Source: Mucispirillum schaedleri ASF457
GTDB lineage: Bacteria > Chrysiogenota > Deferribacteres > Deferribacterales > Mucispirillaceae
DNA length: 64,000 bases
Assembly: GCF_000487995.2 (NCBI RefSeq)
Contig: NZ_CP097562.1
Coordinates: 989,001-1,053,000 of the forward strand
Reading direction: 5' to 3'
Shown: positions 1 to 64,000 of the stretch, in pieces
Layout of the letters: each line of letters opens with the position of its first letter
How positions within the stretch are numbered: the stretch's first letter is position 1
Made by a program: the position numbers and the translations under genes
Notes under the pieces: model-generated
Told to the model about the DNA's origin: nothing
Databases searched by the model: none
What the model saw: the letters and a program-made list of their open reading frames with translations, nothing else

Positions 1-1
1 T

Positions 2-1015
2 ATAATATTTTTTAATGGTCTTGGTGATGCTATTGCAAGAAGCTATTCTGTTATCCGTGTTGATGCCCGTATAATTATGCCTGAGCCAACTTATTCTACC
101 CATTTTATGGCAGAAGTGGCACATGCATCATTTCCACCAAACACTTATAAAATGAATCCATATAATAACTGGGAGCCAGATTTAGGAGAGCTGGAAAGGA
201 AAATTAAAAGTGCTCATTCTATCGTTGGTATACTTATTATTAACCCAGATAACCCAACAGGTTATATTTATTCCAAAGAAAAACTACAGGAAATTGTCCG
301 CATTGCAAAAGAACATAATCTTTTCATTGTAGCAGATGAAATATACCATAATATGACATATAATGGTCAAAAAACACCATATTTGTCAGAAGTTATTGGT
401 GATGTGCCGGCAATAAGTATGAATTCTCTTTCAAAGGAAGTGCCTTGGCCCGGAGCAAGATGTGCCTGGATTGAAGTATACAACTATGGCAAAGATGCAG
501 ATTTTGACAAATATATTCAGGCAATCTTTAAACAAAAACAGGCAGAAGTATGCTCTACAACTATGCCGCAGATGGCAATACCAAAACTTATTGAACATAA
601 AGAATATGCTAAATATCTTCAGACAAGAGTTACTCATTATGAAAAACTTGCAGATATTGCATACAATATATTAAAAGATGTGCCATACATTGTAGTAAAC
701 AGAAGCAATGGTGCATTTTATTTAAGCATTGTGTTTAATGAAGCAGTATTAAATAATAAGCAGCATTTAGATATGGAAAATAAAGAAGTCCAGAACTATG
801 TAAACAGGCTTTTAGACAATAATTCAGAGCATGATAAGCGTTTTGCATATAATCTGCTTGGAGCAACAGGAATATGTATAGTTCCGCTTACTTCATTTTT
901 TACAAATCTGCTTGGTTTCCGTATGACTTTGCTTGAAAAAAATACAGAAAAATTTGAAAGAAATGTTAGAATAATAGCACAAAAGATTGTAGAATATGTA
1001 GAATCAGCTAAATAA
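2..1015 (+). CDS. PLP-dependent aminotransferase, class I/II (5' end outside window)
   Basis: The reading frame is open from base 2, ahead of the first ATG at 77, so the gene starts upstream of the window and about 338 codons are visible. It is a fold-type I pyridoxal-phosphate aminotransferase of the aspartate or alanine aminotransferase group. The sequence shows the NPDNPTG substrate-loop motif, then ADEIY (cofactor-ring aspartate and the neighbouring tyrosine), then SLSKEVPWPGARCAW, whose lysine is the expected Schiff-base residue. The C-terminal small domain is intact to the stop. Substrate specificity cannot be read from the sequence; alanine or aspartate transamination is most likely. 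It converges on the outer-membrane gene at 1133 and the two share a bidirectional terminator. Confidence 0.85.
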   Translation: MIFFNGLGDAIARSYSVIRVDARIIMPEPTYSTHFMAEVAHASFPPNTYKMNPYNNWEPDLGELERKIKSAHSIVGILIINPDNPTGYIYSKEKLQEIVRIAKEHNLFIVADEIYHNMTYNGQKTPYLSEVIGDVPAISMNSLSKEVPWPGARCAWIEVYNYGKDADFDKYIQAIFKQKQAEVCSTTMPQMAIPKLIEHKEYAKYLQTRVTHYEKLADIAYNILKDVPYIVVNRSNGAFYLSIVFNEAVLNNKQHLDMENKEVQNYVNRLLDNNSEHDKRFAYNLLGATGICIVPLTSFFTNLLGFRMTLLEKNTEKFERNVRIIAQKIVEYVESAK

Positions 1016-1100
1016 ATATTATAGCTTTTAGATAAATATATAAAAATATTTTAATAATAATATTTAAATTTTAAAAAATTATTAATTTATGTATACTAAA

Positions 1101-1124
1101 AAGCCCCTTTTAAAAAAGGGGCTT
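1101..1124. terminator. Bidirectional Rho-independent terminator
   Basis: An 11-bp perfect stem (AAGCCCCTTTT with AAAAGGGGCTT) closes a 2-nt loop between two convergent genes. A/T-rich tracts form the outer stem on both strands, so it can serve the aminotransferase on the plus strand and the barrel gene ending at 1133 on the minus strand. Confidence 0.8.
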
Positions 1125-1132
1125 AATTGTTT

Positions 1133-2245
1133 CTATCTTTTTGTAACCGGTATTCTGTAAATAAAATTAAGGCTTATAGTCTGGTCAAACCTTGTACCTA
1201 CTTCATTATCTTCTGTTAAGAATACACCATTTATAAATCCAAATGATAAACTTATACCATTATCAAACTGAAATCCTTTTTTAATATTTATACCTGCATA
1301 GAAAGGCATTCTGAAAAATGGGTCACCTTCAACACTGATAAATATATGGTCATGGTTTAAATACCAGCCTGAAACAAATACAAGCGGCTCTATTTCAAAC
1401 CAGTTTTTCACAGGTATTGTGCCACGCATATATAATCCATGTCCAAAAACAGCACCTTCATTATCTCTATCTACAAAATTATATGATGCCATATAAAGTA
1501 TAGTCAGCCATTTACTATTTATCCCAATTCCCCCTACATAATTTTCAGTAATAGCTGGCGTGCCTGCTGGAAGAGGATATTCATGACCGCCGTTATGCCA
1601 GTAGTGGAGTGCAATATAAGGGGTGAATATATCTGAAACAAAATCAAAGCTGTGAATTAAGCCAACATCAAAACGCTCTCTATGCCTTTCTGTATGCAGC
1701 ATCTGCCAGTTCATATAAACTTCACCCTTGCCACCTTTAAACCATTCTACTGATGCACCATATTCATAATATCCATGGGTCATTTTATCCCCATATTTAT
1801 ATGATTCTGTGCTGTCTGGAATAAGAATATTTGTGTTTGTAGAACGCACAACTGGTGTCATATCCATAAGCGGGTCACGGATAGTTGCAGGCAGGTTGTG
1901 GCCGCCTGTAAGTGTGCCAATACGCAGACTTACATCTTTATTTCCAATTCTTGATGTTATAATTGGAAATACACGCACATTATCAGGAAATTCAAAAGTA
2001 AAAGGAAGAAGAAGTGATGCACCTATGCGTAAGTCAATAAATTCATTAAATTTAATATCAAATACTGCTTCTGTAAAATTTTCAAAATAAGTAAGAGTTG
2101 TTCTTGTCTGCTCCCAGTGAGTGTTTTCGCTGTTATAAGCATAAGAGCTTGTATATACTTGAAAATCAACTTCTGGAGCAGCATAGCACATGCCCCCCCC
2201 CAAGCTCAAAATACTCAAAAACAATATTATAAATAACAGTCTCAT
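1133..2245 (-). CDS. Putative outer-membrane beta-barrel protein with poly-G tract in the signal peptide
   Basis: I do not recognise the family. The 370-residue product starts with a hydrophobic signal peptide (MRLLFIILFLSILSL, then GGG, cleavage near CYA-APE). It is rich in alternating polar and aromatic residues with many Tyr, Trp and Gly, and ends IYRIPVTKR; this is typical of an outer-membrane barrel. The ATG at 2245 is supported by an AAGGG Shine-Dalgarno. The gene directly follows the barrel gene at 2261 with a 15-bp gap, so the two are probably co-transcribed. A run of nine G on the coding strand (2193-2201) lies in the signal peptide. With nine G the frame is open; one base more or fewer would abolish the protein, so the gene looks phase-variable and currently ON. 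Confidence 0.7.
   Translation of the reverse strand: MRLLFIILFLSILSLGGGMCYAAPEVDFQVYTSSYAYNSENTHWEQTRTTLTYFENFTEAVFDIKFNEFIDLRIGASLLLPFTFEFPDNVRVFPIITSRIGNKDVSLRIGTLTGGHNLPATIRDPLMDMTPVVRSTNTNILIPDSTESYKYGDKMTHGYYEYGASVEWFKGGKGEVYMNWQMLHTERHRERFDVGLIHSFDFVSDIFTPYIALHYWHNGGHEYPLPAGTPAITENYVGGIGINSKWLTILYMASYNFVDRDNEGAVFGHGLYMRGTIPVKNWFEIEPLVFVSGWYLNHDHIFISVEGDPFFRMPFYAGINIKKGFQFDNGISLSFGFINGVFLTEDNEVGTRFDQTISLNFIYRIPVTKR
2193..2201 (-). repeat. G9 homopolymer tract (coding strand) in signal peptide; in-frame state
   Basis: Nine consecutive C on the plus strand read as G9 in the gene and encode the Leu-Gly-Gly-Gly part of the signal peptide. Tracts of this length are rare in an AT-rich genome. 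They are classical slipped-strand mispairing sites. Confidence 0.75.
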
Positions 2246-2260
2246 TATGTATACCCTTTA

Positions 2261-3457
2261 TTAAAATTTTATTCCACCAGCAATATAATATCTGCCATCA
2301 GTAGAGCCTTGAAAACCAATTGTAAATTCTGATGATGCAGCTTGAAATTTACCATATACTGCATACTCTAAATTGAATACAGTTTTATCACCCCTTACCT
2401 GCACTATTTCTCTTAAAGCAATATTTAACATATAATATTCTATTGCCTGTTCTAATCGCACATAGTGAGCATCTGGTGCAAAAGGTGTAAGGCTGCCTGA
2501 AGCATCAACTGTATGTTTTCCATCATTTGATACACTGTCAAGTGGCACTTCTCTAACATCATTTTGACGCCATGTATATTCTGCAATAGCATTTATCCAT
2601 AGTTTATTATTTAAAAATGGGTATCTAAAAGTAGAAGAAACCTGCACTAAATGGCTTGAAAGTTCATTTGTCCAGCTGGCAGGTGCATTTCTGTTTTCAT
2701 GACCGTATAAAAATCTTAAATCAATATTTGGCAGATTAAATTTTGCTATTAATGATTTAGGGATACCATGCATAAAATCCCCTTGAGAATAAGCTATTTC
2801 ATAATGTTTGCCAATAAAGCCAACTCTAATACCGGGACCATTCATATTCTGCGGAAGCTGCCAGCCTTGAATATCTGTATAAAATGGAGCATTTTCTGAT
2901 AAATCAAGTGTAGTGTCGTAAAAATGGTTCATAAGCATAAATGTATTTGTGCTTAAATCATATACTGCTCTACCCCTTGCAGAAACTAATATTCTGTCAA
3001 AAAGAACAGCTTGAAAACCACCGTCATATAATCCTGCATTACCTTTCACATAGCCATAATCAGACATTGGGTCATGGGTATCAAAATAACCAAAAGCAGT
3101 TACAAACCCTGTAAGCTGCAGCCAGTCGTTATGGTATGTTTGACCAATTGTAAAAAATAAATCACGCATATTAAATGTATTTGCATTAATAGAATATGAA
3201 AAAGTGGATGTTAAATGCACTTCTACAGGGTATTTTTGGAAAAAACTAAGAGAAGTGTTGTCTAAATCAGGCAGCACTCTTTTATAGTCATCTCTAATGT
3301 AATCCGGCTTAATATACTGCGGAAGATTATCATTTTTTTCAGCCTGTCTTGAAATGAAAAAATCATAAGCATTAGGCAGGGAGTATTCTGCAGCATAAGC
3401 AGAAAGCGAAAAAAATATACAGCAGAACAAAATTGCAGACAGTGTTAATCTCTTCAT
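2261..3457 (-). CDS. Putative outer-membrane beta-barrel protein
   Basis: Function unknown. The 398-residue product has a clear signal peptide (MKRLTLSAILFCCIFFSLSAYA, cut before AEYS). A long aromatic, glycine-rich body follows with many alternating strands, ending ...GRYYIAGGIKF; the final phenylalanine is typical of outer-membrane barrels. It is the first gene of a two-gene operon with the barrel at 1133. A Fur-box-like inverted repeat lies about 90-110 bp upstream (3545-3566), so iron-responsive expression is possible but unproven. A porin or a transport channel is the most reasonable guess. Confidence 0.65.
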   Translation of the reverse strand: MKRLTLSAILFCCIFFSLSAYAAEYSLPNAYDFFISRQAEKNDNLPQYIKPDYIRDDYKRVLPDLDNTSLSFFQKYPVEVHLTSTFSYSINANTFNMRDLFFTIGQTYHNDWLQLTGFVTAFGYFDTHDPMSDYGYVKGNAGLYDGGFQAVLFDRILVSARGRAVYDLSTNTFMLMNHFYDTTLDLSENAPFYTDIQGWQLPQNMNGPGIRVGFIGKHYEIAYSQGDFMHGIPKSLIAKFNLPNIDLRFLYGHENRNAPASWTNELSSHLVQVSSTFRYPFLNNKLWINAIAEYTWRQNDVREVPLDSVSNDGKHTVDASGSLTPFAPDAHYVRLEQAIEYYMLNIALREIVQVRGDKTVFNLEYAVYGKFQAASSEFTIGFQGSTDGRYYIAGGIKF

Positions 3458-3544
3458 AAAAACTCCATTATTTTAAACATAGGCTCTCATTATATATATT
3501 AAACAAGTAATGTCAATATATTTTACCATGTATGTAACCCATTT

Positions 3545-3566
3545 TGATAATAATTTTTGATTATCA
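3545..3566 (-). promoter_or_regulatory. Possible Fur-type operator upstream of the barrel operon
   Basis: TGATAAT (3545-3551) and its exact inverse ATTATCA (3560-3566) are separated by 8 nt. The half-sites match the Fur consensus half-site, but the spacing differs from the classical 1-nt arrangement. This may therefore be two overlapping sites or chance in AT-rich DNA. Confidence 0.3.
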
Positions 3567-3582
3567 TTGACATGTAAAGATA

Positions 3583-3726
3583 AAGGGAAGCAGGTTCAGG
3601 ATGAGCTCTCTGAAAGTAAGTAAGTGAGTGAGCATTTACTGCGACCAAGCGTAGTTTTTCAAATTCAAAGACGAATTTTAAAATAAAGGATAAATTAAGA
3701 TACTTCGCCTAAAAGGCTCAGTATGA
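3583..3726 (-). repeat. Diverged copy of the four-hairpin intergenic repeat
   Basis: Read on the minus strand, this begins with the head hairpin (GTCATACTGAGCC, then AGGCGAAGTATC, at 3700-3726). It continues with the linker TTAATTTATCCTTTATT and a second AAATTC/GAATTT hairpin, then decayed remains of the third and fourth hairpins. It is a worn relative of the arrays at 44.8, 53.0 and 63.4 kb. Confidence 0.6.
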
Positions 3727-3820
3727 CATAATCGTAATAGTTATTATCATGAACAAGTTGTTTTATACTTATAGTTATTATGCTGAACTATATTATAGTT
3801 ATTACATTGAACTTATTGAA

Positions 3821-3848
3821 AAATACCTGCTCTTATAAGCAGGTATTT
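3821..3848 (-). terminator. Rho-independent terminator of the peroxidase gene
   Basis: An 11-bp perfect stem (AAATACCTGCT with AGCAGGTATTT) and a 6-nt loop lie 16 bp past the stop codon at 3864. Confidence 0.7.
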
Positions 3849-3863
3849 ATATAATGATTACTA

Positions 3864-5033
3864 TTAGTCAATAGTAAATGTTGGTTTTGGTGTATTAATA
3901 GTAGAAGCAGGAAGAACTGGATATTCCACTTTTGGCATTTCACCAGTAGTAGTTTTTAAGAAAGCTACTATTTGCTCTATTTCTTCATTAGATAATTCAA
4001 TACCTAATTGAGAAGAGCTCATAACTGCAACTGCTTCTCCTAAATCCCATACTAAACCAGAATGGAAATATGGAGCAGTGTATTCAACATTTCTTAAAGT
4101 TGGTGCTTTAAATGCAAATTCATCACCTTCAGCCTCACTGATACCAAAACGACCTTTGTCGCCAGCTAATAATCTTGCTTCTGGAGTTTCTTTTAAACCA
4201 AATGGATAGTAGCCGTCGCTTGTTAAGTTAATACCTGAATGGCATGAAACACATCCATTATCCATATATGCTTTTAAACCTTTTTTCTCAGTTTCATTAA
4301 GAGCATTGCTGTCGCCTCTTAAGAATTGGTCAAATCTAGAGTTTGGTGTAAGTAATGTTGCTTCAAATACTTCAATTGTATTTGCTACATTGTCAAAAGT
4401 AACAGGGTCTGCTTCACCAGGAAATGCAGCTTTAAAAAGCTCTACATAAGCTGGAATACTTTTTAATACTTCTACAACATACGCTGGAGTAGCTGCCATT
4501 TCAACACTTGCTTGAAGTGGACCCTTAGCCTGGTCTTTTAAATCACCTGCTCTGCCATCCCAGAACTGTGCAGTATTATAAACAGAATTTAATACTGTTG
4601 GAGCATTTCTAGGACCTCTCTGCCAGCCATGACCAATAGAAGTTTGTTGATAATCATCACCGCCAAAAGATAAGTTATGACAAGTATTGCAGCTGATTAA
4701 CTGGCTTTTAGAAATACGAGGTTCAAAATAGAGCATTTTACCAAGCTCAAATTTTTCAGGTGTTGGTGTATTGTTTTTTAACAGTTTGTAACCTTCTTCA
4801 ACATTTAAAGGAATAGGCTCAAAATTAGTTCTTGCTTCAATAATAAGCTCGTCTTGAGTTGGTTTTAATTCATCAACTACTGCTGATGGTGCAGGTTCTA
4901 CTGCTTTTGGTGCCTCCACAGCTGTTTGTGGTGCATTTGCAGCTGGTGCAGCTGATATATTTTCACTTTTTTTACAGCCTGTAATTGCTGCTGCAAAAAT
5001 CATGACTGATATTAAAAGATAAACTTTTTTCAT
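3864..5033 (-). CDS. ccp: Di-haem cytochrome c peroxidase, lipoprotein
   Basis: A periplasmic or outer-face enzyme of the CcpA/MauG family that reduces hydrogen peroxide to water with electrons from c-type cytochromes. The signal peptide ends in a lipobox (ITG-C, Cys20), so the protein is predicted to be lipid-anchored. A flexible Ala/Pro/Lys-rich linker spans about residues 25-60. The two CXXCH haem sites are at residues 115-119 (CNTCH) and 261-265 (CVSCH), the spacing usual for this family, and length (389) is also typical. It is a single gene with its own terminator. Rubrerythrin and PerR lie next to it, so this stretch looks like a peroxide-defence cluster. Confidence 0.9.
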   Translation of the reverse strand: MKKVYLLISVMIFAAAITGCKKSENISAAPAANAPQTAVEAPKAVEPAPSAVVDELKPTQDELIIEARTNFEPIPLNVEEGYKLLKNNTPTPEKFELGKMLYFEPRISKSQLISCNTCHNLSFGGDDYQQTSIGHGWQRGPRNAPTVLNSVYNTAQFWDGRAGDLKDQAKGPLQASVEMAATPAYVVEVLKSIPAYVELFKAAFPGEADPVTFDNVANTIEVFEATLLTPNSRFDQFLRGDSNALNETEKKGLKAYMDNGCVSCHSGINLTSDGYYPFGLKETPEARLLAGDKGRFGISEAEGDEFAFKAPTLRNVEYTAPYFHSGLVWDLGEAVAVMSSSQLGIELSNEEIEQIVAFLKTTTGEMPKVEYPVLPASTINTPKPTFTID

Positions 5034-5114
5034 ATAATTCCCCTTATTTTATATTTATGGTTAACCCATACTACACAATTTATACTGTAAAAATTTTTTA
5101 TTTTCTAAAAATAT

Positions 5115-5146
5115 AAATTGAGCTGCTTTTTACAGCAGCTCAATTT
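5115..5146 (-). terminator. Rho-independent terminator of the rbr-perR operon
   Basis: A 13-bp perfect stem (AAATTGAGCTGCT with AGCAGCTCAATTT) with a 6-nt loop lies just past the rubrerythrin stop at 5158 on the minus strand. Confidence 0.8.
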
Positions 5147-5157
5147 ATTATTAACTA

Positions 5158-5697
5158 TTAATAGTTTTCTGCTTTAACTTGAAAAAATGCTTTTGGATGT
5201 TCGCATACTGGGCAAACTTCTAAAGCTGCTTCACCAAAGTGTAAGTGTCCGCAGTTAGCACACTGCCATACAACTTTTTCTGCTTTTTTAAATACTTTTT
5301 GCTCTTTTACATTTTCAAGAAGTTTTAAATATCTTGCTTCGTGTTCTTTTTCTATTTTACCAACTTCTTCAAAAAGATAAGCAATTTTAGCAAAGCCTTC
5401 TTCTTTTGCAGTTGCAGCAAAGCCAGCATACATATCAGTCCATTCATAGTGTTCGCCAGCAGCAGCATCTTTTAAGTTAACATCTGTAGAAGGTATTTGA
5501 CCATCATGAAGAAGTTTAAACCATATTTTAGCATGTTCTTTTTCATTATTTGCAGTTTCTGTAAAAATATCTGCAATTTGGTTATAACCTTCAGCTTTTG
5601 CTTTGCTTGCGTAATATGTATATTTATTACGGGCTTGTGATTCACCTGCAAATGCAGTCATAAGATTTTGTTCAGTTTTAGAACCTTTTAATTCCAT
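5158..5697 (-). CDS. rbr: Rubrerythrin
   Basis: A cytoplasmic non-haem di-iron peroxidase that detoxifies hydrogen peroxide in anaerobes. The N-terminal ferritin-like four-helix domain carries the usual E-x6-Y and E-x2-H patterns ([33 protein letters not shown]). The C-terminal rubredoxin-like domain binds iron through CANC and CPVC, 12 residues apart. Length (179) is standard. It lies 17 bp downstream of the perR gene on the same strand, so PerR probably controls its own operon. Confidence 0.95.
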
Positions 5698-5714
5698 ATT
5701 TTACTCCTTTATCC

Positions 5715-6098
5715 CTAATTTTTGCACATGGGACATATTGTTTTAAATATTATTTCATGACCTGTAATATCAAGTCCTGTTTTCTCAGCAACCAGACTGT
5801 CAATATCAAACATCTCATTTATGTGAATATCATATATTGTGACACATTTTTCACATACTGCATGATAATGTTCTTCAATAACTCCATCAAATCTGTCTGG
5901 CTGATTTGGTATTGAAAGCCTGTTTATCTCACCATTATCAGATAACTGCTGTAAATTTCTATATACTGTTCCCAAACTAAGCTGTGGGTTATCTTTTTTC
6001 AAGTAATTGTAAACAAACTCTGCTGTAGGATGCACTTTATTTTCTATTACTGTTTTGTAGATAAGCTCACGCTGGCGGGAATACTTTGAAATTGCCAT
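5715..6098 (-). CDS. perR: Fur-family peroxide-responsive repressor (PerR type)
   Basis: A metal-dependent winged-helix repressor. The N-terminal DNA-binding domain has the SLGTVYRNLQQL recognition helix. The regulatory metal residues of Bacillus PerR all have counterparts: His23 (HPTAE), Asp71 (RFDG), His77 and His79 (EHYH) and Asp90. The structural zinc pairs are CEKC and C-terminal CPMC. An aspartate at the D85-equivalent position favours PerR over Fur or Zur. A GGAGG site precedes the ATG. The gene is first in an operon with rubrerythrin, the classical PerR target, supporting the assignment. Confidence 0.85.
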   Translation of the reverse strand: MAISKYSRQRELIYKTVIENKVHPTAEFVYNYLKKDNPQLSLGTVYRNLQQLSDNGEINRLSIPNQPDRFDGVIEEHYHAVCEKCVTIYDIHINEMFDIDSLVAEKTGLDITGHEIIFKTICPMCKN

Positions 6099-6653
6099 AT
6101 TACCTCCAGAGATATGTTTGTATTTACTTTTCAGCCACCATATAATTTAATGCATGTAGCACAGCACTATTTTATATCAATATTAGTAATTATTCTTATT
6201 ACTATATTTTTTATATATTGTCAAATATTTTCTATATTATTTTTAAATTTTGTAAAATCTAAAAACGAATTTACCCTAAAATTTTATATTACAGTCTTCC
6301 ATTTCAAGCCTTATTTTAAAGATGAATATCTAAATTATATGTATTAACATATCGCATAATAACTTTAAATTATCTTATTTTGTTATATACTTTGCCATTC
6401 AGGCTCAATATAACATAACAGAAGTATTTATATTTTAAATCATCCTTTATAATTGTCTATTATTATCAGAAGCAAAAATCTGCATAATAAGTTACAATTA
6501 AAATTGCAGACTTTTTTAACATAAACTAATATAAGAAAAAACATATATGGAAATAGCAAAATAATAAATGCTGCTGAAAAAATAATTCAGTAATATAATA
6601 TATACTTTTCCTGCTTATTATTTAAATATATAATTTTCTTAAATAAAATTACT
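6099..6653. other. Intergenic region with decayed repeat copies
   Basis: No convincing gene. A reading frame of 77 codons at 6114 has an AT-rich, low-complexity translation. It runs through a degenerate copy of the repeat end (about 6255-6345, shared wording with 14500-14575). A second worn head hairpin lies near 6388-6416. The promoters of perR and perhaps of the ABC operon terminator should lie here, but none is convincing by eye. Confidence 0.5.
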
Positions 6654-7382
6654 TTATTTATTTAATACTTTGTCTAAAAATTCTTTTGCTCGCTCACTTT
6701 TTGGATTTTCAAAAAAAGTTTTAGGGTCAGTATCTTCTACTATTTTGCCGCCATCCATAAAGAGAAGCCTGTTTGCAACATTTTTTGCAAATCCCATTTC
6801 ATGAGTAACTATAAGCATTGTCATACCTTCTTGTGCTAATTCTTTCATAACATCAAGCACTTCTTTAATCATCTCTGGGTCAAGAGCACTTGTTGGCTCA
6901 TCAAAAAGTATAACTTCAGGTTCCATAGCAAGAGCTCTGGCTATGGCTATACGCTGTTTCTGACCGCCAGAAAGTTTGTTTGGATATACACCTGCCTTTT
7001 CTTCAAGCCCTACTTTTTTCAGCAGTTTTTCTGCTGCTTCTACTGCTTTTGCTGTTGGTATTTTTTTTACAAGAGTAGGTGCCAGAGTAATATTTTCAAT
7101 AACTTTTTTATGGGGGAAAAGATTAAAATGCTGAAATACCATTCCCACTTTCTGCCTTACAGCATTTATATTACACTCTGGCATCATTATATCTTCATCA
7201 TCAATAAAAACATGACCAACAGTTGGCTCTTCAAGTTTATTTATACAGTGCAGAAGTGTAGACTTGCCGCTGCCTGATGGTCCAATTATTGCAATAATAT
7301 CTCCTTGATTTACCTGCAAATCAATACCTTTTAATACATGCAAATCACCAAAACTTTTATGAAGGTTACTTATTTTAATCAC
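6654..7382 (-). CDS. Polar amino-acid ABC transporter ATP-binding protein (GlnQ type)
   Basis: The cytoplasmic ATPase that drives amino-acid uptake. Visible motifs are Walker [10 protein letters not shown] (residues 34-42), Q-loop [10 protein letters not shown], signature LSGGQKQR, Walker [13 protein letters not shown] and switch histidine VTHEM. Length (242) is standard for the GlnQ/HisP/ArtP family. It overlaps the permease gene by 8 bp, so the two are translationally coupled. No substrate-binding protein lies beside it; that partner must be encoded elsewhere. Confidence 0.92.
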
Positions 7383-8103
7383 TTTCTCTTAACCTCTTTT
7401 CTATTTTACGCATAAAGTATGTAAATATAGTTGTCAATGCAAGGTAAATTAAAGCCACCACAATCCACGGCTCTGCTGCTCTATATGTAACTGATGCTAT
7501 GCTTTTTGCTCCAAAAGTTAAATCTACGCCACCTATCATACTGACAACAGATGTTTCTTTTAAAAGAACTATAAACTCGCTGACAAGTGCAGGCATAATC
7601 TTTTTCACTGCCTGCGGTATAACTACCACTCTCATAGAAAGCCTGTATGACATACCCAGTGCCCTTGCTGCCTCCATCTGACCTTTATCAAGACCCTGAA
7701 TACCGGCTCTTATTATTTCAGCCACATAAGCTGCTGAATTTAAACCAAATGCAAGGCTTGCTGTAACAAATACTGGAGTATCTGCCAGTCTGCCTACAAA
7801 TATTACATAAGCAAGTATAAAAAGCTGCACAACAGTTGGAGTGCCTCTTATAACAGTAATATAAAAAAGTGCTATCTTTGGAACAGGATTAAATTGTTTT
7901 AAAAAAGCAAATTTTTTAGATTTTATATTTTTAAAAGGTCTTAAATCTGCAATCATCATAATAGATAAAAGCATACCTAAAAGAATACCAATAACAGCCG
8001 CAGTAAATGTTACACCCAGTGTAAAAATTAAGCCGTTTACTAAAAGCATATATCTATCATCAACAATAAATAAATTGTAAAGCAGATTTAAATATTTTTC
8101 CAT
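7375..8103 (-). CDS. Polar amino-acid ABC transporter permease (GlnP/HisM type)
   Basis: An inner-membrane permease with about five hydrophobic segments. It carries the EAA loop that docks the ATPase ([30 protein letters not shown]). Length 242 fits the HEQRo family (histidine/glutamate/glutamine/arginine/opine permeases). It is first in a two-gene operon with the ATPase. The transporter may work as a permease homodimer, since no second permease is present. Substrate cannot be told from sequence. Confidence 0.9.
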
Positions 8104-8182
8104 TATTCACCTTATTAAAAATAATTAAACTGTATTATAGTAATTATTTCAAAAAAAGCAAAATAATTATTTGAAAAAATAA

Positions 8183-8878
8183 TTATTTTTTTATCATTAC
8201 CACACTCATAAAAAATTCTTCTGTATTATAAGGAAATTCTTTCATTAAATCATATATTTTCTGTTTTTCTGTATATGCATTAAATACTGCATAAGCAGTA
8301 GAAGGCTTGTTTATACATTTATCTAAATATTCTTTCAAAACTTTTCCATTATCTGATATTTTCATTATTATTACTGCTGCAAAAGATTCAAGTATATTTT
8401 CAATTTCCTTGTAATCTTCTGGATTTGGAATAATGGCTGCTTTATCTTTCCAGTCTACAATAGAATTGCCTGTTAATGATGCTGGTGCAAAAAAAGAAGA
8501 TATACCTGTTACAGCCTTTAATACTACATTATGTTTTGCAAGCTCCTTATATATATCTGGAAATGATGAATATATAGTCATATCGCCCATTGTAACATAG
8601 CTTACTTTCATACCTTTTTCTAAATATTTAACTGTTTCAACTGCAAAGTGTTTAATATGAGCCTGCCTGTCGTTTTTATTTTCAGGATATTCATAAAATT
8701 TAAGTTTGCTGCCACAATTAATATTATCAAGCAGTTTTTTCACTTCATCATATCCGTTAAATACTTTGCCTCCGCTTAAAAATATTATATCGCTTTCTTC
8801 CAGCACCTTTTTTGCTTTTAATGTTATCATCTCATAATCGCCAGGACCAAGCCCGACTGCATATATCACTCTTTCCAT
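8183..8878 (-). CDS. cbiL: Tetrapyrrole methylase, probable cobalt-factor II / precorrin-2 C20-methyltransferase
   Basis: An S-adenosylmethionine-dependent methyltransferase of the corrin branch of tetrapyrrole synthesis. The N-terminal GLGPGD (about residues 9-14) and the central VTMGDMTIYSSF (the CbiL/CobI version of the GDP-motif loop) are diagnostic, as is TGISSFFAPAS. Length 231 is normal. It stands alone here without other cobalamin genes. It may complement a pathway located elsewhere, or be a divergent family member. The B12-radical SAM protein at 38440 shows that cobalamin is likely used by this organism. Confidence 0.75.
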   Translation of the reverse strand: MERVIYAVGLGPGDYEMITLKAKKVLEESDIIFLSGGKVFNGYDEVKKLLDNINCGSKLKFYEYPENKNDRQAHIKHFAVETVKYLEKGMKVSYVTMGDMTIYSSFPDIYKELAKHNVVLKAVTGISSFFAPASLTGNSIVDWKDKAAIIPNPEDYKEIENILESFAAVIIMKISDNGKVLKEYLDKCINKPSTAYAVFNAYTEKQKIYDLMKEFPYNTEEFFMSVVMIKK

Positions 8879-9187
8879 AAATTCTCCCTGTGTTTCTGCA
8901 TTACTACTTTTTTGTTAGTGAAATATTATACTGATTAAATTTGTATTATTGCTGGTAAACATTTTATACACTTAATCATTTAGATTTTTCTCCTTCAAAA
9001 TCAGGCTCAAAATTACTTATATGATAAAACTTTAAATATATTAAAGGTATAGATATATAAGGCATTAATGGGATGTTATAAAAAAAGGGAATAGCATACT
9101 TATTTTATTATTGACTTTTTCTGTGACACATATTATATAATTTGTAGCACAAAAATATTCTACTTTTGATATATACCCCTTTTTATT
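8879..9187. other. Intergenic region with a worn head-hairpin repeat
   Basis: No gene. A degenerate copy of the TTTTGAGCC...AAAAATCT hairpin element lies on the minus strand at about 8978-9020. The rest is AT-rich and without clear signals. Confidence 0.45.
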
Positions 9188-9221
9188 AAAAATCCCTTTT
9201 GTAAAAACAAAAGGGATTTTT
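9188..9221 (-). terminator. Rho-independent terminator
   Basis: A 15-bp perfect stem (AAAAATCCCTTTTGT with ACAAAAGGGATTTTT) with a 4-nt AAAA loop lies 14 bp past the stop at 9235. Confidence 0.85.
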
Positions 9222-9234
9222 ATATTATTACATA

Positions 9235-9924
9235 TTATTCTGCTTTCTCTTTTTTTGGTCTGCCTCTTTTCTTAACTACCTGCTCTTGTTTTTCATTTTC
9301 TTTTATATCTTTTTTACTGTTATTATTATCTTCTTTTAAAGTGCTGCTGTTATCTGCCTGATTATTTGTTTCTGTTTCATTTGCAGAAGTTTCAACAAAA
9401 GTCTCTTTTACATCATTATAAGCCTTTTCATCTTCCTTTGCAGGTGGTAAAGCTGCCCGTTTACTTCTTATGCGTGTTATTATAAGAAGATATGCAAGAA
9501 GAATATTTAAAAGCAGTGATATAAGTGCTGAAATAATTGCTATATTGCGATACTGATTATTAGTGCTTATAGTATCTTTTAAATCAGCAAGTTCTGCTTC
9601 TACTGACGCAGCTTTTGCTGCTGCATGCTGTTTTTCTTCTTCTAAAACCTTAACTTTGTTTTCAAGCTCAGTAACTGCAATATCTTTTGCATTAACAGCA
9701 CTTATAAGCTCATCTATTTCTTTTTGAAGGTTTAGTATTTCCTCAGCAGCTGCCTGCTGCCCTGTTGATGCACTGATTTGATTATCAAGAGATACTGACA
9801 ATGCAGTATCTGCATTTTGTGAACCATTATCGCTGGAAGAATTATCTGCCTGTTTTATACCAAGTGCATCACAGCCAGAAAATACCAGTAAAGTAAGTAT
9901 TAAGGAAATTACATATTTTTTCAT
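9235..9924 (-). CDS. Lipoprotein with coiled coil, internal membrane helix and AT-hook-like tail
   Basis: Unknown family. The start is placed at 9924 because GGAG lies 6 nt ahead and the product then begins with a standard lipoprotein signal (MKKYVISLILTLLVFSG-C); an upstream ATG at 9954 lacks these. After Cys comes a Ser/Asn/Gln-rich stretch, then a coiled coil of about 65 residues rich in Glu, Lys and Ala. A hydrophobic helix follows (IISALISLLLNILLAYLLII), then basic RIRSKR and a long acidic-polar tail ending KKRGRPKKEKAE. By the positive-inside rule the tail should be cytoplasmic. The RGRP core matches the AT-hook minor-groove binding motif. Confidence 0.65.
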   Translation of the reverse strand: MKKYVISLILTLLVFSGCDALGIKQADNSSSDNGSQNADTALSVSLDNQISASTGQQAAAEEILNLQKEIDELISAVNAKDIAVTELENKVKVLEEEKQHAAAKAASVEAELADLKDTISTNNQYRNIAIISALISLLLNILLAYLLIITRIRSKRAALPPAKEDEKAYNDVKETFVETSANETETNNQADNSSTLKEDNNNSKKDIKENEKQEQVVKKRGRPKKEKAE

Positions 9925-10141
9925 ACAATACTCCATAAATTTTATATACATCATTATTTACTATATTACTCTTGTTTGCAACAGTTTTTTATGACTTGAT
10001 AAATATTTATTTATAAATTATATTATATTTAATAATAATTATCTATTAAGTAAATCATATTACTGCCGATAGCTAATATTATATATAGTAATACTGTGTG
10101 CATTAACAGCATAATGGTTACTATATAGATGGGGAATGTTT

Positions 10142-10396
10142 ATGGATAAGATTGATATTTTAATGGCTGTGCTTGGTGCTGCGGCATATATGGCTATTAT
10201 GGTAGATTTGCGTAATTATGAAAGAAAAATGGCAGCATTTGAAGCATTGCAGGAAAGACGGAGAAAATATGCAGAGCTGCAGGCTGAAAGACGCAAAGCA
10301 GAATTGGCTATGGAAAAATCTATTGAACAGGCAGTAAAAAGTAAAGAACAATCTAAACTTGCACCTAATATATTAGAAAAAGTAAGTAAAGCATAA
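10142..10396 (+). CDS. Small membrane-anchored coiled-coil protein
   Basis: Not recognised. The start at 10142 is preferred over the ATG at 10136 because GGGGA is 7 nt upstream of the former and abuts the latter. The 84-residue product has one N-terminal hydrophobic helix (ILMAVLGAAAYMAIMV) followed by a highly charged helix (RNYERKMAAFEALQERRRKY...). It is followed after 16 bp by the gene at 10413, so the two are probably co-transcribed. Confidence 0.55.
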   Translation: MDKIDILMAVLGAAAYMAIMVDLRNYERKMAAFEALQERRRKYAELQAERRKAELAMEKSIEQAVKSKEQSKLAPNILEKVSKA

Positions 10397-10412
10397 GAAT
10401 AAAGGTGACATT

Positions 10413-10709
10413 ATGGATATAAATGACTTTAATAATTTAAGCGATATAGGAAAACTTGACTATGTGCTTGACTGTCTTTATAAAGCACATGGACTGTTTA
10501 AAATAATATATGAAAGCGGATGTGGATTTGAACAGCAGGTGCTTGATGAATTAGAGCATTTAGGTGATGAATTTTCCCGCATTGGCTTTATGGCAGAAAG
10601 CCATGACTACACAGGAGTATACGAAGATTTAAATAAAAATTTAACAAGACTGTCATCAATAGTGTCAGTAATAGATGAATATTTATATAAATACCGCAAA
10701 GTAAATTAA
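10413..10709 (+). CDS. Small hypothetical protein
   Basis: Unknown function. The 98-residue product is acidic and helical, without signal peptide or membrane segment. It has two cysteines in the N-terminal half (DCLYK, SGCGF). AAAGGTGA precedes the ATG at good spacing. It sits downstream of the small membrane protein gene at 10142 and upstream of tRNA-Ser. Confidence 0.5.
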   Translation: MDINDFNNLSDIGKLDYVLDCLYKAHGLFKIIYESGCGFEQQVLDELEHLGDEFSRIGFMAESHDYTGVYEDLNKNLTRLSSIVSVIDEYLYKYRKVN

Positions 10710-10792
10710 ATTTTAATTATTCATAAATTACTGCTTGATTTTTTTCTTATTCTTTTATACATATATACTTCTAAAACAATTAATAATGTAAT

Positions 10793-10879
10793 GGAAAGGT
10801 GTCCGAGTCTGGTTTAAGGGGCACGCCTGGAAAGCGTGTGTGGGGCAGCTCACCGAGGGTTCGAATCCCTCTCTTTCCG
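10793..10879 (+). tRNA. tRNA-Ser (anticodon GGA)
   Basis: An 87-nt class II tRNA. Acceptor stem GGAAAGG pairs with TCTTTCC and discriminator G is at 10879. Anticodon stem CACGC/GCGTG encloses loop CTGGAAA with anticodon GGA at 10829-10831. A long variable arm follows, then T arm GAGGG-TTCGAAT-CCCTC. CCA is not encoded. A run of T follows, which may act as terminator. It reads UCC and UCU codons. Confidence 0.95.
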
Positions 10880-11141
10880 TTTTTTTATATCTAAATAGTA
10901 TCAAAATTTTATAAAATTATGATTTATCACTCATATATTTCTAAAATAATTAATATAATGTTGAATAAACCTATTTTTATGTATATCTTTTAGTATATAG
11001 TTATCATTTTATATAACTTTTTTTATAACTCATCTATTGCAGTATAACAAAAAAATGTGTAAATTACATATAAAAACTTGATTTTATAGAACAAAAAATA
11101 TACTATAATATCTTTAATTATATAAAACAGCAGGAGCAGCA

Positions 11142-13736
11142 ATGTTTAAAGATTTAATAGAAAAGCTATTTACCCCAAGTCCAGATAAAATATTTAAAAA
11201 ATTACAGCCATTAATTAATAATATTAACAGCCATGAAGAAAGGCTTAAAAGCCTTGATAACGATACTCTTTTTAACCAGACTGTTATATTTAGAAAAAGA
11301 TTATCAGAAGGCGAAAGCTTAAATGATATTTTGCCAGAGGCTTTTGCAACAGTTAGAGAAGTTAGTAACAGAATATTAAAAATGCGTCATTTTGATGTTC
11401 AGCTTATGGGTGGCTATGTTCTTCATTCAGGTAAAATATCTGAAATGAAAACTGGTGAAGGTAAAACATTAGTTGCTACACTGCCTATGTATTTAAATGC
11501 TATTGAAGGAAAAGGGGCTCACCTTGTTACTGTAAATGATTATCTTGCTCGCCGTGATGCTTCTTGGATGGCACCAGTATACCTTGCACTTGGTCTTTCT
11601 GTTGGTATTATCCAAAGTGATGCATCTAAGCAGGCAGTATGGGATGATAAAGAAAATTTTACTATAAAACTTATAGATATTTCAAGGAAACAGGCTTATG
11701 CCTGTGACATTACTTACGGCACAAATAATGAGTTTGGCTTTGACTATTTAAGGGATAATATGAAATATGATTTATCTGAATATGTTCAAAGAGAGCTACA
11801 CTATGCTATTGTGGATGAAGTAGACTCTATTTTAATAGATGAAGCAAGAACCCCGCTTATTATTTCAGGCCCTACAAATAATACTACTGACAGCTACTAT
11901 GCAGTTAATAATGTTGTAAGGCTTTTGCAGCCAGAAACCCATTATACTATTGATGAAAAAAGAAAATCTGCTGATTTAACAGATGAGGGTATAAACTTTG
12001 TAGAAGCTGGGCTAAAAATTGGCAACCTTTATGATATCCAGAATGTAGACACTCTGCACTTTGTGAATAATGCATTAAAAGCCCATGCAGTTTTTAAACT
12101 TGATGTAGATTATGTTGTGCAGAATGGAGAAGTAGTAATAGTTGATGAATTTACAGGCAGGCTTATGCCCGGAAGAAGATATTCTGATGGACTTCATCAA
12201 GCATTAGAAGCAAAAGAAGAAGTGCAGGTGCAAAATGAAAACCAGACTTATGCATCTATCACTTTCCAAAACTATTTTAGAATGTATGAAAAACTTTCTG
12301 GTATGACAGGAACAGCATTAACAGAAGCTAATGAATTTAAAAGCATATATGGACTGGAAGTTGTGCCTGTTCCAACACACAGAAAAGTAAACAGGATAGA
12401 CAGACCTGATGTAATTTACAGAACTGCTCAGGAAAAATATGAAGCTATTGTTAAAATTATAGGCGAGCTGCACAAAAAAGGGCAGCCTGTTCTTGTGGGA
12501 ACTATCTCCATTGAAAAAAGTGAACTGCTTTCCCACATGCTGCAAAAAGCAAAAATAAAACATGAAGTGTTAAATGCTAAAAACCATGAAAGAGAAGCAG
12601 AAATTGTTGCCCATGCTGGTAAAATTGGTGCTGTTACTATTGCTACAAATATGGCAGGTCGTGGAACAGATATTAAATTAGGCGAAGGTGTGCAGGAATT
12701 AGGCGGATTATTTATTTTAGGCACAGAAAGACATGAATCACGCCGTATTGATAACCAGCTGCGAGGCAGGTCTGGAAGACAGGGAGATAATGGAGAAAGC
12801 AGATTTTATCTCAGCACAGAAGATGATTTATTAAGAAAGTTTGGTGCAGAAAAACTTTCTAAAATAATGAGCACATTAGGTTTACAACACGGAGAAGAAA
12901 TAGAATCATCTCTTATTAGTAAGACTATAGAGAGTGCACAGAAAAAAGTGGAAGCATTCCATTTTGAAATGCGTAAACATTTACTTGAATATGATAATGT
13001 GGCAAATGCTCAAAGAAAAGTTGTATACAGCCTTAGAAGCCAGATTTTACAAGGCTCTGATATTGATGACATTATAAAGGAATATGCAAATGATGTTATC
13101 AGTGCACTGCTTGAAGATTTTATTACTCCGCAAAATCCAAACTATGAAGAAGCAGAAAAAATATTTGAAAGAATATTTGGTATAAAAACAGATTTATCTC
13201 AGGCTGATGCAAAACATTTAGATATTGCTAAAAAAGAATTGGCAGGTCAATTTGAAGCAAAATTTCAGGAAAGAAAACAGGAATTTAAAGACCATTTTGA
13301 AGATTTTTCAAAATATATTCTTATTAATACTCTTGATAACAGGTGGAAACAACATCTGCTGCATATGGACCATCTCCGTGATAGTGTAGGTCTAAGGGGT
13401 TACGGACAAAAAGACCCATTAATAGAATATAAAAGAGAAGCTTATACACTTTTTATTGAAATGATGGATAAAATAAACAGAGAAACAGTTGAGCTTATTA
13501 TGAAAGTGCAGATACAAATGCAGACTCCAGAAGAAGCTGCTGCAGAAAATGCACGCAGGCTTAAACAACTGCAGGCTGAAAATAAAAAACAGTTAAAAGA
13601 AAAACGCTCACTTGAAAAAGAAACTAATAAAAAAACTGCAACTGTTAAAAGAAATGCACCAAAAATAGGAAGAAATGACCCATGTCCTTGCGGCAGTGGT
13701 AAAAAATATAAAAACTGTCATGGTGTGCAAGGCTAA
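11142..13736 (+). CDS. secA: Preprotein translocase ATPase SecA
   Basis: The cytoplasmic motor that drives unfolded preproteins through SecYEG. The 864-residue product is full length. It shows Walker A (MKTGEGKT), Walker B ([20 protein letters not shown]), the helicase motifs of the second nucleotide-binding fold ([20 protein letters not shown]) and a long helical scaffold. It ends in the zinc-binding SEC-C tail with [14 protein letters not shown], which binds SecB or lipids in other bacteria. A CAGGAGCAGCA site precedes the ATG. It is followed 21 bp later by lolA, so secretion and lipoprotein transport are linked. Confidence 0.98.
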
Positions 13737-13757
13737 TTAATATATATTAGGTGATAT

Positions 13758-14351
13758 ATGAAAAAATTATTATTGTTACTTTTTATATTAGTATGTTTTA
13801 CTGCTTTTGCAGAAGATAAAAAGAATACTGACTATATGAAACAGTTATCTGATATTAAAAGTTTATCAGCAGAGTTTAAACAGATAAATAATTTAAAAGA
13901 TTACGGTGAAGATATATATACAGGTAAAGTATATATAAATATGAAAGAAAAAGCATTGTGGGATTATACTGAGCCTTATTCATCATGGTATCTTATAACA
14001 AATACAGATATTAACCATTATGATGAAATCAATAACCAGCTTATTAAAATGAAAACAAAAGACTATAAAGAATATGCTCTTTTGCAGGTTTTGATGGATT
14101 TTTCTCAGCTTAGCAAAAGTTTTAGTGCAGAGCAGAAAGACAATACATTATATTTAAAACCAAAAAATGATACAGGGCTTGCCTATATTAATATTGTATT
14201 TAAAAATGATGTAATATCTGAAATAAACAGTAAAGATAATGCAGGAAACTTAACTACTATAACTTTAAGCAAAGTAGAAATTGATAAAAAAATAAGCGAT
14301 TCATCTTTTAAAAAGAAACTGCCAAAAGATGTTAATGTTTTTAATCAGTAA
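13758..14351 (+). CDS. lolA: Outer-membrane lipoprotein carrier protein LolA
   Basis: A periplasmic chaperone that ferries lipoproteins from LolCDE to the outer membrane. The signal peptide is MKKLLLLLFILVCFTAFA, cut before EDKK. The conserved N-terminal pattern of the family is present (SLSAEFKQ, then YTGKVYI and KALWDYTEPYSSWYLI), and length 197 fits. The C-terminal region is diverged, so assignment rests on the N-terminal half. It sits just downstream of secA. Several lipoproteins in the window (3864, 9235, 36639, 61273) are possible clients. Confidence 0.8.
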   Translation: MKKLLLLLFILVCFTAFAEDKKNTDYMKQLSDIKSLSAEFKQINNLKDYGEDIYTGKVYINMKEKALWDYTEPYSSWYLITNTDINHYDEINNQLIKMKTKDYKEYALLQVLMDFSQLSKSFSAEQKDNTLYLKPKNDTGLAYINIVFKNDVISEINSKDNAGNLTTITLSKVEIDKKISDSSFKKKLPKDVNVFNQ

Positions 14352-14495
14352 ATGCAGATAAATATTTAAATATAAAGCTTAATATTGGCACATTTGAAGT
14401 AATTAAAAAAGGTTTTGAAAGAACATTTAATTTATATGGAGCTTGCTATTAGCATATTTTAAGTAATTTTTCTACAAATTTAGCTTAAATAAAAT
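14352..14495. other. Intergenic spacer after lolA
   Basis: AT-rich sequence with a weak AATATT...AATATT inverted repeat but no convincing terminator or gene. Confidence 0.35.
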
Positions 14496-14975
14496 GGAAA
14501 CTTACCCAAAAATTTTGCCCTATAAATTATTTTGAGCCTGATTTTAAAGATGAAAAATCTAAATTATATATATTAAAGTATTGTATAATATATTTAACTT
14601 ATCTGTTTTTTAGATACTTCGCTTAAAAATCAAGATCAGTAAGACACGGAAGCAGGCTCAGGACAAGCCGAAAGTGAGCGATAACCAAACTTGTTTCAGC
14701 AGAGTGTGATTTAAAAAATTCAAGGGGAGTGTATTTTACTACTCTTCGCTCCAAGTATAGAAAACGGCTTGCCATTTATATGGGAAAGACCCCGTTTTTG
14801 GCTATGCAAGGACTTTCCAAGCAAGTAGCGATGGAATTAAAAGTCCGTAGCTGGAAAGTATTTTTTTAATAAAGAATAAATTATAATATACTTCTCTTTA
14901 TCACTCTCAGTATGACTATATTGTCACATTGCAGTCATTTTGAGCCTGATTTAAAGGCGAAAAATCTAAATTATA
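14496..14975 (-). repeat. Long, inverted copy of the four-hairpin repeat with a loop insertion
   Basis: On the minus strand this has a head motif near 14890-14915, the linker TTATTCTTTATT, and then about 150 nt inserted where other copies have only a 4-nt loop of hairpin 2. It resumes with AATTTTTTAAATCACACTC, hairpin 3 and worn hairpin 4. Both ends carry the TTTTGAGCC hairpin. The left end (AACTTACCCAAAAATTTTG) matches the terminal repeat of the element at 44777-45438. The insert has paired segments of its own (ACTTTCC with GGAAAGT, AAAACGG with CCGTTTT). Confidence 0.6.
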
Positions 14976-14986
14976 TATTATCGTTT

Positions 14987-16129
14987 TTACTCTAATACTT
15001 TCTGCATTATTTCAGAGGGTGTAAGGTTTAATATTTCTGATGCTTTTTTACAGTCTTCCCATTCTGGAAAAAGCCTTTCTATATCTTTATATTTTATGCG
15101 TTTTAGTTTAATTTTCTCACCCATAACTTCTTTTTCTATAAAATCTCTTTCCGCAGTTATTCTGTTGACTTTTTCTATTCGCATACCTATTGTGCTTGAA
15201 TATTTAAATAAAGTATATATTATCTCATCTTTATCTTTTTCTACACACATTATATTTACAATATACAGTGGTCTGTTTTTTTTGCCAAAAGCAGGTATGA
15301 AGCATACATCTTTTGCCCCTTTTTCCATTAGTTTTTCATGCAGATAGCCTAAAAGTTCACCTGTCATATCATCTATATTTGTGGTAATGTTTATTATACT
15401 GTCATTATAAGTATTTTCTAAAATAATGGCACGCATAAAGTTTGCCATACCTTTAAACTCTTTCTGACCTGTTGAAAAACTGTCCTTTATCACAATTCCT
15501 GTAAAAGAATTTGTATATTCTGATACATTAGTTTTAAGCAGTGCTGCACCAGTTGGTGTTATCATCTCCCCTTCTGTATCTACTCTTTTTAAAGGCATAT
15601 TTTCTAATATTTTAAGAGTTGCAGGGGCAGGAACAGGCATTATACCATGAGCTGCATTAATATATCCATAACCAGTTACAGGAATATTTGATATTACTCT
15701 ATCTATTTTTAACTGATTTAAAAGCCAGCATGCTCCAAAAACATCAATAATAGTATCTACTGCACCTATTTCATGAAAATGAACTTCTTCTATACTTATT
15801 CCATGAACTTTGCTTTCAGCTTCTGCTATTACTTCAAAAGTTTTGACTGCATTATCTTTTATCTGCTGGCAGCATTCAGCAGAATATATCATATTTTTAA
15901 TATTTTCTAAATGTCTGAAAGGCTCCCCTTCTATATCACATTTTATAGCAAGCCTGTTGCAGCAGACAGCATTTCGCCACACTGTTTCAAGCTCTAATTG
16001 AACATGCTTATTAAGCATTTTTGACAATATTTGTGATAATTCTTTACTGTCTGCTCCAAGTCCTAAAAGCCCTGCAAGCATAATATCGCCAGAAATACCA
16101 GAAGTCATATCCAAATATAATTCACGCAT
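14987..16129 (-). CDS. larC: LarC-type nickel insertion protein (DUF111)
   Basis: In lactate-racemase organisms LarC inserts nickel into the pyridinium bisthiocarboxylate nucleotide to make the nickel-pincer cofactor; it uses CTP. The N-terminal MRELYLDMTSGISGDIMLAGL, the central EVHFHEIGAVDTIIDVFGA and TPTGAALLKT are diagnostic. The 380-residue protein is one continuous frame, unlike the frameshifted larC1/larC2 of Lactobacillus. It is the last gene of the ubiD-nth-larC operon with 1-bp gaps. LarB, LarE and LarA are not in the window, so which enzyme uses the cofactor is unknown. Confidence 0.88.
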   Translation of the reverse strand: MRELYLDMTSGISGDIMLAGLLGLGADSKELSQILSKMLNKHVQLELETVWRNAVCCNRLAIKCDIEGEPFRHLENIKNMIYSAECCQQIKDNAVKTFEVIAEAESKVHGISIEEVHFHEIGAVDTIIDVFGACWLLNQLKIDRVISNIPVTGYGYINAAHGIMPVPAPATLKILENMPLKRVDTEGEMITPTGAALLKTNVSEYTNSFTGIVIKDSFSTGQKEFKGMANFMRAIILENTYNDSIINITTNIDDMTGELLGYLHEKLMEKGAKDVCFIPAFGKKNRPLYIVNIMCVEKDKDEIIYTLFKYSSTIGMRIEKVNRITAERDFIEKEVMGEKIKLKRIKYKDIERLFPEWEDCKKASEILNLTPSEIMQKVLE

Positions 16130-16130
16130 A

Positions 16131-16769
16131 TTATTTTACCAGTTTATTTCCTGCAGGACAGTATGCAAATATTTTACATTCATTGCAGTTTGGTTTTTTA
16201 GCAGTGCAGAAATATCTGCCAAACAGCACAAGCTGATGTGAAAGCTCTGTCCATCTATCTCGCGGAAATATTTTCATTAAATCCTGCTCTATTTTTTCAG
16301 GGTCTGAGTTTTTTGTAAGACCGTATCTATTAGATATTCTTTTAACATGAGTATCTACAACCATCCCCGGCACTTTAAAAGCATTGCCAAGCACTACATT
16401 TGCCGTTTTTCTTCCTACTCCGGGAAGTTTTACAAGGCTTTCCATATTATCAGGCACTTTGCCATTATGTTCATGTATAAGTGCATGAGACATACTTTTA
16501 ATATTTTTAGCCTTGTTTTTATAAAACCCAGTAGAATGTATTAATTTTTCTATTTTTTCTATAGGTGCTTCAGCCATACTTTCTGCATCAGCATATTCTG
16601 AAAATAATAAAGGTGTTACTTTATTTACCTGCTTATCTGTGCACTGAGCAGAAAGTATTGTTGCCACTAAAAGCTGAAATGGGTCATTATATGTAAGCTC
16701 GCAATGAGCCTCTGGAAAAAGCTCTTTTAAATATTCCATAAACGGAGCTAAATCTTTTTTACCACCCAT
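16131..16769 (-). CDS. nth: Endonuclease III
   Basis: A DNA glycosylase and AP lyase that removes oxidised pyrimidines in base-excision repair. It shows the helix-hairpin-helix LPGVGRKTANVVL and the catalytic lysine region. VDTHVKRISNR provides the catalytic aspartate. The C-terminal [4Fe-4S] motif is C-x6-C-x2-C-x5-C (CTAKKPNCNECKIFAYC). Length 212 is standard. It is the middle gene of the operon with ubiD upstream and larC downstream, each separated by one base. Confidence 0.96.
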   Translation of the reverse strand: MGGKKDLAPFMEYLKELFPEAHCELTYNDPFQLLVATILSAQCTDKQVNKVTPLLFSEYADAESMAEAPIEKIEKLIHSTGFYKNKAKNIKSMSHALIHEHNGKVPDNMESLVKLPGVGRKTANVVLGNAFKVPGMVVDTHVKRISNRYGLTKNSDPEKIEQDLMKIFPRDRWTELSHQLVLFGRYFCTAKKPNCNECKIFAYCPAGNKLVK

Positions 16770-16770
16770 C

Positions 16771-18219
16771 TTATAAACCGTATTCTTTCCAGCGTTTTGT
16801 TACAAGCTCACGAATTTCATCACTCATAACAATATCTTCAGGCCATTCTCTTAAATGTCCTTCACCGGGCAGTTTTTTAGTTGCATCTATTCCTATTTTA
16901 TTGCCCCAGAAAGCATAAGGTGATGAATGGTCTAATGTATCAACAGGACCTTTTACAATACATGTATCTCTTTCCCAGTCCACATTGTTACCCATTCTCC
17001 AAAGCACTTCATTTGTATTTTTAACATCTACATCTTTATCAACTATAACTATCATTTTAGTAAACATCATCTGACCTGTGCCCCATACATAGTGCATAAT
17101 TTTATGTGCCTGCATAGGATATTTTTTATCAATAGATAAAAACATAATGTTATGAAATACACCTTCTAACGGCATATACATATCAACAATCTCTGGAACC
17201 TGTTTTTTAAGAATAGGCAGGAATATTCTGCCAGTTGCAACTCCCATATAGCAGTCTTCCATAGGCGGCTTACCAACTATAGTTGTAGGATATACTGCAT
17301 CTTTTCTATGAGTAATACATGTTATATGAAATACTGGAAAATCATCAGCTAAGGAATAGTAGCCTGTATGGTCGCCAAAAGGACCTTCCCTGCGAAGTTC
17401 ATTAGTTAATACATATCCTTCTAAAACTATTTCACTATTTGCAGGCACTTCTAAATCTACAGTTTCGCATTTTATCATTTCAACAGCCTGTTTTCTGATA
17501 AAGCCTGCAAAAAGCATTTCATCTATACCATCAGGCACAGGTGCAGTTGCTGCAAATGTAACAACAGGGTCTGGACCAAGAGCAACAGCTGCTTCTAATT
17601 TTTCAAGCCCCATTCTTTGTGCTTTTCTAAAATGGTCTGCTCCACCATGATGAATATGCCAGTGCATACCTGTAGTTTTGCCATCATATACCTGCATACG
17701 ATACATACCGCAGTTTCTTGTGCCTGTTTCTGGGTCTTTAGTAAATACACAAGGCATAGTTATAAACCTGCCTGCATCACCAGGCCAGCATTTTATTACT
17801 GGAAATTTCAATAAATCTACATCATCGCCTTTTATAATAACTTCTTTACATGCACCTTTTTTTACTGTTTTAGGCAGTATATTGCTAATTTCCATAATCA
17901 TAGGCAGGCTTTTTAATTTATCCATAAAATTCTGTGGTGTATTTTTATCAACAAGGTTTATAATACGCTCACCAAGGTCATCTAAATCATCAACTTCCAA
18001 AGCCATACACATTCTTTTTATAGAGCCAAATATATTTATCACTATATCATGGTCTGATCCATCTACATTTTCAAAAAGAAGAGCTTCACCATAATTTTTT
18101 GATACTCTGTCAGTTATTTCTGCCACTTCTAATACAGGGTCAACTTTGGCAGAAACCCTTTTTAATTCGCCATTTTTTTCTAAAACCTTAATAAACTCTC
18201 TTAAATCATTATAAGCCAT
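16771..18219 (-). CDS. ubiD: UbiD-family prenyl-FMN decarboxylase
   Basis: A decarboxylase of aromatic or alpha,beta-unsaturated acids that uses prenylated FMN made by UbiX. Family motifs include GMYRMQVYDGKTTGMHWHIHHGGA and the catalytic stretch ELRREGPFGDHTGYY, followed by THRKDAVYPTTIVGKPPMED. Length 482 is typical. In an anaerobe with respiratory chains it most likely serves menaquinone synthesis, but the substrate cannot be proven. GGTGAG precedes the ATG. It is first in the ubiD-nth-larC operon. Confidence 0.92.
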   Translation of the reverse strand: MAYNDLREFIKVLEKNGELKRVSAKVDPVLEVAEITDRVSKNYGEALLFENVDGSDHDIVINIFGSIKRMCMALEVDDLDDLGERIINLVDKNTPQNFMDKLKSLPMIMEISNILPKTVKKGACKEVIIKGDDVDLLKFPVIKCWPGDAGRFITMPCVFTKDPETGTRNCGMYRMQVYDGKTTGMHWHIHHGGADHFRKAQRMGLEKLEAAVALGPDPVVTFAATAPVPDGIDEMLFAGFIRKQAVEMIKCETVDLEVPANSEIVLEGYVLTNELRREGPFGDHTGYYSLADDFPVFHITCITHRKDAVYPTTIVGKPPMEDCYMGVATGRIFLPILKKQVPEIVDMYMPLEGVFHNIMFLSIDKKYPMQAHKIMHYVWGTGQMMFTKMIVIVDKDVDVKNTNEVLWRMGNNVDWERDTCIVKGPVDTLDHSSPYAFWGNKIGIDATKKLPGEGHLREWPEDIVMSDEIRELVTKRWKEYGL

Positions 18220-18321
18220 ATCTCACCAACTAATTTATTTGTTAAATAGAATAATTAATTTTGATAAAATATACAAGAGTTTTATATATTGCAGAAATAA
18301 TTTCTATATATTTGAAAAAAC

Positions 18322-18344
18322 TCCGCCCTGCGATGCAGAGCGGA
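18322..18344 (-). terminator. Rho-independent terminator of the dms-like respiratory operon
   Basis: On the minus strand a 10-bp stem (TCCGCTCTGC with GCAGGGCGGA, one G-U pair) and a 3-nt loop are followed by GTTTTTTC. It lies about 40 bp past the cytochrome stop. Confidence 0.85.
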
Positions 18345-18384
18345 CAATATATTAATGCAGGATATTTTACAAATATCAATGCAG

Positions 18385-18876
18385 TTACTTCACAGTATGC
18401 AGAGCACCTGATTTTGTTACAGGTCTTGTTTTGTGACATACAAGACAGTTTTTAGATGGAGTGTTATTCCAGCTGCCTACGGGAACTACACAGCTTGTGC
18501 CACAGTGGGAGCCTGCTCCTGATACAAATCCTGCTCGGGCATGGCTCATTGGATAGGATGTCTCATGACAGCTGTCACAGAAATCTTCTTTATGACATGT
18601 CTGACATGTTGTTCTGTTCCATCTGGATTCTAACCCGTGTGTTTTATTCACAAAGGTTACTGTATGATTTCTTGGAGCAGTATCTTCATGACAGGATATA
18701 CATTCTACTCGTTCTTCATGGCACATTATGCATTCGCTCATATTAGTTTTGGCTGCCTGACCATGCTTCTGCTCCCAGCTGCTGTTATGGGTAGACGGCT
18801 TAGTGGAATCTACTGCTGATGTTACACCTGCTGTAAAAAGAAATAATAAGATGATTAGTAATAAGTTCTTTTTCAT
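18385..18876 (-). CDS. Periplasmic pentahaem c-type cytochrome
   Basis: The start is placed at the ATG at 18876, giving signal peptide MKKNLLLIILLFLFTAGVTSA; an in-frame GTG three codons earlier lacks a usable ribosome site. Five CXXCH motifs are visible (CIMCH, CISCH, CQTCH, CDSCH, CLVCH). A sixth cysteine pair (HCGTSC) lacks the histidine. Five haems in about 140 residues implies a wire-like electron carrier. It is the last gene of the operon, directly after the outer-membrane barrel. It probably shuttles electrons between the inner-membrane quinone pool and the molybdoenzyme. Confidence 0.85.
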   Translation of the reverse strand: MKKNLLLIILLFLFTAGVTSAVDSTKPSTHNSSWEQKHGQAAKTNMSECIMCHEERVECISCHEDTAPRNHTVTFVNKTHGLESRWNRTTCQTCHKEDFCDSCHETSYPMSHARAGFVSGAGSHCGTSCVVPVGSWNNTPSKNCLVCHKTRPVTKSGALHTVK

Positions 18877-18885
18877 ATCCTGCAC

Positions 18886-20427
18886 CTACCAGATAAAGTT
18901 TGCCCAGATACTTAATGTATGAATATCTGGCTGTAAGTCAGCACTTTTAAAAAGGTCTGCATATTCATAACTATAATCAACCTGTAACACACACCAGTCT
19001 ATTGGGCGATACATCGCTCCAATATATGCCATTGTGGTATTTTCATTTCTGTCTTGTAAACTAACCATATCTTCTCCATACTGCGGGTAGGATTTTATCG
19101 GGCTGTTTCTATACTGATAGTTCTGAACATTTACTCCTGCCCATGCTTCTAGTCTATCTGTAAATACCTGAGTTATACGAAAACCTCCCATTACTTTAGA
19201 ATTGCTGTCCTGTCTTTTATATGCTGCTACATCATACCAGTCTACTATTAAACTTAAATAATTGTTTTTATGGAGTAAACCCACAAGGTCTATATTACCG
19301 AATACTCTCTGGTAGTCTCTGTCGCCATAGCTTTCACTGAAATTAAATCGTGTTTCCCAGCCTATTCCTAATACTAAATAGTCAGTTATTCCCTGTGTAA
19401 CCATTACTCCGCCCATTACATATTCACTGCTGCCGCCCAGCATATTTTCATACATGGATATATACGGGTTTATATCGCCTTTATTCTTATCATACTGACC
19501 TGCTATGTAGGCTGATATGCCTGTGCGGCTTATATCTATATTCGCATCCAGACCTGCTTCATAAAGCATAGCTTTACCTATTATGGCTCCTTCCAGATAG
19601 ATATTGGATGATATTATATCGGGAAAGGATAAGCTCTGGTCTATTCTGCCTCTGGCAGTATGGGTGTTAAAGTCTCCGCCATCTTCATGTATGAAGTAAT
19701 TATACTCGGCTCTGATTTTTGTGCCGCTTATCGTTACTGGAACTTCTATCGCTGCTCCTATTAAAGATGTTTTTAAATTGCTGTAATAGCTGACAGGCAG
19801 ACCGCCGTATATATCAAGCTTAAAATAGTCACAGGTATCAAAATGGAAACTGCCGCCGTCTATTTTATACATATCTAGATTATTTAAATATATTCTGCCT
19901 GCTGTTATATCTGTATAAGGCACTACTCCTTTAAACTCTACATTAGCCTGATATATTCTAAAATTACCATCATATTTACCGCTTAAGCGGGTGTATTCAT
20001 CATATTTGCGGGAAGTATATAAGCCGTCATAAAACTGGTTATATGAATTTCCTGAATAGCTTGATGACTGGCTGTCCATTGTGCTGCCACCAATATCTGG
20101 AAGACTGTCATAAGCTCCACGAATATTTAAGTTTACATTCACTGTGCCTTGACCTAGTTTCGTTTCACTTAATCTCAGACGGGCATACTGATAAATTGAC
20201 CAGTCTTCATCTTCTCCAAATTTAAATGCAGCTCTTGTTGTTAACCCTATTTTTAATATGCCTGTATCGCCAAAGCTGAGACCGTTAAGGCTTGCTTTGA
20301 TACCGTTGGCATTCACATGTCTGCTCCAGCTGTCTGGGGTTACATAAGAATCGCCAACATAGGAATATGCTGGGAACACAAAAGCTAACATACATAATGT
20401 ATTTAACATCAGCCGTTTCATAGGCAT
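18886..20427 (-). CDS. Outer-membrane beta-barrel protein of the respiratory operon
   Basis: The 513-residue product has a signal peptide (MKRLMLNTLCMLAFVFPAYS) and a long body of alternating strands rich in Tyr, Gly and Asn, ending in ...LSIWANFIW (aromatic last residue). I infer an outer-membrane barrel. Its place next to a multihaem cytochrome and DmsA/DmsB/TorD-like genes resembles Shewanella dmsF/mtrB, but no N-terminal CXXC typical of MtrB is seen and it is shorter. AAGGAG fits either the ATG at 20427 or that at 20421. Alternatively it could be a substrate porin for the enzyme. Confidence 0.7.
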   Translation of the reverse strand: MPMKRLMLNTLCMLAFVFPAYSYVGDSYVTPDSWSRHVNANGIKASLNGLSFGDTGILKIGLTTRAAFKFGEDEDWSIYQYARLRLSETKLGQGTVNVNLNIRGAYDSLPDIGGSTMDSQSSSYSGNSYNQFYDGLYTSRKYDEYTRLSGKYDGNFRIYQANVEFKGVVPYTDITAGRIYLNNLDMYKIDGGSFHFDTCDYFKLDIYGGLPVSYYSNLKTSLIGAAIEVPVTISGTKIRAEYNYFIHEDGGDFNTHTARGRIDQSLSFPDIISSNIYLEGAIIGKAMLYEAGLDANIDISRTGISAYIAGQYDKNKGDINPYISMYENMLGGSSEYVMGGVMVTQGITDYLVLGIGWETRFNFSESYGDRDYQRVFGNIDLVGLLHKNNYLSLIVDWYDVAAYKRQDSNSKVMGGFRITQVFTDRLEAWAGVNVQNYQYRNSPIKSYPQYGEDMVSLQDRNENTTMAYIGAMYRPIDWCVLQVDYSYEYADLFKSADLQPDIHTLSIWANFIW

Positions 20428-20438
20428 TGGCTCCTTAA

Positions 20439-21116
20439 TTAGTTATTTAGAGAGTTTAAAAATTCATAATCATATTTTAAATACTCTCTTAAAAAGTAAC
20501 TTAATGGTAAATAAAAGATTTTTCCCTGCTCAAACATCTCCATTTTATTTATAAATTCATCAATATATTTAAAGAAATGGTCTTTAATAAATTCTTTCTG
20601 AGCCTTTATTACTATATTATAGTTTTCTTCTTTACCATTATTCATACATATAACTGCTTTTCTTGATAGATATGACATAAACATAAGCTCATAGGCAATA
20701 AAGTCTTCTGGTTCATTAGAATCATGAAAATCCGTATCATAACCAAAAGTTTTATATGACTTTAACACCTGTTCCCTTGACTGTTGATTTACAAGGTGTT
20801 CTAATGATGTGTAATATGATTCAGAATTTGGAACACTGTCAGTTAATGCAAATATCCTTGTATATGCACGAAGATTATCTAACTTAAATTCATCTAATTC
20901 CTTTTCCTGCAAAGAGTTATATTTAGTAATGAAATCATCAAGCATGTTTATTTCTTTTTTTGCAAGTGATGATATATCTTCCAAATTTTTAAGCATTGGC
21001 AATATATCGTTTATCATTTTATATTCATTTTCACATATCGGCTCTAAAAAAAGCTTTGCAAAAAAAGCATAAATAACTTCCCTGCCGCCAAATATTTCTT
21101 GTAAATCTGCTGCCAT
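20439..21116 (-). CDS. TorD/DmsD-family chaperone for the molybdoenzyme
   Basis: A cytoplasmic all-helical chaperone that binds the Tat leader of the catalytic subunit and holds it for cofactor loading before export. The family signature EPEDFIAYELMFMSYLS is present at about residues 135-151, and length 225 fits. It sits between dmsB and the barrel gene, like dmsG in Shewanella. The Tat leader of the DmsA-like gene at 25307 is the obvious client. Confidence 0.85.
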   Translation of the reverse strand: MAADLQEIFGGREVIYAFFAKLFLEPICENEYKMINDILPMLKNLEDISSLAKKEINMLDDFITKYNSLQEKELDEFKLDNLRAYTRIFALTDSVPNSESYYTSLEHLVNQQSREQVLKSYKTFGYDTDFHDSNEPEDFIAYELMFMSYLSRKAVICMNNGKEENYNIVIKAQKEFIKDHFFKYIDEFINKMEMFEQGKIFYLPLSYFLREYLKYDYEFLNSLNN

Positions 21117-21165
21117 ATTTTCTCCAAAAGACTTACCAGCAGTTATACTGATAAGCCTGTATTTA

Positions 21166-21783
21166 TTATTTTCCGTTGTTAAGAGTTACTGTCCTAGTGC
21201 GTTTTTTAATAAGCATTGATGGACCTGTTTCAGTAGTATTATTTGCATAAGCATAAGGGAAATCACTTGGATTTAACTGAACTGCATCAGAGTATTTTGA
21301 TTTAAGGGTTTCAAAATCACCAAAATCAAGAGCATGACCAACGCATGATGCAACACATACTGGTTTTTCACCTTTTTCAACACGGCTCATACACATATCA
21401 CATTTCTGCATTGGATGAGTAATTGTCCATGAAACTTTTTGTTCTGGCTCCTGCTTATCATCTGCAATATGAGTGGCAGCAAATGGACATGCAGCAATAC
21501 AAAGATGTAAGCCTATACATTTGCTTCTATCTACATAAACAATACCATTGTCTTTTTTAATTATTGCATTTTGTGAGCATGCGGCAAGACATGCCGGTTC
21601 TTCGCAGTGATTACAGCTCATTGCAAGGTTAAACATAGCTATTAAACTGCCATCTGTTTTATATGTATCAACTTTTCTCCAGCGAACTGGTCCAGGGTTT
21701 ATCTGGTTATAGTCTTTGCAAGAAACAGAACATGAATTACATGACATACATCTAGTTTGGTCAAAATAAAATGCATAACGCAT
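21166..21783 (-). CDS. dmsB: DmsB-like four-cluster ferredoxin subunit
   Basis: The electron-transfer subunit partnering the molybdoenzyme; it normally carries four [4Fe-4S] clusters. Cysteine groups visible: CMSCNSCSVSC (12-22), CNHCEEPACLAAC (57-69), C89...C95IAAC99 and CDMC...CVASC (128-147). In the third group E. coli DmsB has C-x2-C-x2-C-x3-C; here the second cysteine is replaced by Leu92 (CIGLHLC). One cluster is therefore probably [3Fe-4S] or altered. There is no Tat signal, so export should be by hitch-hiking with DmsA. The gap to dmsA is 15 bp. Confidence 0.9.
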   Translation of the reverse strand: MRYAFYFDQTRCMSCNSCSVSCKDYNQINPGPVRWRKVDTYKTDGSLIAMFNLAMSCNHCEEPACLAACSQNAIIKKDNGIVYVDRSKCIGLHLCIAACPFAATHIADDKQEPEQKVSWTITHPMQKCDMCMSRVEKGEKPVCVASCVGHALDFGDFETLKSKYSDAVQLNPSDFPYAYANNTTETGPSMLIKKRTRTVTLNNGK

Positions 21784-21798
21784 GATTATCTCCTATAA

Positions 21799-24700
21799 TT
21801 ATTTATTTTTTATCCATACCATAGCAGACTGCTGTCCGTTACCATGGTCTACCCTTGATGGTCTTTGAGCCATAAGTGTATTTGCACACCCTCCATCATC
21901 TATGCCGTCAACTGGGTCTGGGTCATACCAGCAGCCTTGATGAAGTCCAATAAAGCCTCTTACTACCCTGTCAGTAACTCTTGCAATAACACGAACATCA
22001 CCTATCGGGTTGCCTATTGTGATTAATTGACCATCAGCAATACCTTCTGCTGCAGCATCCTGATTATTCATCCACACTTCACTCCAAGAAGCGACATTTT
22101 CTTTGCCAGCTATTGGCTGACCGTTTGAAATTGTCTGATTAAGACGGGCAAGGTTTGCTGTTTCACCAGCTTTTACTTCCTGAACTGCACCAATATTGCC
22201 ATACTCATTCCAGTCATTACCAGAATATAAAGCTCCGCCTTTAATTCTGTGAGTTAATTCTCTTAAATATGGATTTTCAGACTGAGATGAGTGTGCTCTA
22301 TATCTATCATGAGTAGTTGTTAAGAGATAACCTTTGCTCATATCTAATGTATTTTTACCATTCATTACACCATAAGCTTCATTAAAATAGTCTTCATAAG
22401 CATAGTATAATGGAATAGGATAAACTAATGGGTCATTTTCAAAGTCTTTGTTAGCTTGACCAGTAGCCTGTCCCTTACTTGCAAGGTATCCGTGCCATTG
22501 TTCAAAACGGTGTTCATAGCAGTAAACAAGTGAATCTGAATATACATGAAACCTGCCAGATGCTTTTGGACATAAATCAATAGTTGATTGCAGCCATTGT
22601 GCACCATAGCCTGTTTTTTCGTTTGTCTTAATACCTGATATAAATGCTTGAGACATATTACCAGCAAGATAATTATCAAGATTTTCCCTTAAAGTAGTTT
22701 TTGTAACAGTAACTGGTGCATATTCACTTGCTGTTTTTGGAGCATAAGGGTTATTAATGAAATCTTCCCATGTTTTGCCATGGTATAAACTTTGCGGATT
22801 TACACTTGCTTTACCAAATGCATCTTTTACTAAATCTTCAATTTGCTGATTAGGAATGCCGCCTGTAAATTTAGTCGCAAGCTCATTACCAACACCTTTT
22901 AATTTACCTACTGCTTTTAATAAATCATTTGTAAAGTTCCATTGAGATTTAGCCTGACCGGGAGCATTACTTACAACTGGGATATATAAAGAGTTACCAA
23001 GAGATATGCTGATAATATCTTCCTGTTCCCAAGTTGTAGCAGCAGGTAATACATAGTCTGACCATCTTGGAGACGGAGATAAAAAGTTATCAAATGATAC
23101 CATGCAGAATGTATCTGGATTATCTGGCTGTGTAGAACCTAAATCAAGAGCTTCAAACATTTCTCTTGCATCATTTGGGTCCATATGCTGGTTCATTGGA
23201 ATATTACCACCAGAGTTTAATATAAACCGAAACCCTGCTTTTAATGGTTTGCCATCTTTACCTGTTTTCCATTTATAATATCCATCAGCATTTGTTTTTA
23301 TTGTGCCATCTGCTTCTCTATCCCATGTATAAAGAGCTTTTGCACCACCATCTTCATAGTAAACACCTGACTCAGAATTTCTATAATCCCAGTCAGGTAT
23401 ATATTTTGCAGAATAACCATTTGCAGTTAACTGCTCTTTAAATGCAAATTTTATTGCATTATGCCACTGAGTGCAGGAAATAACTGGTGTTGCAGGGCTG
23501 CTTGGAACATCTGGACGGCTTATACTTACATTTAATGTGCCTGCTGCATTACTTCTTGCACCACCAAAAGCTCTGCCTAAACCGTCACCAGTCTGCCCCC
23601 ATGATTTAGAAAGAATAAGAAGTGCCTGCAAAGCAAACATATTAATCACACCATTTGCCTGCTTTTGCTGAGCACCGCACCATTCGCTGTATATTGGATG
23701 ATTATCTTGGTTAAAATAAAGCTCTGCTAAATCTTTAATAGCCTGTTCTGGTATACCAGTAATATCAGAAGCCCATTTTGTATTTTTAGGTTTTAAAAAA
23801 TCTTTTTTAGTTTTGTATTTTGTAGTATTACCTGCTGATGAAATATAAGAGCAAATAGAGCCATTTCTTTTAGCCTGTTTAGATGCAAACTGGTCAGCTA
23901 CATAGTTGCCACTGTAAGCTGCTTTTGTAAGTCTCGCATCACTGCCCATAATATAAGCTGAAAGTGAACGACCTGCAGGAACTGCATTTACTTTTACAAT
24001 AGGCTCTTGATAAACATACAATGATGTGTCCGCTTTATTTTTCCAACGATATGGATATGTGTTTCTACCTATTGTAAATGGTCCTGTTTCTTTGTCCCAT
24101 TTATCAATTTCAGACTTTGCAGTTGTTTGGTCTATATATATTTTTCCAGCATTTTCATTTATATCCGTTCCAACAGCTGTATCTGTTCCCTTAGTATAAT
24201 TAGTTTCTATCCAATATTCTGGAGAATCAAAGAAACCATATACCATTGTATCAATATAATCTACATCTAATAATCCGCCTGTTTTTTTGTTACCATCAGC
24301 ATCAAATGTAGTATCTATTGCATGATAAAGCATACCAAGAATTAATGCAGTATCAGTGTATGGTTTCATTTGATACCATGTATCTGCAAGAGTTACACCA
24401 GTGTCAACAAATTCTGGTCCTATGAACCATACTTTACCGCCACGCTGCTTCATCATTTCAACAGAACGGATTTCAGAATATGCTGAGCTGTTTACTGTTG
24501 ATAATACATTGGAACCCCATAAAACAACATTTTTAACTGCACTTGCAACAGTATTTGCATTTGCACTGCTGCCATTATAACCAGTATAGCCAGTGCCAAA
24601 GAATGACCTTTGATGAAAAGAATAATCATGAGTATATTTTGCATAACCGCCCATTAAACTTGCCGCAGCTGATGTGCTTATACCTGTCCATATACCAGTG

Positions 24701-25307
24701 TAGCCGCCACCCTGCCACGAAGAAGAATATGCACCACAGGCATATATTGAGTGAAATGATTCTGGACCGTATTTATCTGTAATTGCTTTATGTTTTCTTG
24801 CGATTTCATCTAATGCCTGTTCCCAAGAAATGCGAATAAAGCCAGATAAATCACCGCGTTTTTTAGTTTGTTTTAATGGATATTTTAATCTTCCGGGATG
24901 ATATAAACGGAATTTATAAGAACGACATTTTGAACACGCTCTTGAAGCTGAACAGTTAGGGTTTTCACTGTCAATTACTTGACCAGTTGTGTCTATAATG
25001 CTTTCATCTGTAACAAAACGCTTAATTACACCATTTTTTACATGAGCTTTTATAAGACATTTAGCACCGCAGTTATGACCGCTTGTGCCGTAACGAATAT
25101 AATCGGGAGTTAAATCATTTTCATCATTGGAACTTGTGCCAGCCCCCCCCCGTATATAATATCTGAACTGCCATCTTTAGAGCAGCCATACATGGCAGCC
25201 ATTGCACCAAGTGCTGATATGCCTTTTAAAAAGGAACGCCTTGATACTGAGCTTTCTTCTAATGATTTTAAAACATTAGTTTCTTTTCCCATCTTCTTTG
25301 CCTCCAA
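21799..25307 (-). CDS. dmsA: DmsA-like Tat-exported molybdopterin oxidoreductase, frameshifted at a G9 tract (phase-OFF)
   Basis: The catalytic subunit of a DMSO-reductase-family enzyme. The first 52 codons encode a Tat leader (SRRSFLKG). A G9 tract (25143-25151) follows and shifts translation to a stop at 25110. With 7 or 10 G the frame would join the 1,113 codons downstream, giving about 1,169 residues. No stop exists in that frame between the tract and the ATG at 24654. Numbering the ON product: [4Fe-4S] ligands C80, C84 and C125, with Ser76 where E. coli DmsA has its first cysteine; Mo ligand Ser230 in GGYAKYTHDYS; C-terminal WYDPDPVDGIDDGGCANTL. It is about 350 residues longer than E. 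coli DmsA because of internal insertions. DMSO, TMAO or another oxyanion could be the substrate. Confidence 0.85.
25143..25151 (-). repeat. G9 homopolymer tract (coding strand) disrupting dmsA
   Basis: Nine C on the plus strand. Upstream the Tat frame reads TAC-GGG...; downstream the enzyme frame reads GCT-GGC-ACA. The two frames join only if the tract has 7 or 10 (3n+1) G. The assembled length of nine therefore gives an OFF gene. Confidence 0.85.
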
Positions 25308-25826
25308 GTTTTTTGTATATTTAATATACTTAAAAATAAATCTTTATCAACTCATAAATTACACTTTTTCTGCAAATTTAACAAATATAATACTTTTGTT
25401 AATATAAATACAGTTTTTTTTATTTAGTATTATCAATAATTAAGACAATTTTAATCTTTTTATCAAATAAAAATTATATGCAGATATAGGCATTGAATAT
25501 CTAGCTGCATTAAATAATTACTGATTATTTTTTTAAAAAAAATAACATAAAGTTATGTTTCTCTATGCAAGCTTTATTATAATTTCTTTTTTAATATGTA
25601 ATATAAATGAAAAATATAAACAAGTTATAAAATAAGTTTTCAATAAACTTTCATACACAATGTCTATTCTGAGCCACTGGCGAAGAATCTAGAATAATAA
25701 TTATTTATATTTGCAAAAAGTTTTGCAATACTAATATTTTATATATTTCACCTTACGGCTTAATATGACATAATTGTAATGCTTTTATAAATATTATAGA
25801 ATTTTAAATTATTTGATACAAAAAAA
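25308..25826. other. Intergenic region between rplC and the dms operon
   Basis: No gene. The promoter of the dms-like operon should lie here but I see no clear consensus. A clean head hairpin (TTCTGAGCC-act-GGCGAAGAA) is at about 25663-25692 and a worn copy near 25740-25775. Confidence 0.5.
25663..25692 (+). repeat. Short tandem-GA hairpin repeat
   Basis: GTCTATTCTGAGCC, loop ACT, GGCGAAGAATCT. TTCT pairs AGAA, GCC pairs GGC, and the GA/GA step between them is preserved. Confidence 0.65.
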
Positions 25827-25848
25827 GCTCCCTTAAAGTTAAGGGAGC
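25827..25848 (-). terminator. Rho-independent terminator directly after rplC
   Basis: Ten-bp perfect stem GCTCCCTTAA/TTAAGGGAGC with 2-nt loop, followed on the minus strand by a run of T, 26 bp past the rplC stop. It ends the str/S10 transcript before rplD. Confidence 0.9.
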
Positions 25849-25873
25849 CTATATATTTTAGTTAATTAATAAA

Positions 25874-26512
25874 CTATCTTTTTGGTTTAGCTGTTCCTTT
25901 GATGTATATTATACCGTTTTTATGACCCGAAACAGAGCCTTGAACAAGTATAACATTTTTTTCAGGCATAACTTTTACAACTTTTAATCTTTGAGTTGTA
26001 ACAGTTTCCACACCTAAGTGACCAGCCATTTTTTTACCTTTGTTTACTTCTGCAGGCCATTCTTTCATACCTATAGAACCTAGTCTACGGTGAAAGCCTG
26101 AACCATGACCACCAGGGCCACCTGCAAAGTTCCAGCGTTTCATACCACCAGCGAAACCTTTACCTATTGTTACGCCTTGGATATCTACTAAATCGCCTTC
26201 TGCAAATATTTCTGTGCTGATTGTCTGACCCACATTGTAGTCATCAATAGCATCAACACGAACTTCACGAAGATATTTCATTGGCTTAACATCTGCTTTT
26301 TTAAAATGTCCAGCCATAGGTTTATTAACTTTCTTTTCTGAGAGTATCTCTTCGAACCCGATTTGTATAGCATTATAGCCATCAGATTCAACGGTTTTTT
26401 TCTGCACAACGACACATGGTCCAGCTTGTACAACCGTAACCGGAATAACCGCTCCGTTATCAGAAAATACTTGTGTCATTCCGATTTTTTTACCGATAAT
26501 TCCCTTTGCCAT
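25874..26512 (-). CDS. rplC: 50S ribosomal protein L3
   Basis: A primary 23S rRNA-binding protein near the peptidyl-transferase centre. The hallmark [32 protein letters not shown] is present and length 212 is normal. It is the last gene of the rpsL-rpsG-fusA-tuf-rpsJ-rplC transcript, 15 bp after rpsJ. It is followed by a strong terminator instead of rplD, which is unusual. Confidence 0.97.
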
Positions 26513-26527
26513 TTATTCCTGCCTTTA

Positions 26528-26836
26528 TTAGAGTTTAATCTCTACGTCTATGCCCGCAGATAGCTCAAGATTCTTAAGTGCATCAATTGTTTGAGGATTA
26601 TACTCAAAAATATCAATTAAACGCTTATGAGTCCTTATTTCAAACTGCTCACGAGAATTTTTATCAACATGAGGAGAACGAGTTACACAAAATTTTTCAA
26701 TGCGAGTAGGAAGTGGTATAGGACCAACAACTCTTGCACCTGTTCTTTTAGCTGTATTAACAATATCTTTTACAACTTTATCTAAAATTTTGTGTTCAAA
26801 AGCTTTAAGTTTTATTCTTATCTTTTGATTTTCCAT
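26528..26836 (-). CDS. rpsJ: 30S ribosomal protein S10
   Basis: A small-subunit head protein, also the NusE transcription antitermination factor. The motif [38 protein letters not shown] is unmistakable, and length 102 is normal. It lies 18 bp after tuf, joining the str and S10 operons. Confidence 0.97.
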
Positions 26837-26854
26837 TACAATCTACCAGCCTGA

Positions 26855-28045
26855 TTACTCAATAATTTCAGTAACAACGCCTGCACCAACAGTTCTACCA
26901 CCTTCACGGATAGCAAAACGAAGACCTTTTTCCATAGCAATTGGTTGGATAAGTTGAACTTCACAGCTGATGTTATCACCAGGCATAACCATTTCAACAC
27001 CTTCTTGAAGAACGATGATACCAGTAACATCAGTAGTTCTAAAATAGAACTGTGGACGGTATCCACCAAAGAATGGAGTGTGACGGCCACCTTCATCTTT
27101 AGTTAAGATATAAGCTTCTGCTTTGAATTTTTTATGTGGAGTAATAGAACCCGGTTTAGCTAATACTTGACCGCGTTCAACTTCATCTTTTTTAGTTCCG
27201 CGAAGTAACACACCAATATTATCACCAGCAACACCTTCGTCTAAAAGTTTACGGAACATTTCAACACCTGTAACTGTTGTTTTAGATGTGTCATGTATAC
27301 CAACAATTTCAATTTCTTCACCAACTTTAATTACACCGCGTTCTACACGACCAGTAACAACTGTGCCACGGCCAGAAATAGAGAACACATCTTCAATTGG
27401 CATTAAGAATGGCTGATCAACAGCTCTTTCTGGAGTTGGAATATATGCATCTAATGCAGCTAATAAATCCCAAATAGGTTTAGTTTGAGCTTCATCAGTT
27501 GGGTTTTCTAATGCTTTTAAAGCAGAACCTTTAACAATTGGAGTGTCATCACCAGGAAATTCGTATGAAGATAATAATTCTCTTATTTCCATTTCAACAA
27601 GTTCTAAAAGTTCTTCATCATCAACCATATCGCATTTGTTCATGAAAACAATGATATATGGAACACCAACTTGACGAGCAAGAAGTATGTGTTCACGAGT
27701 TTGTGGCATAGGACCATCAGCAGCTGATACAACTAATATAGCACCATCCATCTGAGCTGCACCAGTAATCATATTTTTAACATAGTCGGCGTGTCCTGGA
27801 CAGTCAACATGTGCATAGTGACGAGTTTCAGATTCATATTCAACGTGGCTTGTTGCAATAGTAATACCGCGTTCTCTTTCTTCTGGAGCTTTGTCAATAT
27901 TTGCATAATCTACAAAAGATGCAAGACCTTTTTGAGATAATACATTTGTTAAAGCAGCAGTTAATGTAGTTTTACCGTGGTCAACGTGACCAATTGTGCC
28001 AACATTAACATGTGGTTTTTTTCTTTCAAATTTTTGTTTAGCCAT
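26855..28045 (-). CDS. tuf: Elongation factor Tu
   Basis: The GTPase that delivers aminoacyl-tRNA to the ribosome. G motifs are GHVDHGKTT (P loop), DCPGHADY (G3) and NKCDMVD (G4). Domains II and III are complete, ending [10 protein letters not shown]. Length 396 is standard. It is 21 bp after fusA on the minus strand. No second tuf copy is in this window. Confidence 0.98.
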
Positions 28046-28066
28046 GATTTATTCCTCCAAATCTTA

Positions 28067-30145
28067 TTAATTTCTAGATTTTATAATTTCTTCTGCAATA
28101 TTTGCAGGTACTTCTTCATAATGGTCAAACTGCATAGTATAAGTTGCACGACCTTGTGTAATAGAGCGTAATTCTGTAGAGTAACCAAACATTTGTTTTA
28201 ATGGCACCATTGCATTAATAACCTGTGCATTACCTTGAACATTCATACCCTCTATTCTACCGCGTCTAGAGCTTAAATCGCCCATAACATCGCCCATGTA
28301 TTCATCAGGAGTAACAACTTCAACTTTCATAATTGGCTCTAAAAGCACAGGAGAGCCTTGTTTCATACCATCTTTAAATGCCATAGATGCAGCAATTTTA
28401 AATGCCATTTCGTTAGAGTCAACTTCGTGGAAAGAACCGTCAAATACAGTAACTTTAAAGTCAACAACAGGGTATCCTGCAACAATACCATTTTCCATAG
28501 CTTCAGTAACACCTTTTTCAATAGCTGGAATATACTCTTTTGGTATTGCACCACCAACGATTTTATTTTCAAATTCAAAACCAGCACCCGGTTCAAGTGG
28601 AGTCATTTCTAACCAGCAGTGGCCATAGTTACCTTTACCACCAGACTGTTTAATGTATTTACCTTCAGTTTTAACTGCTTTACGGAAAGTTTCACGATAA
28701 GCAACTTGTGGGTTACCAATGTTAGCTTCCACTTTAAATTCTCTTTTTAAACGGTCAACAATAATTTCAAGGTGGAGCTCGCCCATGCCTGAAATAACTG
28801 TCTGACCAGTTTCTTCATCAACTCTTACTCTGAAAGATGGGTCTTCAGAAGCAAGTTTGCCTAATGCAACAGAAAGTTTATCTTGGTCTGCTTTTGTTTT
28901 TGGCTCAATAGCAATAGATATAACTGGCTCTGGAAACTCCATAGCTTCTAATACTACTGGATTTTTTTCATCACAAAGAGTATCCCCTGTTGTAGTGAAT
29001 TTAAGTCCAACTGTTGCACAAATATCACCAGCACGGATTTCTTTAATTTCTTCTCTTTTATTAGAGTGCATTTTTAAAAGACGACCGATACGCTCTTTTT
29101 TATCTTTAGTAGAGTTAAGAACATAGTTACCAGCTTCAAACACACCAGAATAAACACGGAAATATGCAAGCTGCCCCATGTATGGGTCTGTCATAATTTT
29201 AAATGCTAATGCAGAAAATGGAACATCGTCACTAGCTTCACGAGTTTCTTCCTGATTAGTTTCTGGATTAATACCAGTAATAGCAGGAATATCAAGTGGA
29301 GATGGGAGATAATCAACTACTGCATCAAGAAGTTTTTGAATACCTTTATATTTAAAAGCTGTTCCGCATAATACAGGGTTAAACTGTAATGCACATGTCC
29401 CTTTACGAAGTGCAGATTTGATTTCATCATTAGTGATTTCTCCGCCTTCAAGGTATCTTTCCATAAGAGCTTCATCAGCTTCAACAGCTGTTTCTATCAT
29501 TTTTGCACGATATTCTGCAGCTTTGTCTTTAAGGTCAGCAGGAATTTCTACTTCCTTAAATTTCATACCAAAGTCACCTTCAACATCCCAAATATAGCCT
29601 TTCATTTCTATTAAGTCTACAACACCTTGGAATTTATCTTCCGCACCTATTGGTATTTGAACTGCAACAGGTGTAGCACCAAGCCTGTCATTCATCATTT
29701 CAAGAACACGGTAGAAATTTGCACCAGTTCTATCCATTTTGTTAACGAATGCAACTCGTGGAACTTTGTATTTATCAGCTTGTCTCCAAACTGTTTCAGA
29801 CTGTGGCTGAACACCAGCAACAGCACAGAATACACCAACTGCACCATCTAATACTTTAAGGGAGCGTTCAACTTCAATTGTAAAGTCAACATGTCCCGGA
29901 GTATCAATAATATTAACAACATAGTCTTTCCAGAAGCATTGTGTAGTAGCAGAAGTAATTGTAATACCTCTTTCTCTTTCCTGCTCCATCCAGTCCATAG
30001 TAGCAGCGCCGTCATGAACTTCACCGATTTTATAGTTAACACCAGTGTAGTAAAGAATACGCTCAGTTGTAGTAGTTTTACCAGCATCAATGTGAGCCAT
30101 GATACCGATATTTCTTTGTAAATCTAAAGATTTTGTTCTTGCCAC
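28067..30145 (-). CDS. fusA: Elongation factor G
   Basis: The translocation GTPase. Visible: [41 protein letters not shown] and the C-terminal domain V ending with [16 protein letters not shown]. Length 692 is standard. It follows rpsG by 15 bp in the str operon. Confidence 0.98.
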
Positions 30146-30160
30146 AACAAACTCCTGTTA

Positions 30161-30631
<471 letters not shown>

Positions 30632-30644
30632 TTATATTCCTCTC

Positions 30645-31016
30645 TTATTTAGGCCTTTTAGCACCGTATTTAGAACGGCTTTTTTTCCTGTTTGCAACAC
30701 CGGCAGTATCTAATGCTCCACGGATAACTTTGTAACGAACACCTGGTAAGTCTTTTACCCTTCCGCCACGAACAAGAACAACAGAGTGCTCTTGAAGGTT
30801 GTGACCAATACCCGGGATATAAGCTGTTACCTCAATACCATTTGTTAAACGAACCCTTGCAACTTTTCTTAAAGCTGAGTTAGGTTTTCTAGGTGTTGTG
30901 GTATATACACGAACACACACTCCACGCCTTTGTGGGTTTGCTTGTAATGCCGGAGATTTAGTCTTTTTAATCATCTCCATACGACCAAATCTAACTAACT
31001 GATTAAGAGTCGGCAA
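30645..31016 (-). CDS. rpsL: 30S ribosomal protein S12
   Basis: A decoding-centre protein, first in the str operon. It begins [12 protein letters not shown] and holds the [22 protein letters not shown] and [29 protein letters not shown] cores. The lysine at the streptomycin-resistance position ([10 protein letters not shown]) is the wild-type residue. A GGAGGTG site precedes the ATG. Confidence 0.97.
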
Positions 31017-31127
31017 AGAACACCTCCAATAAAATTATGACATTATGCCATGAATGTATTTATTTATTAAAATTTTTCTGCCTCTATTAAAAGCAATTTT
31101 AATTTTTTATTAATAATTTAGCTTGTC

Positions 31128-31178
31128 GGAAACTCCCCTTTAATGACATAGGCATGATAGACCTGACGGTTTGTTTCC
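31128..31178 (-). promoter_or_regulatory. Possible long-range hairpin in the rpsL leader RNA
   Basis: In the minus-strand leader GGAAAC (31173-31178) is complementary to GTTTCC (31128-31133), enclosing about 39 nt. It may be a ribosomal-protein-responsive leader, but the stem is only six pairs. Confidence 0.25.
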
Positions 31179-31195
31179 ATCTCAATGGCAGAAAT

Positions 31196-31222
31196 CTTAT
31201 AACATCTAAAAGAAAAAAGCAA
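31196..31222 (-). promoter_or_regulatory. Candidate promoter of the str operon
   Basis: On the minus strand TTGCTT (31217-31222) is followed 15 nt later by TATAAG (31196-31201); TAAGAT offset by two gives 17-nt spacing. It lies about 180 bp upstream of rpsL, leaving a long leader. Confidence 0.4.
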
Positions 31223-31364
31223 GTATTTTTTTTCTGTTTCACCCACATTTTTCTTAAATCACAATTTATATGTTAAACTAAATATAAAAGAATAAAATTT
31301 ACTGTAAATACATTCAATATATAATAAATTAGAATAAGATAAATATGTGCAGTATTTGCACTCT
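31223..31364. other. Intergenic AT-rich region
   Basis: No gene or clear signal seen between the str promoter and the repeat cluster starting at 31365. Confidence 0.4.
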
Positions 31365-31706
31365 AGTTCCTTCGCCTGCTTGGCAGGCTCAGGAAGACAT
31401 TTGAGAGAGTATGGAATGAAAATATGATGAATAACCTATAAATAGAAAGTGATAATTATAAAATTCAGGTTAAACCAATAAAAAACAGATTCTTCACGGC
31501 TTGCAAGCAAGCGTTCAGAATGACAATTACCCAGCGATTTTGTCATTCTGAATGTTTGTGTCAACAAACAATGAAGAATCTATAAGGCGAAGAATATAGA
31601 ATATGCAAATTTCTAATATATTAAATAAACTAAAATGTAATAAATATATGCAGGATTTATAATCTATAATCTAGTTCCTTCGCCTGTTTAACAGGCTCAG
31701 GAAGAC
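31365..31706. repeat. Cluster of four tandem-GA hairpin repeats
   Basis: Copies at 31365-31399 (minus), 31487-31525 (minus), 31542-31581 (plus) and 31673-31706 (minus). Lower stems differ (TTCCT/AGGAA or TTCT/AGAA) and upper stems differ (GCCTGC/GCAGGC, GCCTGTT/AACAGGC, ACGCTTG/CAAG-CGT, TGTTTG/CAAACA). In each the opposed GA steps remain. The 31.36 and 31.67 kb copies also share flanking sequence (about 50 bp, GGAAGACATTTGAGA...). Confidence 0.7.
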
Positions 31707-31809
31707 ATTTGAGAAAGTATGGCATAAAAATACTGCATTTAAACCAATAACACATCATCCACTGTCTATTCTGTATTTAGCAAAATTTGACTATTAGATT
31801 TCAAAAAAC

Positions 31810-31851
31810 AGCTCTACACAGTATTATTTATGTTATATACTGCATAGAGCT
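31810..31851 (-). terminator. Probable terminator downstream of the nuclease gene
   Basis: Two stacked stems (AGCTCT/AGAGCT and CAGTAT/ATACTG with a 3x3 internal loop), followed on the minus strand by GTTTTTTG. It lies about 130 bp beyond the stop at 31984. Confidence 0.5.
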
Positions 31852-31983
31852 TTAAAAATTTCTTATAATTTCATTTTATAATGACTTGTGTCTGCCTGTT
31901 TATGATTTACCACAACTGTCCCTATTATAAACCATACTCCATAAATTACTAAATTAATTTTCACAGTATTTGCAGTATATATA

Positions 31984-33174
31984 TCATTTCATATTTTCAA
32001 AAAGTGATATTATTTTATTAAATTCAGCAATAGGTTCTGCTAACTTATCATACAGCGAGTCTTTTACTTTTTTTATATATTCTTCATTATTAGTATATAC
32101 TTCACTTTTAAAGTTTGTATCAGTCAAAATATACCAACCCCACTTATTGATTTTTTTATTTAAGTCTTTCTCAAATATATTTTTTAATTTATCATAATTA
32201 TTATTTTGTTCAGCAGTATTGTTTTCGTTTCTTCCACTTCCTTGTAAATATATTGTTACATTTTCATCTTTTATTTCTATTGAGATTGTTAATGCAAGAT
32301 ATTCTCTATCTTTTTGAAATCCACATTGCAATTTTTCTCTTGTCTCACTTTTGCAGTGTGGTAAATATACTATATGACCATAATTTTTAAGTATTACCTT
32401 TCCATTATAAATTTGTTCATTATCCAATATTTCATTTATAACTTCTGTTAAATAATAAGTTGTATTTCCATACTGCATAATTTTATCTAATGCTTCTTTA
32501 TGCTCCACATATAATTTTCTGCATAAATCTACCATTTCTTTATCTATACTGCCCATAATATATCTCCCTATTATTTCTTTATATTGTCTTATAATTACAC
32601 TTATCTCAAATTTAATTTGATTTTCCTGTAATACACAATTTAGAACACTATAAATCATACTATATGTTATATGAATATATCCTTTATATTTTTCTTTTCT
32701 TTCTTTTTCTGGAGTAAGAAATAAAAATATCCTGTTATAATCACTATATTTTTCATCTATATAATTTTTATAATCTTCTAACTGGTTATCACCTTCTCCA
32801 CTCCATATTTTATTTTCAATAATAAAAATTACTTTATTATTTTTACTTTCCATTACAATATCTATTCTTCTGCCGTTATCTACTGTATATTCTCTATATA
32901 CTTCTAAATCAGAATAATCTAGTAAAAGCAGGTTTATATACTCTGCATCTTTTTTTGAAAGCTGCATCAATATTTCTTTTAATACTTTATCATTAAGATT
33001 ATGATTTTCATAAGGATTAAAAAGCCATGCTAACATATCAGAATGAACTATTTCCTTATCTGCCATATTAATTATTTTAAAAATATTGGCTTCATCTTTT
33101 TTATATGTTAGTCTTTTAAAATCATTAGATAATAATAAATCTCTTATTTTTTCCTTTATGCTGTCTTCACTCAT
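31984..33174 (-). CDS. PD-(D/E)XK nuclease-superfamily protein
   Basis: A 396-residue cytoplasmic protein of the PDDEXK_4 type. The active-site pattern is visible at about residues 98-118: RRIDIVMES, then VIFIIENKI, with the catalytic aspartate and the E-x-K pair; GDNQLEDYKNYI follows. N-terminal EIVHSDMLAWLFNP is typical of this family. The C-terminal half is a Lys/Asn-rich domain of unknown role. It lies 14 bp downstream of a DUF262 remnant, a partner common in defence systems. A role in phage or plasmid defence is an inference. Confidence 0.75.
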   Translation of the reverse strand: MSEDSIKEKIRDLLLSNDFKRLTYKKDEANIFKIINMADKEIVHSDMLAWLFNPYENHNLNDKVLKEILMQLSKKDAEYINLLLLDYSDLEVYREYTVDNGRRIDIVMESKNNKVIFIIENKIWSGEGDNQLEDYKNYIDEKYSDYNRIFLFLTPEKERKEKYKGYIHITYSMIYSVLNCVLQENQIKFEISVIIRQYKEIIGRYIMGSIDKEMVDLCRKLYVEHKEALDKIMQYGNTTYYLTEVINEILDNEQIYNGKVILKNYGHIVYLPHCKSETREKLQCGFQKDREYLALTISIEIKDENVTIYLQGSGRNENNTAEQNNNYDKLKNIFEKDLNKKINKWGWYILTDTNFKSEVYTNNEEYIKKVKDSLYDKLAEPIAEFNKIISLFENMK

Positions 33175-33188
33175 ATATTACTCCAAAA

Positions 33189-33338
33189 CTATAGATATTT
33201 TAAGATTATTTTTATACAGCTGTAATCAGCAGTTGATTTCTTCCAAGTATATTGCCGCTGATAATCAGGGATTTTAAGTTTATAGTCATTTATCAATACT
33301 CCTAAACTCTTTATATCTACTTCAATGCTTTCTGACAT
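33189..33338 (-). pseudogene. Truncated DUF262 (GmrSD-like) N-terminal remnant
   Basis: A 49-codon frame with a strong GGAGGG site starts at the ATG at 33338. Its product contains LGVLINDYKLKIPDYQRQYTW, close to the N-terminal IPxYQRxYxW motif of DUF262/GmrS proteins, then ends abruptly at a TAG at 33189. Intact DUF262 proteins have several hundred residues, so this is a remnant left by deletion, or a short fossil upstream of the nuclease gene. The nuclease follows after 14 bp. Confidence 0.65.
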
Positions 33339-33374
33339 AATATAAACCCTCCATGCCATTATAAAATATAAAGT

Positions 33375-33857
33375 TTAATCTCTTAAATCTATTTTATGTT
33401 CCCATGTATCTTCATATTCTTTTCCACAACACTCATTTTTGTATTTACCTTTCCATTCTTCAACTCGCACAGGAACATATGTTTCAATTCTATTTCCATG
33501 TTTATTTTTTATTGTTCTTTTTTCTTGCTTATTATATACCCTAATACATTCTTCACTCAATTTTGTTGTTTTAAAATCTTTTTCATAACAGTAAGGACAG
33601 TATCTCCTTATTTCATCAGCATCAGGAACTTTTTTGACAAAATAAATAAATGCTATAATTAATGGAATAAATATAATACTATTTAGCACTAACAAAGGTA
33701 AATCCTGCTGATCCCCATTTAACACGGCAAATAAGAAAAGCAACTCAATCAACCCAAAAAAAATTGATGGAATAAAAAACAATGCTGATATAATACTATA
33801 CTTCTTATCCATTTTTTTTAATTGTTCATATTTCTTTTTATTTTCTAAATTTTCCAT
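33375..33857 (-). CDS. Two-helix membrane protein with cysteine-rich tail
   Basis: Unknown function. The start is placed at 33857 because AAGGAG lies 6 nt upstream and the earlier in-frame ATG at 33890 lacks a site. The 160-residue product has a basic, coiled N-terminus (MENLENKKKYEQLKKMDKKY), two hydrophobic helices and then a hydrophilic tail with CPYC and ECCG, a possible zinc site. It is separate from the adjacent nuclease/DUF262 pair. Confidence 0.55.
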   Translation of the reverse strand: MENLENKKKYEQLKKMDKKYSIISALFFIPSIFFGLIELLFLFAVLNGDQQDLPLLVLNSIIFIPLIIAFIYFVKKVPDADEIRRYCPYCYEKDFKTTKLSEECIRVYNKQEKRTIKNKHGNRIETYVPVRVEEWKGKYKNECCGKEYEDTWEHKIDLRD

Positions 33858-34108
33858 AAAATTCTCCTTGTTTAACAATAAATTGTACAATACTATTCTT
33901 TATAACAGTGTGTGTATTTCTCTTGCACACCACAAAATGTTCTTTAAAATTATTACAAACTTTGATAAGGTGTAAATCTTTACACTGAATAATAATTATT
34001 GGAATTTAAGAAGAATTATCAAATAAAGATGAATGATACAATAAGATTGTGTTATTTATAAAGGGATATAGGCAAAAAGGGTGAGTTAGAAAATCAGAAC
34101 TGCGTCTG

Positions 34109-34117
34109 CCCCCCCCC
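34109..34117. repeat. Orphan C9 homopolymer tract
   Basis: Nine C in an intergenic region, about 250 bp upstream of the membrane-protein gene ending at 33375. No -35/-10 pair flanks it and no long frame crosses it. Confidence 0.55.
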
Positions 34118-34512
34118 GATTAAAACCAGATTTATTTAATATTATTAACAAATTACACCTCAATATAACTATTATATAAAGAATAATATAAGTCACCATT
34201 TTTATTATACAGCAAACTTGTTATTTTGTCTATCAATATTTACCAGCTTGTAATACAATATTTAATCTACCAAACTTATGCGACAATAGGTTTCACTTTG
34301 AAATAATATTTTAAGATTAGTTATATTAAATTTTAACTCATCCAATATTTTCTAATAAGCTTATTGTAAAATATAATGCGTACTTATACTAAATCTCTTC
34401 CTAATTCTGCCAAGGGGGCGAGATAACTAGATTGTAAATATTACATATATTTACCACATTTTAATTTATTACATACATTAGAAATTTGTATATTTCAGAT
34501 TATTCGCCTTAC

Positions 34513-34553
34513 AGATTCTTCATTGTTTGTTGACACAAACATTCAGAATGACA
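34513..34553 (-). repeat. Tandem-GA hairpin repeat
   Basis: Inverted near-copy of the 31542-31581 element (TTCTGAATGTTTGTG and CAAACAATGAAGAATC on the minus strand), nearly 3 kb away. Confidence 0.6.
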
Positions 34554-34712
34554 TGGCTCAGAATAGACAAACGAAATTTAAATTAGTATAATATTATATA
34601 TTATTAATAGTTATTTTCTTTGCTTATAAAATATTACCCGTTATTTTACAATGTTAAATTTCATATAATACTTATTATTGAATAAATAACCTTATAGGGC
34701 TTATTCAACTTT

Positions 34713-36392
34713 TTATTCTAATTCTTTTAAGATTTCTCTTGTTCTAATAAGGGCTTTATCAATATGGTTTGTAATATTTTCTTCGCCAATCATCTCTATA
34801 AAGTGCATTTTTTTAAGTGTTGCATAAGGTGCTGGATTTACACCAGATAAAACAAGCTGTGTTCCTGCTTTTTTACATGTATTATAAAAGTTTTCCAGTG
34901 CATGCTCGCCAGTTGCATCTATTGCAGGAACATTTCGCATGCGGAGAATAAATACTTTTGGAGTTTTACCTATATGTTCTAATGTATTAATAAGCATATC
35001 TGCAACACCAAAGAAGAATGGTCCATTAATTTCATAAACTTCAACACCTTCTGGTATTTCTTTATTTGATGTTGCATCTGGGTCTGCAATATTCTTAGCA
35101 GTTTTTTCTGACACATCAAAATTTATTTTACCCATACTTGTAACATCACTCATACGCTTCATAAAAAGCAGTGCAGCAAGCACAACACCAACCTGCACTG
35201 CAGCAGTTAAGTCTATTACAATAGTTAATATAAATGTTGTAAGCAGCACAACCACATCGCTTTTTGGCGAACTTAAAAGGTTTGCCATATTTTTTATACC
35301 CATCATATCAACAGAAACTACTAAAAGAACACCAGCAAGAGCGGCCATTGGTATTATTTCTATTAAAAATGAAAAGAAAAGTATAAATAAACATAAAAAT
35401 ACTGCATGTGTAATGCCAGAAAGCGGGGTTACACCGCCAGCACGGACATTTGTTGCAGTCCTTGCTATTGCTCCAGTTGCTGGGATACAGCCAAAAAAGC
35501 CGCTTAAAATATTTGCAGCACCTTGACCTATAAGCTCTGTATTTGATTTATGATGCGAGCCTGTCATACCGTCTGCCACAACTGCTGAAAGCAGAGATTC
35601 TATACCTGCAAGCAGTGCAATTGTTATGGCGGCAGGAAATAATGCTCTTATTTTCTCAATAGTTACTTCCGGCACTGTAAATGATGGAAACACTGCATTA
35701 ATTGTGCCAAACCTGTCACCTATTGTTTCTGCATTTAAGCCTAATAAAAAACAAGCAGCTGTTGAAATAACTATTGCAACAACATGAGATGGTATATTTG
35801 TAGACATTTTTCTTATAATTAATATTATGATAACTGTGCCTGCACCTATAGCTGCAGATGATATATTGATTGTAGAAAGGTTTGAAAATATACTTATCCA
35901 TTTATCTATAAATTCAGGTGATGTTTCTTTATATGTTAAGCCTAAAAAGTCTTTTATCTGAGATGAAAAAATAACAACCCCAATGCCTGCTGTAAAGCCT
36001 GTTGTAACAGGATATGGTATAAATTTAATAAATGAGCCAACCCGAGCTATACCTAAACATATTAATATAATACCTGCCATAATTGTAGCAATAATCAGAC
36101 CGTCATAACCATGCTGAGCAATAATACCATATATAATAATAACAAATGCACCAGTAGGACCGCCTATCTGATAACGGCTGCCGCCTAAAAATGAAATAAA
36201 GAAACCTGCAATAACTGCAGTAAATATACCCTGAGATGGTGTAGCACCACTTGCTATTGCAAAAGCCAGTGCCAAAGGAACTGCCACAATACCAACTGTT
36301 ATACCTGCAAATAAGTCTTTTTTAAATAAAGCTAATGAATAATTTCTTATAACTTCAAAAAATACTGGAACAAACCTTTCCTTAGATGCCAT
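34713..36392 (-). CDS. SulP-family anion transporter with STAS domain
   Basis: An inner-membrane transporter of sulfate, bicarbonate or dicarboxylate. The start at 36392 has GGAG six nt upstream; an upstream GTG at 36404 is less likely. The 559-residue protein shows 10-14 hydrophobic segments. It carries the SulP signature regions (VPLALAFAIASG, GPTGAFVIIIYGI) and a C-terminal STAS domain (VEVYEINGPFFFGVADML, then VPAIDATGEHALENF). Neighbours give no clue to the substrate. Confidence 0.93.
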   Translation of the reverse strand: MASKERFVPVFFEVIRNYSLALFKKDLFAGITVGIVAVPLALAFAIASGATPSQGIFTAVIAGFFISFLGGSRYQIGGPTGAFVIIIYGIIAQHGYDGLIIATIMAGIILICLGIARVGSFIKFIPYPVTTGFTAGIGVVIFSSQIKDFLGLTYKETSPEFIDKWISIFSNLSTINISSAAIGAGTVIIILIIRKMSTNIPSHVVAIVISTAACFLLGLNAETIGDRFGTINAVFPSFTVPEVTIEKIRALFPAAITIALLAGIESLLSAVVADGMTGSHHKSNTELIGQGAANILSGFFGCIPATGAIARTATNVRAGGVTPLSGITHAVFLCLFILFFSFLIEIIPMAALAGVLLVVSVDMMGIKNMANLLSSPKSDVVVLLTTFILTIVIDLTAAVQVGVVLAALLFMKRMSDVTSMGKINFDVSEKTAKNIADPDATSNKEIPEGVEVYEINGPFFFGVADMLINTLEHIGKTPKVFILRMRNVPAIDATGEHALENFYNTCKKAGTQLVLSGVNPAPYATLKKMHFIEMIGEENITNHIDKALIRTREILKELE

Positions 36393-36581
36393 AAAATACT
36401 CCACACTATATAATAAAAAATCATATAATACTTATATGATAAAATGGCAATATTTTATTAATAGCGTAACCCACTTTTTTTAAAACATCACATAAGTCTT
36501 AATAAATAATTACAAATAAAATTTGATAACTTATTAATAATACTAAATAAAATAATAAATGTATTCTAGTAGATGTATAAA
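36393..36581. other. Spacer between SulP and lipoprotein genes
   Basis: AT-rich sequence upstream of the SulP gene. It presumably carries the SulP promoter; I see no clear consensus. Confidence 0.35.
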
Positions 36582-36608
36582 AAGGCAACAATTAAACTTT
36601 GTCGCCTT
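36582..36608 (-). terminator. Rho-independent terminator of the lipoprotein gene
   Basis: On the minus strand AAGGCGACAA pairs with TTGTTGCCTT (one G-U), 7-nt loop, followed by a T run, 30 bp past the stop at 36639. Confidence 0.8.
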
Positions 36609-36638
36609 ATATGTTAAAAACAATTAAATCAAATTATA

Positions 36639-37355
36639 TTAATTATTATATCCAATATCTGCTTTAAATATATTTGATATATCAGGTGTAGGAAATGCAG
36701 TATTTGGATCAAGAGTTTCTACATTATCAGATACTTTTTTCATACGAACAACAACAGGAGCAGTTTTTGCAATACTAATACCAGTATCTTTAATCATATC
36801 TATTATAACAATACCATTTTCTATAGTTATATTATAAGTATCATCTTTACTGCCTGCCAAACTATCTGCATTTCTACCAGTTGTTCCCTTTGTAACATTA
36901 TCAAGATTTAAATAATTATCTTTAACAGCAGAAACTGGTATATCATTATAAACAGTGTAATTATATTTTTGATTTTTTGCAACTTGAGCTACCGTTGGAT
37001 TATTAAATCCACCACCATCTAATTGAACTTTTGTAATTATTTTTACATAATCATTAGAAACAGCTATACTTCCTTTTCCTTGCATTTCCGAATCTCTTTG
37101 ATTTGCAATGTTAGAACATTTTGCATCACTACCTACATATTCTTGAAGTTTGCTGCAATCATTTGTTAATGTTGCTACTGTTGCATATGTATAGAAAAAC
37201 TCTATATCATATGTGCCTTGTAATGATTTCAAATCTGATTCTGATAATGTTGGCTGAGTTATCACTGGTGTATCATTTTTTTCTTCGTCTGCACAGCCAG
37301 TAAGTGCAAAAACAGTAAAAAGACTTGCTAAAATAAGTAATAAAGACTTTTTCAT
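36639..37355 (-). CDS. Surface lipoprotein, GTYxIxFF family, behind a phase-variable promoter
   Basis: Unknown family. Signal peptide with lipobox LTG-C (Cys21), then an acidic linker. The body starts LQGTYDIEFFYT and includes DCSKLQEY, KCSN, KYNYTVY and GTTGRNADS. The same landmarks occur in order in the C-terminal domain of the lipoprotein at 61273 (AQGTYNITFFGT, DCELYKEL, KCEG, QYQYSVY, GITGRHLT), so the two are paralogues. The gene is a single transcription unit with AAGGGTG before the ATG. A C7 tract fills the spacer of its promoter. Confidence 0.75.
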   Translation of the reverse strand: MKKSLLLILASLFTVFALTGCADEEKNDTPVITQPTLSESDLKSLQGTYDIEFFYTYATVATLTNDCSKLQEYVGSDAKCSNIANQRDSEMQGKGSIAVSNDYVKIITKVQLDGGGFNNPTVAQVAKNQKYNYTVYNDIPVSAVKDNYLNLDNVTKGTTGRNADSLAGSKDDTYNITIENGIVIIDMIKDTGISIAKTAPVVVRMKKVSDNVETLDPNTAFPTPDISNIFKADIGYNN

Positions 37356-37385
37356 AAAATCACCCTTTTCTAAAAAATTTCTGGC

Positions 37386-37411
37386 ATTATATATGGGGGG
37401 GATTTTGTCAA
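37386..37411 (-). promoter_or_regulatory. Promoter with poly-C spacer (C7), predicted phase-variable
   Basis: On the minus strand a perfect -35 TTGACA (37406-37411) and perfect -10 TATAAT (37386-37391) are separated by 14 nt, of which seven are C (37395-37401). Spacing for a sigma-70 promoter is best at 17, so ten C would give the optimum. The -10 lies about 30 bp upstream of the lipoprotein ATG. Confidence 0.7.
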
Positions 37412-37513
37412 CTATTTTTTTAAAAAATAAGCATTTTTGGATTATTTGTTTTGTGTATGTTTTATTTTAATATTTTTATTGATAATTTTATTTTAATAGT
37501 ATAAGTTTACCCT

Positions 37514-37711
37514 ATGGGTAATGGATGTAACCACGGCTGCATATATAAAAAAGAAATAAAAGTAGAGCAGATGAAAGAACTTTATATTTTCAGATGTGCA
37601 GCTCAAAAAAAATATATTACAAAAGATGAAGTGAAAACTAGATGCAGCCTTTTTCAAGGACCGCTTAAAATCAAGGAACATTCCATTGATGAATTCCTTG
37701 GTTCAGTTTAA
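37514..37711 (+). CDS. Small cysteine-containing hypothetical protein
   Basis: A 65-codon frame with no strong ribosome site; it starts MGNGCNHGCIYKK and has four cysteines (CNHGC, RCAAQ, RCSLF), a possible metal site. A shorter form could start at Met20. It lies 40 bp upstream of the haemolysin III gene. Its coding potential is better than that of the opposite strand, but it remains uncertain. Confidence 0.4.
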   Translation: MGNGCNHGCIYKKEIKVEQMKELYIFRCAAQKKYITKDEVKTRCSLFQGPLKIKEHSIDEFLGSV

Positions 37712-37751
37712 GTCTATTCTATTATTTTGTATCAATATATAAGGAGAGTAA

Positions 37752-38402
37752 ATGACTTCTACTATTTTACCAAAATATACTAAAAATGAAGAAATAATGA
37801 ATGCAGTAACACATGGTCTTGGTGCAGGGCTCAGCATAGCTGGACTTGTTATATTAGTTGTTTTTGCATCAAAATACGGTGATGCATGGAAAATTACAGC
37901 ATCAGCTATATATGGTGCTTCAATGATAATATTATATACTGCTTCAACATTATACCACAGCTTATCAAAAACAAAAGCAGCATCAAAACTAAATATGTTT
38001 GACCATATTTCTATATACTACCTTATAGCAGGCTCTTATACTCCATTTATGATTGTAAATTTAAGGGGTGGCTGGGGCTGGTCTATTTTTGGTGTTGTAT
38101 GGGCTTGTGCAATAGTCGGCACTGTTTTAAAAATAATATATGGCAATAAATTAAGAAAAGTATCTACTTTTATTTATCTTATTATGGGCTGGATAATTAT
38201 CATTGCTATATACCCTTTTATAAAAAATGTAGAAACAGGCGGTATTATCCTTGTAGTGCTGGGCGGGCTTTCATACACTGTCGGTGTCATATTTTATAAA
38301 TGGAAATCACTGCCTTTTAACCATGCTATATGGCACCTTTTTGTGCTTGGTGGCACTGTTTTACAGTTTTTTGCAGTGCTTTTTTATGTGGTTCTCATTT
38401 AA
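37752..38402 (+). CDS. Haemolysin III family membrane protein (PAQR)
   Basis: A seven-helix inner-membrane protein of the HlyIII/YqfA group. The conserved features are NAVTHGLGAGLSIAG near the N-terminus, then STLYHS, FDHISIYYLIAGSYTPF and the C-terminal FNHAIWHLFVLGG. The histidines and Asp of these motifs form a metal site in related receptors. Length 216 is typical. Despite the name its role in bacteria is unclear. AGGAGA precedes the ATG. Confidence 0.9.
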   Translation: MTSTILPKYTKNEEIMNAVTHGLGAGLSIAGLVILVVFASKYGDAWKITASAIYGASMIILYTASTLYHSLSKTKAASKLNMFDHISIYYLIAGSYTPFMIVNLRGGWGWSIFGVVWACAIVGTVLKIIYGNKLRKVSTFIYLIMGWIIIIAIYPFIKNVETGGIILVVLGGLSYTVGVIFYKWKSLPFNHAIWHLFVLGGTVLQFFAVLFYVVLI

Positions 38403-38439
38403 AATATTCTATATTCTTCATCATATTTAGGAAATTTAA

Positions 38440-39789
38440 ATGATTATTAAGCTGATTCAGCCTAAAATGTGTAAAAGACCAATGGATAGCGGGCTTAAAG
38501 CTCAAATGGCACCATCTCTTGGTCTTTTAACCATTGCTAATATGCTGCAGGATAAGCATACCATAATATATGAAAATGAAAATACAGCTCCAATTAACTA
38601 TGATGAAAAAGTTGATATTGTAGGAATAAGCATTACAGTAGATGTTTTTCCAAGAGCAAAAGATATTGCAAAAAAATTTCAGGAAAAAAATATTCCTGTT
38701 GTAGCAGGCGGTATACACACTACTGCAAATCCAGAAGAAACTGCCAAATATTTTGATGCTGTATCTATTGGTATTGCAGAAACTACATGGCAGATGATTA
38801 TTAATGATTTTGAAAAAGGCTGCTTAAAAAAAATATATAAACATAATGCTTCAGATATTACTCCATCACAAATTGTATCCCCTGCTTATAACCTGATAAA
38901 AGAGAAAAACTACCTTTACTGCAATATTATATCTACAAGCAGAGGCTGCCCTTATAAATGCGATTTCTGCTACAACAGCTGCGATGCCTATAAAAAGTTT
39001 TATATTAATAGAAATATAGAAGATGTTATAAATGATATTAAAACAGTTAATAAAAAACATATTATGTTTATAGATGATAACTTTATAGGCAATCCAAAAT
39101 GGACTATGTTATTTATTAAAGAATTAAAATATTTAAATGTAAAATGGAATGCTGCTGTATCTCTTAATGTTGCTGATATGCCTGAACTGCTTGATGAAAT
39201 GAAAGCAGGCGGCTGCCAGAGCCTTTTTATTGGTTTTGAAAGTATAAACGAAAGCTCAATATCTAATGTTTCAAAAGTGCAGAATAAATTAGAAAAATAT
39301 AATTTTGCTGTTAATGAAATCCATAAGCGTGGTATTATGATTAATGCAAGCTTTGTATTTGGACTTGATGGTGACGATAAATCAGTATTTGAAAACACTT
39401 TAAAATGGATAATTGATAATAAAATAGAAACAGTTACATCACATATTTTAACCCCATATCCGGGCACAAAACTTTATAAAGAATTTCTTTCAAATAACAG
39501 AATTATAGATTTTGATTACTCCAAATATAACACCGCAAATGTAGTATTTCAGCCAAAAAATATGACTGCCTGTGAACTATATCAGGGTTATCTTAAAATA
39601 TATAAAGATATATACTCCCTTAAAAATATTATTAAAAGAACACCAAAGGCAAAAAACCAGTGGATACCATACTATCTGTTTAATGTGTTTTACAGAAAAT
39701 ATGGCAGATTTACTGACTTATTATGCAAAATTATAGGTTATAAAAGAGTTGGTAAAATAGCAGCATTTCTATCATATCACACTAAATGA
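38440..39789 (+). CDS. B12-binding radical SAM protein
   Basis: The N-terminal domain (residues 40-125) resembles cobalamin-binding Rossmann folds (DIVGISITVDVFPRAKDIA, VVAGGIHTTANPEE). The radical-SAM core has SRGCPYKCDFCYNSC at about 165-180, with the C-x3-C-x2-C [4Fe-4S] ligands. GFES and HILTPYPGTKLYKEF follow in the usual order. The family includes BchE-, HpnP- and P-methylase-like enzymes. Substrate is not predictable. AGGA lies before the ATG, and 37 bp separate it from the haemolysin III gene. Confidence 0.88.
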   Translation: MIIKLIQPKMCKRPMDSGLKAQMAPSLGLLTIANMLQDKHTIIYENENTAPINYDEKVDIVGISITVDVFPRAKDIAKKFQEKNIPVVAGGIHTTANPEETAKYFDAVSIGIAETTWQMIINDFEKGCLKKIYKHNASDITPSQIVSPAYNLIKEKNYLYCNIISTSRGCPYKCDFCYNSCDAYKKFYINRNIEDVINDIKTVNKKHIMFIDDNFIGNPKWTMLFIKELKYLNVKWNAAVSLNVADMPELLDEMKAGGCQSLFIGFESINESSISNVSKVQNKLEKYNFAVNEIHKRGIMINASFVFGLDGDDKSVFENTLKWIIDNKIETVTSHILTPYPGTKLYKEFLSNNRIIDFDYSKYNTANVVFQPKNMTACELYQGYLKIYKDIYSLKNIIKRTPKAKNQWIPYYLFNVFYRKYGRFTDLLCKIIGYKRVGKIAAFLSYHTK

Positions 39790-39860
39790 AATACTTTATT
39801 TAATAGTTTAAAAATTATACATCACTTTTATTTTTAATTATACCGCAGGCAAAAAATAAT

Positions 39861-40178
39861 CTACCAATTATTATATTTTGCATTAAATGCTTCATCACTT
39901 GATATTAAAAGCATAATAAAATGAATAAATGCTATAATTGATGGAATAAATGTCCAGCAAAAAAGTATGGAAAGCACTCCATACATAGTCTTACCTAAAT
40001 AAAACCACTGTATACCAAAACCACCTAATAAAAATGCCAATATAGCAGCAACAAACCTGTTTCTTCCAGAACCTGCTGCTTGTAACGGCTTTAATTGAAC
40101 TCCACAGTTCGGGCAAACAACCGCATTAGAAGAAATCTCCCTGCCACATTCTGAGCAGTATTTAATATTATTACTCAT
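39861..40178 (-). CDS. Zinc-ribbon TM2-domain membrane protein
   Basis: An N-terminal zinc ribbon (CSECG...CPNCG, residues 8-26) is followed by a TM2 domain of two helices with the family motif LLGGFGIQWFYLGKTMYGVLSILFCW. Length 105 is typical. Function unknown; such proteins are common in bacteria. A GGAG site precedes the ATG. Confidence 0.85.
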   Translation of the reverse strand: MSNNIKYCSECGREISSNAVVCPNCGVQLKPLQAAGSGRNRFVAAILAFLLGGFGIQWFYLGKTMYGVLSILFCWTFIPSIIAFIHFIMLLISSDEAFNAKYNNW

Positions 40179-40221
40179 TATATATACTCCTATAAATATA
40201 TTGAAATATAATGCAATAAAA

Positions 40222-40914
40222 TTATTTAGTCAAGGCATAATTAACAGCAGCTTGTGCCAGTTCATAAGTTGCATCAATTACTGGAAGGTTAGTTTTTACA
40301 TAAGGCATAAGTAAAGGAATTTCTGTGCAGCCTTCTATTAACAAATCTGCCCCTAATGCAGTTATTTCATCAATGCACTGCTGAAATAATGGACTGTATT
40401 CTTTAGTTTTACCAGCTTTTACACCTTTATAAATGCAGTCCATTATATTATTTTCTATTTTTTCAGAAAGCACAACAGTTTCAAAGCCGTATTCTTTTAA
40501 TATATTACCATAAACATCTGCTTTAATAGTGCCACTTGTAGCAATAAGACCTATTTTTTTAGTTTCTGGGTATCTACTTTTAACAGCTTCAGCGCTGCAT
40601 TTAACAATATGTATTAAAGGAATATTTACTGCTCGTTCAATATCTTTTGCAAAATAATGAGCAGTATTGCAAGGCATAATAAGAGCCTCAGCTCCTGATG
40701 CTTCAAGACGCTTTGCACTTTCAACTAATTTTAATGATGGATTTATACCACCATAAAGTATATATCTCGTTCTATCTTCTATCTGTGGATAACTGTCAAT
40801 TATAACATGTATATGGTCTTGGTCTTTTTCTGCTGGAGTCTGGTCTATGAGTTTTTGATATAAATCAATAGTAGCTGCAGGCCCCATTCCACCTATTATA
40901 CCTATAGTTTTCAT
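40222..40914 (-). CDS. Aspartate/glutamate racemase family protein
   Basis: A cofactor-independent amino-acid racemase with two catalytic cysteines: MPCNTAHY (about residue 80) and EGCTEIPLL (about 195). The N-terminal GIIGGMGPAATIDLY is diagnostic of the YgeA/aspartate racemase branch. The start at 40914 has GGGGA five nt upstream; the ATG at 40926 does not. D-aspartate or D-glutamate supply for the cell wall or amino-acid catabolism is the likely role. The symporter upstream could supply its substrate. Confidence 0.9.
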   Translation of the reverse strand: MKTIGIIGGMGPAATIDLYQKLIDQTPAEKDQDHIHVIIDSYPQIEDRTRYILYGGINPSLKLVESAKRLEASGAEALIMPCNTAHYFAKDIERAVNIPLIHIVKCSAEAVKSRYPETKKIGLIATSGTIKADVYGNILKEYGFETVVLSEKIENNIMDCIYKGVKAGKTKEYSPLFQQCIDEITALGADLLIEGCTEIPLLMPYVKTNLPVIDATYELAQAAVNYALTK

Positions 40915-40949
40915 TGTATTCCCCATTATTTTAATAAAATATGAAAAAA

Positions 40950-40977
40950 TTTATCCGCAGCCTGCACTGCGGATAAA
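40950..40977 (-). terminator. Rho-independent terminator of the symporter gene
   Basis: Perfect 11-bp stem (TTTATCCGCAG with CTGCGGATAAA), 6-nt loop, followed on the minus strand by a T run. It separates the symporter from the racemase gene. Confidence 0.88.
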
Positions 40978-41007
40978 CGAATTAAATATTAAAGTTAATA
41001 AATTATA

Positions 41008-42303
41008 TTAAATTTTTTCAGTGGTCCAGAATGAAGGGTCCATTTCATCTTCTAGTTTAGCCACAACACATGTTCCGCAAAGGTCGCCAACAATATTCAT
41101 AGAAGTTCTACCCATATCTAAAAGAGCATCAATACCAAGTATCATTGCATAAGCTAATTTTACATTACCTTGTGTAACATCAAGGTTTACAGAGTTCATA
41201 ACCATAATCAGCATAATTGCACCAGCACCAGGCACACCTGCTGTTCCAATAGAAGCTAAAACTGCTGTAATGATTACTGTCATCTGCTGGCTTGCATCAA
41301 GCGGCATACCTACTGCATTTGCAATAAAGGTTGCACAAACACCAAGATATATTGTTGTTCCATCCATATTAATAGTAGCACCAAGTGGCAGTGTGAAAGA
41401 ATAAACACCTTTTGAAATACCCATTTTTCTTTCAGCTGTATCCATAGATACTGGCAGTGTGCCGCCTGAAGAACGGGTAACAAAAGCTGTAAGCCATGGT
41501 TCATATACTTTTTTCAGAAAAAGAACAGGATTTATTTTAAATGCTGCACAAATCAGCATATATACTACAAATATTTGCAATACTAAACCAATATATACTG
41601 CTAAAGTAACATGAAGAAGTGGTCCAAAAGCATCAGCACCTTGTTGAGTAAATACTTGGAAAATCAGGAAAAACACACCAATAGGAGCATAAAGCATTAC
41701 CCAGCCAACTACTCTAAATATTACTTGAGCACAGCCATCAAAGAATTTGTAAACTACATCTGCACTTTCTTTTACTTTTTCATCTCTACTGTCCCTTGCA
41801 AATGCAAGTGCAATACCAAAGAAAATAGAAAAGAAAATAATAGGAAGAACATCACCTTTTGCAATAGATGCAAATGGATTTGTAGGGATAATATTAAGGA
41901 ATATTGTTACAAGAGATGGAGCTTCTTTAGCTGTTATTTCTTTTGCAGTTTCCGCTAATACAATGCCTTGTCCTGGCTGCATTATATTACCAACAACTAA
42001 ACCAACAATAATTGCCATCAAGGAAGTAAGCATATAGAAAATAATAATCTTAACACCAACTTTACCAAGCCTGCTAGGTTCAATACTTGCAACACCACTA
42101 ACCAGTGTAAAAATAATAACTGGTGTAACAATCATTTTTAAAAGATTGATAAATAATGTGCCAAGCGGAGCAGCTACTAAAAGAGCATATTTTCTAACAA
42201 CATTATCTGGTGAAATAAATGCGAAAATAACACCAGTTATTGCACCAAGTATAAGACCTATGAGAATAGCCCACAGCAGCATTTTGCGTTTGTCTCCAGC
42301 CAT
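41008..42303 (-). CDS. Dicarboxylate / amino-acid:cation symporter (DAACS family)
   Basis: A GltP/DctA-type secondary transporter for glutamate, aspartate or C4-dicarboxylates. The start at 42303 has GGAGG six nt upstream and gives MAGDKRKMLLW; the ATG at 42384 adds 27 unlikely residues. Hallmarks are the serine-rich RSSGGTLPVSM, the unwound helix LGATINMDGTTIY and the second hairpin AGVPGAGAIML, NIVGDLCGT. Length 431 is standard. The racemase follows after a terminator. Confidence 0.93.
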   Translation of the reverse strand: MAGDKRKMLLWAILIGLILGAITGVIFAFISPDNVVRKYALLVAAPLGTLFINLLKMIVTPVIIFTLVSGVASIEPSRLGKVGVKIIIFYMLTSLMAIIVGLVVGNIMQPGQGIVLAETAKEITAKEAPSLVTIFLNIIPTNPFASIAKGDVLPIIFFSIFFGIALAFARDSRDEKVKESADVVYKFFDGCAQVIFRVVGWVMLYAPIGVFFLIFQVFTQQGADAFGPLLHVTLAVYIGLVLQIFVVYMLICAAFKINPVLFLKKVYEPWLTAFVTRSSGGTLPVSMDTAERKMGISKGVYSFTLPLGATINMDGTTIYLGVCATFIANAVGMPLDASQQMTVIITAVLASIGTAGVPGAGAIMLIMVMNSVNLDVTQGNVKLAYAMILGIDALLDMGRTSMNIVGDLCGTCVVAKLEDEMDPSFWTTEKI

Positions 42304-42615
42304 AATAGTCCTCCAAAAATAATTTATAAAACAAATAAAATATTGTTCTATCATTAAAGTAAACCATTTTATAGATATAATCAAGTAAAACTTTTATAAA
42401 ACATTATTTTTTTTATTCTTTTACTTAAAATAATAATATAATTGCTTTTTTATAACTATATTTTAAAAGTATAAAAATACTAATGAAATATTTGGTGTTA
42501 TATTATATGGTTTATTAATGCAGATTTTTTATTTTTTTTATAACTATGTTTAAATATTCAGCATTAACTTCAAATTGTAAAAATATACTTTTTTTACTAA
42601 TGCTTTATTTTTTGT
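42304..42615. other. Divergent intergenic region
   Basis: Very AT-rich sequence upstream of both the symporter and the SRP RNA. No gene seen. Confidence 0.4.
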
Positions 42616-42644
42616 TTGACAATATATGATATTACTGATAAAAA
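42616..42644 (+). promoter_or_regulatory. Candidate promoter of SRP RNA
   Basis: TTGACA (42616-42621), 17-nt spacer, TAAAAA (42639-42644) with an upstream TG (extended -10). Transcription would start near 42651, about 44 nt before the mature RNA. Confidence 0.5.
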
Positions 42645-42694
42645 ATAATCTGTTTTTATAAAGTCTCTCTCCTTAATATAAAGGGGTGCATGAT

Positions 42695-42799
42695 GACTCG
42701 TCAGGGGCTGTGCAACCGCTGTTTTAGTAAACCCCGTCAGGTTCGGAAGAAAGCAGCGGCAGCTATTACAGTGGTGTGCCATAGTTACTCTGGCGAGTC
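42695..42799 (+). ncRNA. ffs: Signal recognition particle RNA (4.5S)
   Basis: The highly conserved apical domain GTCAGGTTCGGAAGAAAGCAGC is present, with its GGAA tetraloop and the symmetric loop bound by Ffh. The ends close with GACTCG (42695-42700) and CGAGTC (42794-42799). Length about 105 nt matches the small bacterial form without an Alu domain. The ppiD gene follows. The region can be mistaken for a short ORF on the other strand or for a riboswitch. Confidence 0.93.
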
Positions 42800-42830
42800 T
42801 TCTACAATATAATTATACAGGGAATATACT

Positions 42831-44747
42831 ATGTTAAGTTCTATCAGAAATAATCGTAAAGCTTTATCTATCGTTTTATGGCTTGTAATCATTGCTTTTG
42901 TAGCCACAATATTTGTTGTATGGGGTGTTGGTGAGAAATCTAATGCTCTTGGATATGCAGCAAAAGTTAATGATAAAATTATAACATACGAAGAATATCA
43001 AACCAGATATAAAATGGCAGATGATGAGATACGCCGCTATGGTGGTGCTGTTCAAATTGAAAATCTGCCTGCAAGAGTATTACAATCATTAATTAATGAA
43101 AAATTAATGCTTATTGAAGCAGAAAGATTTAATATTCCTGCTACTGATTTAGAACTTGTTTCATATATCCGCTCTATCCCATCTTTTCAGGTAAATGGAG
43201 AATTTAATATTGACCAGTATGAAATGGTATTAAGAAATAATGGTTTAAATCCTGAACAGTATGAAAAAGCTGTTAAAGATGAAATAAAAATGAGAAAAAT
43301 GACTAATCTTATATATCAAACTCAATCTATCGCAACTGAAAAAGAGATTGAAAATGAATATAATTATAGAAAATCTAATATTACAGTTGACTATGCTGCA
43401 ATTCCTCTTAATACTTTTGAAAAAAATATTCCTGCAAACACTGATAATGCATCATTAAATGAATATTATAATCTCACAAAAGAAATATACAGAGTGCCTG
43501 CAGAAATAAAAGTGAAATATATAGCATTTGATAAAAATAAGTTTTTAGATGAATATAATGTATCTGATGAGCAGGCAAAAGAATATTATGATAATAATGT
43601 TATGCTTTATGATAAAAAAGAAAGTGCAGATGTCAGTTTAATATATATTATTGCAAATAACAGCGATAATAAATCAATGGAAGAAGCAAAAGCAAAAATA
43701 GATGAAGCTTACAGCCAGTTGCAGGCTGGTAAAAATTTTGCCGAAGTAGCTGATAACTATACTGATAAAAATATTATTCCTGCAGAAGGCGGGCATATTG
43801 GAACAGTTGAAAAAGGTATGCTTGAAAAAGATATTGAAGATACAGTATTTTCAACAGCAGTAAATACTTACTCTAAACCAGTAAAAGTTAATAACGGATA
43901 TATTATTGCTTATTTAAATAACTTAATGTCTGCAAAAAAATATACATTTGAAGAAAAGAAAGATGAAATAAAGGAAACTATTAAAACATCTTCTTCGGCA
44001 GAGCTTTTTAATAAATATTTATTAAATGAGTTTCAAAAAATAGCAGATAGAGGCAGTATCACAGCAGTGCAGAACTCAAACCCTGATTATAATGCGAATA
44101 TTACAGAGCTTGATTTTATTGCAGAAAATGAAATATTCCCAGTGACAGCAGTTGCTATTAAACCTGAAACAAAAAATACACTGTATAAACTTAATAAGGG
44201 AGAGTTAAGCCAGATAGTGCTTGACGGCAGTATGGCTTATATCTTTGAGATAGTTGATAGAAAAGCTTCCTATATCCCAAAAATGGATGAAATCAGCAAA
44301 CAGCTTGTTATAGACTACAAAGTTGATAAAATAACAAAAGAAGGTATTAAAGCTCTTGAAAGCGATTTAGCAGGCAGTGGGTTTGAAAACACAGCTTCTA
44401 AATATAATGCTTATATTCAAAATGTATCATTTGTAAGAGACAGTGCAGAACTTGAAAAAATATTTAAAAATGATACTGTATTAATAGAGCAGATTATTAA
44501 AACTAAAAATGGCAGTTTTTTACAAAAACCTTTTCTTTTAGACAATAACTTTTACATTTTCAAAGTAGCAAAAATAACTCCTCCTGAAAAAAGCGGTCTT
44601 GAAAATGAAAAAGAAACTATTGCTGACTATATTTCAACTATAAAAGGTAATGCTGCAGTTGATGGATTTACAAAAAAAGCATTAGAAAAAGCTGATATAA
44701 AATTTAATCAGGAATTTCTAAACAGTATGAAAATTATAATACCTTAG
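42831..44747 (+). CDS. ppiD: PpiD/SurA-like peptidyl-prolyl isomerase, membrane anchored
   Basis: A periplasmic folding factor with one N-terminal inner-membrane helix (LSIVLWLVIIAFVATIFVVWGVG). A SurA-N-like chaperone domain covers residues 35-200. A parvulin rotamase domain follows at about 262-365 (DVSLIYIIANN to NNGYIIAYL, with the conserved FAEVADNYTDK and GGHIGTVEKGML). A long helical C-terminal region ends near 638. Length and order match E. coli PpiD. It follows the SRP RNA, linking to protein export. Confidence 0.88.
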   Translation: MLSSIRNNRKALSIVLWLVIIAFVATIFVVWGVGEKSNALGYAAKVNDKIITYEEYQTRYKMADDEIRRYGGAVQIENLPARVLQSLINEKLMLIEAERFNIPATDLELVSYIRSIPSFQVNGEFNIDQYEMVLRNNGLNPEQYEKAVKDEIKMRKMTNLIYQTQSIATEKEIENEYNYRKSNITVDYAAIPLNTFEKNIPANTDNASLNEYYNLTKEIYRVPAEIKVKYIAFDKNKFLDEYNVSDEQAKEYYDNNVMLYDKKESADVSLIYIIANNSDNKSMEEAKAKIDEAYSQLQAGKNFAEVADNYTDKNIIPAEGGHIGTVEKGMLEKDIEDTVFSTAVNTYSKPVKVNNGYIIAYLNNLMSAKKYTFEEKKDEIKETIKTSSSAELFNKYLLNEFQKIADRGSITAVQNSNPDYNANITELDFIAENEIFPVTAVAIKPETKNTLYKLNKGELSQIVLDGSMAYIFEIVDRKASYIPKMDEISKQLVIDYKVDKITKEGIKALESDLAGSGFENTASKYNAYIQNVSFVRDSAELEKIFKNDTVLIEQIIKTKNGSFLQKPFLLDNNFYIFKVAKITPPEKSGLENEKETIADYISTIKGNAAVDGFTKKALEKADIKFNQEFLNSMKIIIP

Positions 44748-44776
44748 TTAGATTAATATATTAATTGTTGGATATA

Positions 44777-45438
44777 GACTTATCCAAAAATGCAGTGTCA
44801 TATTACTATACTGTTATAATCATGTCATAATGAGCCTGAAAGGCGAAGTATCTTAATCTATCCTTTATTAAAAAATTCATCCGTGAATTTTTTAAATCAC
44901 GCTCTGCCGAAACAAGTTCGGCTATCACTTACTAAAGACGGGACTTCCTGTCCCTATCTTAGTCATACTGAGCCTTAAAGGGCGAAGTATCTTAATCTAT
45001 ATCTATCCTTTATTAAAAAATTCATCCGTGAATTTTTTAAATCACGCTCTGCCGAAACAAGTTCGGCTATCACTTACTAAAGACGGGACTTCCTGTCCCT
45101 ATCTTAGTCATACTGAGCCTTAAAGGGCGAAGTATCTATAATAGTAATCTATATATTCATATTTAATTCGCTCGCTGATACTCACTCAGGAAGACATATT
45201 TTAGTATATCAAAAATTTATACAGTATAAAAATGCTACCGCATTAAAAAATATACAAAGTTAAATAAAGCACAATACACTTCAACTTATGTCTTACTGAG
45301 CTTGATTTTTAAGCGAAGTATCTAAAAAATAAAATAATTTAAATATATATACTCTACTGTAATATAAATAGTTTAGATTTTTCACCTTATAACTTCAGGC
45401 TCAAAATGACTTATATGACAAAATTTTTGGATAAGTCC
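44777..45438 (+). repeat. MITE-like element with terminal inverted repeats and a tandem four-hairpin array
   Basis: GACTTATCCAAAAAT...TGTCATAT (44777-44803) is repeated inverted at 45413-45438, about 22 of 26 positions matching. Inside, two tandem units start at 44824 and 44962 (138 and 145 bp) and a third head starts at 45107. Each unit has the head hairpin (GAGCC...GGCGAAGTA), hairpin 2 (AAAAAATTCA-tccg-TGAATTTTTT), hairpin 3 (GCCGAA-acaag-TTCGGC) and hairpin 4 (GGGAC-ttcct-GTCCC). No protein is encoded. Confidence 0.75.
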
Positions 45439-45518
45439 AGTATCTAGAATGCAGCAGCTGCAATAATCTTAAAAAGTATTAATACTTATTGAAACTTATA
45501 TTACATACATCCTTTGCC

Positions 45519-45573
45519 ATATTATATTATATTATATTATATTATATTTAGATTAGATTAGATTAGATTAGAT
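45519..45573. repeat. Pentanucleotide tandem repeats (ATATT)6 then (TAGAT)5
   Basis: Six ATATT units run directly into five TAGAT units. The array covers the stop codon of the membrane protein at 45568, because TAATC on the minus strand supplies the terminal TAA. Changing copy number would not alter the protein. Confidence 0.85.
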
Positions 45574-46017
45574 TATAAAATTTACTACTGCATATATCAA
45601 ATGGCAAATTGTAAAAAATAAAATAAAAATTAATGCTATATAGTTTTTCCTATCAAGAGCAAAAAATAAAAATGCTAAACATGGTGGGATAGTTAAACCT
45701 AAAATCACAAACCCATTTATTATGCCAGCATAATAAACTAAAAAACTTGCAAAATATAGTAAACAGAAGCATACTGCAATGATAATAAGTGGAGTAAATG
45801 CAATTTTTTTACTTTTTATATTCTTTAAAAAACATAATGAAATAATCATAAAAATTTGAGATACAAATGCTGCTTTATCAATAGTTTCTGTAATTGAATT
45901 TGTCTGAAATATATCATGCAGGGGTGGGAAAACAAAGTAAATAAAATTTGGTATCATAATTATTAAAAATAAAATTAATCCCCAAAATTCAAAGCACAAG
46001 CGGTAATTTTTTAACAT
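45568..46017 (-). CDS. Small four-helix membrane protein
   Basis: Not recognised. The 149-residue product is almost wholly hydrophobic with about four helices and no signal motif. It has only a weak ribosome site at the ATG at 46017. Its stop codon lies in the pentanucleotide repeat. It is probably a real but poorly expressed gene. Confidence 0.5.
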   Translation of the reverse strand: MLKNYRLCFEFWGLILFLIIMIPNFIYFVFPPLHDIFQTNSITETIDKAAFVSQIFMIISLCFLKNIKSKKIAFTPLIIIAVCFCLLYFASFLVYYAGIINGFVILGLTIPPCLAFLFFALDRKNYIALIFILFFTICHLIYAVVNFII

Positions 46018-46302
46018 TTAATTAACTCTGATTATAAAACTTATTTATTATATTTATGCTTTTCACTATTTCTATAAAACAAATAAGCAAAATATCTCTG
46101 CCAGCAGTTAAAATGAACTAATTTAATATAAAACATTTATTAACCGTTTTTTATACTATACGATACTCAAACATAAAAATTAAGAAATAAAAATGAAAAA
46201 ATCTAATTATTTAACATAAAAATAAGCATTTACAAAGTTTAAGTATGATTTAAACCTTTTAGCAGTACAAAACTAAATATTATTTTTCATAATTTTTTAA
46301 AA
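46018..46302. other. Intergenic spacer before the membrane protein gene
   Basis: AT-rich sequence upstream of the 46017 start and downstream of the glyQ terminator. No further signal seen. Confidence 0.35.
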
Positions 46303-46331
46303 AATCCTGCTGTAAAATATTAAGCAGGATT
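46303..46331 (-). terminator. Rho-independent terminator of the arg-glyQ operon
   Basis: AATCCTGCT pairs with AGCAGGATT (46323-46331), 11-nt loop, with T-rich sequence beyond on the minus strand. It lies 14 bp past the glyQ stop. Confidence 0.7.
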
Positions 46332-46344
46332 ATTCTATTACAGC

Positions 46345-47214
46345 TTATTTATTTAGCAGCGGATACCCCAAAGACTTTCTTGTTTCCACAAATTTTTCAG
46401 CACATATTTTTGCAAGTGCTCTTACTCGTGCAATATAGCTTGTTCTTTCTGTAACAGAAATAGCACTTCTTGCATCAAGCAGATTAAAAGTATGGCTGCA
46501 TTTTAAACAGTAATCATAAGCAGGAAGCGGAAGCCCCATTTCTGCAATCCTTACACACTCTTTTTCATAAATCTCAAAAAGATTAAAAAGCGCAGGCACA
46601 TCAGCTGCTTCAAAATTAAATCTGGAAAACTGCACTTCATTTTGGTGGTAAACATCACCATAAGTAAGTTTATCATTCCATTTAATATCATATACAGATT
46701 CTGCCTGCTGCAAATACATTGTAATACGCTCTAAACCATATGTAATTTCACCGGAAACTGGTTTTAAATCAATACCACCTGCCTGCTGAAAATAAGTAAA
46801 CTGAGTGATTTCCATACCATCAAGCCATACTTCCCAGCCTAAACCCCATGCACCTAATGTTGGAGATTCCCAGTCATCTTCTACAAACCTTATATCATGG
46901 TCTAAAATATTAATGCCAAGAGCTTCAAGACTTTTTAAATAAAGCTCTTGAATATTATCAGGTGATGGTTTTAAAAGCACTTGAAACTGGTAATAGTGCT
47001 GCAGTCTGTTTGGATTTTCACCATATCTGCCATCTGTTGGGCGTCTGCTGGGCTCTACATAACATGCTTTCCATGGTTCTGGACCTAAACACATTAAAAA
47101 TGTAGCAGGGTTGAAAGTTCCTGCACCTACTTCATTATCATAAGGCTGGTATACTATACACCCCTGGTCTGCCCAGTAGCGATGAAGATTCATTATTACA
47201 TCTTGAAAATACAT
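46345..47214 (-). CDS. glyQ: Glycyl-tRNA synthetase alpha subunit
   Basis: The catalytic subunit of the alpha2-beta2 bacterial enzyme that charges tRNA-Gly. [37 protein letters not shown] and [26 protein letters not shown] are unmistakable; length 289. It is the last gene of the argD-argF-argG operon, 9 bp after argG. The beta subunit gene glyS, usually next, is absent; a terminator follows. Confidence 0.96.
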
Positions 47215-47223
47215 ATATTCTCC

Positions 47224-48432
47224 TTATTTTTTTCGGGAAGCATGCATTTTTAATGGCAGAGAGTGCAGTCTGATAAACCCTGTTGCATCACTTTGGTTAT
47301 ATGCACCACCGTCATCTTCCATAGATGCAACAGCCATATTATAAAGAGAGTAATCAGAGCTTCTGCCAATACATGTGACATTACCTTTATATAGTTCAAG
47401 TTTTACTTTACCAGTAACATATTCCTGCGATTTATCAAGCATAGCTCGCATACAGTCCATTTCATGAGAGAACCAGTAGCCGTTGTATACAAGTGCAGCA
47501 AATCTTGGCATTAAAGTTTCTTTTAAGTTTAAAACACTGCCATCAAGAGTTAAGCCTTCTAAATCTCTGTGTGCTGCCATAATAATAGCTGCACCCGGTG
47601 TCTCATATACACCCCTTGATTTCATACCAACATAACGGCTTTCCACCATATCTACCCTGCCTATACCATTTTCGCCACCTAATTTATTTAAAGCTATAAG
47701 CATATTATATGGGCTTAATGTTTCACCATTTAATTTAACTGCTATACCTTTATCAAATTCAATCTCAATAACTTCTGCTTTATCAGGAGCAGCTTTTGGA
47801 CTTTTGCTGTATTCAAACATATCATCTGGCGGACATACTGCAGGGTCTTCTAATATACCTGCTTCAAATGAAATATGTAATGCATTATCATCACTTGACC
47901 AAGGTTTAGAAACAGTAGCTTTAACAGGAATATCATATTTTGCAGCAAATTCCATAGCTTCTTTTCTACCTTTAATTACTGTAAAAAATTCTTCATCTCT
48001 CCAAGGAGCGATAACTTTTAAATCTGGAGCAAGAGCAGCAGCAGTTAATTCAAAACGGACCTGGTCATTGCCTTTGCCTGTTGCACCATGTGCAAAATAA
48101 GAACAGCCAGTTTTTCTTGCAGCTTCTACCATACCTTTTGCAATAACAGGTCTTGCAAGAGAAGTGCCTAAATAGTATCTGCCTTCATATAATGCATTAA
48201 ATGATACAGCAGGAAAAACAAAATCTTTAACAAACTCTTCCCTTAAATCATCAATAATAACTTCGCATGCACCTGATTTATAAGCTTTCTCTTTAATATT
48301 ATCCCAGTCAGAATCCTGACCAACATTTGCTACATAAGCAACTACTTCATAGCCTTTTAATGTAAGCCATTTTAAAATTACAGATGTATCTAAACCACCT
48401 GAATATGCAAGTAATACTTTTTCTTTTGCCAT
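47224..48432 (-). CDS. argG: Argininosuccinate synthase
   Basis: ATP-dependent condensation of citrulline and aspartate. LAYSGGLDTSVILKWL is the ATP-pyrophosphatase P loop; GKGNDQVRFEL and the C-terminal region are intact. Length 402 is standard. It directly abuts argF (0-bp gap). Confidence 0.97.
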   Translation of the reverse strand: MAKEKVLLAYSGGLDTSVILKWLTLKGYEVVAYVANVGQDSDWDNIKEKAYKSGACEVIIDDLREEFVKDFVFPAVSFNALYEGRYYLGTSLARPVIAKGMVEAARKTGCSYFAHGATGKGNDQVRFELTAAALAPDLKVIAPWRDEEFFTVIKGRKEAMEFAAKYDIPVKATVSKPWSSDDNALHISFEAGILEDPAVCPPDDMFEYSKSPKAAPDKAEVIEIEFDKGIAVKLNGETLSPYNMLIALNKLGGENGIGRVDMVESRYVGMKSRGVYETPGAAIIMAAHRDLEGLTLDGSVLNLKETLMPRFAALVYNGYWFSHEMDCMRAMLDKSQEYVTGKVKLELYKGNVTCIGRSSDYSLYNMAVASMEDDGGAYNQSDATGFIRLHSLPLKMHASRKK

Positions 48433-49365
48433 TTATATTCCTCCAATACAGTCTATTAATATAGCTTTTTGAACATGTAATCTGTTTTCTGCCTCATCAA
48501 AAATAACAGATGCTTTGCTTTCAAGAACTTCTTCGCTTACTTCTTCCCCACGGTGAGCAGGCAGGCAGTGCATAAATACTGCATCTTTATCAGCTAATGC
48601 CATAATTGATTTATCAACCTGATACCCCTTAAAATCTTGTATGCGTTTTGCACTTTCTTCTTCCTGCCCCATACTTGCCCATACATCAGTATATATAACA
48701 TTAGCATTTTCTGCTGCTTCTTTTGGGTCATGGGTTAATGTAATTGTGCCGCCATTTTTTTCAGCATATCTCTTTGCATTTTCCACTATATCATAATTTA
48801 CCTGATAGCCTTTTGGCGAAGCTATGGCAATATGAAAGCCCATCTGACAAGCACCATTTATCCATGAATGAGCCATATTGTTGCCATCACCAATATATGC
48901 AACTTTTAAGCCATTTATTTTACCAAATTTTTCCTGCATAGTCATCATATCAGCCATTATCTGACATGGGTGAAAACTGTCTGTTAAAGCATTAATCACT
49001 GGCACAGAAGAATATTCTGCTAATTCTCCCACTCTTTCATGACCAAATGTTCTAATCATAATGCCATGAACATACCTGCTCATAACTCTGGCAGTATCTT
49101 TTATAGTTTCACCCCTGCCTAACTGTATATCTTTACTGCTTAAAAACATAGGATAGCCGCCAAGTTCATTCATAGCTGTTTCAAAACTTATGCGTGTTCT
49201 TGTAGATGATTTTTCAAATATCATAGCAAGAGTTTTGCCTTCTAATTCCCTGTGTTTTATGCCTTTTCTTCGTTCATCTTTAAGCCTTATGGCATTGTCT
49301 ATTAATGTTTGCAGTTCTTTTGGGCTTCTGTCTATCAGTGTTAAAAAATGGCGTGGTTTTGTCAT
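48433..49365 (-). CDS. argF: Ornithine carbamoyltransferase
   Basis: Forms citrulline from ornithine and carbamoyl phosphate. Motifs are STRTRISFE (carbamoyl-phosphate site), HPCQIMADM and the ornithine-binding HCLPAHRGEEV. Length 310 is standard. It lies 2 bp after argD. Confidence 0.97.
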   Translation of the reverse strand: MTKPRHFLTLIDRSPKELQTLIDNAIRLKDERRKGIKHRELEGKTLAMIFEKSSTRTRISFETAMNELGGYPMFLSSKDIQLGRGETIKDTARVMSRYVHGIMIRTFGHERVGELAEYSSVPVINALTDSFHPCQIMADMMTMQEKFGKINGLKVAYIGDGNNMAHSWINGACQMGFHIAIASPKGYQVNYDIVENAKRYAEKNGGTITLTHDPKEAAENANVIYTDVWASMGQEEESAKRIQDFKGYQVDKSIMALADKDAVFMHCLPAHRGEEVSEEVLESKASVIFDEAENRLHVQKAILIDCIGGI

Positions 49366-49367
49366 AA

Positions 49368-50528
49368 TTATTTACCTAATTCCTTAATAGTAGATACAAA
49401 TATTTCTGCACCTTTTAATAAATCTTCACTGCTGATATTTAATGGCGGATAAAGACGCACAGAATTATTACCAGCAGTAACAACTAAAAGATGATTTTCT
49501 AAACATGCTTCTGCCACATCTTTTGGTGAATATGGAGTTTTAACACCTATTAAAAGACCTTCCCCTTTAACTAAGCATGTATCAGACAGATTTTTATATA
49601 AATAATCTTTTAATAATGCACCTTTTTCTTTTACTGACTGTAAAAAGCCCTCTTTTGTCATCTCTTTAATTACTGCAATACCAGCAGCACATGCAAGTGG
49701 ATTGCCGCCAAAAGTTGAGCCGTGAGTGCCGCCAGTAAAAAGAGATGCAGCTTTTTCAACTGATACAACTGCCCCCATAGGAACACCACCTGCAATAGAT
49801 TTTGAAAGTGTCATAATATCAGGCACCACTCCAAAAAGCTTATATGCAAATAATTCACCTGTTCTGCCGTAGCCTGTCTGCACTTCATCAACTATCATTA
49901 ATATATCTTTTTCGTCACATATTCTGCGAACTTCTTTTAAAAACTCTATATCAACTGGAATAACACCGCCTTCCCCTTGAAAAAGCTCTAATATTATTGC
50001 AGCAGTATCATTTAAAGATACTGCATTTTTAAAAGCTTCAATATTATTAAATGGTATATACTGATTATATCCAGGCATAGGGTATGAGCCTTTTTGAATT
50101 TTTTCCTGAGCTGTAGCACCCATTGTGGCATAAGTTCTGCCATGAAAAGAGTTATACATTGATATAATTTTATATTTTTTTCCATGATGTATAGTATTGC
50201 CATAAAGGCGGGCAAGTTTTATTGCTGCCTCATTTGCTTCAGCTCCCGAATTACAGAAAAATACTTTACCATTAAAACTATTTTTAGAAATTAAATCTGC
50301 TAACTCTTCCTGTAACGGTATTTCATAAAGATTAGATGTATGCATAACCTTTGCAGCCTGAGAACATACTGCATCAGTTAATGGCTTAAAATTATGACCC
50401 AAATTTGTTACAGAAATCCCTGAAGCAAAATCAAGGTATTCTTCATTATCTGCTGTATAAAGTTTTGCACCAAGTCCGTAAGCAAATGATATTTTAAATC
50501 TGCCATAATTATTCATAAGAGATGACAT
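49368..50528 (-). CDS. argD: Acetylornithine aminotransferase
   Basis: A PLP enzyme of arginine synthesis that may also serve lysine synthesis. FCNSGAEANEAAIKLAR, VDEVQTGYGRTGELFA and the Schiff-base lysine in LSKSIAGGVPMGA are visible. Start at 50528 has GGAG seven nt upstream. It begins the argD-argF-argG-glyQ operon; argH is not nearby. Confidence 0.95.
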   Translation of the reverse strand: MSSLMNNYGRFKISFAYGLGAKLYTADNEEYLDFASGISVTNLGHNFKPLTDAVCSQAAKVMHTSNLYEIPLQEELADLISKNSFNGKVFFCNSGAEANEAAIKLARLYGNTIHHGKKYKIISMYNSFHGRTYATMGATAQEKIQKGSYPMPGYNQYIPFNNIEAFKNAVSLNDTAAIILELFQGEGGVIPVDIEFLKEVRRICDEKDILMIVDEVQTGYGRTGELFAYKLFGVVPDIMTLSKSIAGGVPMGAVVSVEKAASLFTGGTHGSTFGGNPLACAAGIAVIKEMTKEGFLQSVKEKGALLKDYLYKNLSDTCLVKGEGLLIGVKTPYSPKDVAEACLENHLLVVTAGNNSVRLYPPLNISSEDLLKGAEIFVSTIKELGK

Positions 50529-50725
50529 ATTATATCTCCAGTTTCATAATTCATATTAAGATTATTTTTATAAACCATATTTTTAAATAAATCAATGAAA
50601 TATCATAGATTTTTTTATAATTTTTACAACAGAAAATATCTGTATAATATATATTTTAATTTTTTTTAAATTTTTGCAAAAAATAGATTGAAAATTATTT
50701 TATATCATATTATAAATATTTCTGT

Positions 50726-52036
50726 ATGAATATTAGAAACAGTAAAGAAATAATTCAAAACATTTTAGAACGATACAATTTTACCGCTATATACAGCGAC
50801 AGTTGTAACAAATTTGGCATTGAAACATCAAAAAATTATGCTGATGGTAATGATGCAATAGATTTCCTGTATTCTTCTGCAGTGATAGGCAGTAAATCTT
50901 TAGGTTTTTTTACAGAGCTTCCATTTTTTGAAGTAACAAGGCCTTTGCGAGCAGAATGTCTTTTCATTACACAAACTCTGCCAAAATACATAAGTACACC
51001 AGTCATTATTATTAAAAATGCAGAAGATATTTCAGCAAGACTTACACTTGCAGTAAAACTTTCTGTTGAACATAAAATACCTGTTACTGTTGTTATTACT
51101 CATAATGCTGCAAATAATTATACAGATTTTGAGCGTGCTAATAATGACTTAGGCAGGATTTCTCCATACATTAATGCTTCTACTTTTAAACAGTCTATTT
51201 CTAAAGAAGAGCTAAAAGAAACTTATAATGCAGTAAATAATAATCTTATGCAAGTGCTTCCAGCAAATTTAACTGATGATATTACACTTATTTCTTTACA
51301 GCATAAAGGCTGTTTTCCAGAATATTTTGTGCCGGAAATCAAACCTGATGTTTTTAAAATACTTAGTAATGATATTTATGCATATAGTAGTGAAAAAGAT
51401 TTACTAGAACAGTTTTTCTTTAATAACTACAGCACAGAATTTGATTTTAAAGAACGAGAAGATAAAATATATCCGCAGATTAATAATCTTTTATGTCCGG
51501 GCTGCCCTTTTGTAAATATTTTTGCTCGTGGAGTAGAAAAAGATACTATTATATTTACAGATATTACATGCAAAGGTGTATTAGAGACTTTTCCTGAGCT
51601 TAATTATCTTACAATAGACGGGTATATGGGTATTATATCTAGTGAAGTCCGCTCATCTACTCTTTTTATTGGTAAAGCATCTTCATATAAATCTCACTAT
51701 AATAACATTATCAGCAAAAGGGGAAGAGTTATTCTTTTAAATGACAGCGGTGTTGCAAAAATAGATGGTTTTTCATCTATCAGGCATCCTAAAAAACTGA
51801 ATAAAATAAAAAATACTCTTTATCCATACAGCTGCAACAATATTAAAAAATATTCAAAAGTTAAAATTAAACTTCATAAATGTTCATGTATTAAAAATAA
51901 TGCTCCATGCAGTGTATTTGAAAAAACTTTATGTCCTGCCATATATACATCATCTAATGATATATCAATAGATAATACAATGTGCAATGGATGTTTAGCA
52001 TGTAAATTATTATGCAGTCAGGGAGCAGTTTCATGA
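50726..52036 (+). CDS. Degenerate indolepyruvate ferredoxin oxidoreductase alpha-like protein
   Basis: It resembles IorA in outline but is only 436 residues and lacks key motifs. LCPGCPF at about residue 253 matches the IorA LCPGCPH start of the TPP half. The usual DIGCYT, GDST and N-x2-T metal/TPP motifs read DITCKG, GKAS and NDSGVA. The C-terminus keeps a single ferredoxin-like CNGCLACKLLC. It is likely catalytically altered or inactive. It overlaps the next gene by 4 bp (ATGA), so expression is coupled. Confidence 0.6.
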   Translation: MNIRNSKEIIQNILERYNFTAIYSDSCNKFGIETSKNYADGNDAIDFLYSSAVIGSKSLGFFTELPFFEVTRPLRAECLFITQTLPKYISTPVIIIKNAEDISARLTLAVKLSVEHKIPVTVVITHNAANNYTDFERANNDLGRISPYINASTFKQSISKEELKETYNAVNNNLMQVLPANLTDDITLISLQHKGCFPEYFVPEIKPDVFKILSNDIYAYSSEKDLLEQFFFNNYSTEFDFKEREDKIYPQINNLLCPGCPFVNIFARGVEKDTIIFTDITCKGVLETFPELNYLTIDGYMGIISSEVRSSTLFIGKASSYKSHYNNIISKRGRVILLNDSGVAKIDGFSSIRHPKKLNKIKNTLYPYSCNNIKKYSKVKIKLHKCSCIKNNAPCSVFEKTLCPAIYTSSNDISIDNTMCNGCLACKLLCSQGAVS

Positions 52037-52506
52037 ATTACCGCATATTTTTAAACGGATATAGATTTTCTACTTATAATGACTGCATAAAACTGCTTAT
52101 ATATAGTGCAGAGCAGTCTGATTATATTGTTGATATAGAAGGGTTTGAAAAAACTACTCCATATTCCCCTGCTAAAAACTATATTTTGCTTAAAGGCAGC
52201 TCAAAAGAAATATACAGTGATATTATTATAGACTTTGATAACCTGCTTATTAATGCAAACTATGATAAGGCTATAACTATTTCGCCAAGCACACTGGAAA
52301 CATCTCCACTTCCTGATGCAGTGCACTACTGGATGTCTATAGGTGCGGTATTTAAAATAATCAGTGACTTATCACCTGCTTATGTTACTGGGTATCTGCT
52401 TGAAAAAAATATGAAAAAAGAGCTGGAAGCATTTAATTTATCTTTAAGCAGGCTTCCGTTTGCTGTGCAGATAGCTGTAAACGAACTTATGACGGATATT
52501 GAATAA
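52033..52506 (+). CDS. Hypothetical protein coupled to the IorA-like gene (IorB remnant?)
   Basis: The start at 52033 has GGGAG seven nt upstream and overlaps the previous stop (ATGA). The 157-residue product has no clear motif. Its position immediately after an IorA-like gene suggests a diverged IorB. It ends one base before the next ATG. Confidence 0.5.
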   Translation: MNYRIFLNGYRFSTYNDCIKLLIYSAEQSDYIVDIEGFEKTTPYSPAKNYILLKGSSKEIYSDIIIDFDNLLINANYDKAITISPSTLETSPLPDAVHYWMSIGAVFKIISDLSPAYVTGYLLEKNMKKELEAFNLSLSRLPFAVQIAVNELMTDIE

Positions 52507-52943
52507 TGGATGGGAAAAAAGCATACAGCACATTTAATGGTGTTATGCTTGGGTTTCTTATACTTATTGCTCTTTCACTTGCTGCTGTTTTACTTTTTAC
52601 TAAATCATCAGTTTTCAGCAAAATAGACGAACATGGCTGCAACAACAGTGGCGGCTACACTTTCAGCTATGCAAAAGCTAAATGTATAAAAATATATGAA
52701 GAAGCAGTGCAGTTGAATAAAACAGGCTCAAATAATCCAAATGATTTAAAAGCATTTATTGTTTTTTCTGATGATAATAAATCGGCAGATATTTTTCTTC
52801 CAGACAGAATATATGCACTATTACTGCTAAAAGAGAATAATGCAGAATGGCACGACAACTCATCTACATATATACTTTATAATCTTCCTGAAAAATTAAG
52901 TCTTAAAGAAAATAGTGAAGAAATATATTATATTAACAGATAA
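52506..52943 (+). CDS. Membrane-anchored periplasmic hypothetical protein
   Basis: Not recognised. An N-terminal helix (GVMLGFLILIALSLAAVLLF) is followed by a periplasmic domain of about 105 residues with two cysteines (HGCNNSGGY, AKCIKIY) that could form a disulfide. It is third in a tightly overlapping operon with the IorA-like and IorB-like genes. Confidence 0.6.
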   Translation: MDGKKAYSTFNGVMLGFLILIALSLAAVLLFTKSSVFSKIDEHGCNNSGGYTFSYAKAKCIKIYEEAVQLNKTGSNNPNDLKAFIVFSDDNKSADIFLPDRIYALLLLKENNAEWHDNSSTYILYNLPEKLSLKENSEEIYYINR

Positions 52944-52967
52944 AGTATATACTGAGCCTGCTTATAT

Positions 52968-53350
52968 GTCATACTGATCCAAAGGCGAAGTATCTTAATT
53001 TATCCTTTATTAAAAAATACATCCTTGTATTTTTTAAACCATACTCTGCCGAAACAAGTTCGGCTATCGCTTACTAAAGACGGCTCGTCATGAGCCTAAT
53101 AAGGCGAAGTATCTTAATTTATCCTTTATTAAAAAATACATCCTTGTATTTTTTAAACCACACTCTGCCGAAACAAGTTCGGCTATCGCTTACTAAAGAC
53201 GGCTCATCATGAGCCTAATAAGGCAAAGTATCTTAATTTATCCTTTATTAAAAAATACATCCTTGTATTTTTTAAACCACACTCTGCCGAAACAAGTTCG
53301 GCTATCGCTTACTAAAGACGGCTCGTCATGAGCCTGATAAGGCAAAGTAT
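52968..53350 (+). repeat. Tandem array of three 119-bp four-hairpin units plus a partial head
   Basis: Units start at 52968, 53087 and 53206, and the final head at 53325. Each has hairpin 2 (AAAAAATACA-tcct-TGTATTTTTT), hairpin 3 (GCCGAA-acaag-TTCGGC) and hairpin 4 (GGCTC-rtcat-GAGCC), the last overlapping the next head. Compared with the 44.8 kb array, stems 2 and 4 have changed on both arms together. Confidence 0.85.
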
Positions 53351-53403
53351 CTAATAAAAAAGATAATTTAAAAATATTATACGCTTATGTAATATATATA
53401 ATT

Positions 53404-53511
53404 TAGATTTTTCGCCTGTAAAAATCAGGCTCAAAATGACATGATTGTAATAGTTTTATTGTTCACAGAGTTATCGCTGCACAATGTCTATTCTGAGCGA
53501 AGCGAAGAATC
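53404..53511. repeat. Two short tandem-GA hairpins
   Basis: One on the minus strand at 53404-53440 (TTTTGAGCC...GGCGAAAAA) and one on the plus strand at 53487-53511 (TTCTGAGC-gaa-GCGAAGAA). Lower stems TTTT/AAAA and TTCT/AGAA covary; the GA steps do not. Confidence 0.75.
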
Positions 53512-53553
53512 TATTACAATTAGTTACATAAACTTATTATTATACAATTATTT

Positions 53554-54474
53554 TTAATCTCTTAAAAATGGAAGAAACTTAAACTTTCTTTCAGGCAGCG
53601 GCTCATCCTGATTATTTTGTGATGGGTTATTTGTAACATCATTTCTTTGGTTATCTAATGCAGAAGCTGGTGGAGTGTTTTGAGTGTTTTCTTCACCAGG
53701 CACAACAGGCACTGTTGTAACTGGTGCTAATACATTTGGTCTATTAATATTATCACTAACGGCATTAGGGTTTATAGATGCGGTATCAACAGCAAGTCTG
53801 AAACCAAGCCCTGCATATCTTAAAGAAGTTCTTTCATCTTTTATAACTTTTCTCATTTCTTTAGGACCGTCGCTAAATCCGCCGCCAGCAACAGCAAGGT
53901 TTGCAGCACCAAGCAGATTAGCACATGTATTAGTTCTATCATTTTCTGAATTGCAAAGCCATTCTTTTACATTGCCAAATAAATCATAGTAGCCTTTGCT
54001 GTTTGCTGCAAATGAGCCGACAGGTGCAGTGTTAGGAAATCTATCATCACATTCAAAATAAGCATTGCCAAATCGGTTTACTGTATTAGATGAAATATCA
54101 TAAAAATTTGCATAAGAGCATACATCATCTCTATTAATTTTTATTTCTCCAACTGCTTCTTTCCATTCAGCAACTGTTGGAAGCCTGTAATTAGACTGAG
54201 TAGCAGAATTTAATGTATTTAAAAATTTCTGAATATCACCAATAGAAACAGATTCCACAGGATAAGAACCGCCTTTATTAAAATAAAATGGAGCTGTATT
54301 CATCACTTTATACCACTGCTCTTGAGTTACTTCATAAACAGCTAAATAGGTTTTGTTATTAAGTTTTTTAAACTCAATACCAGAGTAGCTGTCTATAAAG
54401 GATGGCTTGTCAAAAGCAGCAGCATATAACGGCATAACAATAAAACAAAGTAATATTAGTAATTTTTTAATCAA
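53554..54474 (-). CDS. Secreted SUMF1 / formylglycine-generating-enzyme-like protein
   Basis: Signal peptide MIKKLLILLCFIVMPLYAAA. The core has the family landmarks YLAVYEVTQEQWYKVM, YPVESVSIGDIQKFLNTLN, YRLPTVAEWKEAV, GYYDLFGNVKEWL and AGGGFSD...RYAGLGFRLA, typical of the FGE/SUMF1 lectin-like fold. The C-terminal 80 residues are a disordered Asn/Pro/Gln-rich tail. Members are often not true enzymes but ligand-binding modules. Catalytic cysteines of FGE are not obvious. Confidence 0.85.
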   Translation of the reverse strand: MIKKLLILLCFIVMPLYAAAFDKPSFIDSYSGIEFKKLNNKTYLAVYEVTQEQWYKVMNTAPFYFNKGGSYPVESVSIGDIQKFLNTLNSATQSNYRLPTVAEWKEAVGEIKINRDDVCSYANFYDISSNTVNRFGNAYFECDDRFPNTAPVGSFAANSKGYYDLFGNVKEWLCNSENDRTNTCANLLGAANLAVAGGGFSDGPKEMRKVIKDERTSLRYAGLGFRLAVDTASINPNAVSDNINRPNVLAPVTTVPVVPGEENTQNTPPASALDNQRNDVTNNPSQNNQDEPLPERKFKFLPFLRD

Positions 54475-54821
54475 AATAATTCACCGTAATAAATACTATC
54501 CATAATATATTATAATCGCAATTATTATATATTTTAATAAGTATATTATCAAGTAAAAATATACTATATTACACTAATTTTTATAACATATTTATCCATT
54601 ATTAAGATATTATCCTAAAAAGTTTATTTATTTTATCCATTAAAGCATTTATCTCAAAAATTATTTTATTATCTTTTCCGCTTAATTTTTATGAGCTGAT
54701 TTTTAAATTAATATTTTTCATTTCCTTTTCTTTTTCGGACATAACGGACATATAAGTATTTTTTCTTGTATATATTAGCCATACAGAACAATAAAGACAA
54801 AAAATATTTTAAGGAAATATA
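54475..54821. other. Intergenic region ahead of the phage head module
   Basis: AT-rich with no gene. CGGACATAACGGACAT near 54738-54753 is a short direct repeat of CGGACAT. It could be a regulatory or attachment sequence, but nothing else supports that. Confidence 0.3.
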
Positions 54822-55193
54822 ATGAAGAAAAAATATAGAACACATAAAGATTTAGAAAAAATGGCAGAAAATTATTTTGCAGAGCAGGAAGAGCTTAATA
54901 AGCCATGCTCTATAGCAGGTATATCATACTTTATGGGCTTTGCAGATAAAAGCGAGTTTTTAGAGCTTGAAAAAGATGAAGAGTTTGCACCAGTTATTAA
55001 CCGCATAAAGCTGAAAATTGAAAGTCAGGCTATTGAAATGCTTACAGATAAAAGTTATGCAACAACTGGTGTAATTTTTAACTTAAAATGCAGCTTTGGT
55101 TACAGTGACAAAATAACTGCTGGCAAAGATGATATGGCAGAGCTTATGCAGAATGCAAAAAAACTTATAGATGAGGCAGAGACTAATGAGTAA
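54822..55193 (+). CDS. Phage terminase small subunit
   Basis: A 123-residue basic-acidic helical protein of the terminase small-subunit type (DNA-packaging gp3-like). It carries the N-terminal PCSIAGISYFMGFADKSEFLELEKD helix-turn-helix and later TGVIFNLKCSFGYSDK. It overlaps the large-subunit gene by 8 bp. It recognises the packaging site and activates the large subunit. Confidence 0.8.
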   Translation: MKKKYRTHKDLEKMAENYFAEQEELNKPCSIAGISYFMGFADKSEFLELEKDEEFAPVINRIKLKIESQAIEMLTDKSYATTGVIFNLKCSFGYSDKITAGKDDMAELMQNAKKLIDEAETNE

Positions 55194-56622
55194 AAAATAT
55201 GCTTTATCAAATACTGCACACGATTTAGCATATATTTTAGCCCGCACAGAAAGCGATCCGCTTTTATTTGTGCAGGCAGCATTTCCATGGGGTAAAGATG
55301 AGCTTAAAAATCACAGCATACTAGACTGGCAGAAAGATGTGCTGATAAATTTACGGGATGGAATAATAAACCTAAGTGAAGCTGTGCAGATAGCAGTATC
55401 ATCAGGTCATGGAATAGGCAAAAGTGCTCTTGTTTCATGGCTTACTTTATGGGCACTATCAACAAAACCAAACACAAAGGGAGTAATAACTGCAAATACA
55501 GAGCATCAGTTGAAAAGCAAAACATGGGCAGAGCTTGCAAAATGGCACAGGCTTTCTATTGTGGAAAATATGTTTGAAGTAAGCAAAACTGCTATATTTT
55601 CAAGGGATGCAAGGTATGAAAAAACATGGCGAATAGATGCAATACCATGGAGTGAACACAGACCTGAAGCCTTTGCAGGTCTGCATAATCAGGGCGGCAG
55701 AATATTAATAATATTTGATGAAGCATCAGCCATACCATCATGTATATGGGAAGTGGCAGAAGGAGCTTTAACAGATAAAGACACACAGATATTTTTTGTA
55801 TGCTTTGGCAACCCAACAAGAAGTGACGGCAGGTTTTATGAATGTTTTGGCAGGTTTAGGCACAGATGGATTACTAAAAAGGTAGACAGCCGCACAGTGC
55901 CTATTACAGATAAAAGGCAGATAAATAAATGGGTGGAAGATTACGGATTAGAAAGCGACTTTATAAAAGTGCGTGTGCTTGGTGAATTTCCATCTGGCGG
56001 CAGTGCTTCTCTTATCAAGCGGGATGATATAACAGCTGCTGTGATGAGAAATTTAGAAGAAAGCATATATATTCATGCACCAAGAATATTAGGGGTAGAT
56101 GTAGCAAGATTTGGCGAGGATAAAACAGTAATAGCAAGGCGTCAGGGCTTAAAGCTTTATGATTTAAAAAAATACTCATCACTTGATACGCTGGAAGTAT
56201 CTGATGCACTAATAAGGGAGATAAATGATTTTAAACCTGATGGTGTGTTTATAGATATGGGCGGAGTAGGAGCAGGAGTATATGACAGGCTTAAATGGAT
56301 GGGCTATAATGTTACTGGAATAGATTTTGCAGGCAGACCAGAAAGAAAGGATAAATATATTAATAAACGGGCTGAAATGTGGTGCTCTATGGCAGACTGG
56401 CTTAAAATGGCAGATATTCCGCATGACAGTGATTTAAAAGAAGATTTAGCAGGTCCAGAATATTATTTCAGGGGAGATAATGCTCAAATTCTTTTAGAAA
56501 AAAAGCAGGATATGAAAAAACGGGGGCTTGCAAGCCCAGACTGTGCTGATGCTCTTGCTTTAACATTTGCAGGCAGTGTTCGTGCAGATAAAAGGCAGCT
56601 GCCTTCAGTTATGCTAAGATAA
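55186..56622 (+). CDS. Phage terminase large subunit
   Basis: An ATP-driven packaging motor and nuclease, 478 residues from the ATG at 55186. Walker A is SSGHGIGKSALVSW and Walker B is RILIIFDEAS. The RNase-H-like nuclease half has LGVDVARFGEDKT, GVFIDMGGVGAGVYDRL and SPDCADALALTFA carrying acidic residues. The protein is intact, so packaging could in principle still work. Confidence 0.93.
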   Translation: MSKKYALSNTAHDLAYILARTESDPLLFVQAAFPWGKDELKNHSILDWQKDVLINLRDGIINLSEAVQIAVSSGHGIGKSALVSWLTLWALSTKPNTKGVITANTEHQLKSKTWAELAKWHRLSIVENMFEVSKTAIFSRDARYEKTWRIDAIPWSEHRPEAFAGLHNQGGRILIIFDEASAIPSCIWEVAEGALTDKDTQIFFVCFGNPTRSDGRFYECFGRFRHRWITKKVDSRTVPITDKRQINKWVEDYGLESDFIKVRVLGEFPSGGSASLIKRDDITAAVMRNLEESIYIHAPRILGVDVARFGEDKTVIARRQGLKLYDLKKYSSLDTLEVSDALIREINDFKPDGVFIDMGGVGAGVYDRLKWMGYNVTGIDFAGRPERKDKYINKRAEMWCSMADWLKMADIPHDSDLKEDLAGPEYYFRGDNAQILLEKKQDMKKRGLASPDCADALALTFAGSVRADKRQLPSVMLR

Positions 56623-56673
56623 ATAAAGGATATGTTTTAGGCAGTTTAAATTTAGCTGCAGTATTAAGAAATT

Positions 56674-56770
56674 AGATACTTCGCCTGTAAGGCTCAGTAT
56701 GACATAGTTCAATATATAAATTACTTAGTATTATAAAACTAATGTCTATTCTGAGCAAAGCGAAGAATCT
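56674..56770. repeat. Two tandem-GA hairpins inside the phage operon
   Basis: Minus-strand copy 56674-56703 (TACTGAGCCTtacAGGCGAAGTA) and plus-strand copy 56743-56770 (TTCTGAGCaaaGCGAAGAA). They sit between terminase and portal genes, so the host repeat has entered the phage module. Confidence 0.7.
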
Positions 56771-56834
56771 TTATTATAATCTTTTATTTACATTATAAAT
56801 TTTTTAAACACTGTGTAATTAAAGGTATAATATT

Positions 56835-58574
56835 ATGAAAGTAAAGTTAGAAGATAAAGATATTTTAGAGATTATAAAAAAGGATAAAGAGCAGGCTTTA
56901 AGTTACTATAACCAGCATTTAAAGCCAAGATTTAAAAAATATTATGAGCTTTATAATGGCGAAAAGATAGATACAAAAAAATACAGAATGCCTGAAAGCT
57001 CATTTATAAGCCGTGATGTGTTAGTAACAATAAGAGCATTAATGCCTGATATAAACAAGCTGCTTTTTTCTTCAAACCCTGTGGAAGTAACGGCAAGAAG
57101 TGGAGAAGATGAAGAAAAGGCAGCAAAAATGCAGGCTTTATTAAACTATCAGATAACAGCACAAAATCCATATCATACTATATTTACAAGGCTTATAACA
57201 AATGCACTTATAACAGGCTGTGCAGCTTTAAAAATCTTATGGATAAAAGAGTATAGTGAAAAAGAAATTGATGAAATAGTGCCAAAAGAAAAAATGCAGT
57301 CATTAATTAATGCAGGTTTTCAGGTAAAATCAAGCCCTGTGTATATAAATGGCATAGAAAAATACAGGGTCCAGTATAAAGCATCATATGTCAGTAAAAA
57401 TCAGCCAGTTTTTGAAGTGCTGCCTTATAATGAATTTTTATTTGATGCAAGTGCCTTATCTTTACAGGAGGCAGATTATGTAATACACAGGAAACTTGTA
57501 AATTATGATTATTTAATCCGCAGGCAGAAAGATGGGGTGTATAAAAATATATCAAAGATAAAAGATAATGTTTTTACTTATGAAGATGATGATGTTCTAA
57601 ATAAACCACACTATATTTCTTCCAGTGATAAAAATAAGGCAAGAAAGCTGTATATGCTTAATGAATACTGGGGCAGGATAGATATTGATAATGATGGTTT
57701 ACTAGAAAATGTAGTTATAACTTACTGCGGCAGTCAGATATTATCTATAGAAGAAAACACTTATTCAATGTATCCGTTTTTTGTGTTTGCACCTTTTTTA
57801 TCAATGGACAGCATTGCAGGCAGGGGGCTTGCAGAGCTGGCAGAAAATACTCAGATAATTAAAACTGCACTAATAAGGGAAATATTAGAAAATACAAGGC
57901 GGAATAATAACAGGAAGATTTTTTATAAAGTAGATGATTTGCTAAATCCATCGCAGATGGTAACAAGCGAGCAGTATGTTGCAGTGCGGGACAGTGCAGA
58001 TATTAATAATATATTTGCTCCAGAGCCTTTTGAAGTAATAAGTGCAAATACATTTTCCTTAGTGGAATATTTTGATAAGGAAAACCAAAAGATAACAGGG
58101 GTCAGCGAAATGAAACATGGCTTGAAACAGTCAGTTGAAACTCAGACAGCAACAGAAGCAGTTATAAAATATGAATCAGCTGCTTCACAGGTGCAGACTG
58201 TTGTTTTAAATTTTGCTGAAAGTTTAAAGGAAGCATACAGATTTTTAGTATATCAAAACCAAAGGTTTATAGATAATGTGCAGGTTGTCCGCCTTTTAAA
58301 TGATGTAATAGAAATAAATCCGCAGGATATAAAAGATATAGATTTTGATTTAAATATATCACAGTCCTTATCAAGCGGATGGGAAGATACAAGACGCAGA
58401 GCATTAAATAATGCACTTGCTATGATGATAGAAATAGGAGAGCCTAGGAATTTAACAGATAATATGCGTATAAGAAACCTAATGGCAAAAATATTAGAAG
58501 AAAGCGGGTTAAAGGATACAGAAAATTATCTTATAGGTTTAGAAAAACTTAGAGAGCAGGCAGAAAATGGATAA
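56835..58574 (+). CDS. Phage portal protein
   Basis: A 579-residue protein that forms the dodecameric DNA entry ring. It resembles P22-type portals: SFISRDVLVTIRALMPDINKLLFSSNPVEV near the N-terminus, PVFEVLPYNEFLFDASA in the middle and GLAELAENTQIIKTALIREILENTRR toward the C-terminus. AAAGGT precedes the ATG. It is intact and follows the terminase genes in the usual order. Confidence 0.88.
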   Translation: MKVKLEDKDILEIIKKDKEQALSYYNQHLKPRFKKYYELYNGEKIDTKKYRMPESSFISRDVLVTIRALMPDINKLLFSSNPVEVTARSGEDEEKAAKMQALLNYQITAQNPYHTIFTRLITNALITGCAALKILWIKEYSEKEIDEIVPKEKMQSLINAGFQVKSSPVYINGIEKYRVQYKASYVSKNQPVFEVLPYNEFLFDASALSLQEADYVIHRKLVNYDYLIRRQKDGVYKNISKIKDNVFTYEDDDVLNKPHYISSSDKNKARKLYMLNEYWGRIDIDNDGLLENVVITYCGSQILSIEENTYSMYPFFVFAPFLSMDSIAGRGLAELAENTQIIKTALIREILENTRRNNNRKIFYKVDDLLNPSQMVTSEQYVAVRDSADINNIFAPEPFEVISANTFSLVEYFDKENQKITGVSEMKHGLKQSVETQTATEAVIKYESAASQVQTVVLNFAESLKEAYRFLVYQNQRFIDNVQVVRLLNDVIEINPQDIKDIDFDLNISQSLSSGWEDTRRRALNNALAMMIEIGEPRNLTDNMRIRNLMAKILEESGLKDTENYLIGLEKLREQAENG

Positions 58575-58815
58575 TCTGCTTAAAAGCCGCATATCAAAAG
58601 GCGAAAAAGCATATTATGCAGCTGAATATATTTTACCGCTTTTAAAAACTTATGAAAAAGAAATATTACTGTCACTGGAAAAGGGTGAAAATATAAGAAA
58701 ACTGCATGGTATGGCTTATATAATAAAGAAAATAAATGATGATATAAAGCGTGATATATCTCACGGAGAAGATGCAAAAAAAATGATGATAAATAAATCA
58801 GTAAATAAGGAATAA
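58567..58815 (+). CDS. Small phage-module protein
   Basis: An 82-residue basic helical protein that overlaps the portal stop by 8 bp. No family recognised. Its position between portal and scaffold suggests a head-assembly role. Confidence 0.6.
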   Translation: MDNLLKSRISKGEKAYYAAEYILPLLKTYEKEILLSLEKGENIRKLHGMAYIIKKINDDIKRDISHGEDAKKMMINKSVNKE

Positions 58816-58819
58816 AAAA

Positions 58820-59506
58820 ATGAGTGAAAATATGAAAGATAAAGAAACAAACAGTCAAAATATAAATATACAGGAACTGTTAGATAAATATAAAACTGGA
58901 AATATTGATGAATTAGAGATTCCAGAAGAGATTTTATCTCTTTTTGAAATGCTTTATGCAAAAAGAAAAGAGCAGGAGCAGTCAAATCAGAATGCAGCAG
59001 GAAATATGCAGGTGCAGATACCTTCTGTTTCTTATATTGATGGCTTAAGCCTTGAAGATATTAAGTATATTAATGAGCAGGCAGCTCATCATGTGGAAAA
59101 ATATACTGGTGAAAATTTTAATATGGAAAATATAATTCACAGGGAATATTTTGAATACTTTAAACAGCAGGTATTAAAAGCAAAAGAGCAGGAAATAAAA
59201 ATTATGCAGTTTGAAAAAAGTCTGCATGAAAAATACGGCTCAATGTATGAAAAGGTAGAAACTGCGGCAAGAAATGCTTTTGAAAATATGGCATATAGAG
59301 ATGCAAAAAATATAATTATGTCCCGTATGAAAGGGGATATAGAAACCCTTATAACATTTTATGATAATATTTATAAAGGTTTACAGTCAGAAAATAAGTC
59401 AAAAGAAAATATGAATGAAAATGCAGTGTTTCCACCAAATGCAATAAAAGGCGGCAACTATACAAATACAGCCCAAAAACAGACAGGCTATGAAAATTTT
59501 ATATAG
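58820..59506 (+). CDS. Putative capsid scaffolding protein
   Basis: A 228-residue acidic, Glu/Gln/Asn-rich, mostly helical protein without hydrophobic core. It lies between portal and capsid genes as phage scaffolds do. AAGGA precedes the ATG. There is no enzymatic motif; assignment rests on position and composition. Confidence 0.65.
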   Translation: MSENMKDKETNSQNINIQELLDKYKTGNIDELEIPEEILSLFEMLYAKRKEQEQSNQNAAGNMQVQIPSVSYIDGLSLEDIKYINEQAAHHVEKYTGENFNMENIIHREYFEYFKQQVLKAKEQEIKIMQFEKSLHEKYGSMYEKVETAARNAFENMAYRDAKNIIMSRMKGDIETLITFYDNIYKGLQSENKSKENMNENAVFPPNAIKGGNYTNTAQKQTGYENFI

Positions 59507-59736
59507 AGTGAATATATAATACAGCAGCAATGCGAGCATTTTTTGCAAGTACACTTTTTTCCGACTGAGAAGTGAGGTATCAAAAAAAGTGGCTGAAAGA
59601 AAAAATTGAAAATGATTATATAATTGGAACATAAAGAATGAAACAGCGAAAAAATACTTTATGAGATTTACGGCGGTAAGACAGTATAGATTATAAAAAC
59701 AAATACAAAATATATTTAATGTAAGGAGAATAAAAA
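59507..59736. other. Non-coding gap between scaffold and capsid genes
   Basis: About 230 bp with only 8- to 20-codon fragments. Phage head genes usually abut, so a decoration or head protein may have been lost here. I see no RNA motif. Confidence 0.4.
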
Positions 59737-60915
59737 ATGAGTGTAATTTATGATACATATACAACAAACACACAAGCAGAATTAGTTAAAAGAAGTGTGG
59801 GATTAAGGGATAAAATATTTCAAAATGCAAAATTATCCCCATTATTTATGATGCTGCAGGCTCGCGGCAGAGTAATAAGCGAAACAAACCAAAAGTTTGA
59901 ATGGCTTGAAACAAGGCTTAATAAGCCGACATTTAAAGTAAACCCAGCTGGCTCGTCAGAAACAAATTTAACTGTTGTAACAGATGAAGATACTGTTACA
60001 TTTTTAACAGAGGGCTCTATCATTAAAGACATTAAAACCCATGAACAGATGAGAGTAACTGCTGTAAATGGTAAATCGTTAACAGTTATAAGGGGTTATG
60101 GTGTAACAAATGCAAAAGAAATCTTATCAGATGCAGATAATAATAATGCGACTCTTGTAAATATATCTGTTGCATATCCAGAGGGCAGCACAGCACCAAA
60201 AGGCACAGTTCTGCTTAAAAAAGATAACTTTAATTACTGCCAGACTTTTAGAAGAACTCTAAAAATCACCCGTAACAAACTCCGTCAGGGAGAATATGGA
60301 GATGACGGCACAACAGCAGAAAGCAGAAGAAAGGCAGAACGAAATAAAATATTAAGGCTTCATCAAAACGATATAGAGCAGTCATTAATGTTTGGAGAGC
60401 CAAAGAGAGATTTATCAGGCAGCGAGCCTTTATATGTTACTGGAGGACTTTTCCATTATATTAAAACTAATGTTATGAGTATTACAAACTCTGATAAATT
60501 TAAAATAGGCACTATTAATGAAATATTAGGTGCTATGGCAGATAAAGGTTCAGCAGGAGATAAAGTAATGCTTACAGGCTCAGGCTTTAATGCAAAGCTT
60601 AATGATAATGCAATTAAAACCTTTGCAGGCGGCTCAGGCTCTTTATTAAAAGAGTTTGGCATATCATTAGATAAAATAGATACTGAATATGGTGAGCTGA
60701 ATATAATGTATGACCCAGTATTATCATCAGTTTATCCAAATACTGCTGTTATTATTGATTTAGATGAGCTGCTTTTACACTTTATAGAAGAAACAAAAAT
60801 GGATACTAATATCCAAAGTGACGGCTATGACGGTGTGGCAGATACATTTTTAACAGACTGTGGTTTAGAAGTATCAAATGAAGAATGTCATGGCATACTA
60901 ACGCTAAACTTTTAA
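59737..60915 (+). CDS. Phage major capsid protein, SU10/DUF5309-like
   Basis: A 392-residue HK97-fold-type coat protein. The N-terminal part (QNAKLSPLFMMLQARGRVISETNQKFEWLETRL) and the central TFRRTLKITRNKLRQGEYGDD resemble SU10-type coat proteins. The C-terminus closes with TDCGLEVSNEECHGILTLNF. A strong AAGGAG is present. It is intact. No protease or tail gene follows. Confidence 0.75.
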   Translation: MSVIYDTYTTNTQAELVKRSVGLRDKIFQNAKLSPLFMMLQARGRVISETNQKFEWLETRLNKPTFKVNPAGSSETNLTVVTDEDTVTFLTEGSIIKDIKTHEQMRVTAVNGKSLTVIRGYGVTNAKEILSDADNNNATLVNISVAYPEGSTAPKGTVLLKKDNFNYCQTFRRTLKITRNKLRQGEYGDDGTTAESRRKAERNKILRLHQNDIEQSLMFGEPKRDLSGSEPLYVTGGLFHYIKTNVMSITNSDKFKIGTINEILGAMADKGSAGDKVMLTGSGFNAKLNDNAIKTFAGGSGSLLKEFGISLDKIDTEYGELNIMYDPVLSSVYPNTAVIIDLDELLLHFIEETKMDTNIQSDGYDGVADTFLTDCGLEVSNEECHGILTLNF

Positions 60916-60924
60916 GGTGCATAT

Positions 60925-61113
60925 ATGAGATTTTATTCATGTTTTACAGATTTAAAAGTAATCCATTTAAAAGGAACAGCCGTTTTCAAAAATGGCATAT
61001 ATGAAACATCAGATAAAGACATAATAACAGAACTTAAAAAAGATAAAAATATACAGGTGAAAAAATCTATTGAAGAAATAGTGACAAATGTAAAACAAAA
61101 TCCATTAAAATGA
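60925..61113 (+). CDS. Small protein at the end of the phage module
   Basis: A 62-residue charged protein starting MRFYSCFTDLKVIHLKGTAVFKNGIYETSDK with no recognised domain. AAGGTG is before the ATG and the gene lies 9 bp after the capsid gene. A perfect terminator follows. Possibly a head-completion or accessory protein. Confidence 0.6.
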   Translation: MRFYSCFTDLKVIHLKGTAVFKNGIYETSDKDIITELKKDKNIQVKKSIEEIVTNVKQNPLK

Positions 61114-61114
61114 T

Positions 61115-61142
61115 AAAACAGGGGCAGTTTTGCCCCTGTTTT
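61115..61142 (+). terminator. Rho-independent terminator of the phage head operon
   Basis: Perfect 12-bp stem AAAACAGGGGCA/TGCCCCTGTTTT with a GTTT loop, 2 bp after the last gene of the module. Confidence 0.92.
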
Positions 61143-61272
61143 ACAAACAAATCACTTAAAAATATGATTTTATTAATAATTTTATATTGATTTTTTTAAA
61201 AAATATTATATTATTGTTTCATGTGTTTTATGTATTTATACATTTATTTTATTTATTTAGGAGGAAAAGAAT

Positions 61273-63104
61273 ATGTTGAAAGTAAAACCGTTTTTATTCA
61301 TTCTTTTTTTAACTGTTTTTGCTGCTCTTTTATCAACGGGCTGCAGCAATGATTCTTCTAGTTCTGGGGGGGGATATATAACCCAGATGGAGAAGAAGAA
61401 AAAGTAACACCTATTGATTTAGCAGGAAACCCATTCAGTCTTTTAGGTGTTTATGATGTTATTTTATACGGCATTAATGGAGAGCCAGTTAATACTCCAG
61501 CTATGAAAAGCGAACTTCGTGTTGGTTTGAATTTAAATAAAGCAGCAGGTGGTATGGAAGCACCAGAAGTTTTAATGTCCCTTGATTTTGAAGGCACACA
61601 AATCTTGTTTGATAAATATGTTATTGATTTATCAGGTTTAGAAAGTGCAGGTGGTGATTTAAATAAATTTATAGCTGATACATTTGATAATTTAGGTGCA
61701 GAATTAATTGAAGGCAGTGAATATGGTCTTTATTTCACATTAGACCCTGCTAAAAACCCACAATACAAACCAATATTAGATAACTCAATTGTTCAAGATG
61801 GTCAATATCTAAAATTAGAATTAAGAAAAACAAATGATATAGAAGTTGATGGCGGTTTAGATGTAGAACCAGCTGGTCCTGATGCCCCTGTAACCATTCC
61901 TGTAGAAAATATCGTTATAGATACTGCATCCCACTCATATTTCAGAGGCTCTAATATCACTATTGATTTTTCTATTACTCCATCAAATACTTCTGATACA
62001 GAAGTTGATTGGGCTACAAATTCAAATGGAAGTGGCACCATTACTTGTGTAAATGGCGAAGGAGAGCTTGTTTTATCAAAGGTAATGGTAGATGACACAG
62101 TTACATTGACTATTAAAAATGGTAAGACTGCACAGTTTCAAATAACACTTACTGATAGTATAGAAAATATAAGCTTTATCAAATCTTCATATCAATTAAC
62201 ACAAAATGAAACTCAAACTATTGCTATTGATAACTATGATACAATTAAAAATCAAATATCTAGTTTACAATACACAAGTAGTGATGCTAATATTGCTAGT
62301 GTTGATAATAATGGCAGTGTAAAAGCTTTAAAAAATGGTGTTGTAACTATCACAGCTACTGCTACATCAAACGGGAAAAATTTATCTGCAAGTTATGAAT
62401 TAGATGTATTAGGCTTAGTTGATTTTTCTAGCAATGATTCTTTTATTGCATCAGCTCAAGGAACTTATAATATAACATTCTTTGGAACTAATCCAGGTAA
62501 AGCAGGTAGTTTTATGGGAGAACAAACAGAAGTGCCTGTTACAACTGACTGTGAGTTATATAAGGAATTATTTAATTCTACTAAGTGTGAAGGTGGTGGT
62601 TTTGTAAAAAATATTATTGTTAATAAAGATAAATTTGTAGGTAAGGCTACAATTACAATCCAAGATGATGGTTCAGCAGTTATACATACAAAAATATTAA
62701 TGACTGCAGAATCTATGGCAAAGAATTCACCTGATGACCAATATCAATATTCTGTATATAGAACTACAAATCGTGGTGATTCTAATAACAGTAAAAACAC
62801 TGTTCAAGGAATTACTGGCAGACATTTGACTGCAAATGGTACTTGGGCAACTTCTACATTTGATGTTAGACAATATAAAAATAATTTATCAAAAGAAATT
62901 ATTTTATATTCTCATTTAATTGGAAAAGAAATTAGTATTCCAATAGCTGGAAATAAAACAGTTAACCCTATTACTTATGTTATTATGAGTAAGGAAAGTT
63001 CTCAACCAGAGAAAATGGGATATAGTGATATTTCTGTCGCACCATTTAATAAAGTTACAGGAATTAATCCTACAGATTTAGGTAAGGATGCACCAAATTA
63101 TTAA
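61273..63104 (+). CDS. Ig-like (Big_2) surface lipoprotein, frameshifted at a G8 tract (phase-OFF)
   Basis: An ATG at 61273 with AGGAGGA starts a lipoprotein signal (lipobox STG-C) and an Asn/Ser linker SNDSSSS. A G8 tract (61366-61373) then shifts the frame to a stop after 44 codons. With nine G it would continue IYNPDGEEEKVTPIDL into the 533-codon frame that begins at 61503, giving about 610 residues. A bacterial Ig-like Big_2 domain is visible (LTQNETQTIAI...SSDANIASVDNNGSVKALKNGVVTITATA). A C-terminal GTYNITFF domain is homologous to the lipoprotein at 36639, and an N-terminal GVYDVILYG segment may be a further copy. It is probably cell-surface, with a possible role in adhesion. Confidence 0.8.
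61366..61373 (+). repeat. G8 homopolymer tract disrupting the lipoprotein frame
   Basis: Eight G between codon TCT and ATA-TAT-AAC. Nine (3n) would join the frames; eight gives OFF. Confidence 0.85.
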
Positions 63105-63390
63105 TTAAAATTAATCAACTTTCCCGCCCCGCATTATGCGGGGCTTTATTTTTATATATTTTACAGCCTGCATACTTCCTGTGCTGTTTTTCCAATTTCC
63201 TACCCTTATGTGTCTATTCCGATTTCCCTATCCCCAATGTCTATTATAAACCTTTAAAGCGAATAATCTAAAATATAAAACTACAAAACAATCTTAAAAC
63301 AATATGGATAATTATTGAAACTTATATTATATAGATTCTCCGCTATGCTCAGAATGACAATATGTAGATTGCCATAACAGCATATATATA
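63105..63390. other. Intergenic region before the last repeat array
   Basis: Holds the terminator at 63126-63153 and a degenerate head hairpin near 63330-63360 (TTCTGAGC-at-AGCGGAGAA). No gene. Confidence 0.4.
63126..63153 (+). terminator. Rho-independent terminator of the Ig-like lipoprotein gene
   Basis: Stem GCCCCGCA/TGCGGGGC with a 3-nt loop, followed by TTTATTTTT. It lies 22 bp after the stop at 63104. Confidence 0.9.
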
Positions 63391-63869
63391 GATTTATCCA
63401 ACAATATAGTCTATTAGTATAAATAGCATTGTTATTATTGTGTCATAATGAGCCTGCTTTATAAGCGAAGTATCTTAATAAATTTATATTAAAAAATTCA
63501 TCCATGAATTTTTTAAATCACGCTCTGCCAAAACAAGTTTGGCTATCACTCACTAAAGACGGGACTTCCTGTCCCTGCATTGTCTTACTGAGCCTGCTTT
63601 ATAAGCGAAGTATCTTAATAAATTTATATTAAAAAATTCATCCATGAATTTTTTAAATCACACTCTGCCAAAACAAGTTTGGCTATCACTCACTAAAGAC
63701 GGGACTTCCTGTCCCTGCATTGTCTTACTGAGCTTGCTTTATAAGCGAAGTATCTAAAAGATAAGATACTTTTAATATATTATGCACTGCTGTAATATAT
63801 ATAATTTAGATTTTTCGCCTATAAAATCAGGCTCAAAATGACTTATGTGACAAACTTTTGGATAAGTCC
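63391..63869 (+). repeat. Second MITE-like element with 140-bp four-hairpin units
   Basis: Units start at 63442 and 63582, and the last head at 63722, a 140-bp period. Hairpin 2 is AAAAAATTCA-tcca-TGAATTTTTT and hairpin 4 is GGGAC-ttcct-GTCCC. Hairpin 3 is GCCAAA-acaag-TTTGGC, a two-sided change from GCCGAA/TTCGGC. Ends (GATTTATCCAACA near 63391, TTTTGGATAAGTCCA to 63869) match the terminal repeats of the 44.8 kb element less well. Confidence 0.75.
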
Positions 63870-64000
63870 AAAACAACAAAGTCATAAGCTGATATTTTCC
63901 ACTATTAATGCTGATATATTCTATAAACCATGATTTATTTAGAACATTATGAAGATTAATTATACACAGCAGCTATATATTCTATCATGCCATATTAACA

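Follow-up and report, generated by a model that had tools for sequence, protein, structure and literature searches.

Most discussion of phase variation has centred on surface antigens, glycans, restriction systems and adhesins. In the genome of Mucispirillum schaedleri ASF457, a run of nine Gs lies between a Tat leader and the body of a DmsA-like respiratory molybdoenzyme gene, and the reading frame is interrupted there. The question raised by this locus, contained in a 64,000-nucleotide stretch of DNA analysed as a whole (the window), is whether the run works as a reversible switch or marks a gene that is simply broken.

Translation of the leader begins at an ATG (25292-25290) preceded by a GGAGG-type ribosome-binding site and, at nine Gs, gives MGKETNVLKSLEESSVSRRSFLKGISALGAMAAMYGCSKDGSSDIIY-GGG-LAQVPMMKMI. 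The body frame (-1) stays open for 1,117 codons between the tract and its stop codon at 21799 and meets the leader frame at 3n+1 Gs. The ORF called from the ATG at 24654 comprises 951 amino acids and would be without the leader and the N-terminal Cys-rich region. A change in the length of the G9 at this junction alters the frame, as is expected of a contingency locus. The initial annotation had placed the G9 directly after the Tat leader, with early termination at nine Gs and frames that join only at 7 or 10; all three points were confirmed, with nine Gs counted on the coding strand and the leader ending after 60 residues at the TAA at 25112-25110. The features of the locus are collected in Table 1.

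Table 1. Features of the switch region and operon in the window (positions are those of the window)
Feature	Position	Strand	Remarks
G9 tract, proposed slippage switch at the leader/body junction	25143..25151	-	C9 on + strand
Leader ORF at nine Gs, 60 residues	25110..25292	-	Tat SRRSFLKG and lipobox-like YGC; ends TAA
Promoter and leader segment common to the paralogous operons	25152..25755	-	Similarity falls off sharply at the tract
DmsA-like molybdoenzyme body, 1,113 codons	21799..25142	-	Frame needing 7 or 10 Gs
DmsB-like 4Fe-4S subunit, 205 aa	21166..21783	-	
TorD/DmsD-like assembly chaperone, 225 aa	20439..21116	-	
Probable outer-membrane protein (OMP), 513 aa	18886..20427	-	Signal peptide, C-terminal Trp
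c-type cytochrome, 166 aa	18385..18885	-	Five CxxCH motifs

The body matches the Molybdopterin and Molydop_binding domains, and the best named model is DmsA/YnfE (TIGR02166). Molybdopterin oxidoreductase and molydop-binding domains, an FeS partner, a dedicated chaperone and a Tat signal are all present, as in DmsA-type systems; the score against TIGR02166 is 287 bits, far under the curated cut-off of 777.7, and the enzyme is therefore classed only as DmsA-like. The OMP has no Pfam family match, PDB sequence searches with the OMP and with the cytochrome returned chance matches only, and an AlphaFold model of the OMP built from two sequences had a pLDDT of 30. An OMP-like protein and a pentaheme cytochrome are thus encoded, with no family or PDB match linking them to DmsF/DmsE. 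Because these two proteins share an operon with an enzyme whose leader carries a lipobox-like YGC, the enzyme may face the cell exterior, and the combination suggests that it could work at the outer membrane, like Shewanella DmsEFAB (PMC11302344). The contrast with surface antigens that had been drawn for this gene would then be smaller than assumed.

Four operons of the same layout are found in the genome, a single 2.35-Mb contig of 98.99% completeness: at C1:608, in the window (C1:1014143), at C1:1070453 and at C1:2270982. In each of them a near-identical leader runs directly into a G9. The operon at 2270982 is in frame (ON), and the other three miss the frame by one nucleotide (OFF). Within this genome the leader DNA is found at these four operons only, and the remaining five molybdopterin genes have no tract of at least 8 within kilobases. 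The idea of a phase-variable respiratory molybdoenzyme in its OFF state, as initially annotated, thus holds for the design, the state and the Tat leader, and was too narrow in treating as single a gene that is one of four. Three of the four enzyme operons are OFF, as against 3 of about 22 other intragenic tracts (Fisher p = 0.03), a difference that is suggestive given the small numbers and a comparison picked after the fact.

G tracts are far more frequent in this genome than chance would give, as is also expected where contingency loci occur. Runs of G or C of at least 8 number 49 (six of 8, 33 of 9, eight of 10 and two of 11). The 43 runs of at least 9 compare with about 1.5 expected, a figure scaled up from the 0.04 per 64-kb window obtained with dinucleotide shuffles; the window itself has three G9 runs against that 0.04. 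Run counts in the window fall from 358 through 76 and 7 to 0 at lengths 3-6 and then rise to 3 at length 9. About 28 tracts are intragenic, about 20 of them in frame, six out of frame and two close to the gene end. Tract-bearing genes encode glycosyltransferases, MBOAT acyltransferases, sulfatase-family enzymes, lipoproteins, HsdS, histidine kinases, an MCP and an M66/TagA peptidase, so that the tracts sit mostly in typical contingency genes. Many are also present in other Mucispirillum species and the sister genus, and few in most other Deferribacterota.

Several other tracts merit description. In the window, an intergenic C9/G9 (34109-34117) lies about 220 bp upstream of a small ORF (33375-33890, - strand) and is possibly a promoter-spacing tract. 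A G9 at 2193-2201 (coding on the - strand) directly precedes an open frame of 356 codons that has no Pfam match, and is a switch in the start region or else a tract in the promoter/leader. A G8 at 61366-61373 falls just past a lipoprotein signal (FLTVFAALLSTGCSNDSSSS); the 579 open codons that follow encode a Big_2 domain and are not in frame with the signal, making this another probable OFF contingency gene. Elsewhere in the genome, a G9 at C1:1558496 lies in frame within an 894-residue M66 peptidase/TagA/ricin-B-lectin protein, a probable mucin-directed protease under phase variation. A G8 at C1:680945 interrupts a type I HsdS gene, leaving halves of about 200 codons each in different frames, which suggests a phase-variable restriction-modification system, and one sulfatase-family gene has two separate in-frame G9 tracts (C1:2207165 and C1:2208095). 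The region C1:617-585471, a quarter of the genome, contains zero G/C runs of at least 8, with 48 in the rest of the genome. In a genome of another family in the same order (G037, family f4), G9 words number 417 when overlaps are counted, and some runs reach 20 Gs or more; this is either an extreme richness in poly-G or an artefact of sequencing.

Further information comes from comparing this genome with five other Mucispirillum genomes and one sister-genus genome, each species being represented by one assembly. Homologous leaders occur 38 times in the seven genomes, always with 8-10 Gs. Thirteen instances are ON, 20 need one more G and 5 one fewer, and all 38 bodies are open as far as a stop or contig end; these counts are descriptive, since the instances share ancestry and every species contributes a single assembly. 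Lengths cluster at nine Gs (29 of the 38) more tightly than expected under free drift. The window gene is OFF with nine Gs, and so are its orthologues from three Mucispirillum genomes (G002, G003 and G004) and from the sister genus; the orthologue in a further genome (G009) has ten and is ON, and another orthologue group has tract lengths of 9, 10, 10 and 8. Intact homologues without a tract are found in another genus (g2) and at a few Mucispirillum loci. Since the tract is shared by orthologues in other Mucispirillum species and the sister genus, it is ancient, and the break is not recent as had been proposed; since its length varies among orthologues, its state changes. Variation in length and ON/OFF state between species, over a coding body that stays intact and selected, is again what a contingency locus would display. 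Taken together, the promoter and Tat/lipobox leader with its poly-G probably form a shared stochastic ON/OFF switch for the Mucispirillum DmsA-type respiratory operons (probability roughly 0.8). Comparison between genomes gives good support for poly-G phase variation across the multi-operon respiratory repertoire, and from it we infer switching within a strain.

Recoding at the G run, by RNA polymerase slippage or -1 ribosomal frameshifting, would leave the nine-G genes down-tuned rather than OFF. Long G runs are slippery in both transcription and translation, the same +1-nt shift would restore the frame in 20 of the 25 out-of-frame cases, and the instances in one Mucispirillum genome (G002) are uniformly of this nine-G, +1 type (7/7). 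A programmed shift should, however, hold to one offset, whereas 13 of the homologous copies are in frame as they stand, five would require a shift in the other direction, and length differs between orthologues, the window gene's counterpart in G009 being in frame at 10. With in-frame and both out-of-frame classes present, a universal programmed frameshift is unlikely.

Another reading is that the gene is simply intact, its tract having 10 Gs that were miscounted in the assembly. Homopolymers are error-prone in assembly, and one extra G would bring three of the four operons into frame. Yet this assembly also has about 20 in-frame tracts elsewhere, the majority with exactly nine Gs, so there is no systematic loss of one G, and independent metagenome assemblies likewise give nine for the orthologues. 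Nine Gs is a plausible exact length, and an assembly error is very improbable.

Selection on the OFF genes bears on whether they are still used. Comparisons between the OFF Mucispirillum orthologues give dN/dS values of 0.13-0.15 over the whole body (at dS 0.12-0.46) and 0.07-0.09 over the first 200 residues; such constraint argues that the genes are not fixed OFF. The downstream codons, described at the outset as intact, are so in all 1,113 positions and, as these values indicate, are under purifying selection. A fixed pseudogene or decaying paralogue, broken at a G run by chance, would fit the out-of-frame state in this assembly and is otherwise hardly tenable, being contradicted by the open codons, by open orthologues in five other genomes and mainly by the purifying selection.

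For the switch reading, the following sequence of events is proposed. Slipped-strand mispairing at replication, the most likely cause, would lengthen or shorten the tract by roughly one G at a time. At 10 or 7 Gs, leader and body would be made as one exported molybdoenzyme; at nine, the sequence predicts a 60-residue peptide and no enzyme, perhaps with polar loss of dmsB-torD-OMP-cytochrome. Independent switching at the four loci would allow up to 16 expression states, so that the reductase expressed by each cell would be set by chance and then sorted by the available electron acceptors. MutS and MutL are full-length and intact in this genome, which rules out mismatch-repair loss as a cause of tract variation. 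C. jejuni is without mismatch repair, and the slippage rate in Mucispirillum may therefore be lower than in Campylobacter, or differ from it.

The four operons differ markedly in conservation along their length. The promoter/leader segment of the window is about 77-88% identical to those at C1:608 and 2270982 in aligned blocks over about 600 bp, and 97-99% identical to that at 1070453 over the last 150 bp. Overall, the paralogous promoter/leader DNA is mostly 75-100% identical in the 150 bases before the tract and about 50-60% beyond it, and the enzyme bodies share 36-50% amino acid identity. Across the four loci the 2-kb OMP-cytochrome block shows about 99% identity (OMP 97-99% and cytochrome 98-100% at the amino acid level). 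OMP copies are 98-99.8% identical within G003 and within G004, 91-93% between the two, and about 83-85% identical to those of M. schaedleri. The OMP block thus groups by genome, consistent with concerted evolution for which gene conversion would be the simplest route. Leaders do not simply group so and look shuffled; the closest leader often belongs to another locus, and leaders therefore seem to move between loci. Most copies in G002 are contigs of 4.6-5.2 kb with the leader at the start and an end past the chaperone region, one ending within the OMP start, as would be expected if the leader and OMP ends are repeats. A fifth OMP homologue (C1:1547779-1549257) has an internal G9 of its own.

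Recombination may thus exchange or homogenise the leader and OMP-cytochrome ends among loci, with the bodies between them remaining divergent. A tentative extension, for which the odds are a little short of even, is a modular repertoire in which swappable bodies with different substrates, each independently phase-varied, sit between a common recombining leader and an OMP/cytochrome module, leaving a clone pre-diversified in the electron acceptors that it can use at the cell surface. A conserved, multi-copy switch on terminal respiratory reductases would in itself mean bet-hedging of energy metabolism by a nitrate-reducing gut commensal that blooms during inflammation. 'Pseudogenes' of this family in the reference genome may reflect only the tract lengths sampled, and the phenotypes of single laboratory clones may likewise depend on them. 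A DMSO-reductase-like system, which may or may not be one of the four operons, is among the few genes of M. schaedleri ASF 457 up-regulated during inflammation (PMC5285517). Among the papers retrieved in a literature search, none describes phase variation in Mucispirillum. A P. acnes paper on a homopolymer and DMSO reductase was rejected as a precedent, as it concerns a deletion and not a tract.

Among known systems, E. coli DmsABC and YnfEFGH supply the models that the catalytic and FeS subunits match best (TIGR02166, TIGR02951); the Mucispirillum proteins differ in scoring under the curated cut-offs, in an operon without a DmsC-type anchor, in a longer body (1,113 codons) and in a lipobox-like residue past the Tat motif. 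In Shewanella, DmsE has ten haems. The Shewanella dmsEFABGH extracellular DMSO/iodate reductase (PMC11302344) likewise combines DmsA, DmsB, a multihaem cytochrome, an outer-membrane-associated protein and accessory genes in one operon. Here, by contrast, the order is A-B-chaperone-OMP-cytochrome, the haem motifs are five, the OMP is without a detectable family match, and several paralogues per genome carry a poly-G switch.

The tracts themselves resemble the poly-G/C loci of Campylobacter and Helicobacter (PhasomeIt, PMC6321876; H. bizzozeronii, PMC3234257), with intragenic G8-11 tracts of mode 9, tens of tracts per low-GC genome, mixed ON/OFF states and many surface and glycan genes. Campylobacter poly-G tracts are 53% G9 and 26% G10 (PMC6321876), and indel rates of 1e-4 to 1.6e-3 per division were measured for C. 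jejuni tracts (PMC8355987). The passages retrieved from these two papers name no respiratory reductase among the phase-variable genes, although menA is listed for C. fetus. Mucispirillum differs from these systems in belonging to another phylum, Deferribacterota, in its intact mismatch repair genes, and in targets that include a paralogous respiratory molybdoenzyme family. Poly-G switching itself is known; what appears new is its probable action, through a shared leader, on a family of respiratory enzymes in the Deferribacterota.

Follow-up and report, generated by a model that had tools for sequence, protein, structure and literature searches.

A dispersed hairpin repeat of Mucispirillum schaedleri is probably a structured RNA module with predicted CsrA-binding loops

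A tandem array of hairpin-forming units lies near position 53,000 of the window, the whole 64,000-nucleotide stretch of Mucispirillum schaedleri DNA analyzed here, and raises the question of why both arms of its hairpins change together between arrays. A sequence-only reading had described tandem 119-bp units of four hairpins lacking an open reading frame (ORF), and had proposed selection for folding plus local homogenization. Tandem Repeats Finder located the array at 52982 to 53352, with a period of 119 bp, 3.1 copies and 98% matches. Hairpins 2, 3, and 4 belong to the repeated unit, but what had been counted as the first hairpin is REP-like and distinct from the unit; its left arm in this array is common to hairpin 4 (TGAGCC). 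The statement that no ORF lies in the unit does not hold strictly: 40-codon plus-strand ORFs, probably due to chance, span the units at 53090 to 53212 and 53209 to 53331, although nothing suggests coding. The features of the 53-kb array are as follows.

52982 to 53352, minus strand as the GGA-loop strand: tandem array with three core units and a 119-bp period
52996 to 53097, minus strand: core unit 1, hairpins 2, 3, and 4 (123.7 bits with model R1, which was built with this unit among its members)
53115 to 53216, minus strand: core unit 2 (model R1, 125.1 bits)
53234 to 53335, minus strand: core unit 3 (model R1, 124.7 bits)
53019 to 53030, minus strand: hairpin-2 loop AUACAAGGAUGU, an exact match to the CsrA SELEX consensus RUACARGGAUGU, in the hairpin at 53010 to 53037
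53048 to 53064, strand-neutral: hairpin 3, GCCGAA-ACAAG-TTCGGC, with no GGA in its loop, recurring every 119 bp
53082 to 53096, minus strand: hairpin 4, GGCUC-AUGAC-GAGCC, with the stem retained and the loop GGA lost
53405 to 53440, minus strand: inverted REP-like hairpin GTCATTTTGAGCC...GGCGAAAAATCT, which closes the element (from sequence)

Model R1, a covariance model of hairpins 2 to 4, detected 102 core units in 65 clusters in the 2.35-Mb M. schaedleri genome. Two sister arrays and two diverged single copies lie in the window.

44824 to 45152, minus strand: sister array, 145 bp × 2.3 copies (Tandem Repeats Finder and R1)
44854 to 44955 and 44999 to 45100, minus strand: cores of the 44.8-kb sister array (R1)
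63441 to 63755, minus strand: sister array, 140 bp × 2.2 copies (Tandem Repeats Finder and R1)
63475 to 63576 and 63615 to 63716, minus strand: cores of the 63.4-kb sister array (R1)
3592 to 3697, plus strand as the GGA strand: diverged single copy (R1, 54.8 bits; loops inspected)
14654 to 14753, plus strand as the GGA strand: diverged single copy (R1, 50.6 bits)

The stem changes reported previously are all present in the three arrays. Stem 2 is TACA/TGTA in the 53-kb array versus TTCA/TGAA in both sister arrays, stem 3 is GCCGAA/TTCGGC versus GCCAAA/TTTGGC in the 63-kb array, and stem 4 is GGCTC/GAGCC in the 53-kb array versus GGGAC/GTCCC in both sister arrays. Both arms thus change together in three hairpins, beyond shuffled and slid controls. 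Among 26 units of the M. schaedleri genome, 9 of 24 pairs changed on both sides, a number reached by 0 of 500 shuffles, and 96.3% of cells were paired, versus 88.3% in shuffles and at most 56% in slid structures. In the nine other Mucispirillum genomes, which contributed 89 distinct units, 23 of 24 pairs covaried (0 of 500 shuffles) and 93.7% of cells were paired; this alignment was built with the model and is hence biased toward the structure, but the slid controls still reached at most 57%. Folding also exceeded chance (z of −4.8 for plus-strand RNA and −6.2 for DNA). Hairpins 2, 3, and 4 are therefore well supported as structure, and the covariation, together with the near identity of units within arrays, supports selection for folding plus local homogenization. 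Inversion as the source of the arm changes is excluded, because the loops keep their orientation (TCC on the plus strand and GGA on the minus strand) while the arms change. In several copies and species, an additional long hairpin region (GCATTTC...GAAATGC or similar), with its own GGA motifs and varying arms, interrupts the unit, mostly in the hairpin-2 loop; examples are in genomes 1638577 and 2170264.

The earlier proposal of a structured RNA is likewise supported, but the informative strand is the minus strand, and reading the plus strand had missed the most conserved part of the unit, namely the loops, which are of the CsrA type on the minus strand. There, hairpin 2 reads [A/U]-C-A-N-G-G-A-U-G-[U/A] and hairpin 4 reads C-A-G-G-A-(U/A/C)-G. 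In the 89 units, the leading A of the hairpin-2 loop is invariant (89/89) and G-G-A is conserved at 95/97/98%, whereas N is nearly random (30/19/16/14, 0.07 bits), and stem columns vary with pairing retained while the loops are conserved. The closing pair of hairpin 2 is C-G in 68 of the 89 units and U-A in 14, and the adjacent pair exchanges A-U and U-A (33/35). The TTCA/TGAA to TACA/TGTA change is such an exchange beside the closing C-G of a CsrA-type site. AUACAAGGAUGU recurs at 53138 to 53149 and 53257 to 53268, giving three SELEX-exact sites in the 53-kb array. The corresponding minus-strand loops are UCACGGAUGA plus CAGGAAG in the 44.8-kb sister array and UCAUGGAUGA plus CAGGAAG in the 63.4-kb one. 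Unlike the 53-kb array, in which the hairpin-4 loop of the second copy (53201 to 53215) is AUGAU, most other copies retain CAGGA[U/A/C]G.

Across the M. schaedleri genome, the exact SELEX consensus occurs in 20 units and CAGGA[T/A/C]G in 79. The motif WCANGGAYGW has 72 sites in the genome, 59 of which lie inside units covering 10.5 kb (0.45% of the genome), all 59 on one strand and 0 on the other; these do not count as 59 independent events, since each unit is a copy of another. The independent evidence for the loop signature is the pattern of change across species, as read from the sequences. Both the CsrA SELEX consensus RUACARGGAUGU and the RsmE loop ANGGAN (PMC7652899) agree with this signature. 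As predicted for CsrA/RsmA sites, an A(N)GGA core lies in a hairpin loop, and the hexaloop is closed by C-G and then A-U or U-A. Typical CsrA SELEX ligands have less stable stems than the 12-bp AU stem found here, which might weaken binding (PMC7652899). The M. schaedleri genome encodes one csrA, located directly after fliW. Its product, in which the RNA-binding residues L4 and R44 are intact, has relatives among CsrA and RsmE chains of solved structure, one of them the RsmE-RNA entry 2jpp. The unit thus resembles CsrA/RsmA/RsmE hairpins in loop letters, closing pairs, the GGA in a hairpin loop, and the presence of CsrA in the genome; it differs in that those are single leaders, whereas here about 100 repeated units carry the predicted sites. 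From these features we infer that CsrA binds the unit RNA.

The positions of units relative to genes point in the same direction. Among relatives in the order, 35 of 159 clusters have an ATG start within 60 nt downstream on the GGA strand, versus 5 on the other strand, when only ORFs of 100 codons or more are counted; this corresponds to 26 sense and 4 antisense distinct genes (two-sided p of about 6e-5). This count replaced an earlier one requiring a Shine-Dalgarno motif (31 versus 4), which was dropped because the unit's own AAGGAT end biases it toward sense. Genes with a unit in front include those for RNase E/G, dnaX, argJ, aroA, a Cys/Met-metabolism enzyme, a FliH-like protein, a GFO/IDH/MocA oxidoreductase, and a cupin. 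The RNase E/G leader occupies the same place in four species, in which the CAGGA, CANGGA, and AGGAG-N6-ATG spacing is kept and the stems differ by compensated changes. The leader-type copies in M. schaedleri, before argJ, dnaX (three units), and the cupin gene (four units), mostly lack the REP-like hairpin. In sister species, units precede Mu-like prophage genes (MuA-like transposase, Gam, head and tail proteins), as if the phage were tied into the host CsrA regulon. In relatives and before four to five M. schaedleri genes, the GGA hairpin lies directly upstream of the ribosome-binding site, as in the CsrA-repressed leaders of glgC and hag, but the module here is common to many unrelated genes, including those of Mu-like prophages. 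Translational control by unit leaders is suggested by this arrangement.

Most M. schaedleri copies, the 53-kb array among them, are intergenic, and most appear to have spread as repeats. Between co-directional neighbors, no strand bias was found in M. schaedleri (16 sense and 17 antisense), the pattern that would be expected if most copies had spread as a repeat and were not under selection as leaders. Tandem periods across clusters range from 118 to about 336 bp, and the difference in unit length between arrays indicates that the arrays formed separately, each through a local tandem duplication. Duplication breakpoints are often in TGAGCC, common to hairpin 4 and the REP-like hairpin. The latter, GTCATACTGAGCC-loop-GGCGAAGTATCT, has two stems with tandem G-A mismatches between them, resembles the widespread GTCATTCTGAGCGAAGCGAAGAATCT repeat, and accompanies most copies in direct and inverted form (44780 to 45440, 53405 to 53440, and 63430 to 63840). 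It lies within 500 bp of 53 of 65 clusters, versus 0 of 325 control windows. An IS3-like right end is present at 31 of 65 clusters, and both ends are present at 9. The genome contains at least 19 copies of an IS3/IS150-like element, often inserted in or beside REP-like hairpins, whose ends resemble those flanking the repeat. In the window, these ends flank both sister arrays.

44777 to 44789, plus strand: left IS3-like terminal repeat GACTTATCCAAAA of the 44.8-kb element
45425 to 45437, minus strand: right IS3-like partner of the 44.8-kb element
63391 to 63403, plus strand: left IS3-like terminal repeat of the 63.4-kb element, with 2 mismatches
63856 to 63868, minus strand: right IS3-like partner of the 63.4-kb element

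An ATATT/AGATT pentanucleotide microsatellite (45519 to 45577) adjoins the 44.8-kb element. Neither IS3-like end is present at the 53-kb array, and a search for a phage or plasmid origin of that array gave no match. A search of the M. schaedleri genome for Y1 (RAYT/IS200) transposases (PF01797), which are present in 5 of 14 control genomes, gave no match either. The suggestion of an ssDNA-processing element thus found no support, and RAYT/IS200 processing was rejected.

Taken as a whole, the GGA-loop signature and the position before start sites in relatives make the repeat look like a regulator-binding module that turned into a spreading repeat. In this preferred reading, which we consider probable from the sequence evidence, the conserved unit is a structured RNA with predicted CsrA-binding loops, a leader module amplified as a mobile repeat. 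The minus-strand transcript would fold into the GC-rich hairpin 4 with its CAGGA(U/A/C)G loop, then the spacer hairpin 3, and the long AU hairpin 2 with the loop A-N-GGA-U/C, usually C-G-closed, and CsrA dimers would dock on the loops of hairpins 2 and 4. Ancestrally, the module probably acted in cis, with the unit just upstream of ribosome-binding sites and CsrA binding controlling translation. In M. schaedleri, the module would have become associated with the REP-like hairpin and the IS3-like ends, dispersed into about 65 clusters, and grown locally by tandem duplication; we infer that the IS3 transposase provided the mobility. The function of the 53-kb array itself is much less certain. The array holds no leader position before a start codon and sits in the convergent gap between a plus-strand gene, which ends at 52943, and an FGE-sulfatase-domain gene on the minus strand (53554 to 54474), whose transcript might extend at its 3′ end through the array. 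If transcribed, for example by read-through from that gene, the array would offer three SELEX-perfect sites and could tie up CsrA or affect the transcript of the gene. Alternatively, it may be a mobile copy that is inert or decaying.

A transposon-borne CsrA sponge, in which a mobile repeat captured the leader module and spread about 100 units whose transcripts titrate CsrA, is conceivable but rather unlikely. Like CsrB, CsrC, RsmY, and RsmZ, the arrays place several GGA-loop hairpins of the CAGGAUG type in a row, as for a CsrA-titrating RNA. However, those RNAs come from one or two genes, whereas the units, as predicted RNAs, are scattered over many loci, in a genome with FliW; Rfam searches of both strands matched no family, the CsrB/RsmZ class included, at the gathering threshold or at E ≤ 10, and promoter-like sites at units were no more frequent than expected by chance. 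CsrA-inhibitory sRNAs have been reported from gamma-proteobacteria, and Deferribacteres are listed among the groups that may use FliW instead of sRNAs (PMC4682653). A sponge, if real, would extend CsrA titration, so far reported only from dedicated gamma-proteobacterial sRNA genes, to a FliW-bearing bacterium.

It is improbable that the unit is purely a mobile repeat of the MITE or REP type, in which the hairpins matter as DNA and the loops serve as a transposase or IS target with no RNA role. The REP-like hairpins and IS3-like ends at clusters, the IS3-family copies with matching ends, and the excess of convergent over divergent intergenic gaps (24 versus 7) all agree with such a repeat, but they leave unexplained why the A-N-GGA loop tolerates any base at N, why units in front of start codons are nearly all in sense (26 versus 4 genes), and why orthologous leaders persist in different species where REP or IS ends are absent. 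The known repeats that come closest differ in other ways. The accompanying GTCATACTGAGCC...GGCGAAGTATCT hairpin is similar to REP/BIME sequences, but these are associated with RAYT transposases, which the M. schaedleri genome lacks. BOX elements of Streptococcus pneumoniae are likewise modular, dispersed, and RNA-foldable, with an internal module in variable tandem number. BOX has been treated as a MITE (PMC10969869). It has another sequence, and a CsrA motif is not described for it.

Two further explanations have very little probability. A structured RNA of the plus strand with TCC loops (for example, a terminator, stability element, or sRNA) would fit the plus-strand folding and the strand symmetry of covariation, but units before gene starts almost always have the opposite orientation, the loop fits a known protein site on the minus strand only, and neither strand has an Rfam match. 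Perfect DNA palindromes are prone to hairpin-templated (quasipalindrome) correction, which may be the mutational route of the arm changes, and arrays homogenized within but different between loci indicate that conversion and duplication act; as the whole explanation, with no selection on structure, it is hardly credible. The loops stay in one orientation and vary far less in sequence across species than the stems, covariation extends to 23 of 24 pairs over the 89 units, and orthologous leaders show compensated differences; nor would such correction account for the conserved A-N-GGA loops or the sense orientation before genes.

As a global regulator, CsrA governs metabolism and motility, and to our knowledge, its sites and antagonist RNAs are little known outside gamma-proteobacteria. 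Literature searches returned no paper tying CsrA to such repeats or to Mucispirillum. According to a review, the joint action of FliW and sRNAs in any species remains to be determined (PMC7652899). If the preferred reading is correct, the repeat provides a case of a regulator-binding RNA turned into a dispersed repeat, in which the FliW/sRNA question is directly testable, and a ready list of predicted CsrA-controlled genes across the order, including RNase E/G, dnaX, argJ, aroA, fliH, lexA, and the Mu-like prophage genes. More generally, "compensating palindromes" in bacterial repeats can hide protein-binding RNA loops.

The unit is not restricted to M. schaedleri. R1 detected 9 to 35 units in each of nine other Mucispirillum genomes. 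An exact hairpin-3 pattern search of genome contigs gave no match, and a loop-based pattern search gave matches in Mucispirillum only. When a second model, R2, was run on other families of the order, three genomes of a single genus gave 22, 21, and 36 matches; because the model behind the matches outside Mucispirillum itself contains the loops, the loops of those matches do not count as independent evidence. These units in other families have the same plan with quite different stems and occur before lexA and lpxA, which were named from their sequence rather than by a family search. csrA is present in all 19 genomes of the order with the unit, and the unit is present in none of the 6 searched genomes without csrA, a co-occurrence that lends weak support because 10 of the 19 genomes belong to one genus with shared ancestry and several csrA-bearing genera of the order lack the unit. 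Another family of the order carries scattered pairs of ANGGA hairpins, such as AGTTCCATGGATGGAACT ... AATTTCCATGGATGGTAAATT, on either side of a GC-rich hairpin, and this ANGGA-pair plan may extend beyond the phylum.
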